Shown here piece by piece: positions 1 to 64,000 of a stretch of DNA of 64,000 bases (positions are counted from its first letter, which is position 1; every line of letters starts with the position of its first letter). Both the position numbers and the translations under genes were made by a program. This DNA comes from an uncultured Paracoccaceae bacterium (GTDB taxonomy: Bacteria > Pseudomonadota > Alphaproteobacteria > Rhodobacterales > Rhodobacteraceae). The notes below the pieces were generated by a model. The model was not told where the DNA came from and ran no database searches. It saw only the letters and a list, made by a program, of their open reading frames with translations. The stretch is from NCBI GenBank assembly GCA_937920555.1, contig CAKZTM010000008.1, positions 1-64,000 of the forward strand, written 5' to 3'.

Positions 1-90
1 CGCTCTAAGCACGCAAAAACGACCACCAACATCGAGAGTTTGAAAAATCGAATTTTGAGCTACCTTAAAAGTATCATGAGGAGAGCTTAA

Positions 91-1203
91 ATGATTCCGT
101 TGCGCCGTTGGGCAATTCTTGCCGTGATTGTCCTTCTAACCCACCCGTCTGCCGTTTTGTCTCAAGGTCGTCCGGCGGGGGTTGGTGTTCAAGTGGTCGA
201 GGAACGCGAACTTGTCGAGACCATACCGGTGTTTGCTGAAGTGGTAACCGCCAGAGATGGGGCCGTCGCAAGCCGGATCGCGGGCAGTGTCGAGAAAGTT
301 CACGTGCTCGCGGGGTCACGTGTGGCCGCAGGTGATCTTTTGGTCGAACTGAACGAAGAGTTGCTGGAAATTCTTGTGGCCCAGTCCGAAGCGCAGTTGT
401 CCGAAGCACAGGCCGGCAGAGACACCGCTGCGGTGCGCATTGATCGGGCCGAAATCAGCTTCGCACGGATTGAAGCCCTGCGCGATTCAGGCTCGTTTAG
501 CAAAGGACAGTTTGACGATGCCCGCGCTGATCTGTTGGAAGCCCAATCTCAACAGGCCGAGGCGGAGGCACGGGTCAAAAGCAGCCGGGCGCAATTGTCA
601 GAAACCCTCTACAAACTTGAACGCAGCAAAATAAGAGCACCGTTTCCGGGCGTGATCGTCGAGGTCAACACAATCCCGGGCGCGTTTATTCAGGCAGGCT
701 CCCCGGTTGTTCGTCTGCTTGATATTGAGGCCTTCGAGGTCCAGGCCAGCGTGCCCGCGCGCTATGTCGCCGACCTTGAACCCGGCCAAGAGGTAAGCGC
801 GACTTTGGAAACCGGCGAGGTGGTCACTCTCAACCTGCGCTCGATCTTGCCGTTGGAAAACACCTCAACCCGCACCCGCCCCGTGCGTTTCGCCTCCTCT
901 GATCTGGGCGAGCTGAACAATGTCGCCGTCGGGCAATCTCTCACCGTTGATATTCCGCTAGGCGCTGCCCGCACCGCTTTGACTGTCCCCAAAGACGCAT
1001 TGATCCAAGGGCGTAACGGCTGGACTGTCTTTGTTGCAGAAGAAAACAAGGCACAACCCCGCCCGGTCCAACTGGGAACCCCAATGGGGGACCGCTACGA
1101 AGTGCTCAATGGCCTGTTGGACGGCGATCTGGTGGTGGTGCGTGGCAATGAGCGCTTGCGCCCGGGGCAAGACATCACCCCCAACCCCGTGGAGGCAAAC
1201 TGA
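91..1203 (+). CDS. RND efflux periplasmic adaptor (HlyD/AcrA-type membrane fusion protein)
   Basis: ORF with N-terminal signal sequence, coiled-coil and lipoyl-like motifs (RIAGSVEKVHVLAGSRVAAGDLLVELN; KIRAPFPGVIVEVNTIPGAFIQAGSPVVRL); immediately followed by an RND permease. Confidence 0.92.
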   Translation: MIPLRRWAILAVIVLLTHPSAVLSQGRPAGVGVQVVEERELVETIPVFAEVVTARDGAVASRIAGSVEKVHVLAGSRVAAGDLLVELNEELLEILVAQSEAQLSEAQAGRDTAAVRIDRAEISFARIEALRDSGSFSKGQFDDARADLLEAQSQQAEAEARVKSSRAQLSETLYKLERSKIRAPFPGVIVEVNTIPGAFIQAGSPVVRLLDIEAFEVQASVPARYVADLEPGQEVSATLETGEVVTLNLRSILPLENTSTRTRPVRFASSDLGELNNVAVGQSLTVDIPLGAARTALTVPKDALIQGRNGWTVFVAEENKAQPRPVQLGTPMGDRYEVLNGLLDGDLVVVRGNERLRPGQDITPNPVEAN

Positions 1204-4200
1204 TGGATATCATCCGCTTTGCCATTGATCGTCCTGTCGCTGTTATGGCCGCGGTGCTTATTGCCGTCTTGTTCGGCGTTCTGGCACTCACCCGTATTCC
1301 GATCCAACTCGCCCCTGATGTGCGCAAACCCATCGTGGTCATAGAAACGGTCTGGCCCGGCGCCGCCCCCTCCGAAGTTGAGCGCGAAATCGTCAACCTG
1401 CAAGAGGAAGCCCTGCGCGGCCTTGAAGGCCTCGAGATCATGACCTCCCGCGCCCGGACCGGTCAGGCCGAAGTCACGCTCGAATTTGCCGTGGGCTCAA
1501 ATATGAGCCAATCCCTTCTGCTCGTCTCGAACCGTCTCGACCGGGTCAGTGGCTACCCCGACGAGGCCAATGAACCCTCCCTTAATACATCAGGTGCCGA
1601 TGACAGCCCGATCGCCTGGGTGCTGCTGACCGCCAAAGAGGGCAATACCCGCCCGCTGCCGACCTTCGGGGATTTCATTGAAGATGTTGTCAAAGATCGC
1701 GTCGAGCGCATCGAAGGCGTCTCTGCGGTCAATGTCTTTGGGGGTGTGACCCGCGAATTGCAGGTGGTGATTGACCCCCGCCGCTTGTCGCGCTTCGGCC
1801 TTACCGTGCCTGAGGTCGTGCGAACCTTGCGCGCCGAGAATATCTCCATCTCCGCAGGCGATGTTGACGAAGGCAAACGCCGCTATGTTGTTCGCACCGA
1901 AGGCAATCTCAATACCGAAGACGGGATCCGCAATGTCGTTTTGCGATCCGGGGCCGTGTCGGGTGAAATTGGGCGGGTGCGTGTGGGCGATGTCGCCGAT
2001 GTGAGCTTCGCTTACAAAGATGCGACAGCACGCCTTCGCTTCAAAGGCGAACCGGCTCTGGCCTTTAATGTCGTGCGCGAATCCGGTGCAAACGTCATCA
2101 GCGTCATGGAAGAATTTCGCACCGTCTTGTCCGAACTGGCAGACGGACCTGTGGCCGATGCAGGACTGACCATGCAGCAAGTCTATGATGAAACCATCTA
2201 TATTGACGGCGCCATCGGACTGGTGACCCAGAATATCTGGATCGGTGGGGCATTGGCCGCACTCATCTTGTTGCTCTTCCTGCGCTCACCACGGGCAACA
2301 CTGGTGGTGTCGCTCTCTATTCCCGTGTCCATCGTTGCCACCTTTGTGGTGATGGCGCTGACCGGCCGGACCCTAAATGTCATCTCTCTGGCCGGGATCG
2401 CATTCGCGGTTGGCATGATCGTGGATGCCGCCATCGTGGTGCTTGAAAACATCTTCCGCCTGCGCGAGGCTGGCTACAACCGCCGCGAAGCGTCCTATAA
2501 AGGGGCCAGTCAAGTCTGGGGCGCCATTTTGGTCTCTGCCCTGACCACCGTTCTGGTCTTTATCCCGATCCTGATCATGCAGCTTGAAGCGGGACAACTG
2601 TTCCGCGATATCGCCGTTGCGATCTCTGTCTCGGTTCTGTTGTCGCTGGTGGTCGCCGTCACCGTGATCCCCGCGCTTGCCAGCCGCCTTCTTAGGGCCG
2701 ACAACAAAAAGCCTATGCGCATCTGGGGCCTTGACCATCTGGCGCGGGGCTTTCACGGATTGATCATGGCTTACGTGCGCCTGACGGTAAGGTCGCGTGC
2801 CATCGGACTGGCTCTGGTGGCGCTGATCGCAGGCGGTGCAGCCGTCGCAAGCTTCACATTCCTGCCGCGTCTGGAATATCTGCCGGAGGGCAACAGAAAC
2901 CTCGTCTTCGGCCTTATTATCCCGCCGCCGGGCTATAATTTGGAAACCACCGAAACCATCGCCCAACGGATCGAAGCGGTCGCGCGCCCGCTTTGGGAAG
3001 CAGCCCCACAAACACAGATGGAAGACGGCACCCCTGCCATTGACGGCTTTTTCTTTGTGGCCACTCCGGGGAATTCCTTTGTGGGTGCAGCCGCGATGGA
3101 CAGCCAAAGGGCTGGTGAGCTTATCCCGATCCTGAGCCGTCCGATCTTTGCAGAGCCCGGTACATTCGGCTTCATGACCCAACCCTCCTTGTTTGGGCGC
3201 GGGGTCGGCGGCGGGCGCACCATCGAGCTGAACGTCTCCGGTCAGGATCTCAACGAGATCTTGGGCGTCGCGGGCCGTGCCGCTGGTATCGTCTCGGGAC
3301 TTTTGCCGCGCTCGGAGGGCCACCAGTTTCGCCCGATCCCCGGATTGGAACTGGGCGCACCAGAGGTCCGGTTGATCCCCGACCGCCTAAGGCTGGCGGA
3401 TGCGGGTCTCGACAGCTCAAGCCTTGCAGCGACCGTTGACGCGTTCAATGACGGGTTGCGCGTGGCCGAAATCACCGTCGGTGCTGAACGGGTCGATCTG
3501 GTCATCAAAGGGGACCGGTCCGTCAGCGATGCGGCACGCACCCAAGATGTGGGCAACTATCCGGTCGTCACATCAAGTGGACAGATTGTGCCGGTTTCGG
3601 CCTTGGCCGACGTGGTCCTGACCGCAGGGCCCACTGAAATTCGTCATCGCGACAGATTGCGGACTGTCACTCTTGAAGTCCGTCCGGCAGACAATCTACC
3701 TTTGGAAGAAGCGGTCGAGCTGTTAGAGACGGAAGTCGTGGCGACCTTGAAAGCCCAAGGCATCCCTTCGGACATTCGGCTGGCAGTCTCTGGCACGGCG
3801 GACCAACTCAGCCAGACATGGTCGGCCATTCAGATCAACCTGACCGTCGCCCTGATCATTGTCTTTCTGGTCATGGCCATCCTGTTTGAAAGCTTCGTTC
3901 TGCCTCTGGTCATATTGATTGCGGTTCCTGTGGCTGCTGCCGGCGGCGTCGGCGGGCTGGCCGTGCTGAACACGTATCAGACCCAACCTTTGGACATGCT
4001 CACCCTTTTGGGTTTCATCATCCTTGTGGGCATTGTTGTGAACAACGCGATCCTGATCGTCCATCAGACACTCTATCATCTGCGCGATGACGCGATGGAC
4101 CCAATCGACGCCATCGAGGAAGCCACCCGCAATCGTATCCGCCCGATTTTCATGTCCACCCTGACCAGCGTTATGGGCATGCTCCCGCTCATCGTCTTTC

Positions 4201-4367
4201 CCGGGGAAGGCTCAGAACTTTATCGCGGCTTGGGCGCTGTGGTCGTGGGCGGCCTGTCCATGTCGGCATTCCTGACCCTCCTGACAGTCCCGCCGCTTTT
4301 GAGGCTTTGTATCCGCAAACCGGGGCCTGAACTGGACGGCATCTCGACGGTCCCGGCTGCGTCGTAA
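1203..4367 (+). CDS. RND efflux transporter inner-membrane permease (AcrB/MexB-like HAE family)
   Basis: 1054 aa, typical RND N-terminus (FAIDRPVAVMAAVLIAVLFGVLALTRIPIQLAPDV), duplicated TM blocks; start overlaps the adaptor stop (TGATG). Confidence 0.95.
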   Translation: MDIIRFAIDRPVAVMAAVLIAVLFGVLALTRIPIQLAPDVRKPIVVIETVWPGAAPSEVEREIVNLQEEALRGLEGLEIMTSRARTGQAEVTLEFAVGSNMSQSLLLVSNRLDRVSGYPDEANEPSLNTSGADDSPIAWVLLTAKEGNTRPLPTFGDFIEDVVKDRVERIEGVSAVNVFGGVTRELQVVIDPRRLSRFGLTVPEVVRTLRAENISISAGDVDEGKRRYVVRTEGNLNTEDGIRNVVLRSGAVSGEIGRVRVGDVADVSFAYKDATARLRFKGEPALAFNVVRESGANVISVMEEFRTVLSELADGPVADAGLTMQQVYDETIYIDGAIGLVTQNIWIGGALAALILLLFLRSPRATLVVSLSIPVSIVATFVVMALTGRTLNVISLAGIAFAVGMIVDAAIVVLENIFRLREAGYNRREASYKGASQVWGAILVSALTTVLVFIPILIMQLEAGQLFRDIAVAISVSVLLSLVVAVTVIPALASRLLRADNKKPMRIWGLDHLARGFHGLIMAYVRLTVRSRAIGLALVALIAGGAAVASFTFLPRLEYLPEGNRNLVFGLIIPPPGYNLETTETIAQRIEAVARPLWEAAPQTQMEDGTPAIDGFFFVATPGNSFVGAAAMDSQRAGELIPILSRPIFAEPGTFGFMTQPSLFGRGVGGGRTIELNVSGQDLNEILGVAGRAAGIVSGLLPRSEGHQFRPIPGLELGAPEVRLIPDRLRLADAGLDSSSLAATVDAFNDGLRVAEITVGAERVDLVIKGDRSVSDAARTQDVGNYPVVTSSGQIVPVSALADVVLTAGPTEIRHRDRLRTVTLEVRPADNLPLEEAVELLETEVVATLKAQGIPSDIRLAVSGTADQLSQTWSAIQINLTVALIIVFLVMAILFESFVLPLVILIAVPVAAAGGVGGLAVLNTYQTQPLDMLTLLGFIILVGIVVNNAILIVHQTLYHLRDDAMDPIDAIEEATRNRIRPIFMSTLTSVMGMLPLIVFPGEGSELYRGLGAVVVGGLSMSAFLTLLTVPPLLRLCIRKPGPELDGISTVPAAS

Positions 4368-4399
4368 ATCACCTGACGCGTTGACATCTTAGATTTCAG

Positions 4400-4439
4400 A
4401 GAGCTTTAGGTGGTTCCGGGTTTAAAGCGGAACGCTCTA
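4400..4439. repeat. Degenerate palindromic repeat of the AGAGCG-TTCCG...CGGAACGCTCT type
   Basis: agagc...gttccg-ggtttaaag-cggaac-gctct; a related sequence (agagcgttccggtttcaa) is at 63969-63986 and a half copy (cgctctaag) at 1-9. Confidence 0.6.
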
Positions 4440-4828
4440 AGGGGAAACAAAGGGGACATCGACAACGCTCCCCCTTTGATAAATGCGACTAGCATTTGAC
4501 CGCGTCCGCCCTGTTAGCTGGCAGCACATCGAAGATGTGCGAGAAGCCTTCGGGCGGGTGGACGCATTGCAGCATTGCAAACAACACAAATGCTCAAGTA
4601 GTTGAACCATAAAGTGAGCAATTCAGGTGCCTCAAAGCGTCAACCCAGGGGCGGCCGCGTCCGGGCCGTACTCCGCCGCTTTTAGCTCCAAGCGGCCGTT
4701 CCTTCGCAGCCTTCAAATCAGACCCAAGCAAAGCGCCGGTCAAGCAGGTCCAAAACACCCTGATCACCCGAAACCACTGTACGCACCCCTCCCAAAAAAA
4801 CCCGTGCATAGGTTGTGCATGCCACGTT

Positions 4829-5650
4829 TCACCGAAAATCCCGGTCATGTTTGAGCGACGGGATGCGCGACCGGGCGACCTCCACCAGCCCCATATCCAG
4901 CTCCACAACCGACAGCCCGACGCGGGTTCCCATGTCCTCCAGAACGTGCCCCCAAGGGTCCACGACCATGCTATGTCCGTAGGTTTCGCGCCCATCATCA
5001 TGGGTGCCCGTTTGAGCGGCGGCGATCACATATGCACCGGTTTCAATGGCGCGGGCGCGCAGCAAGATTTCCCAATGGGCGCGTCCGGTGGGCACGGTGA
5101 AGGCGGAGGGAATGAACAGCATCGTGGCACCCGCCTGTGCGTAGGTCCGGTAAAGTTGGGGGAACCGCAGGTCGTAGCATATCGACATGCCAAGTGGTCC
5201 CCACGGCGTTTGTGCCAAGACCGCTTGGGTGCCCGGAGCGTAGCGTTTGCTTTCCAAAATCGGGCGGCCCTCATCGGGATACATGTCGAACAGATGTATT
5301 TTGTCGTAAGCCGCCGTGATCTCACCGCGGGCATTGATCAAGTTGGAGTGGTTGAGGAACTTCTGGCCCTCAGGCTGGGCAATCGGGGTCGATCCGGTGT
5401 GGATCCACATGCTGGATTCGGCGGCCAATGCCTTGCAGGTGTTGATGAATGGGTCGGAGGTCTCGGGGCCTATCAGTTCCGGCTCGGCGCTCAAGCGGCG
5501 GTTCATCAGTCCTGCCACTTCCGGGAAGGCCACCATGTGGCAGCCTTGGCGCGCGGCTTGGGCCACCATGTCTTTGGCAAAGGCGATGTTGCCCGCATGG
5601 CGATCGGTCGAGGTCATCTGAACCAGCCCAAGGCGTAGGGTTTCAGTCAT
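4829..5650 (-). CDS. Carbon-nitrogen hydrolase (nitrilase superfamily, omega-amidase-like)
   Basis: Nitrilase motifs: VAFPEVAGL, YDKIHLFDMYPDEG, MSICYDLRFPQLYR. Confidence 0.9.
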   Translation of the reverse strand: MTETLRLGLVQMTSTDRHAGNIAFAKDMVAQAARQGCHMVAFPEVAGLMNRRLSAEPELIGPETSDPFINTCKALAAESSMWIHTGSTPIAQPEGQKFLNHSNLINARGEITAAYDKIHLFDMYPDEGRPILESKRYAPGTQAVLAQTPWGPLGMSICYDLRFPQLYRTYAQAGATMLFIPSAFTVPTGRAHWEILLRARAIETGAYVIAAAQTGTHDDGRETYGHSMVVDPWGHVLEDMGTRVGLSVVELDMGLVEVARSRIPSLKHDRDFR

Positions 5651-5788
5651 TTTTGGTCCATCTCAACGAGGCAGCGGCCAGCCCGACGTTCATCATGATG
5701 CGCCGCACATGATGTGCGGTCACAAACTCAAGGTTAGCATCAAGAGATCGCGCCATCAGCCCCATTTTTTGAAGTGCCGCGCGGTGGG

Positions 5789-6415
5789 TCATATGGCGCT
5801 GAACGCGATGACGATGCCCACGATAATCAGGAGGATACCTGCGATGATATTGGTGCGCCTGACCGCCTCGGGGGAGGCCAGGAATTTGCGGGCGCGGTCA
5901 ATCGAGGCGGCCAGTATCAGATTGCCGATCAGCGGGACAATCATCGACAATGTGCAGATAGCGGCAATGTCGATCCATGTGATTTGCGAGAGGTCAAAAA
6001 AGCCCGGCAGGATGCCCATGTAAAACAGGACGGCTTTGGGGTTGCCCAAGATCACCAGCACTCCGGCGAGAAATCCCGCCAGCATGCCCGGTTTCGTCAG
6101 GCGGTTATTGGTGGCCAGTGACACATTGGCGTGCCGGATCAGGGCGGCCCCCATGATCACAAAGACCACAGCGCCCACATAGCGCAGCACTGTCAGGAAG
6201 TCCGCATAGACCGAGACCAGATAGGAGACGCCAAAAATCGCCAGCAGCGGCCATAGTACATCGCCGACCACCACCCCCAAGGCCAGTGGCCATGCGGCGT
6301 GAAAGCCCCCCGATACGGCGCGTGCGATCAGGGCGACCCAGACCGGGCCGGGGGTCAAAAACAAGACAAATAATGCGAATGCGTAGAGACCCAGTTGGGT
6401 CAGGGTGACGGTCAT
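5789..6415 (-). CDS. LysE family amino-acid exporter
   Basis: LysE/RhtB N-terminus (FLTPGPVWVALIARAVSGGFHAAWPLALGVVVGD); internal ATG (MTVTLTQLG) is the likely start, overlapping the upstream VOC gene stop. Confidence 0.88.
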   Translation of the reverse strand: MTVTLTQLGLYAFALFVLFLTPGPVWVALIARAVSGGFHAAWPLALGVVVGDVLWPLLAIFGVSYLVSVYADFLTVLRYVGAVVFVIMGAALIRHANVSLATNNRLTKPGMLAGFLAGVLVILGNPKAVLFYMGILPGFFDLSQITWIDIAAICTLSMIVPLIGNLILAASIDRARKFLASPEAVRRTNIIAGILLIIVGIVIAFSAI

Positions 6416-6846
6416 GCTTGTTCGGGCAAGGTGAGGGAGCCGTCCTCGGCCAGTGGCCAAAACGGGTTCATGGCCAGTTCCCACACATGTCCGTCCGGGT
6501 CGGCATAATACCCCGAATACCCGCCCCAAAACACCTTTTCGGGGGCTTTGAGGGCGGTGGCCCCGGCTGCAACGGCTTGTGCGTAGGCTTGATCGACCTC
6601 AGCTTGGGTTGCGAAATTTTGTGCCAATGTGGTGGCCCCTGTGCCAAGGGTAGCGCCTTCGCGGCCTTGATCTTTGGCAAGGGCGTCGCGGCCAAACAGG
6701 CCCAGCACAGCCCCGTGGATCTGGTAAAACACGACTTCCTCGGCGGGAGAAGGATGGGGGGTCCAGCCAAGGGCTGCGTAAAACGCCTTGGACCGGGCGA
6801 GATCATCCACGCCCAGTGTGATCAGGGTGACCCGTTGCGGCGTCAT
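6412..6846 (-). CDS. VOC family (glyoxalase/bleomycin resistance-like) protein
   Basis: MTPQRVTLITLGVDDLARSKAFYAALGW ... YSGYYADPDGHVWELAMNP. Confidence 0.9.
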   Translation of the reverse strand: MTPQRVTLITLGVDDLARSKAFYAALGWTPHPSPAEEVVFYQIHGAVLGLFGRDALAKDQGREGATLGTGATTLAQNFATQAEVDQAYAQAVAAGATALKAPEKVFWGGYSGYYADPDGHVWELAMNPFWPLAEDGSLTLPEQA

Positions 6847-6919
6847 GGTGAAATCCTTCGCATTGCAGCCAAATCCATTCGCGGATTTAGACCTTACTGC
6901 GATAGGAGTTTCAAGCGGC

Positions 6920-7657
6920 TTAGGCGCCGGGGGTGCGGCGTCTTCGGGGTGCCCCGCCCCAGAGCATCAGGCCAAATGCCGCCAGCAGCATCCCGCCTGC
7001 GGCAGGTGTTGGAACCGGGGCCACACCGGCCGGGGCCAAGCTGACGCTAATATTGTACACCCCGTAGTGATCCTGATCGGGGTCGTAGGTTCCGTTGAGG
7101 CTTGCCAGATTTTGCAAATCCGCCCGTGGGGGGGCCTTGCCGAATGTGACAAATGTCGTGCCGCCGGTGCCGTTCACTTTCTTGGAGAACATGGCCCGGC
7201 CGACCTGTTGGAAGGGGCTTGGGGCAAGGATAGCTTGAGACGGCGTGCCTTTGGTGGTGTCGACAACGACACTGTTCACTGAGGTGGTCACCTTGGCGTA
7301 TTGGAAGAAGATCTTATTGTTGGAATTATCGACGTAGCTGTTTCCGTTGGTGCTCCAGAAATCCACGCCATTCACAAAGAATTTCCGTCCATCGACCCGG
7401 CGGATGGTCAGGAAATCCGGGTAATTCGGATTGCCGTTTATGTCGATATGGGAGCGCAAATTGCCGTCACCCAATGCCCCTGTCAGGGAGCCTGTGATGA
7501 TATAGCCCTGATCGACGATCGTGCCGACAAACGGCGGCGTGCCATTGGCCAAATTTGGCCCATATTGCGGAGTTTGAGCCAATGTGAGTGTCGTGGCAAA
7601 TGTTACAACCGCACTTGTCATCCACAGCAGTAAAGCTGCCAGTACTGTATTTCTCAT
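6920..7657 (-). CDS. Secreted protein with PEP-CTERM/VPLPA-CTERM-like sorting tail
   Basis: Signal peptide (MRNTVLAALLLWMTSAVVTFATTLTLAQ) and C-terminal tripartite tail PVPTPAAGGMLLAAFGLMLWGGAPRRRRTPGA. Confidence 0.7.
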   Translation of the reverse strand: MRNTVLAALLLWMTSAVVTFATTLTLAQTPQYGPNLANGTPPFVGTIVDQGYIITGSLTGALGDGNLRSHIDINGNPNYPDFLTIRRVDGRKFFVNGVDFWSTNGNSYVDNSNNKIFFQYAKVTTSVNSVVVDTTKGTPSQAILAPSPFQQVGRAMFSKKVNGTGGTTFVTFGKAPPRADLQNLASLNGTYDPDQDHYGVYNISVSLAPAGVAPVPTPAAGGMLLAAFGLMLWGGAPRRRRTPGA

Positions 7658-7771
7658 AAGATCCCTCTTTGCAGCACTTTTCCAACCCTTATTTATCAAT
7701 AGGCGGTGTGAATTAGCGGCACAATTGAGGCAATCCTTACTGTCGTGCGAAGGCCGATTATTGCCGGTTAT

Positions 7772-8860
7772 TTAGGATATCTGGACTTCGGAGGCGCCAT
7801 TACGCTCGGAGACTTCGATCATCATCGCGCGGTCGCCGAATGCCTCGAACAGTTCGGGGCCGGTGCCGGACATCCATGCTTGAGCGCCCAGTTCGCAAAT
7901 CTCGTCGTAAAGGGCTGCACGTCGGTCTGCGTCCAGATGGGCGGCGACCTCATCAAGCAGCAGGATCGGCGGCGCGCCAAAATCCTGAGCCAAGGCGCGG
8001 GCATTTGCCAAAATCAGCGACACCAGAAGGGCTTTTTGCTCGCCGGTGGAGCACAATCGCGCCTCCATCTCCTTGGCGGCGTAAACGGCGCGCAGGTCCG
8101 CCCTATGGGGTCCGCTGAGCGTGCGTCCGGCGTCCATGTCGCGGATGCGGTCTTCGGCGAAGGCCAGTTCCAGATCATCGGCTGAGACCGCTTGGCTGGT
8201 ATGCTCAATCTCCAGATCAGCGACGGGGAAGGATGTGGAGGTGTCGGTTTGTGCGGCGGTCAGGCGGTCCACCGCGAAATCGCGATTTGTGTTAATTTCA
8301 GCGCCGAACCGGGCCATTTGCGTCTCTAGGGCGGCGTACCATGAGGGTTCTTGAACCCTGTCTTTCAGCAGTCGGTTGCGCTCGCGCATGGCCTTTTCAT
8401 AGCCCAGAACGGCCTCGGCGTGGCGTGGCTCGAAGCTCATGGTCAGACGGTCCAAAAATCCCCGTCTGTCGGCGGCCCCTTCGACCCAAAGCCGATCCAT
8501 CACTGGCACCAGCCAGACCAGTCGGGCAATTCGGCCCAAGGCCAGTTGGGGGGTTACTTTTTCGTCGATATGTACGGTTCGCGCGCCGCCCTCAGAGCTG
8601 GTGACGATTTGGTGGGTCTGTCCAAGGCTGTGCAACTCCGCCCAGATTTTCCAACCCAATGCCTCGGGCGTGCGCGCAATGTCCTGGGTCTTCGCCCGGC
8701 GCATGCCGCGACCGGGTGAGAGCATGGACACGGCTTCAAGAAGGTTGGTTTTGCCCGCGCCATTGGCCCCAAACAGCACAACGGGCCGCGTGTCAGGCGT
8801 AATGTCGAGCGATTGGTATGAGCGGAAGTGAGAGAGGCGAAGCGACCGGACTGCGAGCAT
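7772..8860 (-). CDS. recF: DNA replication/repair protein RecF
   Basis: Walker A FGANGAGKTNLLEAVSMLSPGRG, signature STGEQKALLVSLILA; follows dnaN with TGATG overlap. Confidence 0.95.
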   Translation of the reverse strand: MLAVRSLRLSHFRSYQSLDITPDTRPVVLFGANGAGKTNLLEAVSMLSPGRGMRRAKTQDIARTPEALGWKIWAELHSLGQTHQIVTSSEGGARTVHIDEKVTPQLALGRIARLVWLVPVMDRLWVEGAADRRGFLDRLTMSFEPRHAEAVLGYEKAMRERNRLLKDRVQEPSWYAALETQMARFGAEINTNRDFAVDRLTAAQTDTSTSFPVADLEIEHTSQAVSADDLELAFAEDRIRDMDAGRTLSGPHRADLRAVYAAKEMEARLCSTGEQKALLVSLILANARALAQDFGAPPILLLDEVAAHLDADRRAALYDEICELGAQAWMSGTGPELFEAFGDRAMMIEVSERNGASEVQIS

Positions 8861-9978
8861 CAAACCCGCATCGGCATCACAACATAGGTCGCAGACGCGT
8901 CAGAGCCTTCGCGCATCAGCGTCGGATCAGCGGCTGTGTTGAACATGAACACGGCGTTTTCCCGGTCCACTTGCGAGGCGATCTCCAGCAGATATTTGGC
9001 GTTAAAGCCGATTTCGAGCGGCTCATCCGCATAGGCCACGGCCAGCTCCTCGTCGGCGGCACCGCTATCGGGGGCGTTGACCGACAAGATCAGCCGGTCC
9101 TCGTCCAGAGACAGTTTTACGGCGCGTGAGCGTTCTGATGAGACGGTCGAGACCCGGTCAACGGCGGCGGCAAACTCGGCGGCGTCAACCTCCATCCGTT
9201 TGGTGTTTCCTGCCGGGATGACGCGTGCGTAATCAGGGAAAGAGCCGTCGATCACCTTTGATGTCAGGGTGATCTGCGGCGTGGAGAAGCGCACTTTCGT
9301 CTCCGAGACGGATACGGCGATTTGCACATCGTCATCGTCCAGAAGTTTGCGCAATTCGCCCACGGTTTTGCGCGGTACGATCACGCCGGGCAGCTCTTCG
9401 GCGCCTTCGGGCAATGTGTCGTCGATTTGCGCCAAACGGTGGCCATCTGTGGCGACGCAGCGCAAGGTTTTGCCATCGGGACCGTCGGCAGAATGCATGT
9501 ACACACCATTGAGGTAGTAGCGGGTTTCCTCGGTGGAGATGGCGAATTTTGCTTTGTCAAAGAGCCTGCGCAAAGTGGGTGCAGGCACCGCGAAGTTGGA
9601 GGCGTATTCAGACGTCGCCATGATCGGGAAATCTTCTTTGGGCAGGGTGGCCAGAGAGAAATGCGACCGTCCGGCTTTGACTTCCAAGCGACCGGATTGG
9701 CCGTCATCGGACAACTCCACCTGAGAGCCGTCGGGCAGTTTGCGCACAATCTCATGGAGCGTGTGGGCCCCGACGGTCGTGGCACCTGCCTGATTGACCA
9801 TTCCGTTGGTTTTATCCACCACCTCAATGTCCAGATCGGTCGCGCGGAATGCGACGCTATCGCCTTCGGCCTCGATCAGCACATTGGCGAGGATCGGTAT
9901 AGTATTTCGCCGCTCAACTACGCCCTGAGCGCGGCTCATCGCCTTCAAAAGGTCGCTACGCTCGATATTCACTTTCAT
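8860..9978 (-). CDS. dnaN: DNA polymerase III beta sliding clamp
   Basis: MKVNIERSDLLKAMSRAQGVVERRNTIPILANVLIEA..., C-terminus TYVVMPMRV; the ORF-track start at 10122 is a long extension. Confidence 0.97.
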   Translation of the reverse strand: MKVNIERSDLLKAMSRAQGVVERRNTIPILANVLIEAEGDSVAFRATDLDIEVVDKTNGMVNQAGATTVGAHTLHEIVRKLPDGSQVELSDDGQSGRLEVKAGRSHFSLATLPKEDFPIMATSEYASNFAVPAPTLRRLFDKAKFAISTEETRYYLNGVYMHSADGPDGKTLRCVATDGHRLAQIDDTLPEGAEELPGVIVPRKTVGELRKLLDDDDVQIAVSVSETKVRFSTPQITLTSKVIDGSFPDYARVIPAGNTKRMEVDAAEFAAAVDRVSTVSSERSRAVKLSLDEDRLILSVNAPDSGAADEELAVAYADEPLEIGFNAKYLLEIASQVDRENAVFMFNTAADPTLMREGSDASATYVVMPMRV

Positions 9979-10258
9979 GAACGTCACTCCTTGCCGGGGT
10001 TCTTCGTGCCCTGATGTTATCAAGGTCGCCGCAATTGATGCCGCAACCCGCAAATGATCTATATAATGTGGCTGACTATAATAGACACGCAAGCGCACAC
10101 AAGGCGCATTTTCGTCGTGCAAAGCCAGAACGCTTAACGTTCAACCGCTCAGACCCGGACGCCTGTGCGCGTTCGAGCAGGAGGCGGTTCGCCGTTGCCA
10201 CCGGGTAGATACGGGCCGGTACGGATTTGTGGTCGCGGCCGTCGGGGGTTACTGCGCT

Positions 10259-11614
10259 TTATGCCTCCAACATGCGGCGCAAAAGTTCGACATCTTCGGC
10301 AATCGCCGCATCGCTTTCTTTCAACTCGGTGATTTTCTTGACCGCATGAATGACCGTTGTGTGGTCCCGTCCACCAAACCGCCGGCCAATATCCGGCAGA
10401 CTTTTCGAGGTCAGGTTTTTCGCCAGAAACATTGCAATCTGGCGGGGCCGGGCGACGGCGCGTGCGCGCCGGGCAGACAAAATATCGTTGACCTTCAGGT
10501 GGTAATGCTCGGCCACTTTTCGGATGATTTCCTCAACCGTAATATTCTTTTGAGTGGTTCGCAGCACGTCCGCGAGGCTTTCCTGCGCCATGTCGAGCGT
10601 AACTTCCTTGCCCACCAGCGAGGCGAAGGCAAAAAGCCGCGTCAATGCGCCTTCGAGCACGCGCACATTGGAGGAAATCCGGTGGGCCAGAAACTCGATC
10701 ACGCCATCGGCAATGACCACATCGGGGTAATGCACCAGATTGGCTTCCATTTTCGACTGCAAGATGCCCAAACGCAGTTCATAATCGGTCGGGTGGATAT
10801 CCACCACCAGCCCCCATTGCAGGCGCGATTTGATCCGGTCGTCAATGTCGTCAATGTCATTGGGCGAGCGGTCGGCAGAGATCACGATCTGTTTGTTTTG
10901 ATCGATCAGCGCGTTGAATGTGTGGAAAAACTCGTCCTGAGTGCTTTCTTTGCCCGCGATGAACTGCACATCGTCAATCATCAGCACATCGACCGAGCGG
11001 AACATGTCCTTGAAGGTCAGCATGTCCTTAAAGCGCAGCGCTTGCACGAATTTATGCATGAATTGCTCGGCGGACAGGTAGAGCACTCTGGCGTCCGGCC
11101 GGTTGTTGCGGATTTCCCATGCGATGGCGTGCATCAGGTGGGTTTTACCCAGACCCACGCCGCCATAAAGAAAGAGCGGGTTGAAACTGACCGCGTCGCT
11201 CTCCGCCACCCGGCGGGCTGCGGCATGGGCAAGCTCGTTGGGCTGGCCGACCACGAAATTTTCAAATGTCAGGCGTTTGTCCAGAGGCGAGGTCGGAAGA
11301 TCCGACTTTGCCGATTTTGCGGGCGGAGCCTCATGGTAGGTTTTTGCCGGTTTTTTCTCGGGCTGCGGGGTTGCGGTTTGAACGGAAAATTCAAGCCGAT
11401 CCACGCAGGCGCCGTTGGCATTCATAAGCTCGCAAATTCGCGCGCCGTAATTGCGGTTCACCCAATTTCCGATGAACTTGGTGGGGGTCCGAAAGACCGC
11501 AACCTTGCCCTCGGTTTTGATCAAACTGAGTGGTTCGATCCAGTTGGTGTATGCATCTGCTCCCAATGTCGATTGCAATTTTGCACGAACTTCGCCCCAG
11601 CCTTCATCTGTCAT
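10259..11614 (-). CDS. dnaA: Chromosomal replication initiator DnaA
   Basis: LFLYGGVGLGKTHLMHAI, VLMIDDVQFIAGKESTQDEFFHTFN, GGRDHTTVIHAVKKI; likely start MTDEGWGEV (ORF track opens at 11644). Confidence 0.97.
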   Translation of the reverse strand: MTDEGWGEVRAKLQSTLGADAYTNWIEPLSLIKTEGKVAVFRTPTKFIGNWVNRNYGARICELMNANGACVDRLEFSVQTATPQPEKKPAKTYHEAPPAKSAKSDLPTSPLDKRLTFENFVVGQPNELAHAAARRVAESDAVSFNPLFLYGGVGLGKTHLMHAIAWEIRNNRPDARVLYLSAEQFMHKFVQALRFKDMLTFKDMFRSVDVLMIDDVQFIAGKESTQDEFFHTFNALIDQNKQIVISADRSPNDIDDIDDRIKSRLQWGLVVDIHPTDYELRLGILQSKMEANLVHYPDVVIADGVIEFLAHRISSNVRVLEGALTRLFAFASLVGKEVTLDMAQESLADVLRTTQKNITVEEIIRKVAEHYHLKVNDILSARRARAVARPRQIAMFLAKNLTSKSLPDIGRRFGGRDHTTVIHAVKKITELKESDAAIAEDVELLRRMLEA

Positions 11615-11695
11615 TTTCAATCGTCCATTCGCCTCACTGAGCAATACTCGCGAGATCTTTTGTACGGCACCCGGCAGTCCTGAACGCTGCGTGGG

Positions 11696-12145
11696 TTAGC
11701 CTATTTGCCAAGGAAGATTATTAAACTTCCATCCATTTACGACACTGCGTTGACCGCTCGGATCGGGGTCGCCTTCAAACCCTTCCGCCACGTTGATGCA
11801 CACACAGTTTATGTTTTTGCTCGAAAGATGGTTCTGGACATATGTCGCTGCCTCAAACGACCGGGCCCCGGACCTGCAAATGAAAAACAGGTGATCAGGG
11901 TAGGCTCCGTTAAATCCGGCTTCTAATTCGTCAAAGAAGGCCGGGTTAACACTCATATCTGGCTGTTTCCGCCATTCGATAAGATGAGCCGCGCTGTTGA
12001 TGCCAGTTAAATCAGGTACACCGATGGTGTCCCATTCTACCTGTGTCCTGCAATCGACAAGCGCCGAATTCTGGTTGTGTGTGAGATGATCCCAAACGGT
12101 ATTCGGGGACATATTTTCGATAGAAATACTTTGTCCCCCTGTCAC
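11696..12145 (-). CDS. Rhodanese-like domain protein
   Basis: DCRTQVEWDTIGVPD and active-site loop FICRSGARSFEAA. Confidence 0.88.
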   Translation of the reverse strand: MTGGQSISIENMSPNTVWDHLTHNQNSALVDCRTQVEWDTIGVPDLTGINSAAHLIEWRKQPDMSVNPAFFDELEAGFNGAYPDHLFFICRSGARSFEAATYVQNHLSSKNINCVCINVAEGFEGDPDPSGQRSVVNGWKFNNLPWQIG

Positions 12146-12461
12146 GTTTAGCCCTCATTTTTTGAATTCGCTTGATGACACTAACAATTCAAATCGGGCT
12201 GGATCAAGAAGACTTCTGGGGTTGACTGCGAAAGAATCGGCGAACGATTTTTCGAAGTTACGATCTGATTAATCAGGCCCGGATTTTTGATCGAAGAACC
12301 GGGTTAGATTCGGGGTAAAAAGTTCGTGATAATTGGCAAGGTTAGGTCGGCATCTTAAATCTTTGCGACAGCGTGGCGCGGTTTTGGAACAGGTTTTTTC
12401 GCCATTGTCCTAAATCCGCCGATGCAAGCGGCACCGGGAAGGGCAGTCTCAAAAATGTCAT

Positions 12462-12491
12462 AAAAAAAAGACGCCCACATGTGTGGACGTC
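12462..12491 (-). terminator. Rho-independent terminator of rpsT
   Basis: On the minus strand gacgtccacacatgtgggcgtc followed by T8. Confidence 0.85.
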
Positions 12492-12556
12492 GCGTCAAAT
12501 TATTTTTTTGGCTCTGAGGCGCGAGGAATTACGGGCACATCGTGCCGGTGATTCTT

Positions 12557-12823
12557 TTAAGCGCCCATTGCTTTCACGCGGCCCGACAGACGGGACATTT
12601 TCCGCGCAACAGTGTTTTTGTGGTAGAGGCCTTTGGTCACACCGCGCATCAGCTCTGGCTGAGCCGCTTTGAGCGCGTCTTTTGCAACAGCCTGGTCACC
12701 GCCCGCAATCGCTTCCTCAACCTTCCGCAGATAGGTCCGGATGCGTGTCTTGCGCGATTTGTTGACCTCGGTCCGGCGCTCGATTTGGCGCGCGCGTTTT
12801 TTGGATCCCGGCGAGTTTGCCAT
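12557..12823 (-). CDS. rpsT: 30S ribosomal protein S20
   Basis: [39 protein letters not shown]... [17 protein letters not shown]. Confidence 0.97.
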
Positions 12824-12911
12824 AGATAAAATTCCGATTCTGAACGACGTGTAATTATGAAGCGCGGTATCTACATCTCTGACACCACACTGTCAACGCG
12901 CTGGTTGCGTT

Positions 12912-13688
12912 TTATTTCCCCTTGAATCTGGGGGTGCGTTTTTCGGCGAAGGCGGCCATTCCTTCGGTTTGATCCTCGGTGGAAAAGAGTGCGTTAAACA
13001 GTCTGCGTTCAAACAGCGTGCCCTCGCTGAGCGTGCTCTCATAGGACCGGTTGACCGCTTCCTTTGCGGCCATGGTGGCCAGAATGGATTTTTCGGCGAT
13101 TTTGGCGGCTGTGGTCATCACCTCGTCGCGCAGATCTTTTGCGGGCACCACGCGCGACACAAGGCCGGAGCGTTCTGCTTCTTCGGCATCCATGAAGCGG
13201 CCGGTGAGGATCATTTCCATGGCTTTGGACTTGCCCACAAAGCGGGTCAGACGCTGAGTTCCGCCAATTCCGGGAATGACGCCCAGATTGATTTCTGGCT
13301 GGCCGAACTTGGCGGTATCGGCGGCGATAATAAAGTCGCACATCATCGCCAATTCGCATCCGCCCCCCAGCGCGTAGCCGGAGACAGCGGCGATGATTGG
13401 CTTGCGTGCTTTGGCGATGACCTGGGTTTCGGGGCCGAACATGTCCTCGGTGAACACATCCCCGAATGTCTTTTCGGACATTTCTTTGATGTCGGCGCCT
13501 GCGGCGAATGCTTTTTCGGAGCCGGTGATCACAATGACGCGCACGCTATCGTTGGTCTCGGCGGCTGTGATGGCGCAGGCCAACTCGCTCAGGAGTTGGG
13601 AGGACAATGCGTTCAAGGCGTCGGGCCGGTTGAGGGTGATCAACGCAATGTGGTCCGAAACCTCTACGATTATTGTTTCATAGGCCAT
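12912..13688 (-). CDS. Enoyl-CoA hydratase
   Basis: 258 aa crotonase fold: [47 protein letters not shown]. Confidence 0.93.
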
Positions 13689-13743
13689 TTATGTGTGCAT
13701 CCCGATTTATTGAGCGGTTGGTTTATCATTCTGGGGGCGAGGT

Positions 13744-14724
13744 TCAAGGGAAACGCGCGACCTGTGTGATCGCGGTGTCAAACCCTGGATCGTCCTCAAA
13801 CCGCAGGCGCACCGGAAAGGTCAGCACTTGCGGGCGAAACTCCGGGGGCAGGCGCACGGCGTCTTTTTCGGTGGTCACCAATTGCGCATTTTTGGATTTG
13901 GCCTCGGCGATCAGGCGTCGCAAAAGGTCAGAGCGGTAGGGCGCGTGGTCACCAAAGGCGCGGGTTTCGATCAGCTCGGCCCCGGCGGCTTTAAGGGAGT
14001 TGAAGAATTTCGCGGGTCTGCCGATGCCCGCAAAGGCCAGAACCCTAAGCCCGGTCCAGTCCATGCCGGTGTGCAGTGGTGTCAGTTCCGCCTCAAAGAC
14101 CGGGATTTGGGGGGGCTCATTTTGCAAAAATGTTCTGCGGGCGGTTTGGGGGCCGATCAGCACCATCACATCGGCGCGGGCCAAACCGTCTGCGACCGGT
14201 TCGCGCAAGGGGCCTGCGGGGATGACGCGTCGGTTGCCAAATCCGACATCCGCATCGACCACGAGAATGGACATGGTTTTGGTCAGTGCAGGGTTTTGAA
14301 AGCCGTCGTCCAAGATCACCAGATCAGCGCCCGAGGCCTGAGCGGCCATGGCCCCCGCGGCGCGGTCCGGGGACACCCAAACGGGACCAAAGGCGGATAG
14401 TAAAAGCGGCTCGTCGCCCACATGGGCGGCGTCGTGTCTGGTCTCGACCACGCGGGTTGTGGCCTCGACCCGGCCGCCATATCCGCGCGAGACTACATGG
14501 GCGTTGAGGCCTTGGGCTGCGAGGCGTTCCATCAGGTTCATGACCACCGGCGTTTTGCCCGTGCCGCCGGCGTTGAGATTGCCGACACAGATCACCGGGA
14601 TGTCCAAATCCGTGCCGGGTTTTGCCAGCCGCCGACGTGTCACGGCGGTCCACACTGCGGCAAGTGGTGACAAGAGAGCGGCTTTGAGCCCTGCCGGTTG
14701 GGTCCAGAAGTCAGGGGCTTTCAT
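13744..14724 (-). CDS. lpxK: Tetraacyldisaccharide 4'-kinase
   Basis: MKAPDFWTQPAGLKAALLSPLAAVW, ICVGNLNAGGTGKTPVV, VILDDGFQNPAL; the ORF-track N-terminal extension overlaps waaA. Confidence 0.93.
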   Translation of the reverse strand: MKAPDFWTQPAGLKAALLSPLAAVWTAVTRRRLAKPGTDLDIPVICVGNLNAGGTGKTPVVMNLMERLAAQGLNAHVVSRGYGGRVEATTRVVETRHDAAHVGDEPLLLSAFGPVWVSPDRAAGAMAAQASGADLVILDDGFQNPALTKTMSILVVDADVGFGNRRVIPAGPLREPVADGLARADVMVLIGPQTARRTFLQNEPPQIPVFEAELTPLHTGMDWTGLRVLAFAGIGRPAKFFNSLKAAGAELIETRAFGDHAPYRSDLLRRLIAEAKSKNAQLVTTEKDAVRLPPEFRPQVLTFPVRLRFEDDPGFDTAITQVARFP

Positions 14725-16009
14725 GACCAACGGCTTTGTCGAAATAGGGACGCAACAGATCAAGCACCGCATCGGTGACGCCCGCGCCATCGCTGGACAC
14801 TTCCCAAGCGGCGGCTGCGTATTTGGCCGCCTCATCGGGGTTGAGAAACCGGTCAACCGCATCTGCCAGCTCTTGCTCGGTGCGCACGCAAAAGGCGGCT
14901 TCTCCGTCATAGAGGCGTTGATAGATGTCCTCGAAATTATGCACATTTGGGCCGTGCAGGATGGCCGAGCCCAAGGCGGCGGGTTCAAACGGGTTGTGCC
15001 CGCCCGACGTATCCAGAGAGCCGCCCACAAAGGACACGGGCGCCAGTCTGTACCACAGGCCCATCTCGCCCAGTGTGTCGGCGAGATAGACTTCGGTTTG
15101 TCCGGTCACTTTCTCGCCGCGTGAGCGCACAGAGACTTTCAGGCCCATTTTGAGCAGCAGCGCCTCTATTTCGCCTGCGCGTTCGGGGTGGCGCGGGGCC
15201 AAGATCAGCAGCAGTTCGGGGTTTTTCCGGCGGGCCAGAAGTTGTGCCTCGGCGATCACTTCTTCCTCGCCGTCATGGGTGGAGCCTGCAAACCAGACCG
15301 GGCGGGTGCCGATTTGTTTGATCATTTCCTTGCGGGCCAGTTGGTCATGGGGCAGCGGCACCGCCCCTTCTTTCAGAGAGCCCGTGACGGTGATCCGGTC
15401 CGCAGGTGCCCCAATGGAGGCGAATGCATCCACCATGTCGGGGGTTTGCAGCAGCAATTTGTCGAAGCGTTGGAAGAGGCTGCGGGACATGCCTTTGACC
15501 CGTTTCCAGACCTTCAGTGTATTGGCCGAGATCCGACCGTTGATCAGCAGCATTGGCACGCCGCGTTCATGGGTCTGGGTCATCAGGCGAGGCCAAAATT
15601 CGCTCTCGGTCCAGATCGCGACATCGGGCCGCCAGTGGTCCAGGAACCCGGTGACGGCGGTTTTCGTATCCACGGGGATATACTGGTGGATCACCGTTTT
15701 GGGCATGCGCGCATCCAGGATCATCGCCGAGGACCGGGTGCCGGTTGTGACCAAAACGGTAAGCTTTGGGTATTCGGATTTAATCTGGGCGAGCAATTCC
15801 AGAATTGAGAGCGACTCGCCCACCGACGCTGCATGAAACCAAGCAAGTGGTCCTTCGGGGCGGGGAAAATCCGGTTTTCCGAAACGCTCATGTATGCGGT
15901 CGGGGTCTTCTTTGCCTTCGGCCACACGTTTCTTGAGCTTACGCCACGCCCAGCCATCGGCCAGAGACGTGGCGCCCAAATAGGCGGAAAGTGCCAGAGA
16001 GTTCCCCAT
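14711..16009 (-). CDS. waaA: 3-deoxy-D-manno-octulosonic acid transferase
   Basis: WFHAASVGESLSILELL, GHNPFEPAALGSAILHGPNVHNF; adjacent to lpxK. Confidence 0.93.
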   Translation of the reverse strand: MGNSLALSAYLGATSLADGWAWRKLKKRVAEGKEDPDRIHERFGKPDFPRPEGPLAWFHAASVGESLSILELLAQIKSEYPKLTVLVTTGTRSSAMILDARMPKTVIHQYIPVDTKTAVTGFLDHWRPDVAIWTESEFWPRLMTQTHERGVPMLLINGRISANTLKVWKRVKGMSRSLFQRFDKLLLQTPDMVDAFASIGAPADRITVTGSLKEGAVPLPHDQLARKEMIKQIGTRPVWFAGSTHDGEEEVIAEAQLLARRKNPELLLILAPRHPERAGEIEALLLKMGLKVSVRSRGEKVTGQTEVYLADTLGEMGLWYRLAPVSFVGGSLDTSGGHNPFEPAALGSAILHGPNVHNFEDIYQRLYDGEAAFCVRTEQELADAVDRFLNPDEAAKYAAAAWEVSSDGAGVTDAVLDLLRPYFDKAVGHESP

Positions 16010-16036
16010 CGCGACGCGCCCCCTTCTGCGCGGTGC

Positions 16037-16279
16037 TTAGCCCAGCTCCTCGGTCGGGCCTGCGGCCTGTTCTTCGTCGCGAAGCCGGTGCAAATGCGCA
16101 ATAAAGTAGCGCATGTGGGCGTTATCGACGGAGCTGTGGGCCTTGGCTTTCCAGGCGTCAAAAGCGCTTGCATAATCGGGGTAGATGCCCACCAGATCAA
16201 TCGCGTTGACGTCCTTGAAAATTTTCGTGGTCGGATCGCTGAGTTCGCCTCCAAAGACGAGATGTAGTCGTTGTGCCAT
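16037..16279 (-). CDS. DUF4170-like small protein
   Basis: MAQRLHLVFGGELSDPTTKIFKDVNAIDLVGIYPDYASAFDAWKAKAHSSVDNAHMRYFIAHLHRL, located between waaA and the bisphosphate-nucleotidase-like gene. Confidence 0.75.
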   Translation of the reverse strand: MAQRLHLVFGGELSDPTTKIFKDVNAIDLVGIYPDYASAFDAWKAKAHSSVDNAHMRYFIAHLHRLRDEEQAAGPTEELG

Positions 16280-16326
16280 GAGTGCCTCCTTGGGTTCCGT
16301 CCTGTCAGCTTCTCTATAACAGAGGG

Positions 16327-17097
16327 TTAAAGACGGGCAAGCAGAGCCTCGTGCAGCTCCGGTCCTGCGGCGATGATGCCGGGCAGATGCGGCATGGTAT
16401 TGTTGAAGCGCACGGTTCCGCCATTTTGGGTCGAGACTTTTGCACCGGCCTCTGCGGCGATCAAAGTTCCTGCGGCCACGTCCCATTCCCATGTGGGGCG
16501 CAGGGTCAGCATAGCGTTGAATTGGCCATCGGCCACAAGGCACAAGCGGTAGGCCAGTGAGGAGCGGAAATGCCTTTGCACAGGGGGCACGCCGCCGGGC
16601 CAGAACTGGGCGGTCAGGTTGAATTTGTTGGACAGCACGGTGGCGGTTTCAAGGGTGTCATGGCCGCGAAAGCGGATCGGTTGGCCGTTGAGTTCTGCGC
16701 CTTGCCCAAGCGTGGCGGTATAGGTGAGGTCAAGTTCGGGCAGGTGCACCACGGCGGCTTGAACCTGTCCGTCGGTGGCAATTGCCAGCGAGGTTGCGAA
16801 GGTCTTGGAGCCCTCAATAAAGGCGCGTGTGCCGTCGAGCGGATCAATGATGAACACAGAGCGGTTGTCGGCGCGACTGGACGTGTCTTCGGTTTCCTCC
16901 GACAGCCATCCGTAATCGGGGCGGGCGCGCAAAAGCTCCCGTTCCAACATCGCGTTCATGGCCAGATCGGCCTCGGTGACCGGGCCTTGCCCATCACCCT
17001 TGTCCCATGTCTGCGGGTCGTTGCGGAAGAATGTAGAGGCGATTTTGCCCGCCTCCAGAGCGGCATCGGTGAGCAGCGCGAGATCAGCTTCCGGCAA
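16327..17097 (-). CDS. Inositol monophosphatase family / 3'(2'),5'-bisphosphate nucleotidase (CysQ-like)
   Basis: SEETEDTSSR, VFIIDPLDGTRAFIEG, TWEWDVAAGTLIAAEAGAKV. Confidence 0.85.
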   Translation of the reverse strand: MPEADLALLTDAALEAGKIASTFFRNDPQTWDKGDGQGPVTEADLAMNAMLERELLRARPDYGWLSEETEDTSSRADNRSVFIIDPLDGTRAFIEGSKTFATSLAIATDGQVQAAVVHLPELDLTYTATLGQGAELNGQPIRFRGHDTLETATVLSNKFNLTAQFWPGGVPPVQRHFRSSLAYRLCLVADGQFNAMLTLRPTWEWDVAAGTLIAAEAGAKVSTQNGGTVRFNNTMPHLPGIIAAGPELHEALLARL

Positions 17098-18436
17098 TCG
17101 TCATGTCCTCGATCAAGAGCGATGGAATGACCCGGCTGAGATGGGTGCGGGCGTCGTTTGCCGGGATGATCCGCATCAGCATATCGCGCAGGTTGCCTGC
17201 CACGGTGCATTCATTCACGGGGCCCGTGACCTCGCCGTTTTCGACCCAAAAGCCCGATGCGCCGCGAGAATAATCGCCGGTGGTCGGGCTGATAGTGGAG
17301 CCTATGAAGGAGGTGATCCAAAGACCGGTGCCCATGTCTTTGAGAAGCTCTTCGAGGCTTTTATCCCCTTGAGTTAGCTCAAGATTTCCGATGCTGGGCG
17401 CGGGAGGAGATGACGCGCCACGGGCTGCATTCCCGGTGCTGGGCATGCCCAATTTGCGACCGGTTGCCAGATCCAGCGTCCAGCCGGTCAGCACGCCGTC
17501 TTGGATGATTGCGCGCTTTTGCATGGGCAGACCTTCGGCATCAAACGGGCGCGAGCCTGATGTGCGGCTGCGGTGCGGGTCTTCGGTGAGGCTCATATGC
17601 GCGGGCAAAACCTGCGTCCCCAGAGCGTCTTTGAGCCAGCTTGAGCCGCGTGCGATAGCGCTGCCGTTGATGGCGGAGGTCAGGTGGCCGATGATCGAAG
17701 AGGACACGCGCTCATCGATCAAGATGGGATATGTGCCGGTTGGTGGGCGGGTGGCGCCGTTGCGCTCGGCGGTACGTTCGCCGGCAATGCGGCCGATCTC
17801 AGTTGGGCTCATCAGGTCTTCGAAATGGGTGCGGCCGTCGCCGAAATAATCCCGCTCCATGCCCAAGCCTTCGCCGGTGATGGCCACGCAGGAGGTTGAC
17901 CATGAGGTGCGCCGGTATCCGGCGGAAAAGCCGTTGGATGCGGCCAGCCAAACGTCATTGCCGGACCAGCCGGAGCCCGATGCCTGCACTTTGGACACGC
18001 CTTTGACTTTTAGTGCGGCGGCCTCAGCTTCCAGCGCCATATCCTGCAATTGTGCGGGTTCGGGGCTTTGGGTGTCGTCTGACATGTCCAAAGCCGCGAG
18101 ATCCCAATCGGTGGCCAACTGGTCGGGCGCGGCCAATCCGCAATAGGGGTCGTCGGGCGCCACTTTGGCCATGGCCACCGCACGCTCGGCCATGGTTTGA
18201 AATGTGGCGTCGCGAATATCTGACGAGGCGATATTGGCCTGTTTTTGACCGATCAAAACCCGCAGGCCCACGTCGATGCCTTCGGCGCGTTCTGCATGTT
18301 CCAATTTGCCCTCAAGCACCTCAATGGAGATGCTGTCACCGGAAATCAGGATTGCGTCCGCACTTTCGGCTCCGGCCTGTTTGGCGGCGTCCAGCAGTTT
18401 TCCGGACAAGTTTTCGAGATTCGGCGCGTCTGACAT
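17084..18436 (-). CDS. pmbA: TldD/PmbA family metalloprotease
   Basis: 450 aa; LINDERVSSSIIGHL-like region, GLWITSFIGSTISPTTGDYSRGASGFWVENGEVTGPVNE. Confidence 0.9.
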   Translation of the reverse strand: MSDAPNLENLSGKLLDAAKQAGAESADAILISGDSISIEVLEGKLEHAERAEGIDVGLRVLIGQKQANIASSDIRDATFQTMAERAVAMAKVAPDDPYCGLAAPDQLATDWDLAALDMSDDTQSPEPAQLQDMALEAEAAALKVKGVSKVQASGSGWSGNDVWLAASNGFSAGYRRTSWSTSCVAITGEGLGMERDYFGDGRTHFEDLMSPTEIGRIAGERTAERNGATRPPTGTYPILIDERVSSSIIGHLTSAINGSAIARGSSWLKDALGTQVLPAHMSLTEDPHRSRTSGSRPFDAEGLPMQKRAIIQDGVLTGWTLDLATGRKLGMPSTGNAARGASSPPAPSIGNLELTQGDKSLEELLKDMGTGLWITSFIGSTISPTTGDYSRGASGFWVENGEVTGPVNECTVAGNLRDMLMRIIPANDARTHLSRVIPSLLIEDMTIAGS

Positions 18437-18580
18437 ATGTGTACTCGGCTCGTTATGGGTGTTGCGCGCTATCTAGTCTTTCCGCACGGTCATTGCCAGC
18501 CCGCGCGGGCATTTGGCTCTTGACCAAGGACGAATTTCTGCAGCTTATGGCGCGATTTTTGAGCTTTGAGGAGTTTGGCG

Positions 18581-19708
18581 ATGGCGTGGTCCCCGGATAA
18601 AACTGAGGTAAGTAGTTGGAATGAATGGGATCCTTTGCGCCATGTCATTGTGGGCCGGGCCACCGATTGTCATATCCCGCCCGCCGAGCCTGCACTGGAC
18701 GCAAAGGTGCCCGAAGATTCGGATATGCGCGGTCAGTGGGGCAAGCGGCCTCAGGACAGTATTGATCGCGGCAATGAGCTTTTGGACAATTTCGCAGCCA
18801 TGCTGGAGGGGCGCGGGGTGCGGGTGGACCGGCCCACGCCCACGGATTTTGCGCTGCCCGTCACAACGCCGGATTTCCACACCGAGAGCCAGTTCGGTTG
18901 CATGCCGCCGCGGGATGTTTTGCTGACCGTTGGTAACGAGATTTTGGAAGCGACCATGTCCTATCGGTGTCGGTGGTTCGAGTATCTTTGCTATCGGCCC
19001 TTGATGCAGCAATATTTCAACGAAGACCCCAATTTCCGCCACGAATCTGCGCCCAAGCCAAGGCTGACGGATGCGGATTATCACCCGGATTATTTGTCGG
19101 AAAAAATCGGTGTGGAGAAGCGTCTGAAATGGGCAGCCGAGAAGTTCTTTGTGACCACCGAGGAAGAGCCGTTATTTGATGCCGCCGACGTGTTACGGTT
19201 TGGGCGGGATTTGGTGGTACAGCACGGATTTACCACAAATCTCAAAGGGATAGAGTGGCTCAAGCGGCATTTCCCGGACCACCGCGTGCACACGGTCAAC
19301 TTCCCCGGTGATCCCTATCCGATCCACATTGATGCGACGTTTACGCCCATCAAACCGGGGTTGATTTTGAACAATCCGCAGCGCCGTTTGCCCGACGATC
19401 AACGGGTTATGTTTGAGAAGAATGGCTGGGAGATCGTGGACGCGGCGCAACCGGCTCATAATGCGCCGCCGGCTTTGTGTTATTCGTCCACCTGGCTGTC
19501 GATGAATGTGCTGGTTCTGGACCCCAAAACGGTCTGTGTTGAGGCGTCCGAAGTGTATCAAATGGAGCAGTTGGACAAGCTGGGACAGAACGTCATTCCG
19601 GTGGATTTGCGCGATGCTTACGCGTTTGGCGGCGGCTTGCATTGCTGCACCGCGGATGTGTACCGGGAGGGGGTTTGCGAGGATTATTTCGGGTCTTTGC
19701 CGGGGTAA
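18581..19708 (+). CDS. Amidinotransferase (glycine amidinotransferase/GATM-like)
   Basis: WNEWDPLRHVIVGRA, FDAADVLRFGRDLVVQ, HIDATFTPIKPGLILNNP, Cys-containing AFGGGLHCCTADVYREG. Confidence 0.85.
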   Translation: MAWSPDKTEVSSWNEWDPLRHVIVGRATDCHIPPAEPALDAKVPEDSDMRGQWGKRPQDSIDRGNELLDNFAAMLEGRGVRVDRPTPTDFALPVTTPDFHTESQFGCMPPRDVLLTVGNEILEATMSYRCRWFEYLCYRPLMQQYFNEDPNFRHESAPKPRLTDADYHPDYLSEKIGVEKRLKWAAEKFFVTTEEEPLFDAADVLRFGRDLVVQHGFTTNLKGIEWLKRHFPDHRVHTVNFPGDPYPIHIDATFTPIKPGLILNNPQRRLPDDQRVMFEKNGWEIVDAAQPAHNAPPALCYSSTWLSMNVLVLDPKTVCVEASEVYQMEQLDKLGQNVIPVDLRDAYAFGGGLHCCTADVYREGVCEDYFGSLPG

Positions 19709-19770
19709 TCTGGAGGCTGTTTTGCCCGTTAACCTTTGGGTTTTTTGGCCCGAAGGGTGAGTCCTCAAAC

Positions 19771-19812
19771 TGTATGATTTGTGTATGACATTTGTATGAC
19801 AAAATGTATGGC
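19771..19812 (-). promoter_or_regulatory. Array of TGTATG direct repeats at 11/11/12-bp spacing; minus strand reads as Pho-box-like TGTCATACAAATGTCATACA
   Basis: tgtatg at 19771, 19782, 19793, 19805; core tgtatgacatttgtatgaca at 19782-19801. Confidence 0.5.
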
Positions 19813-19886
19813 ATGGCCCGCGTTAACGGACCGTGCGGTGGCGTTTTGATCAAGATCGCACAATTGATCCGAGGAAGGGCACTGAC

Positions 19887-20405
19887 ATGCATTCGATTTG
19901 GTTGATGCCCACACCGGCGCGCGCGGCGCGGCTTCGCGAGATTATGGCCCGGTTGTCTGTGGATCACGATCTGCCGGAGTTTGAACCCCACGTGACCGTT
20001 TTGGGCAGTCTGGATCTTCCTTTGGCGCAAGTTCTGGACGCGGCGAAGACGGTTGCGCAGACCGTCGCGCAAACGGGCGAAGTATCGTCGGAGGTTTGGG
20101 CGGTCACGGGTCGGGAGGATTTTTTCACAGCACTGACCCTTGATCTGCGGGGTTCTGGTGTCTTTGATCTGCACCTTCAGGCTTGCGCGGCGCTGGGCTT
20201 GGCACAAGTGCCCCATTTTGAGCCGCATCTTTCGGTTGCATACGGGATGCCCGGCGGTGGTGATAAGATTGCCGAGATCAAAACCCTCTCGGCGGAGTTC
20301 TTGTTGCAGCCCCTTGTGTTTGACCGGTTGGAGGTTGTTTTGTCGTCCAAGACCGTGCCCATCCCCGAGTGGCGCTGCTTGGAGAGTTTTACCCTAAAAA
20401 GTTGA
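19887..20405 (+). CDS. 2H phosphoesterase / cyclic phosphodiesterase-like protein
   Basis: Two H-x-[ST] motifs: EPHVTVLG and EPHLSVAYG; start at MHSIWLMPTP. Confidence 0.75.
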   Translation: MHSIWLMPTPARAARLREIMARLSVDHDLPEFEPHVTVLGSLDLPLAQVLDAAKTVAQTVAQTGEVSSEVWAVTGREDFFTALTLDLRGSGVFDLHLQACAALGLAQVPHFEPHLSVAYGMPGGGDKIAEIKTLSAEFLLQPLVFDRLEVVLSSKTVPIPEWRCLESFTLKS

Positions 20406-20456
20406 ATCTTGACTCCCCGGTCAAATTACACTGGACTACTGGGATATAAGATCAAG

Positions 20457-20485
20457 ATGTCACATCGCTGTCGCTAAACTGTCAT
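20457..20485 (+). promoter_or_regulatory. Candidate PhoB (Pho) box upstream of ugpB, three half-sites at 11-bp spacing
   Basis: ATGTCAC-atcg-CTGTCGC-taaa-CTGTCAT, 53 bp upstream of the ugpB ATG. Confidence 0.75.
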
Positions 20486-20537
20486 GGGCAGGGCTTAGAC
20501 GGCGTCAAGACACATCCATTTCAACTGGGAGATACCG

Positions 20538-21845
20538 ATGAAATTCACACAAATTGTAACCGCGAGCGTTCTGGGGATGGCCACGGCTTTGCCGTCCACA
20601 GCCTTTGCGCAAACGGAGATCCAATTCTGGCACGCCATGGGCGGTCGTTTGGGCGAGGTGGTCGAAGAGATCGCTGTGAAATACAATGAAAGTCAGTCCG
20701 AGTACACGCTCGTACCCACCTATAAGGGCGGATATGAGGACACGATGACCGCGGGGATCGCGGCATTCCGTGCCGGCGAGCAGCCCAATCTGATCCAGAT
20801 TTTTGACGCAGGCGCGGCCACGATTATCAACGCCAAGGGTGCAACTGTCGCTGTTGAAGACCTGATGATGCAGCATGCGGATGGCTTTGACGGGTCTGAT
20901 TACATCGAGGGTGTGCGCTACTTTTATGCGGACACTGATGGCAAGATGATCGGCATGCCGTTCAACTCATCGACGCCATTATTGTATTACAACAAGGATG
21001 CGTTTGCCGAAGCTGGTATTGCGAACCCGCCTGCCACTTGGGAAGAGTTTGAGGCGATTGCACCTAAGCTCAAAGAGGCCGGTTACACGGCGCTTGCGCA
21101 GTCCCACAGCCCTTGGATTTTCTCGGAGAATTTCCATTCCCGTCACAATCTTCAGCTTGCCACAGGCAATAATGGATATGACGGAACGGATGTCAAAATC
21201 CTGTACAATAACGACCACATGAAAATGCACTGGGGTAAGGTCAAAGAGTGGCTGGATGCCGGGTATTACGGTTTTTACGGCCGTGCTTGGGGCGACAATC
21301 AGGATGCATTCGTGCAAAAAGAAGTTGCCATGTGGCTTGGGTCTTCGGGGTCTTTCGGCGGTTTGGCCAACTCGGCTGAGTTTGAGTTCGGAGCGACCTA
21401 TCTACCTTATTGGAAGTCGATCATTGAAGAGCCAATGGGCACGTTCATTGGTGGTGCTGCATTGTTTGCCATGTCTGGCAAAGCGGATGAGGAGAACGCC
21501 GGTGTGGCCGACTTCCTGGCATTCCTGACCAGCCCGGACATGCAGTATTTGTGGCACAAGGAGACCGGTTATGTGCCGATCACCAATGCCGCCTACGATC
21601 TTGCAAAGAGCGACGGCTATTACGACAGCACGCCTGATGCGGAAGTTGGCATTTTGCAGTTGTCCCAGCCCGGTGGGGAGTGGACCAAGGGATATCGGCT
21701 TGGCTATTACGTGCAAATCCGCGACGTGATGTACAAGCATTTCGACGATATCTTCTCAGGCGAGGCCTCTGTGGAGGAGGCGTTCTCGGCCATGGAGCAA
21801 GAGTCTAACGACCTTCTGGATCGCTTCAAAGCGACTTATAACTGA
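20538..21845 (+). CDS. ugpB: sn-glycerol-3-phosphate ABC transporter substrate-binding protein
   Basis: Signal peptide; EIQFWHAMGGRLGEVVEEIAVKYNESQSEYTLVPTYKGGYEDTMTAGIAAFR, typical UgpB. Confidence 0.93.
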   Translation: MKFTQIVTASVLGMATALPSTAFAQTEIQFWHAMGGRLGEVVEEIAVKYNESQSEYTLVPTYKGGYEDTMTAGIAAFRAGEQPNLIQIFDAGAATIINAKGATVAVEDLMMQHADGFDGSDYIEGVRYFYADTDGKMIGMPFNSSTPLLYYNKDAFAEAGIANPPATWEEFEAIAPKLKEAGYTALAQSHSPWIFSENFHSRHNLQLATGNNGYDGTDVKILYNNDHMKMHWGKVKEWLDAGYYGFYGRAWGDNQDAFVQKEVAMWLGSSGSFGGLANSAEFEFGATYLPYWKSIIEEPMGTFIGGAALFAMSGKADEENAGVADFLAFLTSPDMQYLWHKETGYVPITNAAYDLAKSDGYYDSTPDAEVGILQLSQPGGEWTKGYRLGYYVQIRDVMYKHFDDIFSGEASVEEAFSAMEQESNDLLDRFKATYN

Positions 21846-21908
21846 TCGATCTGGGCCGGTGCGGGGATGACCCTGCGCTGGCCCGACCCAATTTAGGTTA
21901 GGCCTTCC

Positions 21909-22787
21909 ATGAAGCGCGTTCAATTTGAACACTCGGCGATACCTTACATGTTTATCGCCCCCCAGATTATCATCATTGCGGTCTTCTTTTTATGGCCCGC
22001 GGCCCAAGCGGTTTATCAGTCATTTTTGCTGGAGGACGCGTTTGGTCTGTCCTCGCAATTTGTCTGGTTCAAGAATTATTTCGACACGATCGGCAGCACG
22101 TCATGGCTTCAGGCGGCCGGATTTACGATTGTGTTTTCCACGCTGGTGACGATTTTGTCGCTGGCCATTGCGCTGTTGTTGGCGGTCAAGGCCAATGAGG
22201 TTATTCGCGGCGCGCGCACCTACAAGACGTTGTTGATGTGGGCTTATGCCATAGCCCCCCCTGTGGCCGGGTTGATGGGCAATTTGATGTTCCATCCGTT
22301 GATTGGCGATCTTTACAAGTTCATGAACACCATCGGGTTTGATTTTGACCACAAGCTTGATCCGTATGATGCGGGGTTTGTGGTGGTTTTGATCTCTGTG
22401 TGGAAGCAGGTTTCGGTCAATTTCATCTTCTTTTTGTCGGGTTTGCAGGGCATTCCAAAGTCGGTCAATGAGGCCGCCTTGATGGACGAAAAGTCGTCGT
22501 TCCGGCGGTTTTGGACGATCACCTTCCCGCTTTTGGCCCCGACCACGTTTTTCTTGATGGTCATCAACATCACCTATGCCTTTTTCGAGACGTTCGGCAT
22601 TATCGATACGACCACGCGCGGGGCACCCGGTGGGGCCACAACCACGTTGGTGTTCAAGGTGTTCCAAGATGGTTTCCGGGGTGCGGACATTGGTGGTTCA
22701 TCGGCGCAATCGGTTGTGTTGATGCTGATGGTGCTGGGACTGACTGTGATCCAATTCCGGTTTATTGAGCGGAAGGTGCATTACTGA
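21909..22787 (+). CDS. ugpA: sn-glycerol-3-phosphate ABC transporter permease UgpA
   Basis: Six-TM permease with EAALMDEKSSFRRFWTITFPLLAPT EAA loop; operon position. Confidence 0.93.
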   Translation: MKRVQFEHSAIPYMFIAPQIIIIAVFFLWPAAQAVYQSFLLEDAFGLSSQFVWFKNYFDTIGSTSWLQAAGFTIVFSTLVTILSLAIALLLAVKANEVIRGARTYKTLLMWAYAIAPPVAGLMGNLMFHPLIGDLYKFMNTIGFDFDHKLDPYDAGFVVVLISVWKQVSVNFIFFLSGLQGIPKSVNEAALMDEKSSFRRFWTITFPLLAPTTFFLMVINITYAFFETFGIIDTTTRGAPGGATTTLVFKVFQDGFRGADIGGSSAQSVVLMLMVLGLTVIQFRFIERKVHY

Positions 22788-22876
22788 TGAGCTTCTCGTT
22801 TCACACACTTAAAACAGCCCCGAAATACGTCGAAGTTGGACGAGTTTTGGGCGACCTGGGAACGGGACCTTTCTGA
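22787..22876 (+). CDS. Candidate 29-aa small protein between ugpA and ugpE
   Basis: MSFSFHTLKTAPKYVEVGRVLGDLGTGPF*; start overlaps the ugpA stop (TGATG) and stop overlaps the ugpE start (TGATG). Confidence 0.5.
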   Translation: MSFSFHTLKTAPKYVEVGRVLGDLGTGPF

Positions 22877-23727
22877 TGAAGTTTGATTGGCACACCGTAA
22901 GCACGCATATCATCCTGATTTTGGGTGCCATTTTCATGACCTTTCCGGTCTGGGTGGCGTTCATGACCTCTACCCATGCGCCTGAGACGATCTTACGTGA
23001 GGGTCTGCAACTTTTGCCCGGCGGGCATTTCTTTGAAACCTATAACGAGGTTCTGTTTGTCGAGGGCGGGGTGATGAAAAAGGTCACCGCCATGCAGATG
23101 ACCAAAAATTCGCTGATCTTGGGGATTGGGTTTGCCATCGGCAAGGTCGTCATCTCTATGCTGGCGGCTTATGCGATTGTCTATTTCCGGTTTCGGCTGG
23201 CGGCGCCGTTGTTTTGGGTGATTTTCATGACGCTTTTGCTGCCTTTGGAGGTTCGGATTATTCCGTCATACAAGGTGGTGGCTGATCTTGGGCTTTTGGA
23301 CACCCACACGGGTTTGATCATTCCGCTGATCGCCTCGGCCACGGGGACGTTCTTTTTCCGGCAGTTTTTCCGGTCGGTCCCAGAGGAGTTGCTGGAGGCC
23401 GCGCGTCTGGACGGTGCGGGGGCATGGCGGTTCTTTATCGATATTCTGGTGCCGTTGTCCAAGACCATGATTGCGGCGATTTTGATCATCATGTTTGTGG
23501 TCGGGTGGAACCAATATCTATGGCCATTGATCATGACCACCAAGGAGGAAAACTACACCCTCGTGATCGGGATCAAGCAGATTTATCAGGTGATTGCCGA
23601 GGGTGGTGAGTTGCCGCAATTCCAAAAAGCATTCGCATTGACCATTTTGGCGACGTTGCCGCCGGTTTTGGTCGTGCTCATTTTCCAGAACTGGTTCGTG
23701 AAGGGCCTAGTTGAGAGCGAGAAATAA
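22876..23727 (+). CDS. ugpE: sn-glycerol-3-phosphate ABC transporter permease UgpE
   Basis: [27 protein letters not shown] loop, [27 protein letters not shown]. Confidence 0.93.
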
Positions 23728-24785
23728 TGGCGCGGGTTGATTTAAAAGACGTCCGAAAGACCTATCCCAACGGGGCCGAGGCCATACGCGGCGTCGATAT
23801 GAGCATCGAAGACGGTGAGATGATCGTTTTTGTGGGGCCGTCGGGTTGCGGGAAATCGACGTTGTTGCGGATGGTGGCGGGGCTCGAAAGTGTCACGGGC
23901 GGCGACGTGGAGATTGACGGGCGGCGGATCAATGATGTGTCGCCCTCGGAGCGGGACGTGGCGATGGTGTTTCAGAATTATGCGCTTTACCCGCATATGA
24001 CTGTGCGCGGGAACATGTCCTACGGGCTCAAAAACAAGGGTCTGCCCAAGTCCCAGATTGAGGCCAAGGTCGTTGAGGCCGCCAAGATGCTGCGGATTGA
24101 TGATTATCTGGATCGCCAGCCGCAGCAGCTATCAGGCGGGCAGCGTCAGCGGGTGGCCATGGGGCGGGCGATTGTGCGCGAGCCCAAGGTGTTTTTGTTC
24201 GATGAGCCATTGTCCAATCTGGACGCCAAGCTGCGTGTGCAAATGCGCATCGAGATCAAGCGGCTGCAACGGCGCATGAACGTGACCTCGATCTATGTGA
24301 CCCATGACCAGACTGAGGCGATGACGTTGGCCGACCGGTTGGCGGTGATCAATGAGGGGCGGGTCGAGCAGATGGGTGCGCCCATGGAGCTTTATTCCAA
24401 TCCGGCGACGTTGTTTGTGGCGTCGTTCATTGGGGCGCCTGCGATCAACCTGATCCCGGCGCGGTTTGACGGCGCGTTGCAAGCGGGATCCATGTCGCTG
24501 CAAGGGTTTTCTGATCTGCCCACGGGTGTTGATCTGATGCTGGGCATTCGGCCTGATGTGTTGACCATTCGCGAGGACGGACAGTTCAAGATGAATGTTG
24601 ATCTGGTGGAGCAACATGGCGGGGAGAACCTGATTTACGGCTCGCTGGACGGGGTTGTGGACCACGAGATTTGTCTGAAATCTGGCCAATCGGTATTGCC
24701 TGCGATTGATGATGAATTGACCTTGGGCTTTGATCCTGCCACCTCGTTTGTATTCAGGACTGATACGGGCGAGCGGCTGAAATAG
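23727..24785 (+). CDS. ugpC: sn-glycerol-3-phosphate ABC transporter ATP-binding protein UgpC
   Basis: Walker [12 protein letters not shown], signature [17 protein letters not shown], Walker [18 protein letters not shown]; start overlaps the ugpE stop. Confidence 0.94.
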
Positions 24786-24829
24786 CGGGCTTGTATGGGT
24801 CCAATCTTATACATTCAGGAGCGATTTTC

Positions 24830-25618
24830 ATGACCCAATCCGCACGCCTTGAGGCTGCCAAGACGATTGCGCGTGATGCCGGTGCTATGGGTCTGGCATT
24901 TTTCCAAGATATCTCGAAATTGCAAATCTCAGACAAAACCAGCGCGCATGATATGGTCTCTAACGCGGATCTGGAGGTGGAGACATTCGTGCGCGCGCGC
25001 ATTGCCGAGGCTTTTCCTGAGGACGGGATTGTGGGCGAAGAACACGGTGACAAGGCGTCGAAATCCGGTTGGACATGGGTGATTGATCCCATCGACGGGA
25101 CCGCCAATTTCGTGCGCGGCATCCCGCAATGGTGTGTGATTTTGGCATGTGTCCATGAGGACGAGACCAAGGTGGGTGTGATGTTTGAGCCGTCCTACGG
25201 CGAGATGTTTGAAGCCTCCAAGGATGGAGGGGCGTTTGTGAACGGTACGCCCATGAAAACGGCGCAATCGGGCGGGCTTGATGATGGCTCGCTTGGGGTT
25301 GGGTTTAACGGGCGGACGCAAGCCGGGTTGGTGCCTGCATTGATTGCCGATCTGACCGCGCGTGGCGGCGTGTTTTTCCGCAATGCCTCGGGGGGGTTGA
25401 TGTTGGCATATGTGGCGGCGGGGCGGCTCATTGGCTACACCGAGCCGCACATGAACGCGTGGGATTGTCTGGCCGGGCAGTTGATGATCCGCGAGGCGGG
25501 CGGGCGCACGGAAGTGCAGTCGGCGGACGCTATGCTGGCCTCTGGCGGGCGGGTGATCGCCTCTACCGCATCGATATTTGACGAGCTGGTGGCCATGTCT
25601 GACAAGGCCTATTCTTGA
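24830..25618 (+). CDS. Inositol monophosphatase family protein
   Basis: GIVGEEHG, WVIDPIDGTANFVRGIPQWC, AWDCLAGQLMIREAGG. Confidence 0.9.
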   Translation: MTQSARLEAAKTIARDAGAMGLAFFQDISKLQISDKTSAHDMVSNADLEVETFVRARIAEAFPEDGIVGEEHGDKASKSGWTWVIDPIDGTANFVRGIPQWCVILACVHEDETKVGVMFEPSYGEMFEASKDGGAFVNGTPMKTAQSGGLDDGSLGVGFNGRTQAGLVPALIADLTARGGVFFRNASGGLMLAYVAAGRLIGYTEPHMNAWDCLAGQLMIREAGGRTEVQSADAMLASGGRVIASTASIFDELVAMSDKAYS

Positions 25619-26427
25619 GCGGGCGCAGCCTGATCAATCACGCAATTCTTCTGACGGGACTGATTTTTCTGGCTTTGCCCATAGTGGTTGTTGTGATGTC
25701 TTCGACCCATCCCTCGGGCGTGTTGCGCAGTGAGGGTTTGCAGTTGTTGCCGGGGTCCGGGGGCGTTGCGAACTACACGCGGGTGTTCACGCTGGAGGCC
25801 GGATTTACCGACCGGGTGACCGCGTTTGAGATGCTCAAAAACTCGACCATTTTGGGATTGGGTTGCGCAATTTTGACGACTTTGTTTTCGGGTTTGACCG
25901 CCTATACGGTGGTGTTTTTCAAGCTCCGTTGGGCGGGTTTCGTGTTTTGGCTGACCCTTGTGACATTGCTTTATCCACTTGAAGCGCGGTTCATCAACAC
26001 GTTTCAGGTCACCTCGGATTTGGGGTTGATCAACACCCATGCGGGGCTGATCCTGCCCACGTTGTCGCTGGCGCTGGGCACGTTTTTCTACCGGCAGTTC
26101 TTCCTGACGCTGCCGCCGCAATTTCTGGAGGCTGCCATTTTAGACGGGGCCGGTCCGTGGCGGTTTCTTATGGATTTTATCGTGCCTTTGTCGTGGTCGC
26201 GCACGGCGGCCATTTTTGCCATTTCGTTCATTTTGGGCTGGAACCAATATTTGTGGCCGCTGATGATTTCCACCGATGACAGTCTTTACACGCTGGTGCG
26301 CGGCATCCGGCTTTTGGGGCAAAATTCCGGTCCGGGCATGGCCTTTGTGGTGTTGACCATTCTGCCGCCCTTGGTGTTGCTTTTGATCTTTCAGCGCACC
26401 TATTACACCGATATGACGGACAGATGA
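25615..26427 (+). CDS. Carbohydrate ABC transporter permease (UgpE-like paralog)
   Basis: [56 protein letters not shown] start overlapping the upstream stop. Confidence 0.88.
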   Translation: MSGRSLINHAILLTGLIFLALPIVVVVMSSTHPSGVLRSEGLQLLPGSGGVANYTRVFTLEAGFTDRVTAFEMLKNSTILGLGCAILTTLFSGLTAYTVVFFKLRWAGFVFWLTLVTLLYPLEARFINTFQVTSDLGLINTHAGLILPTLSLALGTFFYRQFFLTLPPQFLEAAILDGAGPWRFLMDFIVPLSWSRTAAIFAISFILGWNQYLWPLMISTDDSLYTLVRGIRLLGQNSGPGMAFVVLTILPPLVLLLIFQRTYYTDMTDR

Positions 26428-27629
26428 ACGCGCGCACCCCGCCCTCTATGGTGACCCTGATCCTGCTGACGGCGATGGGTATTTTATCGCTTAATATGTT
26501 TGCGCCGTCGCTCACCCATATAGCGGAGGATTTTGGCGCAGATTATGCGCTCGTCAGCCTGTCGATTGGCGGCTATCTGGCGGTCACGGCGGTGTTGCAA
26601 CTGATCTTGGGGCCGTTGTCGGACAGGTATGGGCGCAGGCCGGTTTTGCTGACCGGTTTGAGCTTGTTCACATTGGCCTCGGTCGGGTGTTATTTCGCGC
26701 CGACCGTGGAGGTTTTTCTGGGGTTTCGCCTGCTCCAAGGGGCGGTGATTTCGGGTATGGCGCTGAGCCGTGCGGTGATCCGGGACATTGTGCCGGAGAA
26801 AGAGGCGGCCTCTAAAATGGGTTATCTCAACATGGCCATTGCGGTGGCGCCGATGATCGGTCCGACCTTTGGCGGCTTTCTTGATGAGCTATTTGGCTGG
26901 CGCGCCAATTTTGCGACATATGCGATTTTGGGGGCCGCGGTGACGTTGCTGGCGTGGCAGGATTTGGGCGAGACCAACAAGACCAAGTCCGAGACGTTTC
27001 GAGCGCAATTCGCGATTTACCCGGAGGTTTTGGGCTCGCGCAGATTTTGGGGATATTCGGTCTGCTTGGCGTTCTCAGTTTCGGGGTTTTACACGTTCAC
27101 CGCCGGCGCACCTTTGGTGGCGCAGCGGGTCTTCGGGATGTCTCCGGCGACGCTGGGGATTTGGATGGGGACAATTACGCTGGGGTTTTTCAGCACCAGT
27201 TTTGTGGCTGGAAAACTGTCTGGGCGGTACGCTTTGACCACGATGATGCTGGCGGGGCGGGTTTTGACCTCCACCGGGTTGTTGGTCGGGTTTGTGGTGT
27301 TGGTATCGGGCTATGTGCATCCGCTGGTGTTTTTCGCATCCACGGTTTTCGTGGGGCTGGGCAATGGGCTGACCCTTCCCAGTGCCAATGTGGGGGTCAT
27401 GTCGGTGCGTCCCGAGTTGGCGGGCAGCGCATCAGGGCTTTCGGGGGCCATGGCCGTGGGCACGGGGGCTGTTGTCACCACTGTGACGGGGGCTGTTTTG
27501 ACGGCTGAGAATGGTGCGTGGATGCTTGTGGGGATATTGCTGGTATCGGCGCTGATTGGATTGGCGTCTGCGTGGTATGTGCGGGTTTTGGATGCGCGCG
27601 CGGCTGCGCAGCGCGGCAATTTTGATTAG
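26424..27629 (+). CDS. MFS multidrug transporter (Bcr/CflA-like)
   Basis: LSIGGYLAVTAVLQLILGPLSDRYGRRPVLL, 12-TM pattern; start overlaps the permease stop. Confidence 0.9.
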   Translation: MNARTPPSMVTLILLTAMGILSLNMFAPSLTHIAEDFGADYALVSLSIGGYLAVTAVLQLILGPLSDRYGRRPVLLTGLSLFTLASVGCYFAPTVEVFLGFRLLQGAVISGMALSRAVIRDIVPEKEAASKMGYLNMAIAVAPMIGPTFGGFLDELFGWRANFATYAILGAAVTLLAWQDLGETNKTKSETFRAQFAIYPEVLGSRRFWGYSVCLAFSVSGFYTFTAGAPLVAQRVFGMSPATLGIWMGTITLGFFSTSFVAGKLSGRYALTTMMLAGRVLTSTGLLVGFVVLVSGYVHPLVFFASTVFVGLGNGLTLPSANVGVMSVRPELAGSASGLSGAMAVGTGAVVTTVTGAVLTAENGAWMLVGILLVSALIGLASAWYVRVLDARAAAQRGNFD

Positions 27630-27719
27630 GATCATCATAACCGTGCTGGCCCTCATTTTCTATCTCATGTAGCGACGGGCGTTGATCGCGTTCATTGCGT
27701 CCACCGGAGTAAAAGGCTG

Positions 27720-28676
27720 ATGTTGTCACTGAAAGATTATTGGGTTTGGGATAGTTGGTATCTGCATGACGGCGCGCGCTGGCATTGCTGGTATCTCAAA
27801 GCGCCCAAATCCATCGGCGATCCTGCCAAGCGCCACTGGAATGTGAGCCAGGGGCATGCTGTCTCAGATGATCTGGTCACTTGGCGCGACCATTCCACGG
27901 CTTTGTCGCCGTCGGCTGACGGGTGGGACGATTTCACCACTTGGACCGGCTCTGTCGTTCAGGGAGACGATGGGCAATACCACTATTTTTACACTGGCAC
28001 CTCGCGGGCTGAGGATGGAATGATCCAGCGGATCGGTCATGCGGTTGGCAGCGATCTTGAGATCTGGGAGCGGGTTGGAAGCGGTCTTTGCCTCGATCTG
28101 GAAGGGCCGAACGCGCATCTTTACGAGACTGACTGGAAAGGTCGCTGGCATGACCGCGCCTTGCGTGATCCTTGGGTGATGAAAGACCCCGACGGCGATG
28201 GGTGGCTCATGTTTTTCACCGCGCGCGTGCAGGATGTAGATGAGGTCAACGCGGCGGGCTGCATTGGGTTGGCCACCTCACCTGATCTTGCGCAATGGAC
28301 GCTTCAGCCACCGGTTTATGTCGGATCGTGGGGGCAACTTGAAGTGCCTCAGATCTTTGAGCACGGCGGGACGTGGTATTGTCTGTTTTGTATGGTGCAA
28401 GACCATCAATCTGAGGCGTGTCTGGCCCAACACGGTCCCAGTGGTCGCGGCAATCACTACCTTGTCGCCGAGAGCGCACACGGCCCGTGGCGCTTGCCCG
28501 GTGGTCCGTTTCTTGATGTGAAGGCCGAGCGTTACGCCGCGCGCATTGTCGAGCACGACGGGATGCAAATCCTTGGCTTTAAGGACGGTGAAATACGCGG
28601 TGCGTTTGGCGGCTACATCATGGACCCGGCCCCTGTGATCCGTCGTCCGGACGGCACGCTCAGGTTGGAGGATTAG
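27720..28676 (+). CDS. Glycosidase, five-bladed propeller type (GH32/43/68-like)
   Basis: YWVWDSWYLHDGARWHCWYLKAPKS, WTGSVVQGDDGQYHYFYTGTSR, LRDPWVMKDPDGDGWLMFFTARV. Confidence 0.75.
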   Translation: MLSLKDYWVWDSWYLHDGARWHCWYLKAPKSIGDPAKRHWNVSQGHAVSDDLVTWRDHSTALSPSADGWDDFTTWTGSVVQGDDGQYHYFYTGTSRAEDGMIQRIGHAVGSDLEIWERVGSGLCLDLEGPNAHLYETDWKGRWHDRALRDPWVMKDPDGDGWLMFFTARVQDVDEVNAAGCIGLATSPDLAQWTLQPPVYVGSWGQLEVPQIFEHGGTWYCLFCMVQDHQSEACLAQHGPSGRGNHYLVAESAHGPWRLPGGPFLDVKAERYAARIVEHDGMQILGFKDGEIRGAFGGYIMDPAPVIRRPDGTLRLED

Positions 28677-28799
28677 ATGGGGGCGATTTGCCGTCAGAAT
28701 ATTAACAAAAGCTTTGGCGACACGCATGTCATAAAGGACGTGAATATCGAGATTGAGGACGGCGGGTTGGGTGGACCCTCAAGATGGAAGACCCGGTGA
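28677..28799 (+). pseudogene. N-terminal fragment of a UgpC/MalK-type ABC ATPase, truncated before Walker A
   Basis: MGAICRQNINKSFGDTHVIKDVNIEIEDG then unrelated GLGGPSRWKTR*; follows the GH stop directly. Confidence 0.75.
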
Positions 28800-28803
28800 T
28801 CGG

Positions 28804-29754
28804 CTAAAGCGTCCACGTGAACCCGGTCGCGTCTTCGGACACATCCCACAGCTTTGTCATGACCTTCTTGTCATAGGCGTGGGGATGCAGTGTTCCTTTG
28901 CCCACCGGTCCGACAAATTCCATAAGGCCGGTTGGACCGTAAAGCGCCCTGTGTTCCAACCCGTCTTCGGTGGCACACATCACTTCCGGCCAAGAACCTT
29001 TTTCAGCAGATTGCACCAACGGCGACAGTGACATGAGCCCGAACAAAACCCGTGTCACCAGATTGCCGCTGGTCGCGATAAGCGATGTCCGCGACGAGCC
29101 GGGGTGGCACACATACACATCGACCTCGGTTCGGCCTGTCGCCGTGAGCCGATCTTGCAACTCATAGGCAAACAACATCTGTGCGAGCTTGCTTTGGGAG
29201 TAGGTCTTGTTCTGGTGGTAATTCTTGTCCCAGTTCATGTCTTCAAACTGGATCGTCTTGATCCCCATGTTATAGCCTAGGCTTGAGACGACAACGATGC
29301 GGCCGTTTGAAGCCTCGATCCGCTCAAACAGCAGCCCGCAGAGCAGGAAATGCCCGTAGTGGTTTGTGCCCAGCATGCTCTCAAACCCGTCTTCTGTCAG
29401 CTTTTGTGTCGGCACTTGTGCTATGGCGGCGTTGCAAATCAGGGCGTCGATTTGCGGGACGGTCTTGAGCACCTCACCCGCCGCTTCGCGCACGCTGGCC
29501 AGCGAGGCCAGATCCATGGGTATGAAGTCCACATTGGCCTGTGCGCGGAATTCGTCCTTCAGCTCCGCGACGGCGGCTTGGGACTTTTCGGCCGAGCGGT
29601 TTAGCATCACTACCTTGGCGCCTTTGTTCAACAACGTTCGTGCTGCCTGAAATCCAGCGCCGGCATTGGCGCCGGTGATCAGGAAGGTCTTGCCACTGAG
29701 GTCGCCAAGGCGTTCCGGGGTCCAGCCTTGTGGTCCAAATGTGCTGTCCGGCAT
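28804..29754 (-). CDS. SDR family oxidoreductase
   Basis: GKTFLITGANAGAGFQAARTLLNKGAKVVMLNRS, NAAIAQVP, YSQSKLAQMLFAYEL. Confidence 0.9.
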   Translation of the reverse strand: MPDSTFGPQGWTPERLGDLSGKTFLITGANAGAGFQAARTLLNKGAKVVMLNRSAEKSQAAVAELKDEFRAQANVDFIPMDLASLASVREAAGEVLKTVPQIDALICNAAIAQVPTQKLTEDGFESMLGTNHYGHFLLCGLLFERIEASNGRIVVVSSLGYNMGIKTIQFEDMNWDKNYHQNKTYSQSKLAQMLFAYELQDRLTATGRTEVDVYVCHPGSSRTSLIATSGNLVTRVLFGLMSLSPLVQSAEKGSWPEVMCATEDGLEHRALYGPTGLMEFVGPVGKGTLHPHAYDKKVMTKLWDVSEDATGFTWTL

Positions 29755-29995
29755 TGTGGTGCTCCTTTCCATATCAACGAGGATGCGCGCGATTTGAGGG
29801 ACTGTTTTGGGTGTCCGTGCTGAACAAGAAAATGGCACTTATGCGGGCGAAACGTCAGTCCAGATCGGCGCAAATCCTTGTTTGACAGGGACCAGATCAG
29901 ACCTCTGATTGCAAGTTGAACTGATGAAGGCGCATAGCCGTGAATGGGGTGGTAGGCTTTGGGGGGGGGAGCCGTCCCCGCCCCAAAACGGCATT

Positions 29996-31552
29996 CTAAA
30001 AATCCGTGGGCACGCCGCCTTCGGATTTGCGGCGGGCCACAAAGGATTGCAATTCTTCTTTGATGCCGTCGTCAATTGCGGGGGCTTCAAACTCGCCCAA
30101 GATGTCTTTCCAGACCTTGTTGGCGCGCTGGGCGGTCCATTGGCTGCCTGCTTCTTCCCAGGCCTCATAGTTGCGCCAATCGCTCAAAAACGGGGTGTAA
30201 AACGCAGTTTCGTAGCGTTCTTGTGTGTGGTCGCAGCCGAAAAAATGACCGTCCGGCCCTACGTCTTTGATGGCGTCTACCGCGAGGCTTTCGGGGGAAT
30301 AATCCACAATTGCCGGTTCAAAATAGCGCTGGAATTGCTGCAACGTCTCGCAGTCCATTATGAATTTCTCGTAGGATGCGATCAGGCCGCCCTCTAACCA
30401 GCCTGCGGCGTGATAGACCAGATTAACGCCAGAGTTCACCGCGGCCCACATGGAGTTCATGCTTTCCCACATGGCTTGCCCGTCCGGTGCGTTGGCCGCG
30501 CATGCGTTGGAGGCTCTGAGCGGGATGCCGTAGTGACGGGTCATTTGGCCAGAGATTTGTGTGGCGCGCACATATTCTGGTGTCCCGAAGGCCGGTGCGC
30601 CGGACTTCATATCCACATTGGAGGTGAACGAGCCCAAGATGCACGGACAGCCGGGATTGATGAATTGAAACAGGGCAATCGCGGCCAAGCCTTCGGCCAG
30701 AAATTGCACCACGGCACCGGGCATGGTGACCGGCGCCATCGCCCCTGCGAGGGTGAACGGGGTGACCACAACAGGTTGTCCGCGACGTGCAAAGCGCATG
30801 GCCCCGTCGAGCATCGGCCAGTCATGTTTGAGCGGTGATGAGGAGTTGATGTTGGTGTATACTCGCGGTTTGGAGAAGAATTCGTCCGCGTCCAGACCCG
30901 AGGCGATCCGTGTCATTTCCAGCACGTCCTCCACCCGCTCGGAGCCCAGCGAATAGGCGTGCACCACTTTGTCGGTGAGGGTCAGTTTGTCGTAGAGGCA
31001 ATCAAGGTGCCGAATGGAGGCATGCACGTCCACCGGTTCCACCGGGTAGCCACCGGCCACATGGATGCAATTGAAATATTGGGTGAATTTGATCAGGTCG
31101 CGGAAGCTGTCCATGTCGCCAACCCGGTGGCCCCGGTCCAGATCCATGACATTGGGCGGGGAGGAGACGTTCACAAAGCACATATGCTTGCCGCCGATGG
31201 TGATCTTGCGGTCCGGATTGCGCGGTGTGATGTCGAATTGAGACGGGGCATGGCTGATCATCTCCATCACCCAAGCGCGGTCCATTTTGACGTTCTGGTC
31301 CTCTACCTTGCAGCCTGCTTTGCGCAGGTAGTCCAGAGCCTCGTCGTTGAGAAATTCGATACCGATCTCTTCGAGCACTTCCATGGCCGCATTATGGAGC
31401 GCCTCTACCCCCTCGGGCGGGAGCGGTTCTGTGGGGGCGTCCGTGTTCACCGGTATCCGCCACGGGGTTTGCTCGATGGCCCGTTTGGCGGCGCGGCGGG
31501 CGTTGCCAGCACGGCCGCCTGACCGGCGGGTTCTGGTTGGTTTTTCGGACAC
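29996..31552 (-). CDS. Trimethylamine methyltransferase (MttB) superfamily protein, non-pyrrolysine type
   Basis: 518 aa MttB-like with no internal in-frame stop; likely GTG start (VSEKPTRTRRSGGRAGNARRAAK) with upstream GGGAGA; ORF track extends to 31696. Confidence 0.88.
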   Translation of the reverse strand: MSEKPTRTRRSGGRAGNARRAAKRAIEQTPWRIPVNTDAPTEPLPPEGVEALHNAAMEVLEEIGIEFLNDEALDYLRKAGCKVEDQNVKMDRAWVMEMISHAPSQFDITPRNPDRKITIGGKHMCFVNVSSPPNVMDLDRGHRVGDMDSFRDLIKFTQYFNCIHVAGGYPVEPVDVHASIRHLDCLYDKLTLTDKVVHAYSLGSERVEDVLEMTRIASGLDADEFFSKPRVYTNINSSSPLKHDWPMLDGAMRFARRGQPVVVTPFTLAGAMAPVTMPGAVVQFLAEGLAAIALFQFINPGCPCILGSFTSNVDMKSGAPAFGTPEYVRATQISGQMTRHYGIPLRASNACAANAPDGQAMWESMNSMWAAVNSGVNLVYHAAGWLEGGLIASYEKFIMDCETLQQFQRYFEPAIVDYSPESLAVDAIKDVGPDGHFFGCDHTQERYETAFYTPFLSDWRNYEAWEEAGSQWTAQRANKVWKDILGEFEAPAIDDGIKEELQSFVARRKSEGGVPTDF

Positions 31553-31634
31553 ATGTTTCTCCCTGTTTGGGCCATCCAACGCACTGGGAGGCCGCGCGGC
31601 TGTCGGGAAAGCGACATGGTATGTCGCTATAGGT

Positions 31635-32381
31635 TCAGAGCCCCTTAGAAAGCCAATTGGGCAGCTCTTTAATTGTTGGAAGTACCACATCTGCAAATGG
31701 TGAAAGGTCGTCTTGGGTGGCGGGTCCAGTCAGCACGCCGACGGTCACCATGCCAGCGGCACGCCCGGCGATCAGATCATGGGTGGCGTCGCCGATCATG
31801 GCAACTTGGGCCGGGGCCAAGTTTTGTGCCGCGCAAAAAGCCTGCTGCATGCCCGGTTCAGGTTTGCTGCCAAACCCGCTGTCATAGCCTGCGATAAAGT
31901 GGAACAGATCGGTGATGCCTGCCGCATCGAGATGGGCGCGGGCCGGGCTTTCGGCGTCGTTGGTGGCAACTCCGAGCGTGAAGCCTTGAGTATGGAGCGC
32001 CGTCAGGAGGGGTTTGAGCGGGGTGACTTGCACTTGTTGGGCATGTTGTGCGGTGTCAGTCATCAAGGCCACAAGCTCGGCCGTGGTTCGGTCGGGCAGA
32101 TGGTGGGCCACGGCTGTTGCGATCTCATGGGGAGTGCCCGCGATAACGACGCTTTTGGGGTCAAATTTTTGGGTTTGAATGTCGAACCCAAGATTGGCCG
32201 CAAGCTGTGGTGCTTGTGCGCCTGCCAGTGTGTGGAAGAAATCTGCCGCCCACCTGCCCCATGTGGCGTTGAAGTCGAATAATGTGCCGTCCTTGTCAAA
32301 CAGGAGCCCTTTGATACTGTGCAATTGATCTACCTTTTTGCCGCTTGGAGCTTGTATGACCCGTGCGCCTGTCACACGCAA
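31635..32381 (-). CDS. HAD family hydrolase (phosphoglycolate phosphatase-like)
   Basis: GLLFDKDGTLFDFN, GVATNDAESPARAHL, MIGDATHDLIAGRAAGM; true start may be nearer 32324 because the ORF-track start overlaps the divergent thioesterase. Confidence 0.85.
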   Translation of the reverse strand: MRVTGARVIQAPSGKKVDQLHSIKGLLFDKDGTLFDFNATWGRWAADFFHTLAGAQAPQLAANLGFDIQTQKFDPKSVVIAGTPHEIATAVAHHLPDRTTAELVALMTDTAQHAQQVQVTPLKPLLTALHTQGFTLGVATNDAESPARAHLDAAGITDLFHFIAGYDSGFGSKPEPGMQQAFCAAQNLAPAQVAMIGDATHDLIAGRAAGMVTVGVLTGPATQDDLSPFADVVLPTIKELPNWLSKGL

Positions 32382-32796
32382 AGCCTTTGCGTATTTTTAC
32401 GAAATGACGACCCGCTGGCGCGACAATGACGTCTATGATCATGTTAATAATGCGGTGTTTTACGAGTATATCGACACCGGCGTGAACGCATGGATCAAGC
32501 TGGAGGCCGGTTTGGATGTGCCCGGTGGGGATGTGGTCGGTTTGGTGGTGCATTCTGCATGTGATTTTTACGCTCCCTTGTCGTTTCCCGGGCGGGTCAC
32601 AGCCGGGCTGGCTGTTGAGAAGATCGGGCGCAGTTCTGTGACCTACCGGGTGGGATTGTTTGCGGGTGACGCGGGTAGGGCGGCGGCTGATGCGCGGTTC
32701 ACCCATGTCTATGTGGGCCGTGGTGATCGTCGTCCTGTGGCGTTGCCGCCTGAGTTCCGGGCGGCGTTGGAAGGGATTGCCCGGCCTGCCCGGTAG
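32356..32796 (+). CDS. Acyl-CoA thioesterase (4-hydroxybenzoyl-CoA thioesterase-like hotdog fold)
   Basis: TTRWRDNDVYDHVNNAVFYEYIDTGVNAW. Confidence 0.88.
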   Translation: MTRAPVTRKAFAYFYEMTTRWRDNDVYDHVNNAVFYEYIDTGVNAWIKLEAGLDVPGGDVVGLVVHSACDFYAPLSFPGRVTAGLAVEKIGRSSVTYRVGLFAGDAGRAAADARFTHVYVGRGDRRPVALPPEFRAALEGIARPAR

Positions 32797-32810
32797 GGCG
32801 TTTGGCGGGG

Positions 32811-33107
32811 TCACGCCCGCTTGGCGATCAGGTTTTGGATGAGCGAGACTTGAAAGCGTTCCAGCGCCGGATCAAGGCTGTAATAGGTGAAACGGCCTTT
32901 GATTTTGCGGTTGATCAGGCCCGCGTCTCTGAGCGGGCGAAGGTGGTGGAAGAGTGAGGCGCCGCGAATGCCGGTTTTGCCTTCAATCGCCTCGAACGTC
33001 ATGCCTTTTGGTGCCGCGGCCAGAAGTTTGATGATTTTCAGGCGGCGTGTGTGGCCCAAAGCTGAGAAAAACTGCGCGAGTTTCTGGGATTTGGTCAGAT
33101 ATTCCAT
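32811..33107 (-). CDS. ArsR/HTH_20-type winged-helix transcriptional regulator
   Basis: FFSALGHTRRLKIIKLLAAAPKGMTFEAIEGKTGIRGASLFHHLRPLRDAGLINRKIKGRFTYYSLD. Confidence 0.88.
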   Translation of the reverse strand: MEYLTKSQKLAQFFSALGHTRRLKIIKLLAAAPKGMTFEAIEGKTGIRGASLFHHLRPLRDAGLINRKIKGRFTYYSLDPALERFQVSLIQNLIAKRA

Positions 33108-33137
33108 GAACGGTGTCTCCTTGGATTTGCAACGTTT

Positions 33138-33157
33138 CTACTTTTCTAGAAGAGTAG
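33138..33157. repeat. CTAG-centred palindrome, copy A
   Basis: CTACTTTTCTAGAAGAGTAG, 31 bp upstream of the ArsR-type gene start. Confidence 0.75.
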
Positions 33158-33253
33158 AATTGATAAGTCGTAAACACCTAAGAACATTGGAGATTTTTTG
33201 TACGTTTTGGGTGAAAATTGATCGTAAGGGGTGCTTGTTTGGTCCAACTCTTC

Positions 33254-33337
33254 ACAAGTCACAAGTCACAAGTCACAAGTCACAAGTCACAAGTCACAAG
33301 TCACAAGTCACAAGTCACAAGTCACAAGTCACAAGTC
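33254..33337. repeat. Perfect heptanucleotide tandem repeat (ACAAGTC) x12
   Basis: 84 bp of uninterrupted acaagtc units, counted directly. Confidence 0.98.
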
Positions 33338-33396
33338 GTGCCGGTTGCCAGGGCGATCTTACATCTGCCCGTCCGGCCGACACTTTGTGGCGAACT

Positions 33397-34527
33397 TTAG
33401 TCTGGTGTGAAGTAAATCAGCGTTGTGTGCCCACCCGCACTTCGGTTGTAAAGCGGGCGGCGGATGGCAATCACATCTTCCATATCTTGGCGCGGAAACC
33501 GCGACAAATACAGCTCGAACCACGCAAAATACTGGTCATCTTGTTGATAGGTCAGTTTTTGATCCAGAGTGGAGACATGCCTGTTGAGCACCCGCAAGTC
33601 CTCCAAAATGGCCATGTTGAACGACACAAGCGTGTGGAGCGATTTTCCATCAATGTTCAAACCAAAAAGATCGTAGCCCTGCCGTTCGGCAATCTGCGCA
33701 ATCCAAACCAAATACATCAAAGCATAGTTTTGGTAATGTGCCGCCAATTCGCCGCGCTCCATTTCCAAAGGAAGTGCCCCATCCGGCTCGGCACCTGCAA
33801 GTGCCGAATAGATCGCACTGACCCCGAACTGAAACAGCTGGTTGTCCTGGGTCAACACACCCACCATCGCCCCATATAAGGCGCGCCTGTAAAAATGGTT
33901 GTTGCAGCAGGTCCCCCGCCCCCCCGGATAGGAGGCATGCAGCCGCGCCAGCCGCTTCAGCCACGCCTCCACCACATCCAGATCGCGGTGGCGGTCTGTC
34001 ACGAAGGGGCGGACCGTACTTAAAGCCATTGCGGCGGCAAAAATCGGCGATTCAATCTGATACCATGCCTGTCTGCGCAGGTTGGTATAGTGAAAATCTT
34101 CAAACGCCTCGGCAACTGCCCATTTGTGCAACAGATCCACCAGGCAATCGGCGTGATATCTGTCCGTGGCCACCAATTGCGCAGCGGCCAGTTCGTGCAC
34201 GGCCTCCTCAAACGCCAGATAAGGCCGCGCAACTTCGCGCCAGTTTTCTTGGTCCTCGTAAAATCCGGGGATGACCGCCCGGTGATCCAAAAGCGGCAAT
34301 TGCAGCATATCCCGGCAGGACCGGCCCATCTTCAAATGGGACACCTCAACACGCATCATTTCGGAGCGCACGCCTGCCAGATACGCCCGCCGAGCGTCCA
34401 CATCGAAATACCCTGCCGTGCTGTCGGTGACCTTATAGTCGCTCAAATCAAGCGCCAGCCGCTCCTCATAGGTTAAGCCCCAAGCCGCACCGGCAAACAT
34501 CCAGAACATCACAATCAACAACCGCAT
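33397..34527 (-). CDS. Alginate lyase family protein (AlgL-like), secreted
   Basis: Signal peptide MRLLIVMFWMFAGAAWG; GTCCNNHFYRRALYGAMVGVLTQDNQLFQFGVSAIYSALAGAEPDGALPLEMERGELAAHYQNYAL; start overlaps the upstream stop (TGATG). Confidence 0.82.
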   Translation of the reverse strand: MRLLIVMFWMFAGAAWGLTYEERLALDLSDYKVTDSTAGYFDVDARRAYLAGVRSEMMRVEVSHLKMGRSCRDMLQLPLLDHRAVIPGFYEDQENWREVARPYLAFEEAVHELAAAQLVATDRYHADCLVDLLHKWAVAEAFEDFHYTNLRRQAWYQIESPIFAAAMALSTVRPFVTDRHRDLDVVEAWLKRLARLHASYPGGRGTCCNNHFYRRALYGAMVGVLTQDNQLFQFGVSAIYSALAGAEPDGALPLEMERGELAAHYQNYALMYLVWIAQIAERQGYDLFGLNIDGKSLHTLVSFNMAILEDLRVLNRHVSTLDQKLTYQQDDQYFAWFELYLSRFPRQDMEDVIAIRRPLYNRSAGGHTTLIYFTPD

Positions 34528-35918
34528 CAATAGCCCGCAACATGTTTGAATTTTTCCATCAACGGCAGACGGTCGGTGACGAACACATCCGCAGGCACCC
34601 CGATTGTGGAGGGCGGTAGCGGCTCTTGCACCACAAATGTGACTGAGCCCAAGGAATGGTCCTTGCGCAGCCATGTGGGAAAACCGATGCGTGGCCGGGT
34701 TTGGCCGTCCAGCAATATGGTCTCAATTGTCGCAGGGATCAGCCTTTGGGTGCCTGCCAGACGCACGAAAGCCGATTGACCGTTGGTGAAATTCTTCGCG
34801 TCCTTGAGCGGGATCAGCGCCTCGACGCGCAAGTGGTCCGGTCCGGTCTTGGCCAAGGTCATCAGCGGATCGCCCTCGATCAGCCACGCGCCGTCTTCTT
34901 GCACCCAAGAGACAACGCAGTCGCACGGCGCGAATTGGCTCAGGGCGGCCAAGCGCAGCTCCAGCGCTTTCATCCGGCCGATCTCCAAGCTGATTTCGTC
35001 CTCCAACAGCTCAATGGAGGCCGCATCCGGCCCCAATGATTGCACTGCCTTGATCTGCGGCTCATCCAAAGCGGAAACGTCGCGCGGATTGATAATCAGG
35101 CCCCTCCGGTCGCGTGAGGCTTCCAAAAACGCCAGCCGGGCACGGGACAGGTCCAGATCCGCTTCGATTTTGGCGGCTCTGAGCGCAAATAGCGGATCGT
35201 CGCGCGAAACCGTGTCGCCAGCTTGTCCAACAGCCAGCTCCAACCGGCCCATACCGGGGCTTAAAATATCCACTTTGGGGGCGGTCACGGAGGCAAAGGA
35301 ACTCTCGATAATCATGTATTTGTCGTAGATAGAGATCAGCGAGACCGTCAGGATCAATGCACAAAGCACACTTGCAAAGCCTGCAATCATTCGCGGCTTC
35401 CAATTGCTGCGTACCACGACTTCCGCAGGTTTGGCCGGTGCTTTACCGGTCCCTGTGGGGTCGTCCATGGCCCGCATCACGTCATCTGCATTGGCGATTT
35501 GGCCATTGAGATAAGCGCGGATGACCCGGCGAAGTGCCTGTTCTTCGCGGGGGCTGATATCGGTGATCGCAAAGAGCAAGCGCTGGTCTGCACCTTCGCC
35601 CTCCATGCCCACAAACCCGGCGCGAATGGCCAACTCCAGCACGAAGCCGGAGAGGTTGATCCGCAGTTGGAAAGGTTGGTCGTTTAACGCGAAGGCTTTA
35701 TGATCCAGCACCACCTGATCACCGGTAATGACATCGGTGCCCTCGTGGAGCAGCTCAAACCCGCCAATGGAAAACTTGGTGCCTTGAAGCACAAAATTGT
35801 CGGACCGGGCCACAAAAGGCAGCACCACTTCCGAATAGGTCCGCCCGTCGCGCGGCTCATCGACCACACCGGGGACCATATCCCATGCTTCTGCGGTGCC
35901 TGTAACCTTGATGCTCAT
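34527..35918 (-). CDS. Alg44-like protein (PilZ-like N-terminus plus HlyD-like domain)
   Basis: KFSIGGFELL (PilZ-like), TM segment, and the Alg44-type APCDC element (FAPCDCVVSWVQEDGAWLIEGDPLMTLAK). Confidence 0.8.
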   Translation of the reverse strand: MSIKVTGTAEAWDMVPGVVDEPRDGRTYSEVVLPFVARSDNFVLQGTKFSIGGFELLHEGTDVITGDQVVLDHKAFALNDQPFQLRINLSGFVLELAIRAGFVGMEGEGADQRLLFAITDISPREEQALRRVIRAYLNGQIANADDVMRAMDDPTGTGKAPAKPAEVVVRSNWKPRMIAGFASVLCALILTVSLISIYDKYMIIESSFASVTAPKVDILSPGMGRLELAVGQAGDTVSRDDPLFALRAAKIEADLDLSRARLAFLEASRDRRGLIINPRDVSALDEPQIKAVQSLGPDAASIELLEDEISLEIGRMKALELRLAALSQFAPCDCVVSWVQEDGAWLIEGDPLMTLAKTGPDHLRVEALIPLKDAKNFTNGQSAFVRLAGTQRLIPATIETILLDGQTRPRIGFPTWLRKDHSLGSVTFVVQEPLPPSTIGVPADVFVTDRLPLMEKFKHVAGY

Positions 35919-35919
35919 C

Positions 35920-37542
35920 TCACAAGCCCGCCCAAGTTAAGGTGCGAAATGTGAGAGCGATATCGGTGGTGTCCGGCATGGTAAACTCGCCGGAGACCAC
36001 CCCCATGACAAATGCAAACAGGACGAATGCGGTGGCATGAAGGGTAACGGTGGAGAACACCTCTAACCGGTTGATCTGTTTGGCGCCTGCCACTTTTTGG
36101 CGATTCCATCCTTGGGTGTTGAGCCGGAACGACATGTGGATTTTCAAAAGCGCGCCGTAAAACTGATTGTAATAGAGCAAAAACGGCCACAAGAAGCTGA
36201 AGCGCCGGTAAGAGGCGCCAAAAATCAGGGAAAATACCAGCCGGGTGACCGCGATCCAGACCAGGTAGAACAGCAGGTAAATCGGGCTTAGAATGAGCGC
36301 GAACATTACCGCCAGAAGTGGCCCTACCAGCGAGGTCCACATGGACAGGCGCTGATCGACCAAGGCCCACCAGGTGAAAAACCCGCAGGTTGCAGGCCCC
36401 AGTGCTATGGCGCGACCAGATGTGCGCATCATGTTGCCAAACCAGCGGATCATCAGTCCCTTAGAGGACAGGAAAAACCGATCACGGTCCGGCAGTTCTT
36501 CCAGCCCGTAAGCTTTTACATCCGGCACATAGAGCATCTTCACGCCGCGCTGCATGCAATAATACCATGTGGATTTGTCATCACCTGAGACGAATTTAAA
36601 TTTGCCGAACCGCCAATGGGTGATGTTGTCATTGTCCAACATCTCAATGAAAGCCGGGTCCGTGGCGTATTTCGTGCGGAAAATCGAATAACGCCCGGTG
36701 AGCACCAAAAGGCGTTTTGAGAGCGCCATGGAGGCCATCAGAATATGCCGCTGGGCATAGCGCAATGTGTACCATTCGCGGGTGATATGATCGCCCGACA
36801 CCACGCTGTCATTATTGGTGGTGATGGCCCCGATATCGGGCTGAGAGATGAAAAACGGGATGGTCCGGCGCAGCGCTCCGGGTTCCAGGATGATATCGCC
36901 GTCCATGAAAACAGTCACAGAATTAAGCGACGGTGCACGCCGCGAGATAACCCGAAGTGCCATGGCCATGGCCGAGCGCTTGCCGTCGCCAAGCTGGAAT
37001 TGGGTGACGATCTCTATGTTTTGAGGGGACCCGTTTTCTTCCCAAATCTGCTTCATCAAATGACGGTCCCGGTGGGAGGTGACAGAGGCCACAATGGTCG
37101 TGGGCACCCCGTAATCGAGCACGTTTTTGATCAGGGCATCATACACCGCGTGATACTCGACGGGATCAACTTTGTAAGACATTACAATGGCATAGACATG
37201 CTCCACTTTCAGGCGGGACCCGGCCTCGTCGGCATCGAAGCGCAATGTCGGGAAACGATGTTTGAGAAATACCCAGGCGCGCAGAAAATGCGTCATCATC
37301 CAAGAGTAGCGCCAAACGGCGATCATCCCCACGGTCGAGAAAAACGTGGCCGCCCGCTTTGGCGGCGAAAACTCAGCGATCAACGCAATCGCGGCAATGG
37401 TGAGGCTGAGATAAACAAACCCTAAAAACATCTCCAAACGCCATGGGCTTGGCGTCTCCTCCTGGAGCGCCTGTGGGATGAAATCCAGCTTGTCCAAGCC
37501 ACTGGGCATTGCGCCAATGAGCCTCCGTTGGTGCGACAACAT
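35920..37542 (-). CDS. Alg8-like processive glycosyltransferase (GT2)
   Basis: VFMDGDIILEPGALRR, YAQRHILMASMALSKRLLVLTGRYSIFRTKYA, VSGDDKSTWYYCMQRGVKMLYVPDV, GLMIRWFGNMMRTSGRAIALGP. Confidence 0.85.
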   Translation of the reverse strand: MLSHQRRLIGAMPSGLDKLDFIPQALQEETPSPWRLEMFLGFVYLSLTIAAIALIAEFSPPKRAATFFSTVGMIAVWRYSWMMTHFLRAWVFLKHRFPTLRFDADEAGSRLKVEHVYAIVMSYKVDPVEYHAVYDALIKNVLDYGVPTTIVASVTSHRDRHLMKQIWEENGSPQNIEIVTQFQLGDGKRSAMAMALRVISRRAPSLNSVTVFMDGDIILEPGALRRTIPFFISQPDIGAITTNNDSVVSGDHITREWYTLRYAQRHILMASMALSKRLLVLTGRYSIFRTKYATDPAFIEMLDNDNITHWRFGKFKFVSGDDKSTWYYCMQRGVKMLYVPDVKAYGLEELPDRDRFFLSSKGLMIRWFGNMMRTSGRAIALGPATCGFFTWWALVDQRLSMWTSLVGPLLAVMFALILSPIYLLFYLVWIAVTRLVFSLIFGASYRRFSFLWPFLLYYNQFYGALLKIHMSFRLNTQGWNRQKVAGAKQINRLEVFSTVTLHATAFVLFAFVMGVVSGEFTMPDTTDIALTFRTLTWAGL

Positions 37543-37755
37543 CCGGTGATTTCCGGTGCGCGTGCCAAGGCTTATGAATCAATTAACACAAAATTAAGGC
37601 CAAATCTGTGTGCAACTGTGGCTGGGTTAAAACGGCATCGCAGCTTTCAATGTTCTACAAATATCCCCCGCCCGGAGGGCAAACCCGAGCGCAGCGAGAT
37701 AAAAATAATGCGCCGTTCAGGCGCTCATTTTAGCAACAGTTCATCCGGTACTGGC

Positions 37756-38490
37756 TCACCCGGCATGGGCGCGCAGCAGCCGCGCTCTGGTCTCGGGCAC
37801 GCGCCCGACCTCAAGTCCGGTAAACACATGAAGCGTGTTAAGGTCTTTATCCACAACCGCATGATCCGAGACCCAGCCGCCCATGACCAAATAGGTCCGC
37901 AACAGCGGCGGCATGGCCCGCATGGCGGCTTTAAGGTTCGGCTTGCGCGGCTTTAACGCGGTTGCAAACCGAAACACACGCGGCGCCTTGACCCGTGGCA
38001 ACCACCGCTTTGGCGCCAGATGATGCTCTTTCAGCAGTGCAAACGGCTCCACATGCGCGGCGGTATCCGTGCCTGAAAATGATGAGCAACCAAACAGCAT
38101 ATCCACCTTATTTTCATCCACATAGGTGGTCATGGCGCTCCAGGCGACCCGCAAAACCGCTGCATCTTTATAGTCGGGATGCACGCAAAAACGGCCCATT
38201 TCGACCATCGATCCCTCATAGGCTTCCAGAGCGGATAAATCGTAATATTGTGCCGAATAGGACCGGGCAATCTCGGTGCCGTTTTTGAGCGGCAGGAAGC
38301 GAAAACAGCATACCAGCGTGCCTGTGGTGCAGTCTTCAACAAGGACATGGCGGCAAATGGCATCGAAACCGTCCGTGTCTACACCATCGTCTTTGCGAAA
38401 TAGTGAGGACCGAAGTCTTTGCGCCGCGATCAGGTCCGCGTCTGTTTGGGCAAAACGCGCCTGATATTTTCCGTGTGATTTACCCGCCAT
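37756..38490 (-). CDS. olsB: GNAT-type N-acyltransferase, OlsB-like (ornithine lipid synthesis)
   Basis: AAQRLRSSLFR...FDAICRHVLVEDCTTGTLVCCFRFLPL, VEMGRFCVHPDYKDAAVLRVAW, LLFGCSSFSGTD. Confidence 0.65.
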   Translation of the reverse strand: MAGKSHGKYQARFAQTDADLIAAQRLRSSLFRKDDGVDTDGFDAICRHVLVEDCTTGTLVCCFRFLPLKNGTEIARSYSAQYYDLSALEAYEGSMVEMGRFCVHPDYKDAAVLRVAWSAMTTYVDENKVDMLFGCSSFSGTDTAAHVEPFALLKEHHLAPKRWLPRVKAPRVFRFATALKPRKPNLKAAMRAMPPLLRTYLVMGGWVSDHAVVDKDLNTLHVFTGLEVGRVPETRARLLRAHAG

Positions 38491-38539
38491 CTGCTGCTCC
38501 TCAAGCGCATCACTGTTTTTAATTTAATACTTTCAAAGA

Positions 38540-38557
38540 CTGACATCAATGTGACAC
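38540..38557 (-). promoter_or_regulatory. Candidate PhoB box upstream of the olsB-like gene
   Basis: Minus strand GTGTCAC-attg-ATGTCAG (TGTCA repeated at 11 bp), followed about 10 bp later by TATTAA. Confidence 0.6.
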
Positions 38558-38638
38558 CACTCAAAGTTGATGTCGTCTTGCACAAATCCCAATACCACCT
38601 ATTTCTGGGGAACCTTACAGCCGACAAGGAGCGGACAT

Positions 38639-39034
38639 ATGCGAGATAAGATTGTGAAGACCGATGCGGAATGGAAAGCCCAACTGTCGGATCTGGCGTA
38701 TAAGGTGACACGTCAGGCAGGTACTGAGCGGGCGTTCACGAATGATAATTTCCCCAAAGATCCGGGCACGTTTCGCTGCATGTGTTGTGATGCACCGTTG
38801 TTTGATGGCGAGACAAAGTTTGACAGCGGCACCGGTTGGCCGTCTTTCTTCCAGCCTCTGGATGCGGACGCGGTGGAGGAGCATGAGGATAACGGCTGGT
38901 TCATGAAGCGCACCGAGGTGGTCTGTGCCACATGCGACGCGCATTTGGGGCATGTTTTCCCAGATGGGCCGCAGCCTACGGGGTTGCGTTACTGCATGAA
39001 CGGGGTTGCGCTCAAATTTGAGCCCAAGGACTGA
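38639..39034 (+). CDS. msrB: Peptide-methionine (R)-S-oxide reductase
   Basis: [58 protein letters not shown]. Confidence 0.95.
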
Positions 39035-39043
39035 CCGGGCAGA

Positions 39044-39379
39044 TCAGGACGTTTTATCGTCGTCTAGTTCGGCCTCCAAGAACCGTTCTAGTGCATCAAG
39101 GTTGACGGCTTCAAACTGGCCAAAGCTTTCCATCCAGATACTGGCGTCTTTCATGGCGGCGGGATTGAGGCCGCACCATTTTACGCGGCCTCTCTTTTCT
39201 TGAGTGATCAGCCCTGCCGCCACCAAGATATTGATATGTTTTGAGATTGCGGTCAGGGACATCTCAAAGGGCTCGGCAATGTCGGTGACGGCCAAATCAT
39301 CCTCCAGAAGCATCACAAGGATTTGCCGCCGGGTCGGATCGGCAAGAGAGGCAAAGACGTGATCAAGAGTAGCGGCCAT
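39044..39379 (-). CDS. ArsR family transcriptional regulator
   Basis: LDHVFASLADPTRRQILVMLLEDDLAVTDIAEPFEMSLTAISKHINILVAAGLITQEKRGRVKWCGLN. Confidence 0.9.
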   Translation of the reverse strand: MAATLDHVFASLADPTRRQILVMLLEDDLAVTDIAEPFEMSLTAISKHINILVAAGLITQEKRGRVKWCGLNPAAMKDASIWMESFGQFEAVNLDALERFLEAELDDDKTS

Positions 39380-39457
39380 TGAGTTTGGGTAGGGGCAAGC
39401 AGGTATTTAGTCAACCGGATGGTTGAGTTTTTGGTTGTGGTTTGGGCGGACGCGTCC

Positions 39458-40042
39458 TTACCAGCTTTGCACCAAGCCAAGAGAGAACCCGGCCCCGTCG
39501 AAATTGATGTTTTCCGGGCCCAAACCGCTGCCGTTAGAGATGTGGTTCAGGGCAAATGCCGCCTGCACGGTCAGGGTTTCGGAAACAGTGACATTCATGC
39601 CCAACCGGGCGTCAAACTTGCCGTAAAGCCGCGCGTCAAACATGGTCAGGGACGGATCATCGGGAAAGGAGCGATCCGTGATCATGGCAGCAATTCCCAC
39701 TTCCATGAAGGGTTGGATCGTTGCTGACGGGTTGGCGGGGCTGAACCGGGCAAAACCACCGCCGAAGACGGCAAGTGCGCTGGCGTCAACATAGGTGATC
39801 CCACCGTTTTCGCTGGACCTGCCGGTCGCACTCAGCAGTCCGCCTTGCACACCCAGAGTGAAGGGGCCGGTTTGGCGCAAGGGCGTAGACAATGTTAGCG
39901 ACAGCGCGTCAATATCGCGCTCAGTCCGGTTGGAGGAGGCGAGTGTGTCCGCGTAAATCGTCCAGCTGCGTGGTGGTTCCTGAGCCGTGACGGGAAGGGC
40001 CACAGCCGTCACGACGGCGGGCAAAATTAGGTATTTTAGCAT
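39458..40042 (-). CDS. Outer-membrane acyloxyacyl hydrolase / PagL-like lipid A deacylase
   Basis: Signal peptide, beta-barrel character, NHISNGSGLGPENINFDGAG resembling the PagL HxSN motif. Confidence 0.6.
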   Translation of the reverse strand: MLKYLILPAVVTAVALPVTAQEPPRSWTIYADTLASSNRTERDIDALSLTLSTPLRQTGPFTLGVQGGLLSATGRSSENGGITYVDASALAVFGGGFARFSPANPSATIQPFMEVGIAAMITDRSFPDDPSLTMFDARLYGKFDARLGMNVTVSETLTVQAAFALNHISNGSGLGPENINFDGAGFSLGLVQSW

Positions 40043-40128
40043 GAGATCCCTCGGGCACAGTCAATGTCAGAGGGCAGTCTAACGGGAGGCATGGCGCGAT
40101 GCCACGCCTCCGGTTGCGAAGTTGGTCT

Positions 40129-40770
40129 TTAGTTGGTCGGCGTGATCGTAATGACCACACGTCGGTTCTGTTGGCGGCCAAACGCGGTGGAGTTGGAGGC
40201 CACCGGAGAGAATTCGCCCTCGCCAAATGTGTTGATCCGACCGGAATTCACGCCGTTTGCCATCAACACGCCTGCCACGGCACGGGCGCGGCCCTCGGAC
40301 AATTGCTGGTTATACTGCACTGAGCCGGTGTTATCCGTGTGGCCCACAATTGTGATCCGGGAGTTCGGGAATTGTTGGAGGTTCTGGGCCAGTTGCGAGA
40401 GCGTGCCTTGGAAGCGCGGCTCCACGGCGGTGCTGTCCACGGCGAATGTGATGGATTCAGGCAGTGTCACGATCAACTGGTCGCCGGTATTTTGGATCAA
40501 AGCGCCCGAATTGCCGATTTGGCTGCGCAGAGCGGCCTCTTGCTTGTCCAGATTAGCACCGATGGCTGCGCCGCCGATCGCGCCGATCAAAGCGCCGCGC
40601 TTGGTGGATTTTTCTTCGCCGATAATGTTTCCGGCGACGGCCCCGCCGATCGCGCCTGCAAGTGCGCCACCAATGGCGTTTTTGTTGCCCTCAAAATCAG
40701 TCGCTGTACAGGCGACAAGGCTGAACCCGGCCAAGGCCAGAACAGATGCTTTTGCTGCGCGCAGTTTCAT
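40129..40770 (-). CDS. OmpA family lipoprotein with glycine-zipper domain
   Basis: Lipobox LVAC; GGALAGAIGGAVAGNIIG; ITIVGHTDNTGSVQYNQQLSEGRARAVAGVL. Confidence 0.9.
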   Translation of the reverse strand: MKLRAAKASVLALAGFSLVACTATDFEGNKNAIGGALAGAIGGAVAGNIIGEEKSTKRGALIGAIGGAAIGANLDKQEAALRSQIGNSGALIQNTGDQLIVTLPESITFAVDSTAVEPRFQGTLSQLAQNLQQFPNSRITIVGHTDNTGSVQYNQQLSEGRARAVAGVLMANGVNSGRINTFGEGEFSPVASNSTAFGRQQNRRVVITITPTN

Positions 40771-40960
40771 GTACGTTTTCCTTTTCAAGTTTGGGCAAGT
40801 GTTGAGATGCCCTTTGTGCTTGGTAGATAGTCCAAGCCTGTCTCACATCACAGACACGAAGCGGTGAAACGTACCATTTTGGGCGGTTTGGCGCTCAATT
40901 ATTGAACAACTGTAATCTGTGGAAACAATTTTGGCGCGCTGGCTGGGATGTTGGGGCGCT

Positions 40961-41800
40961 TTAGGCGGCGTCCTCTTCGGTTCGTGCCGCCTCCCATGCC
41001 AAAAGAGCGCGTTTGACCGGAATACCCCAGTGGTAGCCGCCCAAGCCCCCGGACTTGCGCAGGGCGCGGTGGCAGGGGATCAGCCAACTGACCGGGTTGC
41101 GGCCCACAGCGGTGCCCACGGCGCGAACGGCTTTGGGTTTACCGATGGATTGGGCGATGTCTGAATATGTGGTGACGTGACCTGTGGGGATCGACAAAAG
41201 TGCCTCCCAAACTTTGATTTGGAATGGTGCGCCGATTATATGGAGTTGCAACTCGCCTGATTGTCCAAGTGCTGCATCCATAAGCGGGCTCACGCGGGCG
41301 CGATCTTGGACGAATTGCGCGCTTGGCCAGCGGGACGTCATATCGTCCATGGCGGCCTTGCGTGTGGTGTCGGCGGTAAAGGCAAGGCCGCACAGGCCCC
41401 GGTCGGTTGCCATGGCAAGCGCGTCCCCAAAGGGCGTATCGCACCAGTCCCAATAGATGCTCAGGTCGGCGGCACCGGTGGCAAACTCGCCGGGTGTCAT
41501 CGCCTCCCATTTGATGAACAGGTCATGCAGGCGGCTGGAGCCGGACAGGCCGGTCTCCATGGCGGTGCTGAGAACCGAGGCGCGGTTCGCCAACAGGTGT
41601 TTCGCGTGATCGAGCGTCAGATATTGCTGGTAGCGTTTGGGCGAGACCCCGACCCATTGGCTGAACACCCGCTGAAAATGGGCCGGGCTCATGTTCATAC
41701 GCTCAGCCAAATCTTCGAGCGACAGGCGCGGGCCTGCGGCGTCAATTTCCTCAATCGCGCGAGCGATCACGCCGTAATGGTAGTGGGTCTGGGTATCCAT
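40961..41800 (-). CDS. AraC-type/Ada-like O6-methylguanine-DNA methyltransferase fusion
   Basis: AraC-type HTH (MNMSPAHFQRVFSQWVGVSPKRYQQYL) plus MGMT site NPVSWLIPCHRALRKSGGLGGYHWG. Confidence 0.9.
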   Translation of the reverse strand: MDTQTHYHYGVIARAIEEIDAAGPRLSLEDLAERMNMSPAHFQRVFSQWVGVSPKRYQQYLTLDHAKHLLANRASVLSTAMETGLSGSSRLHDLFIKWEAMTPGEFATGAADLSIYWDWCDTPFGDALAMATDRGLCGLAFTADTTRKAAMDDMTSRWPSAQFVQDRARVSPLMDAALGQSGELQLHIIGAPFQIKVWEALLSIPTGHVTTYSDIAQSIGKPKAVRAVGTAVGRNPVSWLIPCHRALRKSGGLGGYHWGIPVKRALLAWEAARTEEDAA

Positions 41801-41943
41801 ATCGTCACCTCTTGTGTTGGTGTGAAGATGGCAGAGGCTTGGCCGGGTTTCGACCCGAATATTGCGGTTTGGAACCCTGTTGGGCTGGACGCATTGCCCC
41901 GACACCGGCCGTCGCGAGGTCGTGGCAGGCCGCTGACCCAACA

Positions 41944-41963
41944 CTACTGTGCTAGCACAGTAG
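41944..41963. repeat. CTAG-centred palindrome, copy B (perfect 20-bp palindrome)
   Basis: CTACTGTGCTAGCACAGTAG in the divergent ada-like/smc region. Confidence 0.85.
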
Positions 41964-42033
41964 CACAGTTGTTAACCTTTGGTGCGCATCTGGCGGGATG
42001 ACGCGGCTTGGTAGGGCAAACGCAACAATATCT

Positions 42034-42042
42034 TGTGGATAA
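42034..42042 (-). promoter_or_regulatory. Single consensus DnaA box upstream of smc
   Basis: tgtggataa, the reverse complement of TTATCCACA. Confidence 0.4.
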
Positions 42043-42144
42043 CTCCCGGACCAAGGCCATATGAAGTTGAATTTCGTTGACTCTGAGAGGGTCAGGCGGG
42101 ATTTTGGTCCAAATTATAAGAATCAAAAGGCGACAAGAGGCTCC

Positions 42145-45100
42145 GTGCGGTTTTCCAAACTCAGATTGTTGGGATTCAAAAGTTTCGTTGATCCAACGGA
42201 GCTGATCATTTCTGATGGGCTGACGGGCGTGGTTGGCCCGAACGGATGTGGCAAATCAAACCTGTTGGAAGCACTGCGCTGGGTGATGGGCGAGAACCGC
42301 GCCAAGGCCATGCGCGGATCAGGTATGGAGGATGTGATCTTCAACGGGGCCTCCACCCGTCCCGCGCGAAACTACGCGGAAGTCACCTTGTCTTTGGACA
42401 ATTCGGACCGGCTTGCGCCTGCGGCATTCAATCAAAATGACAGCATTGATGTGGTGCGCCGTATCGTGCGCGATGCAGGTTCCGCCTATAAGGTCAGCGG
42501 CAAAGAGGCGCGGGCGCGTGATGTGCAGATGCTGTTTGCGGACGCCTCCACAGGAGCCCATTCGCCGGCATTGGTGCGGCAGGGGCAAATCTCGGAACTG
42601 GTGAATGCGAAGCCCAAAGCCCGACGTCGGGTTCTGGAGGAGGCCGCGGGGATCTCCGGTCTCTATCAGCGCCGCCATGAGGCAGAGCTGAAGCTGAACG
42701 CCACAGGGACCAATTTGGCGCGGGTTGAGGATGTTCTTGAGCAACTTGCCTCTCAACTGGGGACATTGGCGCGTCAGGCCAAACAGGCAGCGCGCTACCG
42801 CGAGATCGCCGATGAACTTCGCAGCTCTGAGGCCGCTTTGTTGTTTCGGCGCTGGGCCGAGGCGCAACTGATCAGCCAGCAGGCCGAGACGGCTTTGGCC
42901 ACGGCAACGGCTGGGGCTGGCGGGTCGGAGGCGGACGCATCAAAAGCCGCCCGTGCGCGCGATCAGATGGCAGAAAAAATGCCCCCGTTGCGCGAAGAAG
43001 AAACGATCGCATCGGCGGTGCTTCAGCGCTTGTTGGTCGAGCGCGATACCATTGAGGATGAGGAAGCGCGGGCCCAAAGCACGGTGGAGACACTGACGGC
43101 GCGGATTGGTCAGTTGGTGTCGGACAAGGACCGCGAAGCCTCGCTGGGCAGTGATGCGGATGAGGTCATCACCCAACTGAATTGGGAGCAGGAGGCGCTT
43201 GAGAAAGCCTCTGCCGGGCATCAGGCCAAGCAAGATGAAGCGCGTGAGGCCGCAAGAACCTTAGGTGAGGCTTTGCAAAGCAGCGAAGCCGGGCTCGATA
43301 GTGCCACCGAGGATTTGGCCCGCCTGGAGGCGCGTCATCACGCGCTGGAGCGTCGTCACGAGGAAGCTTTGGGGCAGGATCAAAAGGCGCGTGATGAGGC
43401 TGCAAAAACCCATGCGGCGGTGAAGGTCGCACGCGATGGTTTGGCAGATGCGGAAGCGGCGTTGGCATCGGTGTCGTCGCAAAACACGCAAGCGGCCCAA
43501 GCGGCAAAGCTGGCAGAAACAGCGCTGACGGATGTAGAGCAGAACCGGGGTGCGGCGCAGGAGCGCGAAGCAGAGTTGCGCGCGGCATTATCAAGCGCCG
43601 AAGGGGCCGCCAAGACCCTTCGCGCAGAGGCGCAAGCGTTGGAAAAGCTGCTTGCGCGGGATCAGGGCACCGGCGATCAGATTTTGGACCAAGTGACGGT
43701 CTCCAAGGGGTTTGAGGCGGCATTCGGGGCTGCTTTGGCGGATGACTTGAAAGCCCCCGAAGTCTCGGCGGAGCAAAAGGCCGGATGGGCCACATTGTCT
43801 GCTTACGGGCAAATGGCGGAGCTGCCTGAGGGGGCCGCGCGTCTGGCAGAGCACATTTCGGCGCCGCCCTTGCTCGCGCGGCGGCTGCAGGCGATCGGAC
43901 TTGTTGCGCGGGCCGATGGTGACCGGTTGCAGGCGGCATTAGAGCCGGGTCAGCGACTGGTCAGTGTTGAGGGGGATTTGTGGCGTTGGGACGGGTTGCG
44001 TGCCAATGCCGATGACACGCCCACCGCTACTGCTTTGGTGCTTCAGCAGCGCAACCGTCTGGCGGAACTAAACGTTTCTTTGCAGGCCGCAGAGCGCGAT
44101 TTGCAAGTGGCCCAAGCGGCACAAGTGGAGGCCGCCGAGGCTCTGCGCGCGCTCAACGGACAGGAACAGGCGGCCCGAGAGGCACGCAAGCAAGCGGATG
44201 CAGCCTCCACCGAGGCCATGCGTCAAATGGGCCGCGCGGAGGCCAATCTCAACATGCTGCAAGGGCAGTTGGAGACGCATTTGCACTTGTCCGAGCGTCG
44301 CGACGAAGAGGCAGCGGTTGCGGCGACATCCCTAGAGGCGTCGACCAAAGAGCTGGGCAGCGTGGACGATTTGTCTGACCGCCGGGAGGCTTTGGAAGCG
44401 CTCAAGCAAGGCGTCGAAGAGGCGCGGGCGGCGATGCTGGAAGCGCGCGGTCAGGCCGATACATTGCGCCGCGAAGAAGAAGCCCGCGTGAAGCGCAGCC
44501 AAGAGATCACCAAAGAATTGTCCGGGTGGAAGTTGCGACAGGACACTGCCGGCAAGCGTTTGGCTGAGTTGGATGAGCGCATTGCGGCCACGGAAGTGTC
44601 GCTCAAGGACGCGCAATCCGCCCCGGAGGAAATAGCCGGTCGTCGGTCCAAATTAGCACGTTCGATTGAAGATGCGGAAGCGCGCCGGAACAAGGCAAGT
44701 GATGCATTGGCTGAGGCGGAAATCGTTTTGCGCCAAACCGAAGATGCGGCCCGCGCCGCGGAGCGTTCAGCATCAGAGGCCCGAGAGGCCCGCGCGCGTG
44801 CCGAGGCCGTGGCAGAGGCGGCGGTCGCCCAAACGGTTCAGGCCGCAGCCCGCATCGAGGAGGATTTGGAGACCACGCCGGAAGGATTGATCGAGCAGTT
44901 TGAGCTCGATGCGGAGCGCCTGCCATCGGCGGAAAAAGTCGAGATGGATGTGGCCCGTCTGAAACGTCAGCGTGACGCGCTGGGGGCGGTCAATCTTCGG
45001 GCCGAAGAGGACGCCAAGGCGGTTCAGGAAGAGCATGACAATTTGGAAGCAGAGAAGCTGGATCTAGAGGCTGCTGTCACCGAGTTGAAAAAGGGCATCG

Positions 45101-45600
45101 ACAGTTTGAACACCGAGGGTCGCCAGCGCCTTCTGGATGCATTCGATCAGGTGAACCGGAATTTCTCTGAGCTGTTCAAAACCCTGTTTGGCGGTGGCGA
45201 GGCCTCGTTGGTTTTGGTGGAATCCGATGATCCTTTGGAGGCGGGCCTAGAGATTATGTGCCAGCCGCCCGGCAAGAAACTGTCCACCTTGTCGCTCTTG
45301 TCAGGTGGAGAGCAGACCTTGACCGCCATGTCGCTGATTTTTGCGGTCTTCATGGCCAATCCGTCGCCCATTTGTGTGCTCGATGAGGTGGATGCGCCAT
45401 TGGATGATGCCAATGTGACGCGCTTTTGTGATCTTCTCGATGAGATGACCCAGCGCACGGATACGCGGTTTTTGATCATTACCCACCATCCGGTGACAAT
45501 GGCGCGTATGAACCGTTTGTTTGGGGTCACCATGGCCGAGCAGGGGGTTAGTCAGCTGGTCTCAGTGGACTTGCAAGAGGCTGAGCGTATCGTCGCCTGA
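42145..45600 (+). CDS. smc: Chromosome segregation protein SMC
   Basis: GTG start VRFSKLRLLGFKSFVDPTELIISDGLTGVVGPNGCGKSNLLEALRWVMGE; coiled coils; LLSGGEQTLTAMSLIFAVFMANPSPICVLDEVDAPLDDANV. Confidence 0.95.
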   Translation: MRFSKLRLLGFKSFVDPTELIISDGLTGVVGPNGCGKSNLLEALRWVMGENRAKAMRGSGMEDVIFNGASTRPARNYAEVTLSLDNSDRLAPAAFNQNDSIDVVRRIVRDAGSAYKVSGKEARARDVQMLFADASTGAHSPALVRQGQISELVNAKPKARRRVLEEAAGISGLYQRRHEAELKLNATGTNLARVEDVLEQLASQLGTLARQAKQAARYREIADELRSSEAALLFRRWAEAQLISQQAETALATATAGAGGSEADASKAARARDQMAEKMPPLREEETIASAVLQRLLVERDTIEDEEARAQSTVETLTARIGQLVSDKDREASLGSDADEVITQLNWEQEALEKASAGHQAKQDEAREAARTLGEALQSSEAGLDSATEDLARLEARHHALERRHEEALGQDQKARDEAAKTHAAVKVARDGLADAEAALASVSSQNTQAAQAAKLAETALTDVEQNRGAAQEREAELRAALSSAEGAAKTLRAEAQALEKLLARDQGTGDQILDQVTVSKGFEAAFGAALADDLKAPEVSAEQKAGWATLSAYGQMAELPEGAARLAEHISAPPLLARRLQAIGLVARADGDRLQAALEPGQRLVSVEGDLWRWDGLRANADDTPTATALVLQQRNRLAELNVSLQAAERDLQVAQAAQVEAAEALRALNGQEQAAREARKQADAASTEAMRQMGRAEANLNMLQGQLETHLHLSERRDEEAAVAATSLEASTKELGSVDDLSDRREALEALKQGVEEARAAMLEARGQADTLRREEEARVKRSQEITKELSGWKLRQDTAGKRLAELDERIAATEVSLKDAQSAPEEIAGRRSKLARSIEDAEARRNKASDALAEAEIVLRQTEDAARAAERSASEAREARARAEAVAEAAVAQTVQAAARIEEDLETTPEGLIEQFELDAERLPSAEKVEMDVARLKRQRDALGAVNLRAEEDAKAVQEEHDNLEAEKLDLEAAVTELKKGIDSLNTEGRQRLLDAFDQVNRNFSELFKTLFGGGEASLVLVESDDPLEAGLEIMCQPPGKKLSTLSLLSGGEQTLTAMSLIFAVFMANPSPICVLDEVDAPLDDANVTRFCDLLDEMTQRTDTRFLIITHHPVTMARMNRLFGVTMAEQGVSQLVSVDLQEAERIVA

Positions 45601-45614
45601 GCTCGGGTCGGCGG

Positions 45615-45809
45615 CTATTTTGCCACCCAGATGACCCGCTCTACGGCACGCATCGAGTTGCTGGCGGCATGTCGTGTGACTTCCAAAATCACCTTCGGGC
45701 GCATGGCCAGTTTTGACACCAAGCCGCGCGCAGGAATTGCGGTGGCCGCAGCCGCACCTGCCAGAACCTGGCGACGGGTTGGTTGGAAGTCTTTATTTTT
45801 CAGTGACAT
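45615..45809 (-). CDS. Small twin-arginine-signal protein (64 aa)
   Basis: MSLKNKDFQPTRRQVLAGAAAATAIPARGLVSKLAM...; Tat-like RR motif. Confidence 0.5.
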   Translation of the reverse strand: MSLKNKDFQPTRRQVLAGAAAATAIPARGLVSKLAMRPKVILEVTRHAASNSMRAVERVIWVAK

Positions 45810-45944
45810 AAGTGCGCCTCCCTCTGACAGATATGGGGGGTACCGCGTGAAATTCAATAGGCTCAAAGGCGCCTTAACCTTTGAGCCTAAGTTTCGGCGC
45901 GCCTGAGGGGGGGCGGAGCGCCGAGATGCGTTTCAATACGTGGG

Positions 45945-46373
45945 TTAGTTCTTTGACTTGCGATGGCCACGGCGGTCTTGGGTGGTCAAAACACCGTCAT
46001 CATTGCTGTCCATCCGCGCCACCATATCGGCCTGATCTTCGCCAAACTCTTCGGCTGTGACCAATCCGTCGCCGTCGTCATCGTGACGCTGAAAATTATC
46101 CACCATCCGCTCACGGTAGGCATCGAGCCACAGCGCTTGGTATTCGTCGAGACTCAACGCCCCATCCCCATCTGCGTCAAACTCGGCCAGCCGCGTGCTG
46201 CGGAACGTGTCCACTTCCTCTTGTGTGATCTGTCCGTCTTGGTTGGTGTCATAGGTGGCCATCAAATCACCCATGCCGCGTCCATGATCTCGACCGTGGT
46301 GACGGTCCTGCGCATAGGCGGCTGCGGGCAGGGCGAGAAGGGTGATACCTGCAAGTGTCAACGTGCGTTTCAT
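45945..46373 (-). CDS. Secreted EF-hand calcium-binding protein
   Basis: DTNQDGQITQEEVDTF, DADGDGALSLDEYQAL, DDDGDGLVTAEEFGE, DSNDDGVLTTQD. Confidence 0.9.
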   Translation of the reverse strand: MKRTLTLAGITLLALPAAAYAQDRHHGRDHGRGMGDLMATYDTNQDGQITQEEVDTFRSTRLAEFDADGDGALSLDEYQALWLDAYRERMVDNFQRHDDDGDGLVTAEEFGEDQADMVARMDSNDDGVLTTQDRRGHRKSKN

Positions 46374-46513
46374 GTTGCTCTCCTGTTGTCGTGTTTGAGT
46401 GGTACGTAAGGACGGTCGGGCTCCGTCGCCAGTGCACGTTTTTGTGATCGGCCGTATTGCGCGTTGCTGGATTTTGGTTCAGGGTTCTTGAGATATATAT
46501 TGGGAGGATTGTC

Positions 46514-47626
46514 ATGAAGACGCGCGCTGCAGTTGCTTTGGAGGCAGGTAAGCCTTTGGAGATCATGGAGGTGAATCTCGAAGGTCCAAAAGCCGGTGAG
46601 GTTCTGGTGGAGATCAAAGCCACTGGGCTTTGCCACACTGATGAATTCACCCGGTCTGGCGATGATCCAGAGGGGCTTTTCCCTGCGATCCTGGGCCATG
46701 AGGGTGCAGGCATCGTTGTAGAGGTCGGCGAGGGCGTAACATCGCTGGAGGTCGGCGATCATGTGATCCCGCTTTACACGCCGGAATGTCGGGAGTGTGA
46801 GTATTGTCTGAACCCCAAGACCAATCTTTGCCAGAAGATCCGCTCCACCCAAGGGGCGGGCCTGTTGCCGGACGGCTCCACCCGGTTCTCCATGCTCGAT
46901 GGGACGCCCATTCATCACTACATGGGCTGTTCGACCTTTGCCAATCATACGGTCGTCCCGGAGATAGCCTTGGCCAAGGTCCGCAAGGACGCGCCGTTTG
47001 ATAAGATTTGTTATATTGGCTGTGGCGTCACCACTGGTATTGGCGCTGTAATCAATACCGCCAAGGTCGAGATCGGCTCGCGCGGTGTGGTGTTTGGCCT
47101 TGGCGGGATCGGGCTTAATGTCATTCAGGGCCTCCGGCTTGCCGGCGCCGATCAGATCGTTGGTGTTGATCTTAATGAAGGCAAGATCGAGATGGCCAAG
47201 CATTTTGGCATGACAGATTTTGTGAATCCGTCCAAGGTTGATGGCGATCTGGTCGCCCATCTGGTTGAGTTAACCGGTGGTGGTGCGGATTACACTTTTG
47301 ATGCCACCGGCAATGTGGGTGTGATGCGCACGGCTCTGGAATGTGCCCATAAAGGTTGGGGCGAGAGCATCATCATCGGCGTCGCACCTGCGGGGGCCGA
47401 GATTTCAACCCGGCCGTTCCAACTGGTCACCGGGCGCAGTTGGCGCGGCACCGCTTTCGGTGGCGCGTCAGGGCGAACGGATGTGCCCAAGATTGTGGAT
47501 TGGTACATGGATGGCAAGATCGAGATTGATCCGATGATCACCCACAAGCTGACGTTGGATGAGATCAATCACGGATTTGATCTGATGCATGAGGGCAAGT
47601 CCATCCGGGCTGTGGTGGAATTCTGA
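46514..47626 (+). CDS. adhC: S-(hydroxymethyl)glutathione dehydrogenase / class III alcohol dehydrogenase
   Basis: [72 protein letters not shown]. Confidence 0.95.
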
Positions 47627-47921
47627 TCCGCCCTTGATGTAAAATCTGAGGCAATCCGTCGATGTTAGGGCGGATTGTGTCCACGGCTGAGGCATCGGGC
47701 AAGATGCGGGCCGTTTTGGACCGCGAGGCGACTTTCGAGATGTCCGGTCTTCGTTTGGTGATTGGTTTTGTCTGCCGCACGAATGTGTCTGATGTCGTCG
47801 TAACCGATTGTCTGCAAGGCCGATATCAAGCCTGTGATTACCCTCCCAATTTCCTCCGTTTTTTTGCGCAATTTCGACCTAAGATATTGATTTCATGACT
47901 GAAAGCGACGGAATCCCAGTT

Positions 47922-47941
47922 CTACTCAACTAGAAGAGTGG
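47922..47941. repeat. CTAG-centred palindrome, copy C
   Basis: CTACTCAACTAGAAGAGTGG, upstream of the AEC transporter gene. Confidence 0.65.
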
Positions 47942-48017
47942 ATTTGGGAAAGACGGATATCACACCCGCCTAATGCTCTGGTCAATCTGCTGACTGGCGG
48001 GTACATCTCAACCCATC

Positions 48018-48956
48018 ATGTTGGCCATTTTCCTCAAAACGCTGCCATTTTTCGCTCTGATCTTTTGCGGGTATATTGCCGCGCGCACCCGGTTCTTCCC
48101 CGCCGAGGCGGCCCGGATCATTACGAAATTTGTATTTTATTTCGCCCTCTCGGCGATGCTGTTTCGCTTGGCCGCGACCCTCCCCTTGGAGGATTTGTGG
48201 CAACCGCAATTCCTCATGGCCTATGCTTTGGCCTCCGCAATCCTTTACGTTTTGGTGATGGCCGTGGCGCGGGTGCGCGGTGTCTCCTGGTCCGAGGCAG
48301 GGTTTGAGGCCCATTCCGCCGTCATCGGTAATGTGGGCTTTTTGGGTTTGCCCATGTTTGTGTCCATGTTCGGTCCCTCTGCCGCGGCACCCATTATGAT
48401 GGGGTTGATCATCGATCTGGTTGTGTTTGGGTCGGTGATTGTCATTCTGGTGGAGATTTCACAAGGCACTGGGCGTGGACCCGGCGCGTTCCAAACCGCC
48501 ATTTCCGGACTTTTGAAAAACCCGATGATTATGGCTGTTGTTGCCGGGCTGATCTGGTCCGTCGCCGGCATTCCCTGGACCGCACCTTTAGATGAGTTTA
48601 CCCAAATTCTGGGAGCAGCGGCGACACCGGGCGCGTTATTCGCCATCGGCTGTTCGCTGGCCTCACAAACAGCCGGTCAAAGGGTTGGAACGGCCTTGTG
48701 GCTGACGGTGATCAAGCTTTTTGCCCATCCCGCCATTGTCGCGGTCTTTGTGTTGTTTGTGTTTGATGTGGCACCGTTTGTGGCGGCCATTGCCATTTGT
48801 GCAGCGGCCATGCCCACGGCTGGAAATGTCTTTATTTTGGCCCAACATTACGGGATTGGCGCGTACCGCGTCTCTGCCACGATTTTGATATCGACCGTGT
48901 TGTCCATTTTGACAGTCACCGCGGTCATCGGTTTGGTCGGATTAAGCCCAAGCTAG
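48018..48956 (+). CDS. AEC family auxin-efflux-carrier-type transporter
   Basis: MLAIFLKTLPFFALIFCGYIAARTRFFP...; GNVGFLGLPMFVSMFG. Confidence 0.9.
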   Translation: MLAIFLKTLPFFALIFCGYIAARTRFFPAEAARIITKFVFYFALSAMLFRLAATLPLEDLWQPQFLMAYALASAILYVLVMAVARVRGVSWSEAGFEAHSAVIGNVGFLGLPMFVSMFGPSAAAPIMMGLIIDLVVFGSVIVILVEISQGTGRGPGAFQTAISGLLKNPMIMAVVAGLIWSVAGIPWTAPLDEFTQILGAAATPGALFAIGCSLASQTAGQRVGTALWLTVIKLFAHPAIVAVFVLFVFDVAPFVAAIAICAAAMPTAGNVFILAQHYGIGAYRVSATILISTVLSILTVTAVIGLVGLSPS

Positions 48957-49295
48957 GGCGGTCCCTATGACGATCAGCAGGCAGCCCAGCATTTCTTTGG
49001 TGGTGAATGTCTCGCCGAAAAACAGGCAAGACAGGAGGGCTATCAGGCCCACCTCGCAGGCCAGAATTGTCACGTAGATCATGCCCAACCGCTCGGCCTT
49101 GAGGGCCATAATCTCCAGCCCTGTGCCCGCCATGATCATGGTTGCGATGATCACAAGCAACAAGGTGGAATGGGTTTGGGTCCACAGTTTCATCGCCGCC
49201 ATTGATCCGGTGTAAAACACCGCTGATCCAAGCGACAGAAGTGCGATTTGCGCAGTGGAGCTGAGTGTCAGGCTGTTTGCCAGCATGGCGGGCAT
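48942..49295 (-). CDS. SMR/EamA-like small membrane transporter
   Basis: About 117 aa, four TM segments; GMIYVTILACEVGLIALLSCLFFGETFTTKEMLGCLLIVIGTALA. Confidence 0.75.
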   Translation of the reverse strand: MPAMLANSLTLSSTAQIALLSLGSAVFYTGSMAAMKLWTQTHSTLLLVIIATMIMAGTGLEIMALKAERLGMIYVTILACEVGLIALLSCLFFGETFTTKEMLGCLLIVIGTALAWA

Positions 49296-49381
49296 TGGTT
49301 TCCCCTCTTATCTTTCGCAACCGTGGAGGGTATTGGGGGAATTGTCTGTGACAATAATCACTGGAACCGGAGGGGTCAGCT

Positions 49382-50212
49382 ATGGAGATAATTGCGGAGA
49401 ACCGTTGTTTTGAAGGTGTTCAGGGCGTTTACCGTCACGCCTCGGACATGTGCGGATGTGACATGACCTTCGGGCTTTATCTGCCGCCTCAGGCAAAGGT
49501 GGGTAAGGTTCCGGTTCTTTGGTATCTGTCCGGTCTGACCTGCACCCATGAGAATGCCATGACCAAGGCAGGCGCGCAGGCCTATGCGGCTCTTCACGGC
49601 ATTGCCGTCGTTTTTCCTGACACCTCGCCGCGTGGGGACGGCATTGCAAATGATGATGCATATGATCTTGGGCAGGGTGCTGGATTTTATGTGGATGCGA
49701 CCCAAGATCCATGGGCGCCCAATTTCAAGATGTGGTCCTATGTGACCGAAGAATTGCCCGAGTTGTTGGGCCGGGAGTTTTCGGTTGATCTGAACCGGCA
49801 GGGGATTACGGGCCATTCCATGGGCGGGCATGGGGCGTTGACCATCGGCTTGTCTATGCCTGAGCGCTACCTGTCTGTCTCGGCGTTTGCACCTATTGCC
49901 AATCCGACCGGGTCAGATTGGGGGCGCAAGCAGTTGGGGGCCTATTTGGGTTCTGATGAGGCGGTTTGGCGCGATCATGATGCGTCTTTGTTGTTGGAGG
50001 CGCGTGGTTACCCGGGCCATTTGTTGATTGATCAGGGTGCTGGCGATGAGTTTTTGGATTTGTTACGACCGGAGGCTTTGGCCGATGCCATTGCCAAGCG
50101 GCGGCAACCTGCGACGTTGCGCATGCAGGCGGGTTACGATCACAGCTATTGGTTTGTATCGAGTTTCATGCCTGACCATGTGGCTTTTCATGCGGAGGCT
50201 TTGGGGGCTTAG
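49382..50212 (+). CDS. fghA: S-formylglutathione hydrolase
   Basis: MTFGLYLPPQAKVGKVPVLWYLSGLTCTHEN, GITGHSMGGHGALTIGL. Confidence 0.95.
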   Translation: MEIIAENRCFEGVQGVYRHASDMCGCDMTFGLYLPPQAKVGKVPVLWYLSGLTCTHENAMTKAGAQAYAALHGIAVVFPDTSPRGDGIANDDAYDLGQGAGFYVDATQDPWAPNFKMWSYVTEELPELLGREFSVDLNRQGITGHSMGGHGALTIGLSMPERYLSVSAFAPIANPTGSDWGRKQLGAYLGSDEAVWRDHDASLLLEARGYPGHLLIDQGAGDEFLDLLRPEALADAIAKRRQPATLRMQAGYDHSYWFVSSFMPDHVAFHAEALGA

Positions 50213-50222
50213 GGGCGCACTG

Positions 50223-50271
50223 AGGCGTTTTCCCAAAAGCCCACCCGCCCTCCCCTTTTGGGAAAACGCCT
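50223..50271. repeat. 17-bp perfect inverted repeat with 15-nt loop
   Basis: AGGCGTTTTCCCAAAAG ... CTTTTGGGAAAACGCCT, just after fghA. Confidence 0.9.
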
Positions 50272-50415
50272 GTCAGGCGGCAAGCTGGTGGATGGGTTTT
50301 GCGAGTATTTATGGAAAATCGAAGTTAGGCGAGCTGACCTGTTAACTCTGTTTGCTTAAAGTTTTTGGTTAATTTTGCGTTGCTCCGCTAGGTTCCCATC
50401 CGTGGGAGGCTGGTT

Positions 50416-50808
50416 ATGAAAATTTGGAGTGTATGTTTTGCTTACCTGTTATGTTTCAGTGCTTCTATGGCGCAAGGCGAAGGCCGCCGGGCTATTGAAA
50501 TGGCGGAATGTGGGTTCTTAGGGTCTGTTGCTGCGGATCAAATGTCGGACTTGCAGGAGCGGCCTGCGGCTTTGGACGGTGTCATTGCGGATGTGATCGA
50601 TTTCACCAATCTTTATTATCATTTCAGCGGGCGTGTTGCGTCCCAAGATGACCAGTCCATCAGTTTTGAGATGTACCAGACGGTCCGGCGCGTTGGCGGC
50701 GCCCATTTTCAGCGCCGCGCCGGTTCTATGAGTTCTCAGAACACAGTGCTGTTGGCGAACCGTCTGCTGTCGCGGTGTCGTGACGCGCTCAGGCAGCTTC
50801 AAGGATAG
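50416..50808 (+). CDS. Hypothetical secreted protein
   Basis: ORF with signal peptide MKIWSVCFAYLLCFSASMAQG. Confidence 0.55.
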   Translation: MKIWSVCFAYLLCFSASMAQGEGRRAIEMAECGFLGSVAADQMSDLQERPAALDGVIADVIDFTNLYYHFSGRVASQDDQSISFEMYQTVRRVGGAHFQRRAGSMSSQNTVLLANRLLSRCRDALRQLQG

Positions 50809-51341
50809 CTGCTGAACCGATCTTTTTGCAGATCAAGTACAAAAATATCATGTCGCAAATCGTCAATCCGCCCGCGCAGGATTAGGGCTTGGGTGTCAAG
50901 CTCAGGCGTGCTGGGCTGATTGCGAACATCCCTGAGCTTATCGCGCAGCTCTTCGATACGATCGTTGGTTTCGTCGATCTCTTCGGTGATTTCCCAATAT
51001 TTACGTCCCTTATTGTAGGCCGGGCGGATCGAGGACTGGATTTGCGGCTCGCACACATTGTTGAGCCTGTCTCCGGCCCGTCCAACACTGTAGGCGTTTT
51101 GCGGTGTGCAGTAGAATTTAAGGCCAGCGGCGCGAGCGCTCAGGTAGATATCTGCGACCGGAGCCACGCCAAATTCGGCGCATGTCTCTGCATATTTATC
51201 CAAAACCGAGGCCGCACGTCCCTTTTTACCGTCTTGCAGCCCGATGGCGCCCCAATCACCGCCGCGACACTCATCTTCGCTGATGGGGGCGCAGGAGGCC
51301 GCAATCACAGCGGCTGTTGCGAGCAAAATTGGTGTTCTCAT
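50799..51341 (-). CDS. DUF2799-like lipoprotein
   Basis: MRTPILLATAAVIAASCAPISEDECRGGDWGAIGLQDGKKGRA...; lipobox ASC. Confidence 0.75.
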   Translation of the reverse strand: MRTPILLATAAVIAASCAPISEDECRGGDWGAIGLQDGKKGRAASVLDKYAETCAEFGVAPVADIYLSARAAGLKFYCTPQNAYSVGRAGDRLNNVCEPQIQSSIRPAYNKGRKYWEITEEIDETNDRIEELRDKLRDVRNQPSTPELDTQALILRGRIDDLRHDIFVLDLQKDRFSSYP

Positions 51342-51423
51342 GTCTCAGTCCTTGCATTGATCATCACCAATATAGGGGCTGATTGGTGTCTGTACAAATG
51401 CCCCGGTGGCGTGCGCACCGCCT

Positions 51424-51443
51424 TTACTCTGCTAGCACAGTAG
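51424..51443. repeat. CTAG-centred palindrome, copy D
   Basis: TTACTCTGCTAGCACAGTAG; 27 nt (tgctagcacagtagcacagttgttaac) identical to copy B and its flank. Confidence 0.8.
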
Positions 51444-51548
51444 CACAGTTGTTAACTTTTACGGCCGTGTGGGAAAGGGCTATGGCAGAGGTGAAATGGC
51501 TATGAAATTTGGGCAAACGGCCTGACCCGCCCCCCGGCCGCGACCGCG

Positions 51549-51989
51549 TCAGGCCAGATAATCTGCCACGAACTGCGCTTGTGTCGGGTCAATCAAAAGC
51601 TCCGGCAACAGCTCAATCGGGGACCAAAGCGCTGTATGATTGGCCTCCGTCGCATCGCCAATTTGCATGACTGGACGGCACAGATAAATCGCACATATTT
51701 TTTGCGCCCACCGGCCATATTCCGGCAGGTAACTGAACCTCTGATACGCCCCGATCCGGCGCTCAACCGCGATCCTCCAACCGGTTTCTTCCATAACTTC
51801 ACGGTGCAGTGCCGTCAGCGGCCCTTCGCCCGGATCAATGCCGCCGCCGGGAAGCTGTGGAGACGGCTTATCCTCAAATGACATGGTCAAAAGCGCGTCT
51901 GTGCCTGACAGAATGATCCCGTAGGAGCCCGGGCGGTGCCAATAGCTCCGATTTGGATCGGGCCGCTCTCCAAGTCGCCTCATGGACAC
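51549..51989 (-). CDS. NUDIX hydrolase
   Basis: GGGIDPGEGPLTALHREVMEETGW Nudix box. Confidence 0.9.
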   Translation of the reverse strand: MSMRRLGERPDPNRSYWHRPGSYGIILSGTDALLTMSFEDKPSPQLPGGGIDPGEGPLTALHREVMEETGWRIAVERRIGAYQRFSYLPEYGRWAQKICAIYLCRPVMQIGDATEANHTALWSPIELLPELLIDPTQAQFVADYLA

Positions 51990-52066
51990 AATCTCTCTCT
52001 TGGGGTTTTGTTTTTCTCTATCAGCCCTTATGTGACCCTCTTCGATCTATCAAGAGAGTGACCGCC

Positions 52067-53050
52067 ATGAGCACTGCTGCGAAAATTGCTTGGGATGACA
52101 CCATTTTGCCGTTTCAGTTGGACCGGTCAGATATCCGTGGCCGGGTGGCGCGGCTTGATGGTACCCTAAATGGTATTCTGTCGCAGCACGATTACCCGCC
52201 GATGGTGCAGGCTTTGGTGGCCGATGCGGCTCTTCTGACGGCGCTCATTGGCCAAGCGATTAAACTGCGCTGGAAGCTCAGCCTGCAAATTCGCGGCAAT
52301 GGTCCAATTCGGCTGATTGCGACCGATTATTATGCGCCCGGCAAAGACGGATCGCCGGCCCAGATGCGGGCTTATGCCAGCTTTGACCGCGAGGCGTTGC
52401 CCGAAGCCTACACCGACCCGTTTCCGCTGATCGGGCAGGGGTTCTTTGCGGTTCTTATTGATCAAGGGGAAGGCACAGAGCCCTATCAGGGCGTGACGCC
52501 GCTGGTGGGCGCATCGCTTGCGGATTGTGCGGCCACATATTTTGCCCAATCAGAGCAATTGCCGACCCAATTTGCCTTGGCTGCTGCTTTGTCCACGGAA
52601 CCGGGGCAAGAAACCGAGTGGCGGGCCGGTGGTGTGATGCTGCAAATGATGCCCAAAGCATCTGCGTTGATGGCCAAGGAACCTGAGGCGGCGGATGGCT
52701 TGCTGGCGCAAACCGATTTTCTGGAAGGCGATGAAGGTGAGAACTGGACGAGGGCGGTGACCTTGCTGGAAACCGTTGAATTGTCTGAGCTAATCGGACC
52801 GCTCGTGGGCCCCGATATGTTGCTTCACCGGCTCTACCACGAGGAGGTTCCGCGGGTGTTCGATGCTCAACCGATTCGCTTCGGTTGCACCTGTGGACCG
52901 GAAAAAGTGGAACAAACCATGTCTATTTACTCTGCTAAAGACATAGAAAAGATGACAAATGACGATGGAATGGTCACTGCGGACTGTCAGTTTTGTGGTG
53001 CTCATTACGAATTTCACCCTAAAAAATTGGGGTTTGAAGCGAAGAGTTAA
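52067..53050 (+). CDS. hslO: Hsp33 redox-regulated chaperone
   Basis: C-terminal FGCTCGPEKVEQTMSIYSAKDIEKMTNDDGMVTADCQFCGAHYEF zinc motif. Confidence 0.93.
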   Translation: MSTAAKIAWDDTILPFQLDRSDIRGRVARLDGTLNGILSQHDYPPMVQALVADAALLTALIGQAIKLRWKLSLQIRGNGPIRLIATDYYAPGKDGSPAQMRAYASFDREALPEAYTDPFPLIGQGFFAVLIDQGEGTEPYQGVTPLVGASLADCAATYFAQSEQLPTQFALAAALSTEPGQETEWRAGGVMLQMMPKASALMAKEPEAADGLLAQTDFLEGDEGENWTRAVTLLETVELSELIGPLVGPDMLLHRLYHEEVPRVFDAQPIRFGCTCGPEKVEQTMSIYSAKDIEKMTNDDGMVTADCQFCGAHYEFHPKKLGFEAKS

Positions 53051-53177
53051 CTTTTTATTAACAAATCGGCGGCTTTCCGCTTGGAGTCCAGTGGGGTTCC
53101 ATGCTTAGAAGTTGGTGCCGAAAGCTCGGCTGAGGCGCAAAAGCCAAGTGTATTTTGGTCTAGCGTTGTTGCCTCAT

Positions 53178-53213
53178 GGCGCGTCCTAGCACCCCGGGAC
53201 GCGCCGCATTTTA
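53178..53213 (+). terminator. Rho-independent-like terminator downstream of hslO
   Basis: ggcgcgtcc-tagcaccccg-ggacgcgcc followed by gcatttt. Confidence 0.65.
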
Positions 53214-53258
53214 ACACAAAAATTGTGTGAATATTTTACACGTTACTTATTGATTTGA

Positions 53259-53909
53259 TTGGGTATGATGACCCAAAGTAATGCTGCGGGGGGCAGTTTG
53301 GCCACAGACATGACATTGGAGAGACTGCTGCGCGCGGCCAAGATTGGGGTCGGTGCTGCCTCCTCTGACTTTGATCTGAACGGTGGATTGGGCCGCGCTC
53401 AGGGGCGGGTTCTACGCGATGCATCTGTTCTTGTTTCGTTCATATTCAGGGATGGGGAATGGCGGATTATTTTGACAAAACGGGCTTCGGTTTTGCGCAA
53501 TCACCCGGGCCAAATTGCTTTTCCCGGCGGCAAGCGAGATGACAGCGATGCCTCCGCCGAGGCGGCCGCACTCCGCGAGGCCCGCGAGGAGGTTGGACTG
53601 GACCCCGCATCGGTTGAGATCATCGGGGCTTTGGGATCCCATGAGACGGTGACGAACTTCGCGGTAACCCCGGTCTTGGGCGTGATTTCGGGCAGGTTTG
53701 ATCCGCGTCCAGAGCCCGGCGAAGTGGAGGCGGTGTTTGACGTCCCTCTGTCTCATCTCATGAACCCGTCCAAGACCCGGATTGAAGGTCGGATTTGGAA
53801 TGGTGTGGTTCGGCGATATTACGTAATCCCTTACGGCCCATTTTATATCTGGGGGGCCACCGCCCGGATCATTGTGGGGCTTCGCCAACTTTGGGAGGAA
53901 GCGGCGTGA
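53259..53909 (+). CDS. NUDIX hydrolase (CoA pyrophosphatase-like)
   Basis: RNHPGQIAFPGGKRDDSDASAEAAALREAREEVGLDPASVEIIG. Confidence 0.9.
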   Translation: MGMMTQSNAAGGSLATDMTLERLLRAAKIGVGAASSDFDLNGGLGRAQGRVLRDASVLVSFIFRDGEWRIILTKRASVLRNHPGQIAFPGGKRDDSDASAEAAALREAREEVGLDPASVEIIGALGSHETVTNFAVTPVLGVISGRFDPRPEPGEVEAVFDVPLSHLMNPSKTRIEGRIWNGVVRRYYVIPYGPFYIWGATARIIVGLRQLWEEAA

Positions 53910-55075
53910 AGGTGTCTGGGGATTGGTTGCGCGGTGATGTGCAAAAAATCTTCCACGCCTTGGGCGCGGCAGGTCATCAGGTTTATGCGGTTGGTGGATG
54001 TGTGCGCAACGCGCTTTTGGGAGTTCCGGTCAATGATGTTGATCTGGCCACTGATGCGCGGCCTGAGCGGGTAAGGGCGCTGTGCGAGGCCGCCGGTCTC
54101 AAAGTTGTGCCGACCGGGATTGAGCATGGGACGCTAACGGTTGTTGTCGGGGGGACCGGGTTTGAAATCACCACATTTCGGCGCGACGTAGAGACGGACG
54201 GGCGGCGTGCCGTGGTGGCCTATTCTGACGATATCGAAACCGATGCCCGCCGGCGAGACTTCACGATCAACGCGCTGTTCGCGGACGCCACCGGCGCGGT
54301 ATTGGACCCGCTTGGCGGTCTGGCTGATATTCCGGCCCGCCGTATCCGATTTATTGATGACGCCAATGCACGCATTCGCGAAGACGGTTTGCGTATCTTG
54401 CGATTTTTTCGGTTCTATGCCGCTTATGGTGATCCCGCTGAGGGTCTGGATGCGGACGGTTTGGCCGCCTGTGCCGCCGGTCAGCATATGTTGGATGGGC
54501 TGAGCGCTGAACGCATTGGCGCGGAGATGCGAAAGCTGTTGGATGCGCCCGACCCGGCCCCGGCCATGGCTGCAATGGAGACGTCTGGTATTTTGGCGCG
54601 TATCCTCCCCGGAGCGGCGGCTGCGGGGTTGGCCCCACTCATCCACGCAGAGGCAGGCCGCGCACCCAGATGGCTGCGGCGGCTCGCGGTTATGGGTGGG
54701 GTGCTGGATCGTTTGCGCCTGTCAAAAGCAGAGCAGAAGGTTTTGGATCAGGTGGCGCAGGTATTGGAGCGCGGCATGGCCCCGCGCTTGAGCGCTTATC
54801 GGTTTGGGGCTGATGTGGCGATTGATGCGGCTGTGATTGCGGCGTCCATGGCCGGTCAGCACGCCACCGCGAGTATTGAGGCGGAGGCGGCCGCAGGGGC
54901 TCAGTTGGTGTTCCCAGTGAAAGCCCGGATGTTGATGCCCGCTTATGCGCCTGGGCCGGATATGGGTGCGGTGATGCAGAGGTTAGAGGCGGCTTGGATC
55001 GCGTCCGGCTTTGAATTGTCACGGGCGCAGCTTTTGGACATGGCTATGGAAGGCCGGCCCGAGCGCCCGGTTTAA
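53906..55075 (+). CDS. cca: CCA tRNA nucleotidyltransferase / poly(A) polymerase family
   Basis: VYAVGGCVRNALLGVPVNDVDLATDARPERV, RRDFTINALFADATG, RFIDDANARIREDGLRILRFFRF; GTG start overlapping the upstream stop. Confidence 0.92.
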   Translation: MKVSGDWLRGDVQKIFHALGAAGHQVYAVGGCVRNALLGVPVNDVDLATDARPERVRALCEAAGLKVVPTGIEHGTLTVVVGGTGFEITTFRRDVETDGRRAVVAYSDDIETDARRRDFTINALFADATGAVLDPLGGLADIPARRIRFIDDANARIREDGLRILRFFRFYAAYGDPAEGLDADGLAACAAGQHMLDGLSAERIGAEMRKLLDAPDPAPAMAAMETSGILARILPGAAAAGLAPLIHAEAGRAPRWLRRLAVMGGVLDRLRLSKAEQKVLDQVAQVLERGMAPRLSAYRFGADVAIDAAVIAASMAGQHATASIEAEAAAGAQLVFPVKARMLMPAYAPGPDMGAVMQRLEAAWIASGFELSRAQLLDMAMEGRPERPV

Positions 55076-55226
55076 AGCAGGTGGTTCTCAAATCGAGACT
55101 TGGGGCTTTGCCCCTTCGTCATGATTTTTGATGTATTTGGCTCCGCCAAATACGTGCTCCGCAGGGGATATTTACCGGAACATTGAAGGTCAGGCGGGTA
55201 AGAGCCTGAGTGATCTTGTCACGTTG

Positions 55227-55246
55227 TTACCCCGCTAGTGGAGTAG
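55227..55246. repeat. CTAG-centred palindrome, copy E
   Basis: TTACCCCGCTAGTGGAGTAG between convergent cca and hemF. Confidence 0.6.
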
Positions 55247-55311
55247 CGTCGTAAACCCATTTGAAATCAACAGGCTGAACCTGCCATAGCCGCCTCGTTT
55301 TACTGGGGGGG

Positions 55312-56208
55312 CTAGGGCCAGGTGGCGATTGGGGGTAAAGACATGAGCACCGCTTCGGGGTTGTGGCCTGTCTCCAAGCCAAATCGTGTGCCTCTGTCCC
55401 AAACCAGATTGAACTCCGCATATCGGCCCCGTTTGATCAGTTGCCAGTCCCGGTCGGTCTCGCTCCATGGTTCCTCCATGTGTTTTTCAACCAAAGGAGG
55501 AAAGGCATCCAGAAAAGCCTGGCCAACATCTTGGGTAAATGCGAAATCTGCCGCCCAATCTTGGGTGCAGTGATCGTCGTAAAATATACCGCCCACGCCG
55601 CGTGGCTCGCCCCTGTGGCGGTTCATGAAATACGTATCAGCCCATTGTTTGTAACGCGGGTAGTAGGAGGGGTCATGCCGGTCGCATGCCTCCTTTTGAA
55701 CGCCGTGGAAAAACGCCGTGTCTTCGTCCACCTCGACCATTGGGTTAAGGTCAGATCCGCCACCAAACCACCAGCCATGCGGGGTCCAGAACATGCGTGT
55801 ATTCATGTGGACCGCGGGCACTTTCGGAGATTGCATATGAGCCACCAAAGAAATGCCGGAGGCCCAAAATCGCGGGTCGTCCGCAATCCCCTCCATGCCT
55901 GTTCGTGCGGACATGGAGCGTTGCGCCGCCTCGCCCAGAGTGCCAAAAACCGTCGAGATATTTACGCCGACTTTCTCAAACACCCGGCCTTTCATCACAG
56001 ACATTTCGCCGCCCCCGCCGTCACCATCCGCGTCGCGTTTGGTCAGTTTGCGCTCAAACTTTGCTGGCGGCAGATCCGCATGCGGTCCGGTTTTTAGCGC
56101 CATCTCCAGATCTTCGAACCGGGTGCAAATATCGTCGCGTAGCTGCCCAAACCATGCGCTTGCCTGGGTCTTCTCATTGTCCATGTTCATCATGCTGCTC
56201 GGTCCCAA
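55312..56208 (-). CDS. hemF: Oxygen-dependent coproporphyrinogen-III oxidase
   Basis: GWWFGGGSDLNPMVEVDEDTAFFHGVQKEACDRHDPSYYPRYKQWADTYFMNRHRGEPRGVGGIFYDD, EFNLVWDRGTRFGLETG; start may be one of several nearby ATGs. Confidence 0.95.
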   Translation of the reverse strand: MGPSSMMNMDNEKTQASAWFGQLRDDICTRFEDLEMALKTGPHADLPPAKFERKLTKRDADGDGGGGEMSVMKGRVFEKVGVNISTVFGTLGEAAQRSMSARTGMEGIADDPRFWASGISLVAHMQSPKVPAVHMNTRMFWTPHGWWFGGGSDLNPMVEVDEDTAFFHGVQKEACDRHDPSYYPRYKQWADTYFMNRHRGEPRGVGGIFYDDHCTQDWAADFAFTQDVGQAFLDAFPPLVEKHMEEPWSETDRDWQLIKRGRYAEFNLVWDRGTRFGLETGHNPEAVLMSLPPIATWP

Positions 56209-56331
56209 GTCTGTTGTTGCGTCCTTTTACAGTTTTCTGCCGGAATTAAAAATTTTCAAATTAGGGGGGTGACATGCGACATTTTGTCATGTTAGACAGC
56301 GCGCCATTCGCTCACAGTAAAGGAGAGCTCA

Positions 56332-56361
56332 ATGCACAACTTTGGATCATCTCTAGCCTAA
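56332..56361 (+). CDS. Candidate 9-aa leader peptide MHNFGSSLA
   Basis: aaaggagagctca-ATG spacing, short ORF ending 18 nt before a terminator-like hairpin. Confidence 0.4.
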   Translation: MHNFGSSLA

Positions 56362-56364
56362 ACG

Positions 56365-56399
56365 GCCGACCAAGTTGAGAAGTCGGTCGCCCGACTTTT
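56365..56399 (+). promoter_or_regulatory. Candidate attenuator: mutually exclusive hairpins ending in a U-run
   Basis: aagtcgg-tcgc-ccgactt followed by tt; the left arm can instead pair with ccgac/cgacc at 56366-56371. Confidence 0.45.
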
Positions 56400-56436
56400 A
56401 GCATTCAAGCTCCATTTTCTGTCTGAGGATTTCCCA

Positions 56437-56673
56437 ATGTTACGCTATTTGTACAGGTTTGCCCTTCCGGGCGGACGGCGCGTCATTATCGCTTATTTTC
56501 CGCCCAAGCCGGTGGAGAAAGAGAATTTTGTCCCGCAAAAAGAGCCAGATCCGCTTTATTATGATCGGGTTTTTGCACAGGCGGGTCTGTATTCCGGTGT
56601 GCCTGTCCCGCGATGGATCCCTGCGAGAAGTAGGCACGACACGCGCTTGCCGCGCGGCAAGCGAACCCGCTGA
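56437..56673 (+). CDS. Hypothetical 78-aa ORF upstream of the ABC exporter
   Basis: TGAGGA 7 nt before ATG; MLRYLYRFALPGGRRVIIAYFPPKPVEKENFVPQ... Confidence 0.35.
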   Translation: MLRYLYRFALPGGRRVIIAYFPPKPVEKENFVPQKEPDPLYYDRVFAQAGLYSGVPVPRWIPARSRHDTRLPRGKRTR

Positions 56674-56725
56674 TCCAAGCGCCGTTTTTGCGCGCGTTTT
56701 AGATACCAATTTGAGGAGTCCGGGT

Positions 56726-58567
56726 ATGTATCGGACATTTGAAAAACTTGTCGACCCATTTGCGCCCTTCGAGGAGGTTACGCCGCCGTCGACCTATTTT
56801 GCGTTTTTGAGACGCCAATTGCAGCCGTTTCGGCGTTGGATACCGTGGCTTTTGATCACGGGTCTGGTGGTGGCGGTTATGGAATCGGGGCTCATTTTCT
56901 ACTCGGGCCGGATCATTGATTTGATGGTCGAGGCAGGCGCCGCCAGATTTTGGGATCAGCATTGGGTAGAGTTGAGCGCTGTGGTGGTCTTCATTTTGGT
57001 TGCCCGGCCCATGCTGATTTGTTTGCAAAAGCTGTTTTTGGAGCAAACGCTGGCGGGTAATCTGCAAGATCAGGTTCGCTGGCGGGCCCATAAACACATG
57101 CTTGGGCAATCCAGTGCGTTTTTCCAAAACGACTTTGCTGGGCGTTTGTCCAACCGTGTCATGCAATTGGGTACTGCGGTCGAGGATAGCGTCTATATGA
57201 TGTTTGAGGCGATTTGGTATTTTGTGGTCTACATCGTTGGTGCCACGTTGATCCTGACGCAAATCGATGCCCGTTTGTCGATCCCGATGCTGTTATGGAT
57301 GGTGATCTACGGCGCTTACACCTACTCGGTCGCGGTTCGTGTGGCCAAAGCCTCGGAAAAATGGAGTGCTGCGCGGTCCATGGTAACCGGCCGAGTTGTC
57401 GATGCATACGCCAATATCGAAAGCGTCAAGCTCTTTGCCGACAATCATCGCGAGGAGGATTACGCACGCCATTCTATGCGGCGGCACCGGGTCCGGTTTC
57501 ACCGTTTCTTGCGTCTGATGACCGAGTTGTCCTTTGGCCTTAACCTGATCAATGGTGTGTTGATTGTTGGCGTGTCCGGCGCTGCAATCTGGCTCTGGCA
57601 GGCGGGCTCTATTTCTATCGGGGAGGTCACAGCCGCGATGGCGTTGGCTCTGCGGCTCAACGGTATGTCCGGTTGGATCATGTGGGTAACGATCCGGCTT
57701 TTCGAGCAGGCAGGCGTCATTCGGGAAGGTCTTCAATCAGTTTCTGTCCCGCACGGCGTTAAGGATGTCGCGGCTGCACCTGATCTGCGTGTTGGGGAGG
57801 CTCAGATCACATTTGACGGCATCGCGCATCACTACGGGCGCGGGCATGGCGGTCTGGACGGCGTCGATTTGACCATCAACAGCGGCCAGAAGGTCGGGCT
57901 GATTGGCAGGTCGGGTGCGGGTAAATCCTCGCTGGTGAATTTGTTGCTCAGGTTCCGTGACGTGGAAACCGGTCGCATCTTAATCGATGGTCAGGATATT
58001 GCGGGTGTTTCGCAAAGCAGCTTGCGGCGGCAAATTGGCATGGTCACGCAAGACAGCTCGCTTTTGCATCGCTCCGTTCGGGCCAATATTCTTTACGGGG
58101 CACCGCAGGCGAGTGAGGCGGAGATGATTGCGGCGGCCCGCCGGGCGGAGGCGCATGAGTTCATTCTTGATCTGGAAGATCCGCAAGGACGGCGCGGCTA
58201 TGACGCCCATGTGGGCGAGCGCGGTGTGAAACTGTCGGGCGGTCAGCGTCAGCGGATTGCGATTGCGCGGGTGATCTTGAAAGATGCACCGATTTTGATG
58301 CTGGACGAAGCCACATCGGCGCTCGATTCAGAAGTGGAGGCCGCCATTCAGGAGACGCTTTACGGCGTGATGGAGGGCAAAACCGTGATCGCCATCGCGC
58401 ACCGCTTGTCCACCATTGCGCGGATGGACCGGATTGTGGTGATGGATGCCGGGCGGATCGTTGAGGATGGAACCCACCGGGCGCTTTTGGAGCAGGACGG
58501 GCTTTATGCGGCCTTCTGGAAGCGCCAGTCGGGTGGGTTTCTTGGGCTGGAAACAGCCGCGGAGTAA
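56726..58567 (+). CDS. ABC transporter ATP-binding/permease (exporter half-transporter)
   Basis: MYRTFEKLVDPFAPFEE...; Walker [55 protein letters not shown]-track start at 56459 is upstream extension. Confidence 0.93.
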   Translation: MYRTFEKLVDPFAPFEEVTPPSTYFAFLRRQLQPFRRWIPWLLITGLVVAVMESGLIFYSGRIIDLMVEAGAARFWDQHWVELSAVVVFILVARPMLICLQKLFLEQTLAGNLQDQVRWRAHKHMLGQSSAFFQNDFAGRLSNRVMQLGTAVEDSVYMMFEAIWYFVVYIVGATLILTQIDARLSIPMLLWMVIYGAYTYSVAVRVAKASEKWSAARSMVTGRVVDAYANIESVKLFADNHREEDYARHSMRRHRVRFHRFLRLMTELSFGLNLINGVLIVGVSGAAIWLWQAGSISIGEVTAAMALALRLNGMSGWIMWVTIRLFEQAGVIREGLQSVSVPHGVKDVAAAPDLRVGEAQITFDGIAHHYGRGHGGLDGVDLTINSGQKVGLIGRSGAGKSSLVNLLLRFRDVETGRILIDGQDIAGVSQSSLRRQIGMVTQDSSLLHRSVRANILYGAPQASEAEMIAAARRAEAHEFILDLEDPQGRRGYDAHVGERGVKLSGGQRQRIAIARVILKDAPILMLDEATSALDSEVEAAIQETLYGVMEGKTVIAIAHRLSTIARMDRIVVMDAGRIVEDGTHRALLEQDGLYAAFWKRQSGGFLGLETAAE

Positions 58568-58670
58568 GGTGAGGGCGGGCGTGTGGCTCGCCCTTTTCCT
58601 GGCATCAGAGGCACATGGTGAAAGTGTGAAATTCAGGTGTAAGCCTATGATTTTTGGCACAAACTCAGCA

Positions 58671-58690
58671 CTACTCCACTAGCGCAGTAG
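58671..58690. repeat. CTAG-centred palindrome, copy F
   Basis: CTACTCCACTAGCGCAGTAG between the ABC exporter and the GMC oxidoreductase. Confidence 0.7.
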
Positions 58691-58790
58691 CGCCGGATTT
58701 GCCCCACATGCCGGTCCGCCGCCTGACCCGATTGCGATGGCGCGTATTCCGTCTAAGATGATGGCTCCACATCCGGGAGGCCCTTGGGCG

Positions 58791-60383
58791 ATGGCAACAG
58801 GTTATGACTATGTGATCGTGGGCGGCGGCTCTTCGGGGTGCGTGCTGGCGGCGCGTTTATCGCAAGACAATGCGGTCAATGTTTTGCTGCTCGAGGCGGG
58901 CGGGCGCGACACGAACCCTTATATCCACATGCCTGTGGGCTTTGCCAAAATGACCTCTGGCCCGCTGACATGGGGTCTAAAAACGGTTCCGCAGACCCAT
59001 GCCAACGGGCGCGAAATTCCCTATGCGCAAGCAAAGGTGATCGGCGGTGGCTCCTCCATCAACGCGGAGATTTTCACCCGCGGGCATCCCACCGATTATG
59101 ACCGTTGGGCGCAGAACGAGGGCTGCGATGGGTGGGCGTTCGCCGATATTCAGCCCTATTTTCTACGATCTGAGGGCAATACGATCCTAAGCGGTGCCCA
59201 TCACGGAACGGACGGTCCATTGGGCGTCTCTAACGTGCCGGACCCGCAGCCGACCACACGGGCCTTTGTGCAATCCTGTCAGGAGTTGGGCATCCCCTAT
59301 AATCCCGATTTTAACGGGCCAGTTCAGGAAGGGTGCGGGGTTTATCAAACGACCACCAAGAATGCGCGGCGCTGCTCAGCGGCGGTCGGATATCTCAAGC
59401 CTGCACGTGATCGGCCCAATTTGACGGCGGAAACCGGTTGTCTTGTGACCCGTATCGTAGTGGAGGCCGGGCGTGCCGTCGGCGTGTCCTATGTGAAAGA
59501 TGGCGCGTCTGTCTTTGCCCGCGCAACATCGGAAGTGCTTGTTACCTCGGGCGCCATTGGAAGCCCGAAACTCATGATGATGTCGGGGATCGGACCTGCG
59601 GCACATCTCAGGTCTGTCGGGGTCGAAGTGGTGCATGACCTGCCAGGCGTCGGGTCCAATCTGCAAGACCATTTTGGCATCGATATTGTGGCCGAACTCA
59701 AAGGCCCGACCAGCTTGGACAAATATAACAAACCCCATTGGATGGTCTGGGCGGGCCTGCAATATCTGCTGTTCAAGTCCGGGCCTGTCACCTCAAATGT
59801 GGTAGAGGGCGGGGCGTTTTGGCATTCTGGCCCGACCCAAGACCGGCCCGATCTTCAGTTTCATTTCTTGGCCGGTGCTGGGGCCGAAGAAGGGGTGCCA
59901 ACGGTGCAAGGATCTGGTGTCACGTTGAATTCGTACAATTGCAGGCCGAAATCTCGTGGGACTGTGCGTTTGGCCTCTGCCGTTCCGTCCGCCAATCCTT
60001 TGGTTGATCCAAATTTTCTATCCGACCCCGATGACATTAAAATCTCCATTGAAGGGGTGAAAATCAGCCGGGAGATTTTCCGCCAAGCCTCCTTGGCCAA
60101 ATACATCAAGCGCCTGCATGTGCCCGGCGATGATGTGCAATCGGACGCGGATTTTGAGGCCTATGCCCGCGCCTTTGGCCGCACTTCCTATCATCCCGTG
60201 GGCACGTGCAAGATGGGTATTGATGAGATGTCGGTGGTTGATCCTCAGCTTCGGGTGCGCGGCATCGATGGATTGCGAGTGTGTGACAGCTCCACAATGC
60301 CGTCGCTAATCGGGTCCAACACCAATGCCCCCACGATCATGATCGGTGAGAAAGCCAGTGACATGATCCGTGGCAACCGGTGA
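58791..60383 (+). CDS. GMC family FAD-dependent oxidoreductase (choline/alcohol dehydrogenase-like)
   Basis: YDYVIVGGGSSGCVLAARLSQD, GGGSSINAEIFTRGHPTDYDRW, SYHPVGTCKMG. Confidence 0.93.
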   Translation: MATGYDYVIVGGGSSGCVLAARLSQDNAVNVLLLEAGGRDTNPYIHMPVGFAKMTSGPLTWGLKTVPQTHANGREIPYAQAKVIGGGSSINAEIFTRGHPTDYDRWAQNEGCDGWAFADIQPYFLRSEGNTILSGAHHGTDGPLGVSNVPDPQPTTRAFVQSCQELGIPYNPDFNGPVQEGCGVYQTTTKNARRCSAAVGYLKPARDRPNLTAETGCLVTRIVVEAGRAVGVSYVKDGASVFARATSEVLVTSGAIGSPKLMMMSGIGPAAHLRSVGVEVVHDLPGVGSNLQDHFGIDIVAELKGPTSLDKYNKPHWMVWAGLQYLLFKSGPVTSNVVEGGAFWHSGPTQDRPDLQFHFLAGAGAEEGVPTVQGSGVTLNSYNCRPKSRGTVRLASAVPSANPLVDPNFLSDPDDIKISIEGVKISREIFRQASLAKYIKRLHVPGDDVQSDADFEAYARAFGRTSYHPVGTCKMGIDEMSVVDPQLRVRGIDGLRVCDSSTMPSLIGSNTNAPTIMIGEKASDMIRGNR

Positions 60384-60424
60384 TGATCGGGGTCTGAATG
60401 GGCCGTCGCGCAAGCGACTGCGGC

Positions 60425-61240
60425 TTAATCCCAATCCGGCGCGTAGGGCACGATGTCTTTGGTCACGATCCGGAAGCCTGTCTTGGTCAGCGCCTCGATC
60501 CGCGCCATATCCACATGGGATAGGGTGAAGTCCATCACGTCAAAATTGGCACTGATATTGGCGGGCTTGGTGGACATGGTGTTGATCGATACACCTTTTT
60601 GCAGGATCCACCTTAGCACCACTTGTGCCGCAGATTTGCCGTAGCCAGCGCCGATCTGTGCAAAAATGTCGTGTTTGAACACTTCGCCGCGCGCCACAGA
60701 GCAATAAGAGGCCAGCGGAATGCCCAACTGCGCGCTGGCGCGCAACAGCACGTCTTGATTGAGCAGCGGATGAAATTCCACCTGATTGCTCACGATCGGC
60801 GTATCGATGGTCTTAACCGCACGGTGCAACATTTCGGCGGTGAAATTTGAGACCCCAATGTGTTTTGTCAGGCCCTTCTTCTGCGCCTGCTCAAGAAGTG
60901 TGAGAGGCAACTCGATTTCCCCGCTTGCAGGTGGCCAATGCAATAACAGCACATCGGGCACGGTTCCCAGCGCCTCCACGCTAGCCTCGACCGAGGGCAG
61001 AAATTCCGCCTGCGTGTAGCGTTCCGGGTGGACTTTGGTGGTGACCAACAGGTCTTCGCGCGGGATGCCGCTGGCCCCTAATGCGGCCCCGACCTCCGCT
61101 TCGTTTTGATACATTTGAGCGGTGTCAAACGCGCGGTAGCCGACTTTGATCGCGGCCGTGATGGCTTTTGACAGCTCCACGCCTTTCAAGGGCCAGGTGC
61201 CAAAACTGCGTTGATAGGTTTTTTGGAAATAAGGGGTCAT
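60425..61240 (-). CDS. Aldo/keto reductase
   Basis: GYRAFDTAQMYQNEAEVGAAL, LLVTTKVHPERYT, HIGVSNFTAEML. Confidence 0.93.
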   Translation of the reverse strand: MTPYFQKTYQRSFGTWPLKGVELSKAITAAIKVGYRAFDTAQMYQNEAEVGAALGASGIPREDLLVTTKVHPERYTQAEFLPSVEASVEALGTVPDVLLLHWPPASGEIELPLTLLEQAQKKGLTKHIGVSNFTAEMLHRAVKTIDTPIVSNQVEFHPLLNQDVLLRASAQLGIPLASYCSVARGEVFKHDIFAQIGAGYGKSAAQVVLRWILQKGVSINTMSTKPANISANFDVMDFTLSHVDMARIEALTKTGFRIVTKDIVPYAPDWD

Positions 61241-61316
61241 GGCCGTCCTTGAATTATCCGGTGTTCAGGGGCCAGATTGCATTCTAAGCTGTGCGGATAC
61301 AAGTCTGGGGAGGCTT

Positions 61317-62885
61317 ATGGTCGCGAAAGTTGTAAAGGCCGCAGAGGCGGTGGCGAAGATTGCTGACGGCATGGTCGTGGCGGTGAATTCGTCGTCCGGC
61401 CTGTGCTGTCCCGATGCTGTGTTAAAGGCGCTGGGGGACCGGTTTGCGGGCACCCAAACCCCGCGTGATCTGACGATGATCCATCCGATTGCGGCGGGTG
61501 ACATGTTTGGCACGCCCGGTGTTGATCACATCTCGGAGCCGGGTCAGATCAAGGTTATTATCGGCGGCTCATACCCGTCGGGGCCGTCCAATGCAGACCC
61601 GCCCAAGATTTGGCAGCGCATTTTGGCGGAAGATGTGGCGGCATATAATGTGCCCTCTGGTATCGTCTTCGATATGCTGCGGGAGGCAGCAGGCAAACGC
61701 CCCGGCGTGCTGACCAAAGTGGGGTTGGAGACATTCGTGGACCCGTCGCAGCAGGGCTGCGCGATGAATGCAACTGCGGCCCAAAAACCGATTGTGTTTC
61801 ACCGGGAATTCGACGGAGAAGACTGGCTTTATTTCCCTTCTATCGCCCCTGATGTGGCGATTATCCGGGCCTCCACCGCGGATGGGCGCGGCAATCTCAG
61901 CTTTGAAAGTGAGGGTGCGACTTTGGGGGCCATGGAGATGGCCTTGGCGGCACGCAACACTGGCGGCTTGGTGATTGCGCAGGTCAAACGGGTTGTGGAA
62001 GCCGGGACACTGAACGCCCATGACATACGGGTGCCCTCCAATCTGGTGGATTTGGTGGTCGAGGCGCCAGAGCAGCTCCAAACCACCTCTACCGCCTATG
62101 ATCCGGCGATTTCGGGCGAGGAGGTTCGCGATTTATCGTCCTTTGATATACCCAAACTTGATCCGGGCAAGGTGATTGCGCGGCGGGTGGCCATGGAGCT
62201 GGAAAGCGGCTGGGCGGTCAATCTGGGCTTTGGAATTTCTGCCAATGTGCCGCGCATTTTTCTGGAGGAAGGCCGCCACGGTGAGTGCACTTGGGTGATT
62301 GAGCAAGGCGCGGTTGGCGGCGTGCCGCTTTTGGATTTCAAATTCGGTTGCGCCTCCAACGCGGAGGCATTCGTGGCCTCGCCCCACCAGTTCAGTTACT
62401 TTCAGGCGGCGGGATTTGATGCGGCTCTCCTGTCGTTTTTGCAAATTGGCGGCGATGGCTCGATCAATGTGCATTGCCTGCCCTCAATGCCCTACCGCAC
62501 AGCCGGGGCGGGTGGTTTTGTGGACATCACCGCGCGCGCAGAAAAGCTGGTGTTTTCAGGCTATTTCAATGCAGGGGCGAAGATGTCGGTGGCCGGTGGG
62601 CGGTTGCGGATTGATCGCGAAGGCAAGATCAAGAAAATCGTGGAGACGGTCGATCAGGTCTCCTTTTGCGGGCCGCGTGCGGTGCGGCAGGGCCAAGACG
62701 TGACATATGTAACAGAGCGCTGTGTGATGAAGCTGACCCCGGATGGGCTGATGGTGACCGAAATCGCACCGGGCCTTGAGTTTGAGCGCGACATTCAGGC
62801 GTGGTCTGAGGTGCCGTTGCGCCGCGCGCCGGGTTGCGCCGAAATGGATGCGCGGCTGTTTCGCGAGGAGGCGATGGGCCTATGA
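61317..62885 (+). CDS. Acyl-CoA:acetate / 3-ketoacid CoA-transferase
   Basis: VVKAAEAVAKIADGMVVAVNSSSGLCCPDAVLKALG; WVIEQGAVGGVPLLDFKFGCASN; likely start MVAKVV with ggggagg RBS. Confidence 0.88.
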   Translation: MVAKVVKAAEAVAKIADGMVVAVNSSSGLCCPDAVLKALGDRFAGTQTPRDLTMIHPIAAGDMFGTPGVDHISEPGQIKVIIGGSYPSGPSNADPPKIWQRILAEDVAAYNVPSGIVFDMLREAAGKRPGVLTKVGLETFVDPSQQGCAMNATAAQKPIVFHREFDGEDWLYFPSIAPDVAIIRASTADGRGNLSFESEGATLGAMEMALAARNTGGLVIAQVKRVVEAGTLNAHDIRVPSNLVDLVVEAPEQLQTTSTAYDPAISGEEVRDLSSFDIPKLDPGKVIARRVAMELESGWAVNLGFGISANVPRIFLEEGRHGECTWVIEQGAVGGVPLLDFKFGCASNAEAFVASPHQFSYFQAAGFDAALLSFLQIGGDGSINVHCLPSMPYRTAGAGGFVDITARAEKLVFSGYFNAGAKMSVAGGRLRIDREGKIKKIVETVDQVSFCGPRAVRQGQDVTYVTERCVMKLTPDGLMVTEIAPGLEFERDIQAWSEVPLRRAPGCAEMDARLFREEAMGL

Positions 62886-63649
62886 CAGATCAACGCATCA
62901 CCTTTGAGGACCAAGGCACGATTGGGGTTCTTACGATCAACCGGCCTGACAAACGCAACGCGCTGGATGCGGCTATGGTCGAGGCGCTCAGGGCGCTCTG
63001 CGGCAAGATTGAGCGCTCAGATATACGCGCGGTGATCCTGACCGGCGCGGGCGATGCATCCTTTTGTGCGGGCGGCGATATTGAGGCGTGGTCCGGCGAG
63101 ACGGCGGCGGATTTTGCGCGATTTTGGGTGCGCGAAGGTCACGCGGCCTTTGATGCGCTGGCGCGATTGCGTCAGCCGGTGATCGCGGTTTTGAACGGGC
63201 ATTGTCTGGGCGGTGGTCTTGAATTGGCCGCATGTGCTGACATGCGGATCGCGGAGGCGCATGTGAAACTGGGCCAACCCGAAGCAGGGCTTGGGATTAT
63301 CCCCGGCTGGTCTGGCACGCAGCGGGCGGTGCGCCGGTTTGGGGCGCAAGCGGTGCGGCGGATGGCGTTGATGGGTGAGGTGTTTGAGGCAGATCAGGCG
63401 CTGGCTTTGGGGCTGGTGGATCAAGTGGTCGCGTCCGGCACCGGGATGGAAGCGGCGCGGGCCGTGGCGGGTCGTGTGGCCTTGCGCAGCCCGACGGCCA
63501 CAGAGCTGACCAAGATGCTGATCAACGCGGCTGATGGCGAGGACGGCGACCGCGCCATGGAGGCTTTGGGCGGTTGGGTGGCTGCCGGGTCAGAGGATTT
63601 GGCCAAAGGGCTGGCTGCCTTTCGTGAAAAGCGCAAACCGCAATTTTAG
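62882..63649 (+). CDS. Enoyl-CoA hydratase/isomerase
   Basis: INRPDKRNALDAAMVEAL, ASFCAGGDIEAW, NGHCLGGGLELAACADMRIAE, LGIIPGWSGTQRAVR; start overlaps the CoA-transferase stop. Confidence 0.92.
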   Translation: MTDQRITFEDQGTIGVLTINRPDKRNALDAAMVEALRALCGKIERSDIRAVILTGAGDASFCAGGDIEAWSGETAADFARFWVREGHAAFDALARLRQPVIAVLNGHCLGGGLELAACADMRIAEAHVKLGQPEAGLGIIPGWSGTQRAVRRFGAQAVRRMALMGEVFEADQALALGLVDQVVASGTGMEAARAVAGRVALRSPTATELTKMLINAADGEDGDRAMEALGGWVAAGSEDLAKGLAAFREKRKPQF

Positions 63650-63658
63650 GAGACGGTC

Positions 63659-63970
63659 ATGATAAGGCATTTGGTGCTGGTCAATTTCAAGGATGATGTG
63701 GCGACAGATACAGTCGCGGATCTGATGGCCGGGCTTGAGCAGCTACGTGGTCATCTTGGCGGCATCACGGATTTTCAGCATGGAGAAAATGTCAGCCCTG
63801 AGACGGATTTGATCCACGGGTTTGGCTACGCGTTTTGGTTCGATTTTTCCGATGCCGCCGCGCGGGACGCCTATTTGGTCGATCCCCAGCATCAAGCTGC
63901 TGGCGCGAAATTGGTGGCTCATGCGCGTGGTGGTCTGGACGGGTTGATCGTGCTGGATATGGCGCTTTAG
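63659..63970 (+). CDS. Dabb (stress-responsive A/B barrel) domain protein
   Basis: MIRHLVLVNFKDDVATDTVADLMAGLEQL ... FDFSDAAARDAYLVDPQHQAAGAKLV. Confidence 0.85.
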   Translation: MIRHLVLVNFKDDVATDTVADLMAGLEQLRGHLGGITDFQHGENVSPETDLIHGFGYAFWFDFSDAAARDAYLVDPQHQAAGAKLVAHARGGLDGLIVLDMAL

Positions 63971-64000
63971 AGCGTTCCGGTTTCAACTCGGCATCACCTA
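63969..64000. repeat. Partial copy of AGAGCGTTCCGGTTT-type intergenic repeat, cut by window end
   Basis: agagcgttccggtttcaa; matches the inverted form at 4411-4439. Confidence 0.5.

Follow-up and report, generated by a model that had tools for sequence, protein, structure and literature searches.

How did a 29-codon open reading frame come to fill the space between ugpA and ugpE, and does it encode a functional protein? The two permease genes lie in a ugpB-ugpA-ugpE-ugpC operon within the window (the whole stretch of DNA analysed, 64,000 nucleotides), and 88 nt separate the last base of ugpA from the first base of ugpE. The small ORF, translated as MSFSFHTLKTAPKYVEVGRVLGDLGTGPF, shares one TGATG (22785-22789) with the stop codon of ugpA, its ATG occupying 22787-22789, and a second TGATG (22874-22878) with the ATG of ugpE at 22876, its own TGA occupying 22874-22876. 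Both of its ends therefore carry the stop/start overlap of a termination-reinitiation coupled pair, a class that also takes in stops and starts up to about 20 nt apart. The original prediction placed this ORF, its 29 codons and both overlaps exactly to the base, and the GGAAGG it reported about 10 nt before the ATG is present. The gene names also hold, since the top NCBIfam models agree with the names of all four genes, UgpA (and likewise UgpB) scoring somewhat below the curated cut-off. Pairing with the anti-Shine-Dalgarno sequence is predicted at -7.0 kcal/mol for the small ORF and -5.3 kcal/mol for ugpE (the median for -1 junctions of relatives is -6.1), so that a Shine-Dalgarno-like site is predicted ahead of either overlap. 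Downstream, the ugpE stop and the ugpC start overlap as TAATG.

Features of the ugp operon and of the ugpA-ugpE junction in the window
Feature	Positions	Strand	Evidence
ugpB	20538-21845	+	NCBIfam UgpB top model, score somewhat below curated cut-off
ugpA, sn-glycerol-3-phosphate ABC transporter permease	21909-22787	+	ORF, ends TGA; NCBIfam PRK10561 UgpA best, E 2e-90, somewhat below curated cut-off
GGAAGG, Shine-Dalgarno-like, inside ugpA 3' end	22771-22776	+	Sequence; 10 nt before small-ORF ATG
Left direct repeat TTACTGATGA, ancestral ugpA stop/ugpE start site	22781-22790	+	Same TGATG junction in Litoreibacter, Tateyamaria, Roseobacter
29-codon ORF, probable relay	22787-22876	+	Sequence and ORF list; orphan among 243 junctions; single copy in genome
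MSFSFHTLKT-coding part, like UgpE N-terminus; probable relic of duplicated ugpE start	22787-22816	+	BLOSUM62 score 31
Right direct repeat TTTCTGATGA, present ugpE start site	22870-22879	+	89 nt from left repeat
ugpE, sn-glycerol-3-phosphate ABC transporter permease	22876-23727	+	ORF; NCBIfam PRK10973 UgpE above cut-off
ugpC, ATPase	23727-24785	+	NCBIfam PRK11650 UgpC above cut-off

The same gene cluster holds a second UgpE-like permease gene (25615-26427, + strand; 48% identical to UgpE), which follows ugpC and a SuhB/HisN-like phosphatase gene and is not accompanied by a second ugpA. About 30 relatives carry homologues of it (54-66% identity) downstream of ugpC, with the phosphatase present or absent and the strand sometimes opposite; an operon with two UgpE genes thus seems to be conserved. 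Its stop overlaps by 4 nt (ATGA) the ATG of an MFS transporter gene (26424-27629, + strand), which may be coupled to it.

We compared 243 distinct ugpA-ugpE junctions from named genomes, the window's family and its phylum, a set in which the window's genus is represented by the window's own genome alone. A -1 overlap was found in 87 junctions, a -4 overlap in 19, a gap of 0-14 nt in 97, and a gap of at least 30 nt in only 16. Among the closest relatives, Litoreibacter, Tateyamaria and Roseobacter, with a UgpE identity of about 90%, ugpE begins at the ugpA stop or 1-2 bases past it, as in ...AAGGTGCATTACTGATG... From this, and from the rarity of long gaps, it follows that the window gap is derived and arose by the insertion of about 89 bases. 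This insertion is restricted to one genome, the window's own, which belongs to a marine bacterium; neither it nor the small ORF was found in 80 named loci, 397 genomes of the family or the phylum sample, and a plasmid collection gave matches at only 60-80% identity, each over less than 80% of the query. Aligning the gap across relatives, the check proposed for conservation of the ORF, thus recovered it in no other junction. A trace of the ancestral arrangement may survive at the end of ugpA: a lysine codon is AAG, forming AAGG, in 15/15 relatives with TGATG or TAATG, compared with 6/54 of the others, a contrast inflated by shared descent; the remaining 48 of those 54 use AAA. The window retains AAG.

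The insertion is flanked by a 10-base imperfect direct repeat, TTACTGATGA and TTTCTGATGA, at a spacing of 89 nt. The first residues of the small ORF, MSFSFHTLKT, resemble the first ten of UgpE with a BLOSUM62 score of 31, which none of 20,000 shuffles reached and against which the next best among the window's other ATG starts (about 1,785) scored 20; the DNA beyond the ATG codon agrees at 13 of 27 sites, a level matched by 0.7% of window positions, and since the likeness was first spotted by eye these P values are somewhat flattering. The left end of the small ORF is probably what remains of a ugpE start that was duplicated, and we infer that a partial duplication of that start was followed by decay or by the addition of filler DNA. 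The remainder of the insertion resembles neither UgpE nor the rest of the genome. One other locus, L043, is a clear case of relay birth by start duplication: TAATGAAGTGGCGCAGCAC stands there in near-exact tandem repeat, followed by a new ugpE start, and a 17-codon relay results.

Other sources of the inserted DNA were considered and rejected. For tandem duplication of all 89 bp from the 5' end of ugpE, the comparison gave 34/89 identical bases and no significant local alignment, and the likeness to UgpE is confined to the first ten codons. A repeat or mobile element was set aside, the insertion being single copy in its own genome, where a search returned only itself and a 14-nt chance match (E 3.2; the genome is 83% complete). 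Likewise, a 27-nt match of 93% identity in genome G273, antisense within a sulfite-reductase-like gene (cysI), was taken as chance, because a search of 397 genomes should by itself yield about 0.2 matches of this kind and because the genome's own homologue showed no match to the insertion. As for non-coding roles, a structured RNA or attenuator was rejected (fold z-score -0.38; no convincing match to an Rfam family), no promoter match was found, and a weak minus-strand terminator-like site has no evident meaning.

We think it probable that the 29-codon ORF is a lineage-specific, non-conserved translational relay. In the ancestor, ugpA and ugpE would have been joined directly by TGATG, the junction seen in relatives, and ugpE would have been started by ribosomes just ending ugpA, presumably aided by the AAGG in the ugpA end. 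The window's lineage would then have gained about 89 bases at the junction. A copy of the ugpE start probably formed the first part of the inserted DNA, which would now be bounded by imperfect TTACTGATGA copies. The old ugpE start site and its Shine-Dalgarno-like AAGG would now open the small ORF. Having terminated on ugpA, ribosomes would restart at its ATG and be carried over the insertion by translating its 29 codons, until termination at the second TGATG would let them begin again on ugpE. An open frame over the insertion would thereby preserve both the coupling of ugpA to ugpE and the coverage of the mRNA, and the peptide is most likely functionless. The anatomy of the junction and its evolution are read from alignments, and the movement of ribosomes is what we deduce from them. 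Reporter work on E. coli gene pairs showed that a 38-nt gap cuts reinitiation by 80-100% (PMC10666635); an untranslated gap of 88 nt would hence be expected to uncouple ugpA from ugpE. Against the relay, ugpE has a weak Shine-Dalgarno-like stretch of its own and might start independently, and the remaining two thirds of the insertion have no matched source.

The strongest rival is chance. A neutral insertion at TGATG would have brought a copy of TGATG with it, the frame would be open by luck, and ugpE would use its own ribosome-binding site, so that coupling no longer matters. When the left ATG was kept and the interior shuffled, about 30% of shuffles produced an ORF reaching to between -12 and +30 nt relative to the ugpE start; given the length, the frame and both TGATG ends, the frame was open in 26%, and letting the frame vary as well lowers this, by simple arithmetic (26% / 3), to roughly 9%. 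The codon use of the small ORF is no better than that of the window's antisense open frames, which speaks for chance. Furthermore, loose rules find some ORF across 7 of the 19 same-strand gaps of 30-250 nt in the window, the ugpA-ugpE gap counted, and only in the ugpA-ugpE gap do TGATG overlaps join the ORF to both genes. (Two of the crossing ORFs, of 36 and 48 codons in the minus-strand gaps 16960-17083 and 5651-5788, end 4-8 nt inside the next gene as judged by predicted gene starts.) The open frame is unusual, yet it is not "unlikely to be accidental", as the original prediction had it, once the ancestral TGATG is counted: with an inherited start, about three in ten random gaps of the same composition read through. 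For the same reason the window case alone proves little, and since the insertion occurs in one genome only, its frame gives no measure of selection.

What tells against chance comes from other genomes. Counting the window, an ATG ORF spans 9 of the 16 gaps of at least 30 bases and ties the two genes together, and the bridging ORFs (for example 42 codons at L040, 28 at L047 and 25 at L270) are unrelated in sequence, with no evident mutual similarity. Leaving the window out, 8 of 11 gaps were bridged, where shuffling of the interiors around fixed start codons gave an expectation of 5.3 (P = 0.007; P = 0.002 with the window included), under start and end rules that were fixed after the first cases had been seen; some long gaps are short enough to be bridged in most shuffles, so that the weight falls on a few, L040, L047 and L270. 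An earlier shuffle test of the pattern, giving P of about 2e-5, was discarded as too generous, because inherited start codons were shuffled away too. On the side of chance stand L041, L237 and L241, long gaps that have no relay although the last two inherited TGATG; a relay is thus not essential in every lineage. Given this excess of bridged gaps and the reported failure of reinitiation across such distances (PMC10666635), we regard chance as an unlikely account of the ORF, if one to be taken seriously. The same two lines of evidence, together with an ATG that is the ancestral ugpE start site, lend support to the translation relay that had been proposed from the outset as one of two readings.

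Some of these long gaps have features of their own. L237 and L241 share a GC-rich insertion with CGACACCCCCCTGAGGCGCT shortly after TGATG and no relay ORF; it looks like a dispersed repeat. In Granulosicoccaceae and relatives, four loci (L040, L041, L043 and L047) have long gaps, each of different sequence, which suggests that the junction is unstable in these bacteria.

The other reading that had been offered, in which the ORF encodes a microprotein with a function in the Ugp transporter, for instance as a small accessory subunit or a regulator, fared poorly. A complete ORF with a Shine-Dalgarno-like site and coupling at both ends, within a transporter operon, is what one would look for in such a gene. 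Most small accessory transporter subunits have a membrane helix; the small-ORF peptide has none, its mean hydropathy (GRAVY) being 0.13 and that of its best 17-residue stretch 0.14. Conservation among relatives of the operon, likewise expected of such a subunit, is absent, as the ORF occurs in no other genome examined. Moreover, it has no NCBIfam match, and its codon use ranks in the lowest 4% of real gene segments. Together these results make a transporter microprotein highly improbable. Equally hard to credit is that there is no separate ORF and that the region instead encodes a frameshifted N-terminal extension of UgpE: the first residues of the small ORF are UgpE-like, and in 21 relatives extra sequence from near the ugpA stop onwards is read in frame and lengthens the UgpE N-terminus, but in the window the UgpE frame is closed by TAA at 22810 and lacks an ATG, GTG or TTG start codon ahead of 22876, and the UgpE of relatives aligns from near the present ATG.

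Of the interpretation as first proposed, then, the relay is supported, the microprotein is not, and the improbability of accident was overstated. The observation is true and its explanation ordinary but instructive, and its value lies in the repeated pattern at the junction rather than in the ORF itself. The ugpA-ugpE junction displays two outcomes, in-frame extension and relay ORF, several times each. It is possible, and we put it forward tentatively, that insertions at coupled junctions tend to survive only if ribosomes still cross them, by an in-frame extension or by an out-of-frame relay. If this is true, operons would repeatedly acquire orphan small ORFs in the form of relays. An orphan operon ORF may bear every sign of translation (start, Shine-Dalgarno-like site, coupling at both ends) and probably have no protein function, and the window ORF is in this respect a caution for microprotein catalogues. 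The junction also offers a ready series of natural insertions with which to test how ribosomes cross operon gaps.

Several known systems resemble this arrangement. Termination-reinitiation coupling at TGATG and ATGA (Huber et al. 2019, 2023; PMC6728339, PMC10666635) shares with it the -1 nt overlaps, the Shine-Dalgarno-like site in the end of the upstream gene and the fact that the products are subunits of one complex; the window differs in chaining two overlaps through a 29-codon frame absent from relatives. A survey of intergenic small ORFs in enterobacteria found many whose start or end lies no more than 10 nt from the gene next to them (PMC11188072), so that proximity on both sides is not rare for small ORFs as a class. 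Mycobacterial interspersed repetitive units (MIRUs; PMC12548453) work similarly, in that an ORF of the element is coupled to a flanking gene at the start codon. MIRUs occur in several genomic copies and their coupling is by -4 nt overlaps, whereas the window ORF has -1 overlaps at both ends and a single copy (in a genome 83% complete), and for want of repetition the insertion is not a MIRU. The same review describes short ORFs whose only role is the delivery of ribosomes (PMC12548453). As is proposed here, the peptide of such upstream ORFs is thought to be irrelevant and their translation drives the next gene; the window ORF differs in lying inside an operon, itself coupled to the gene before it.
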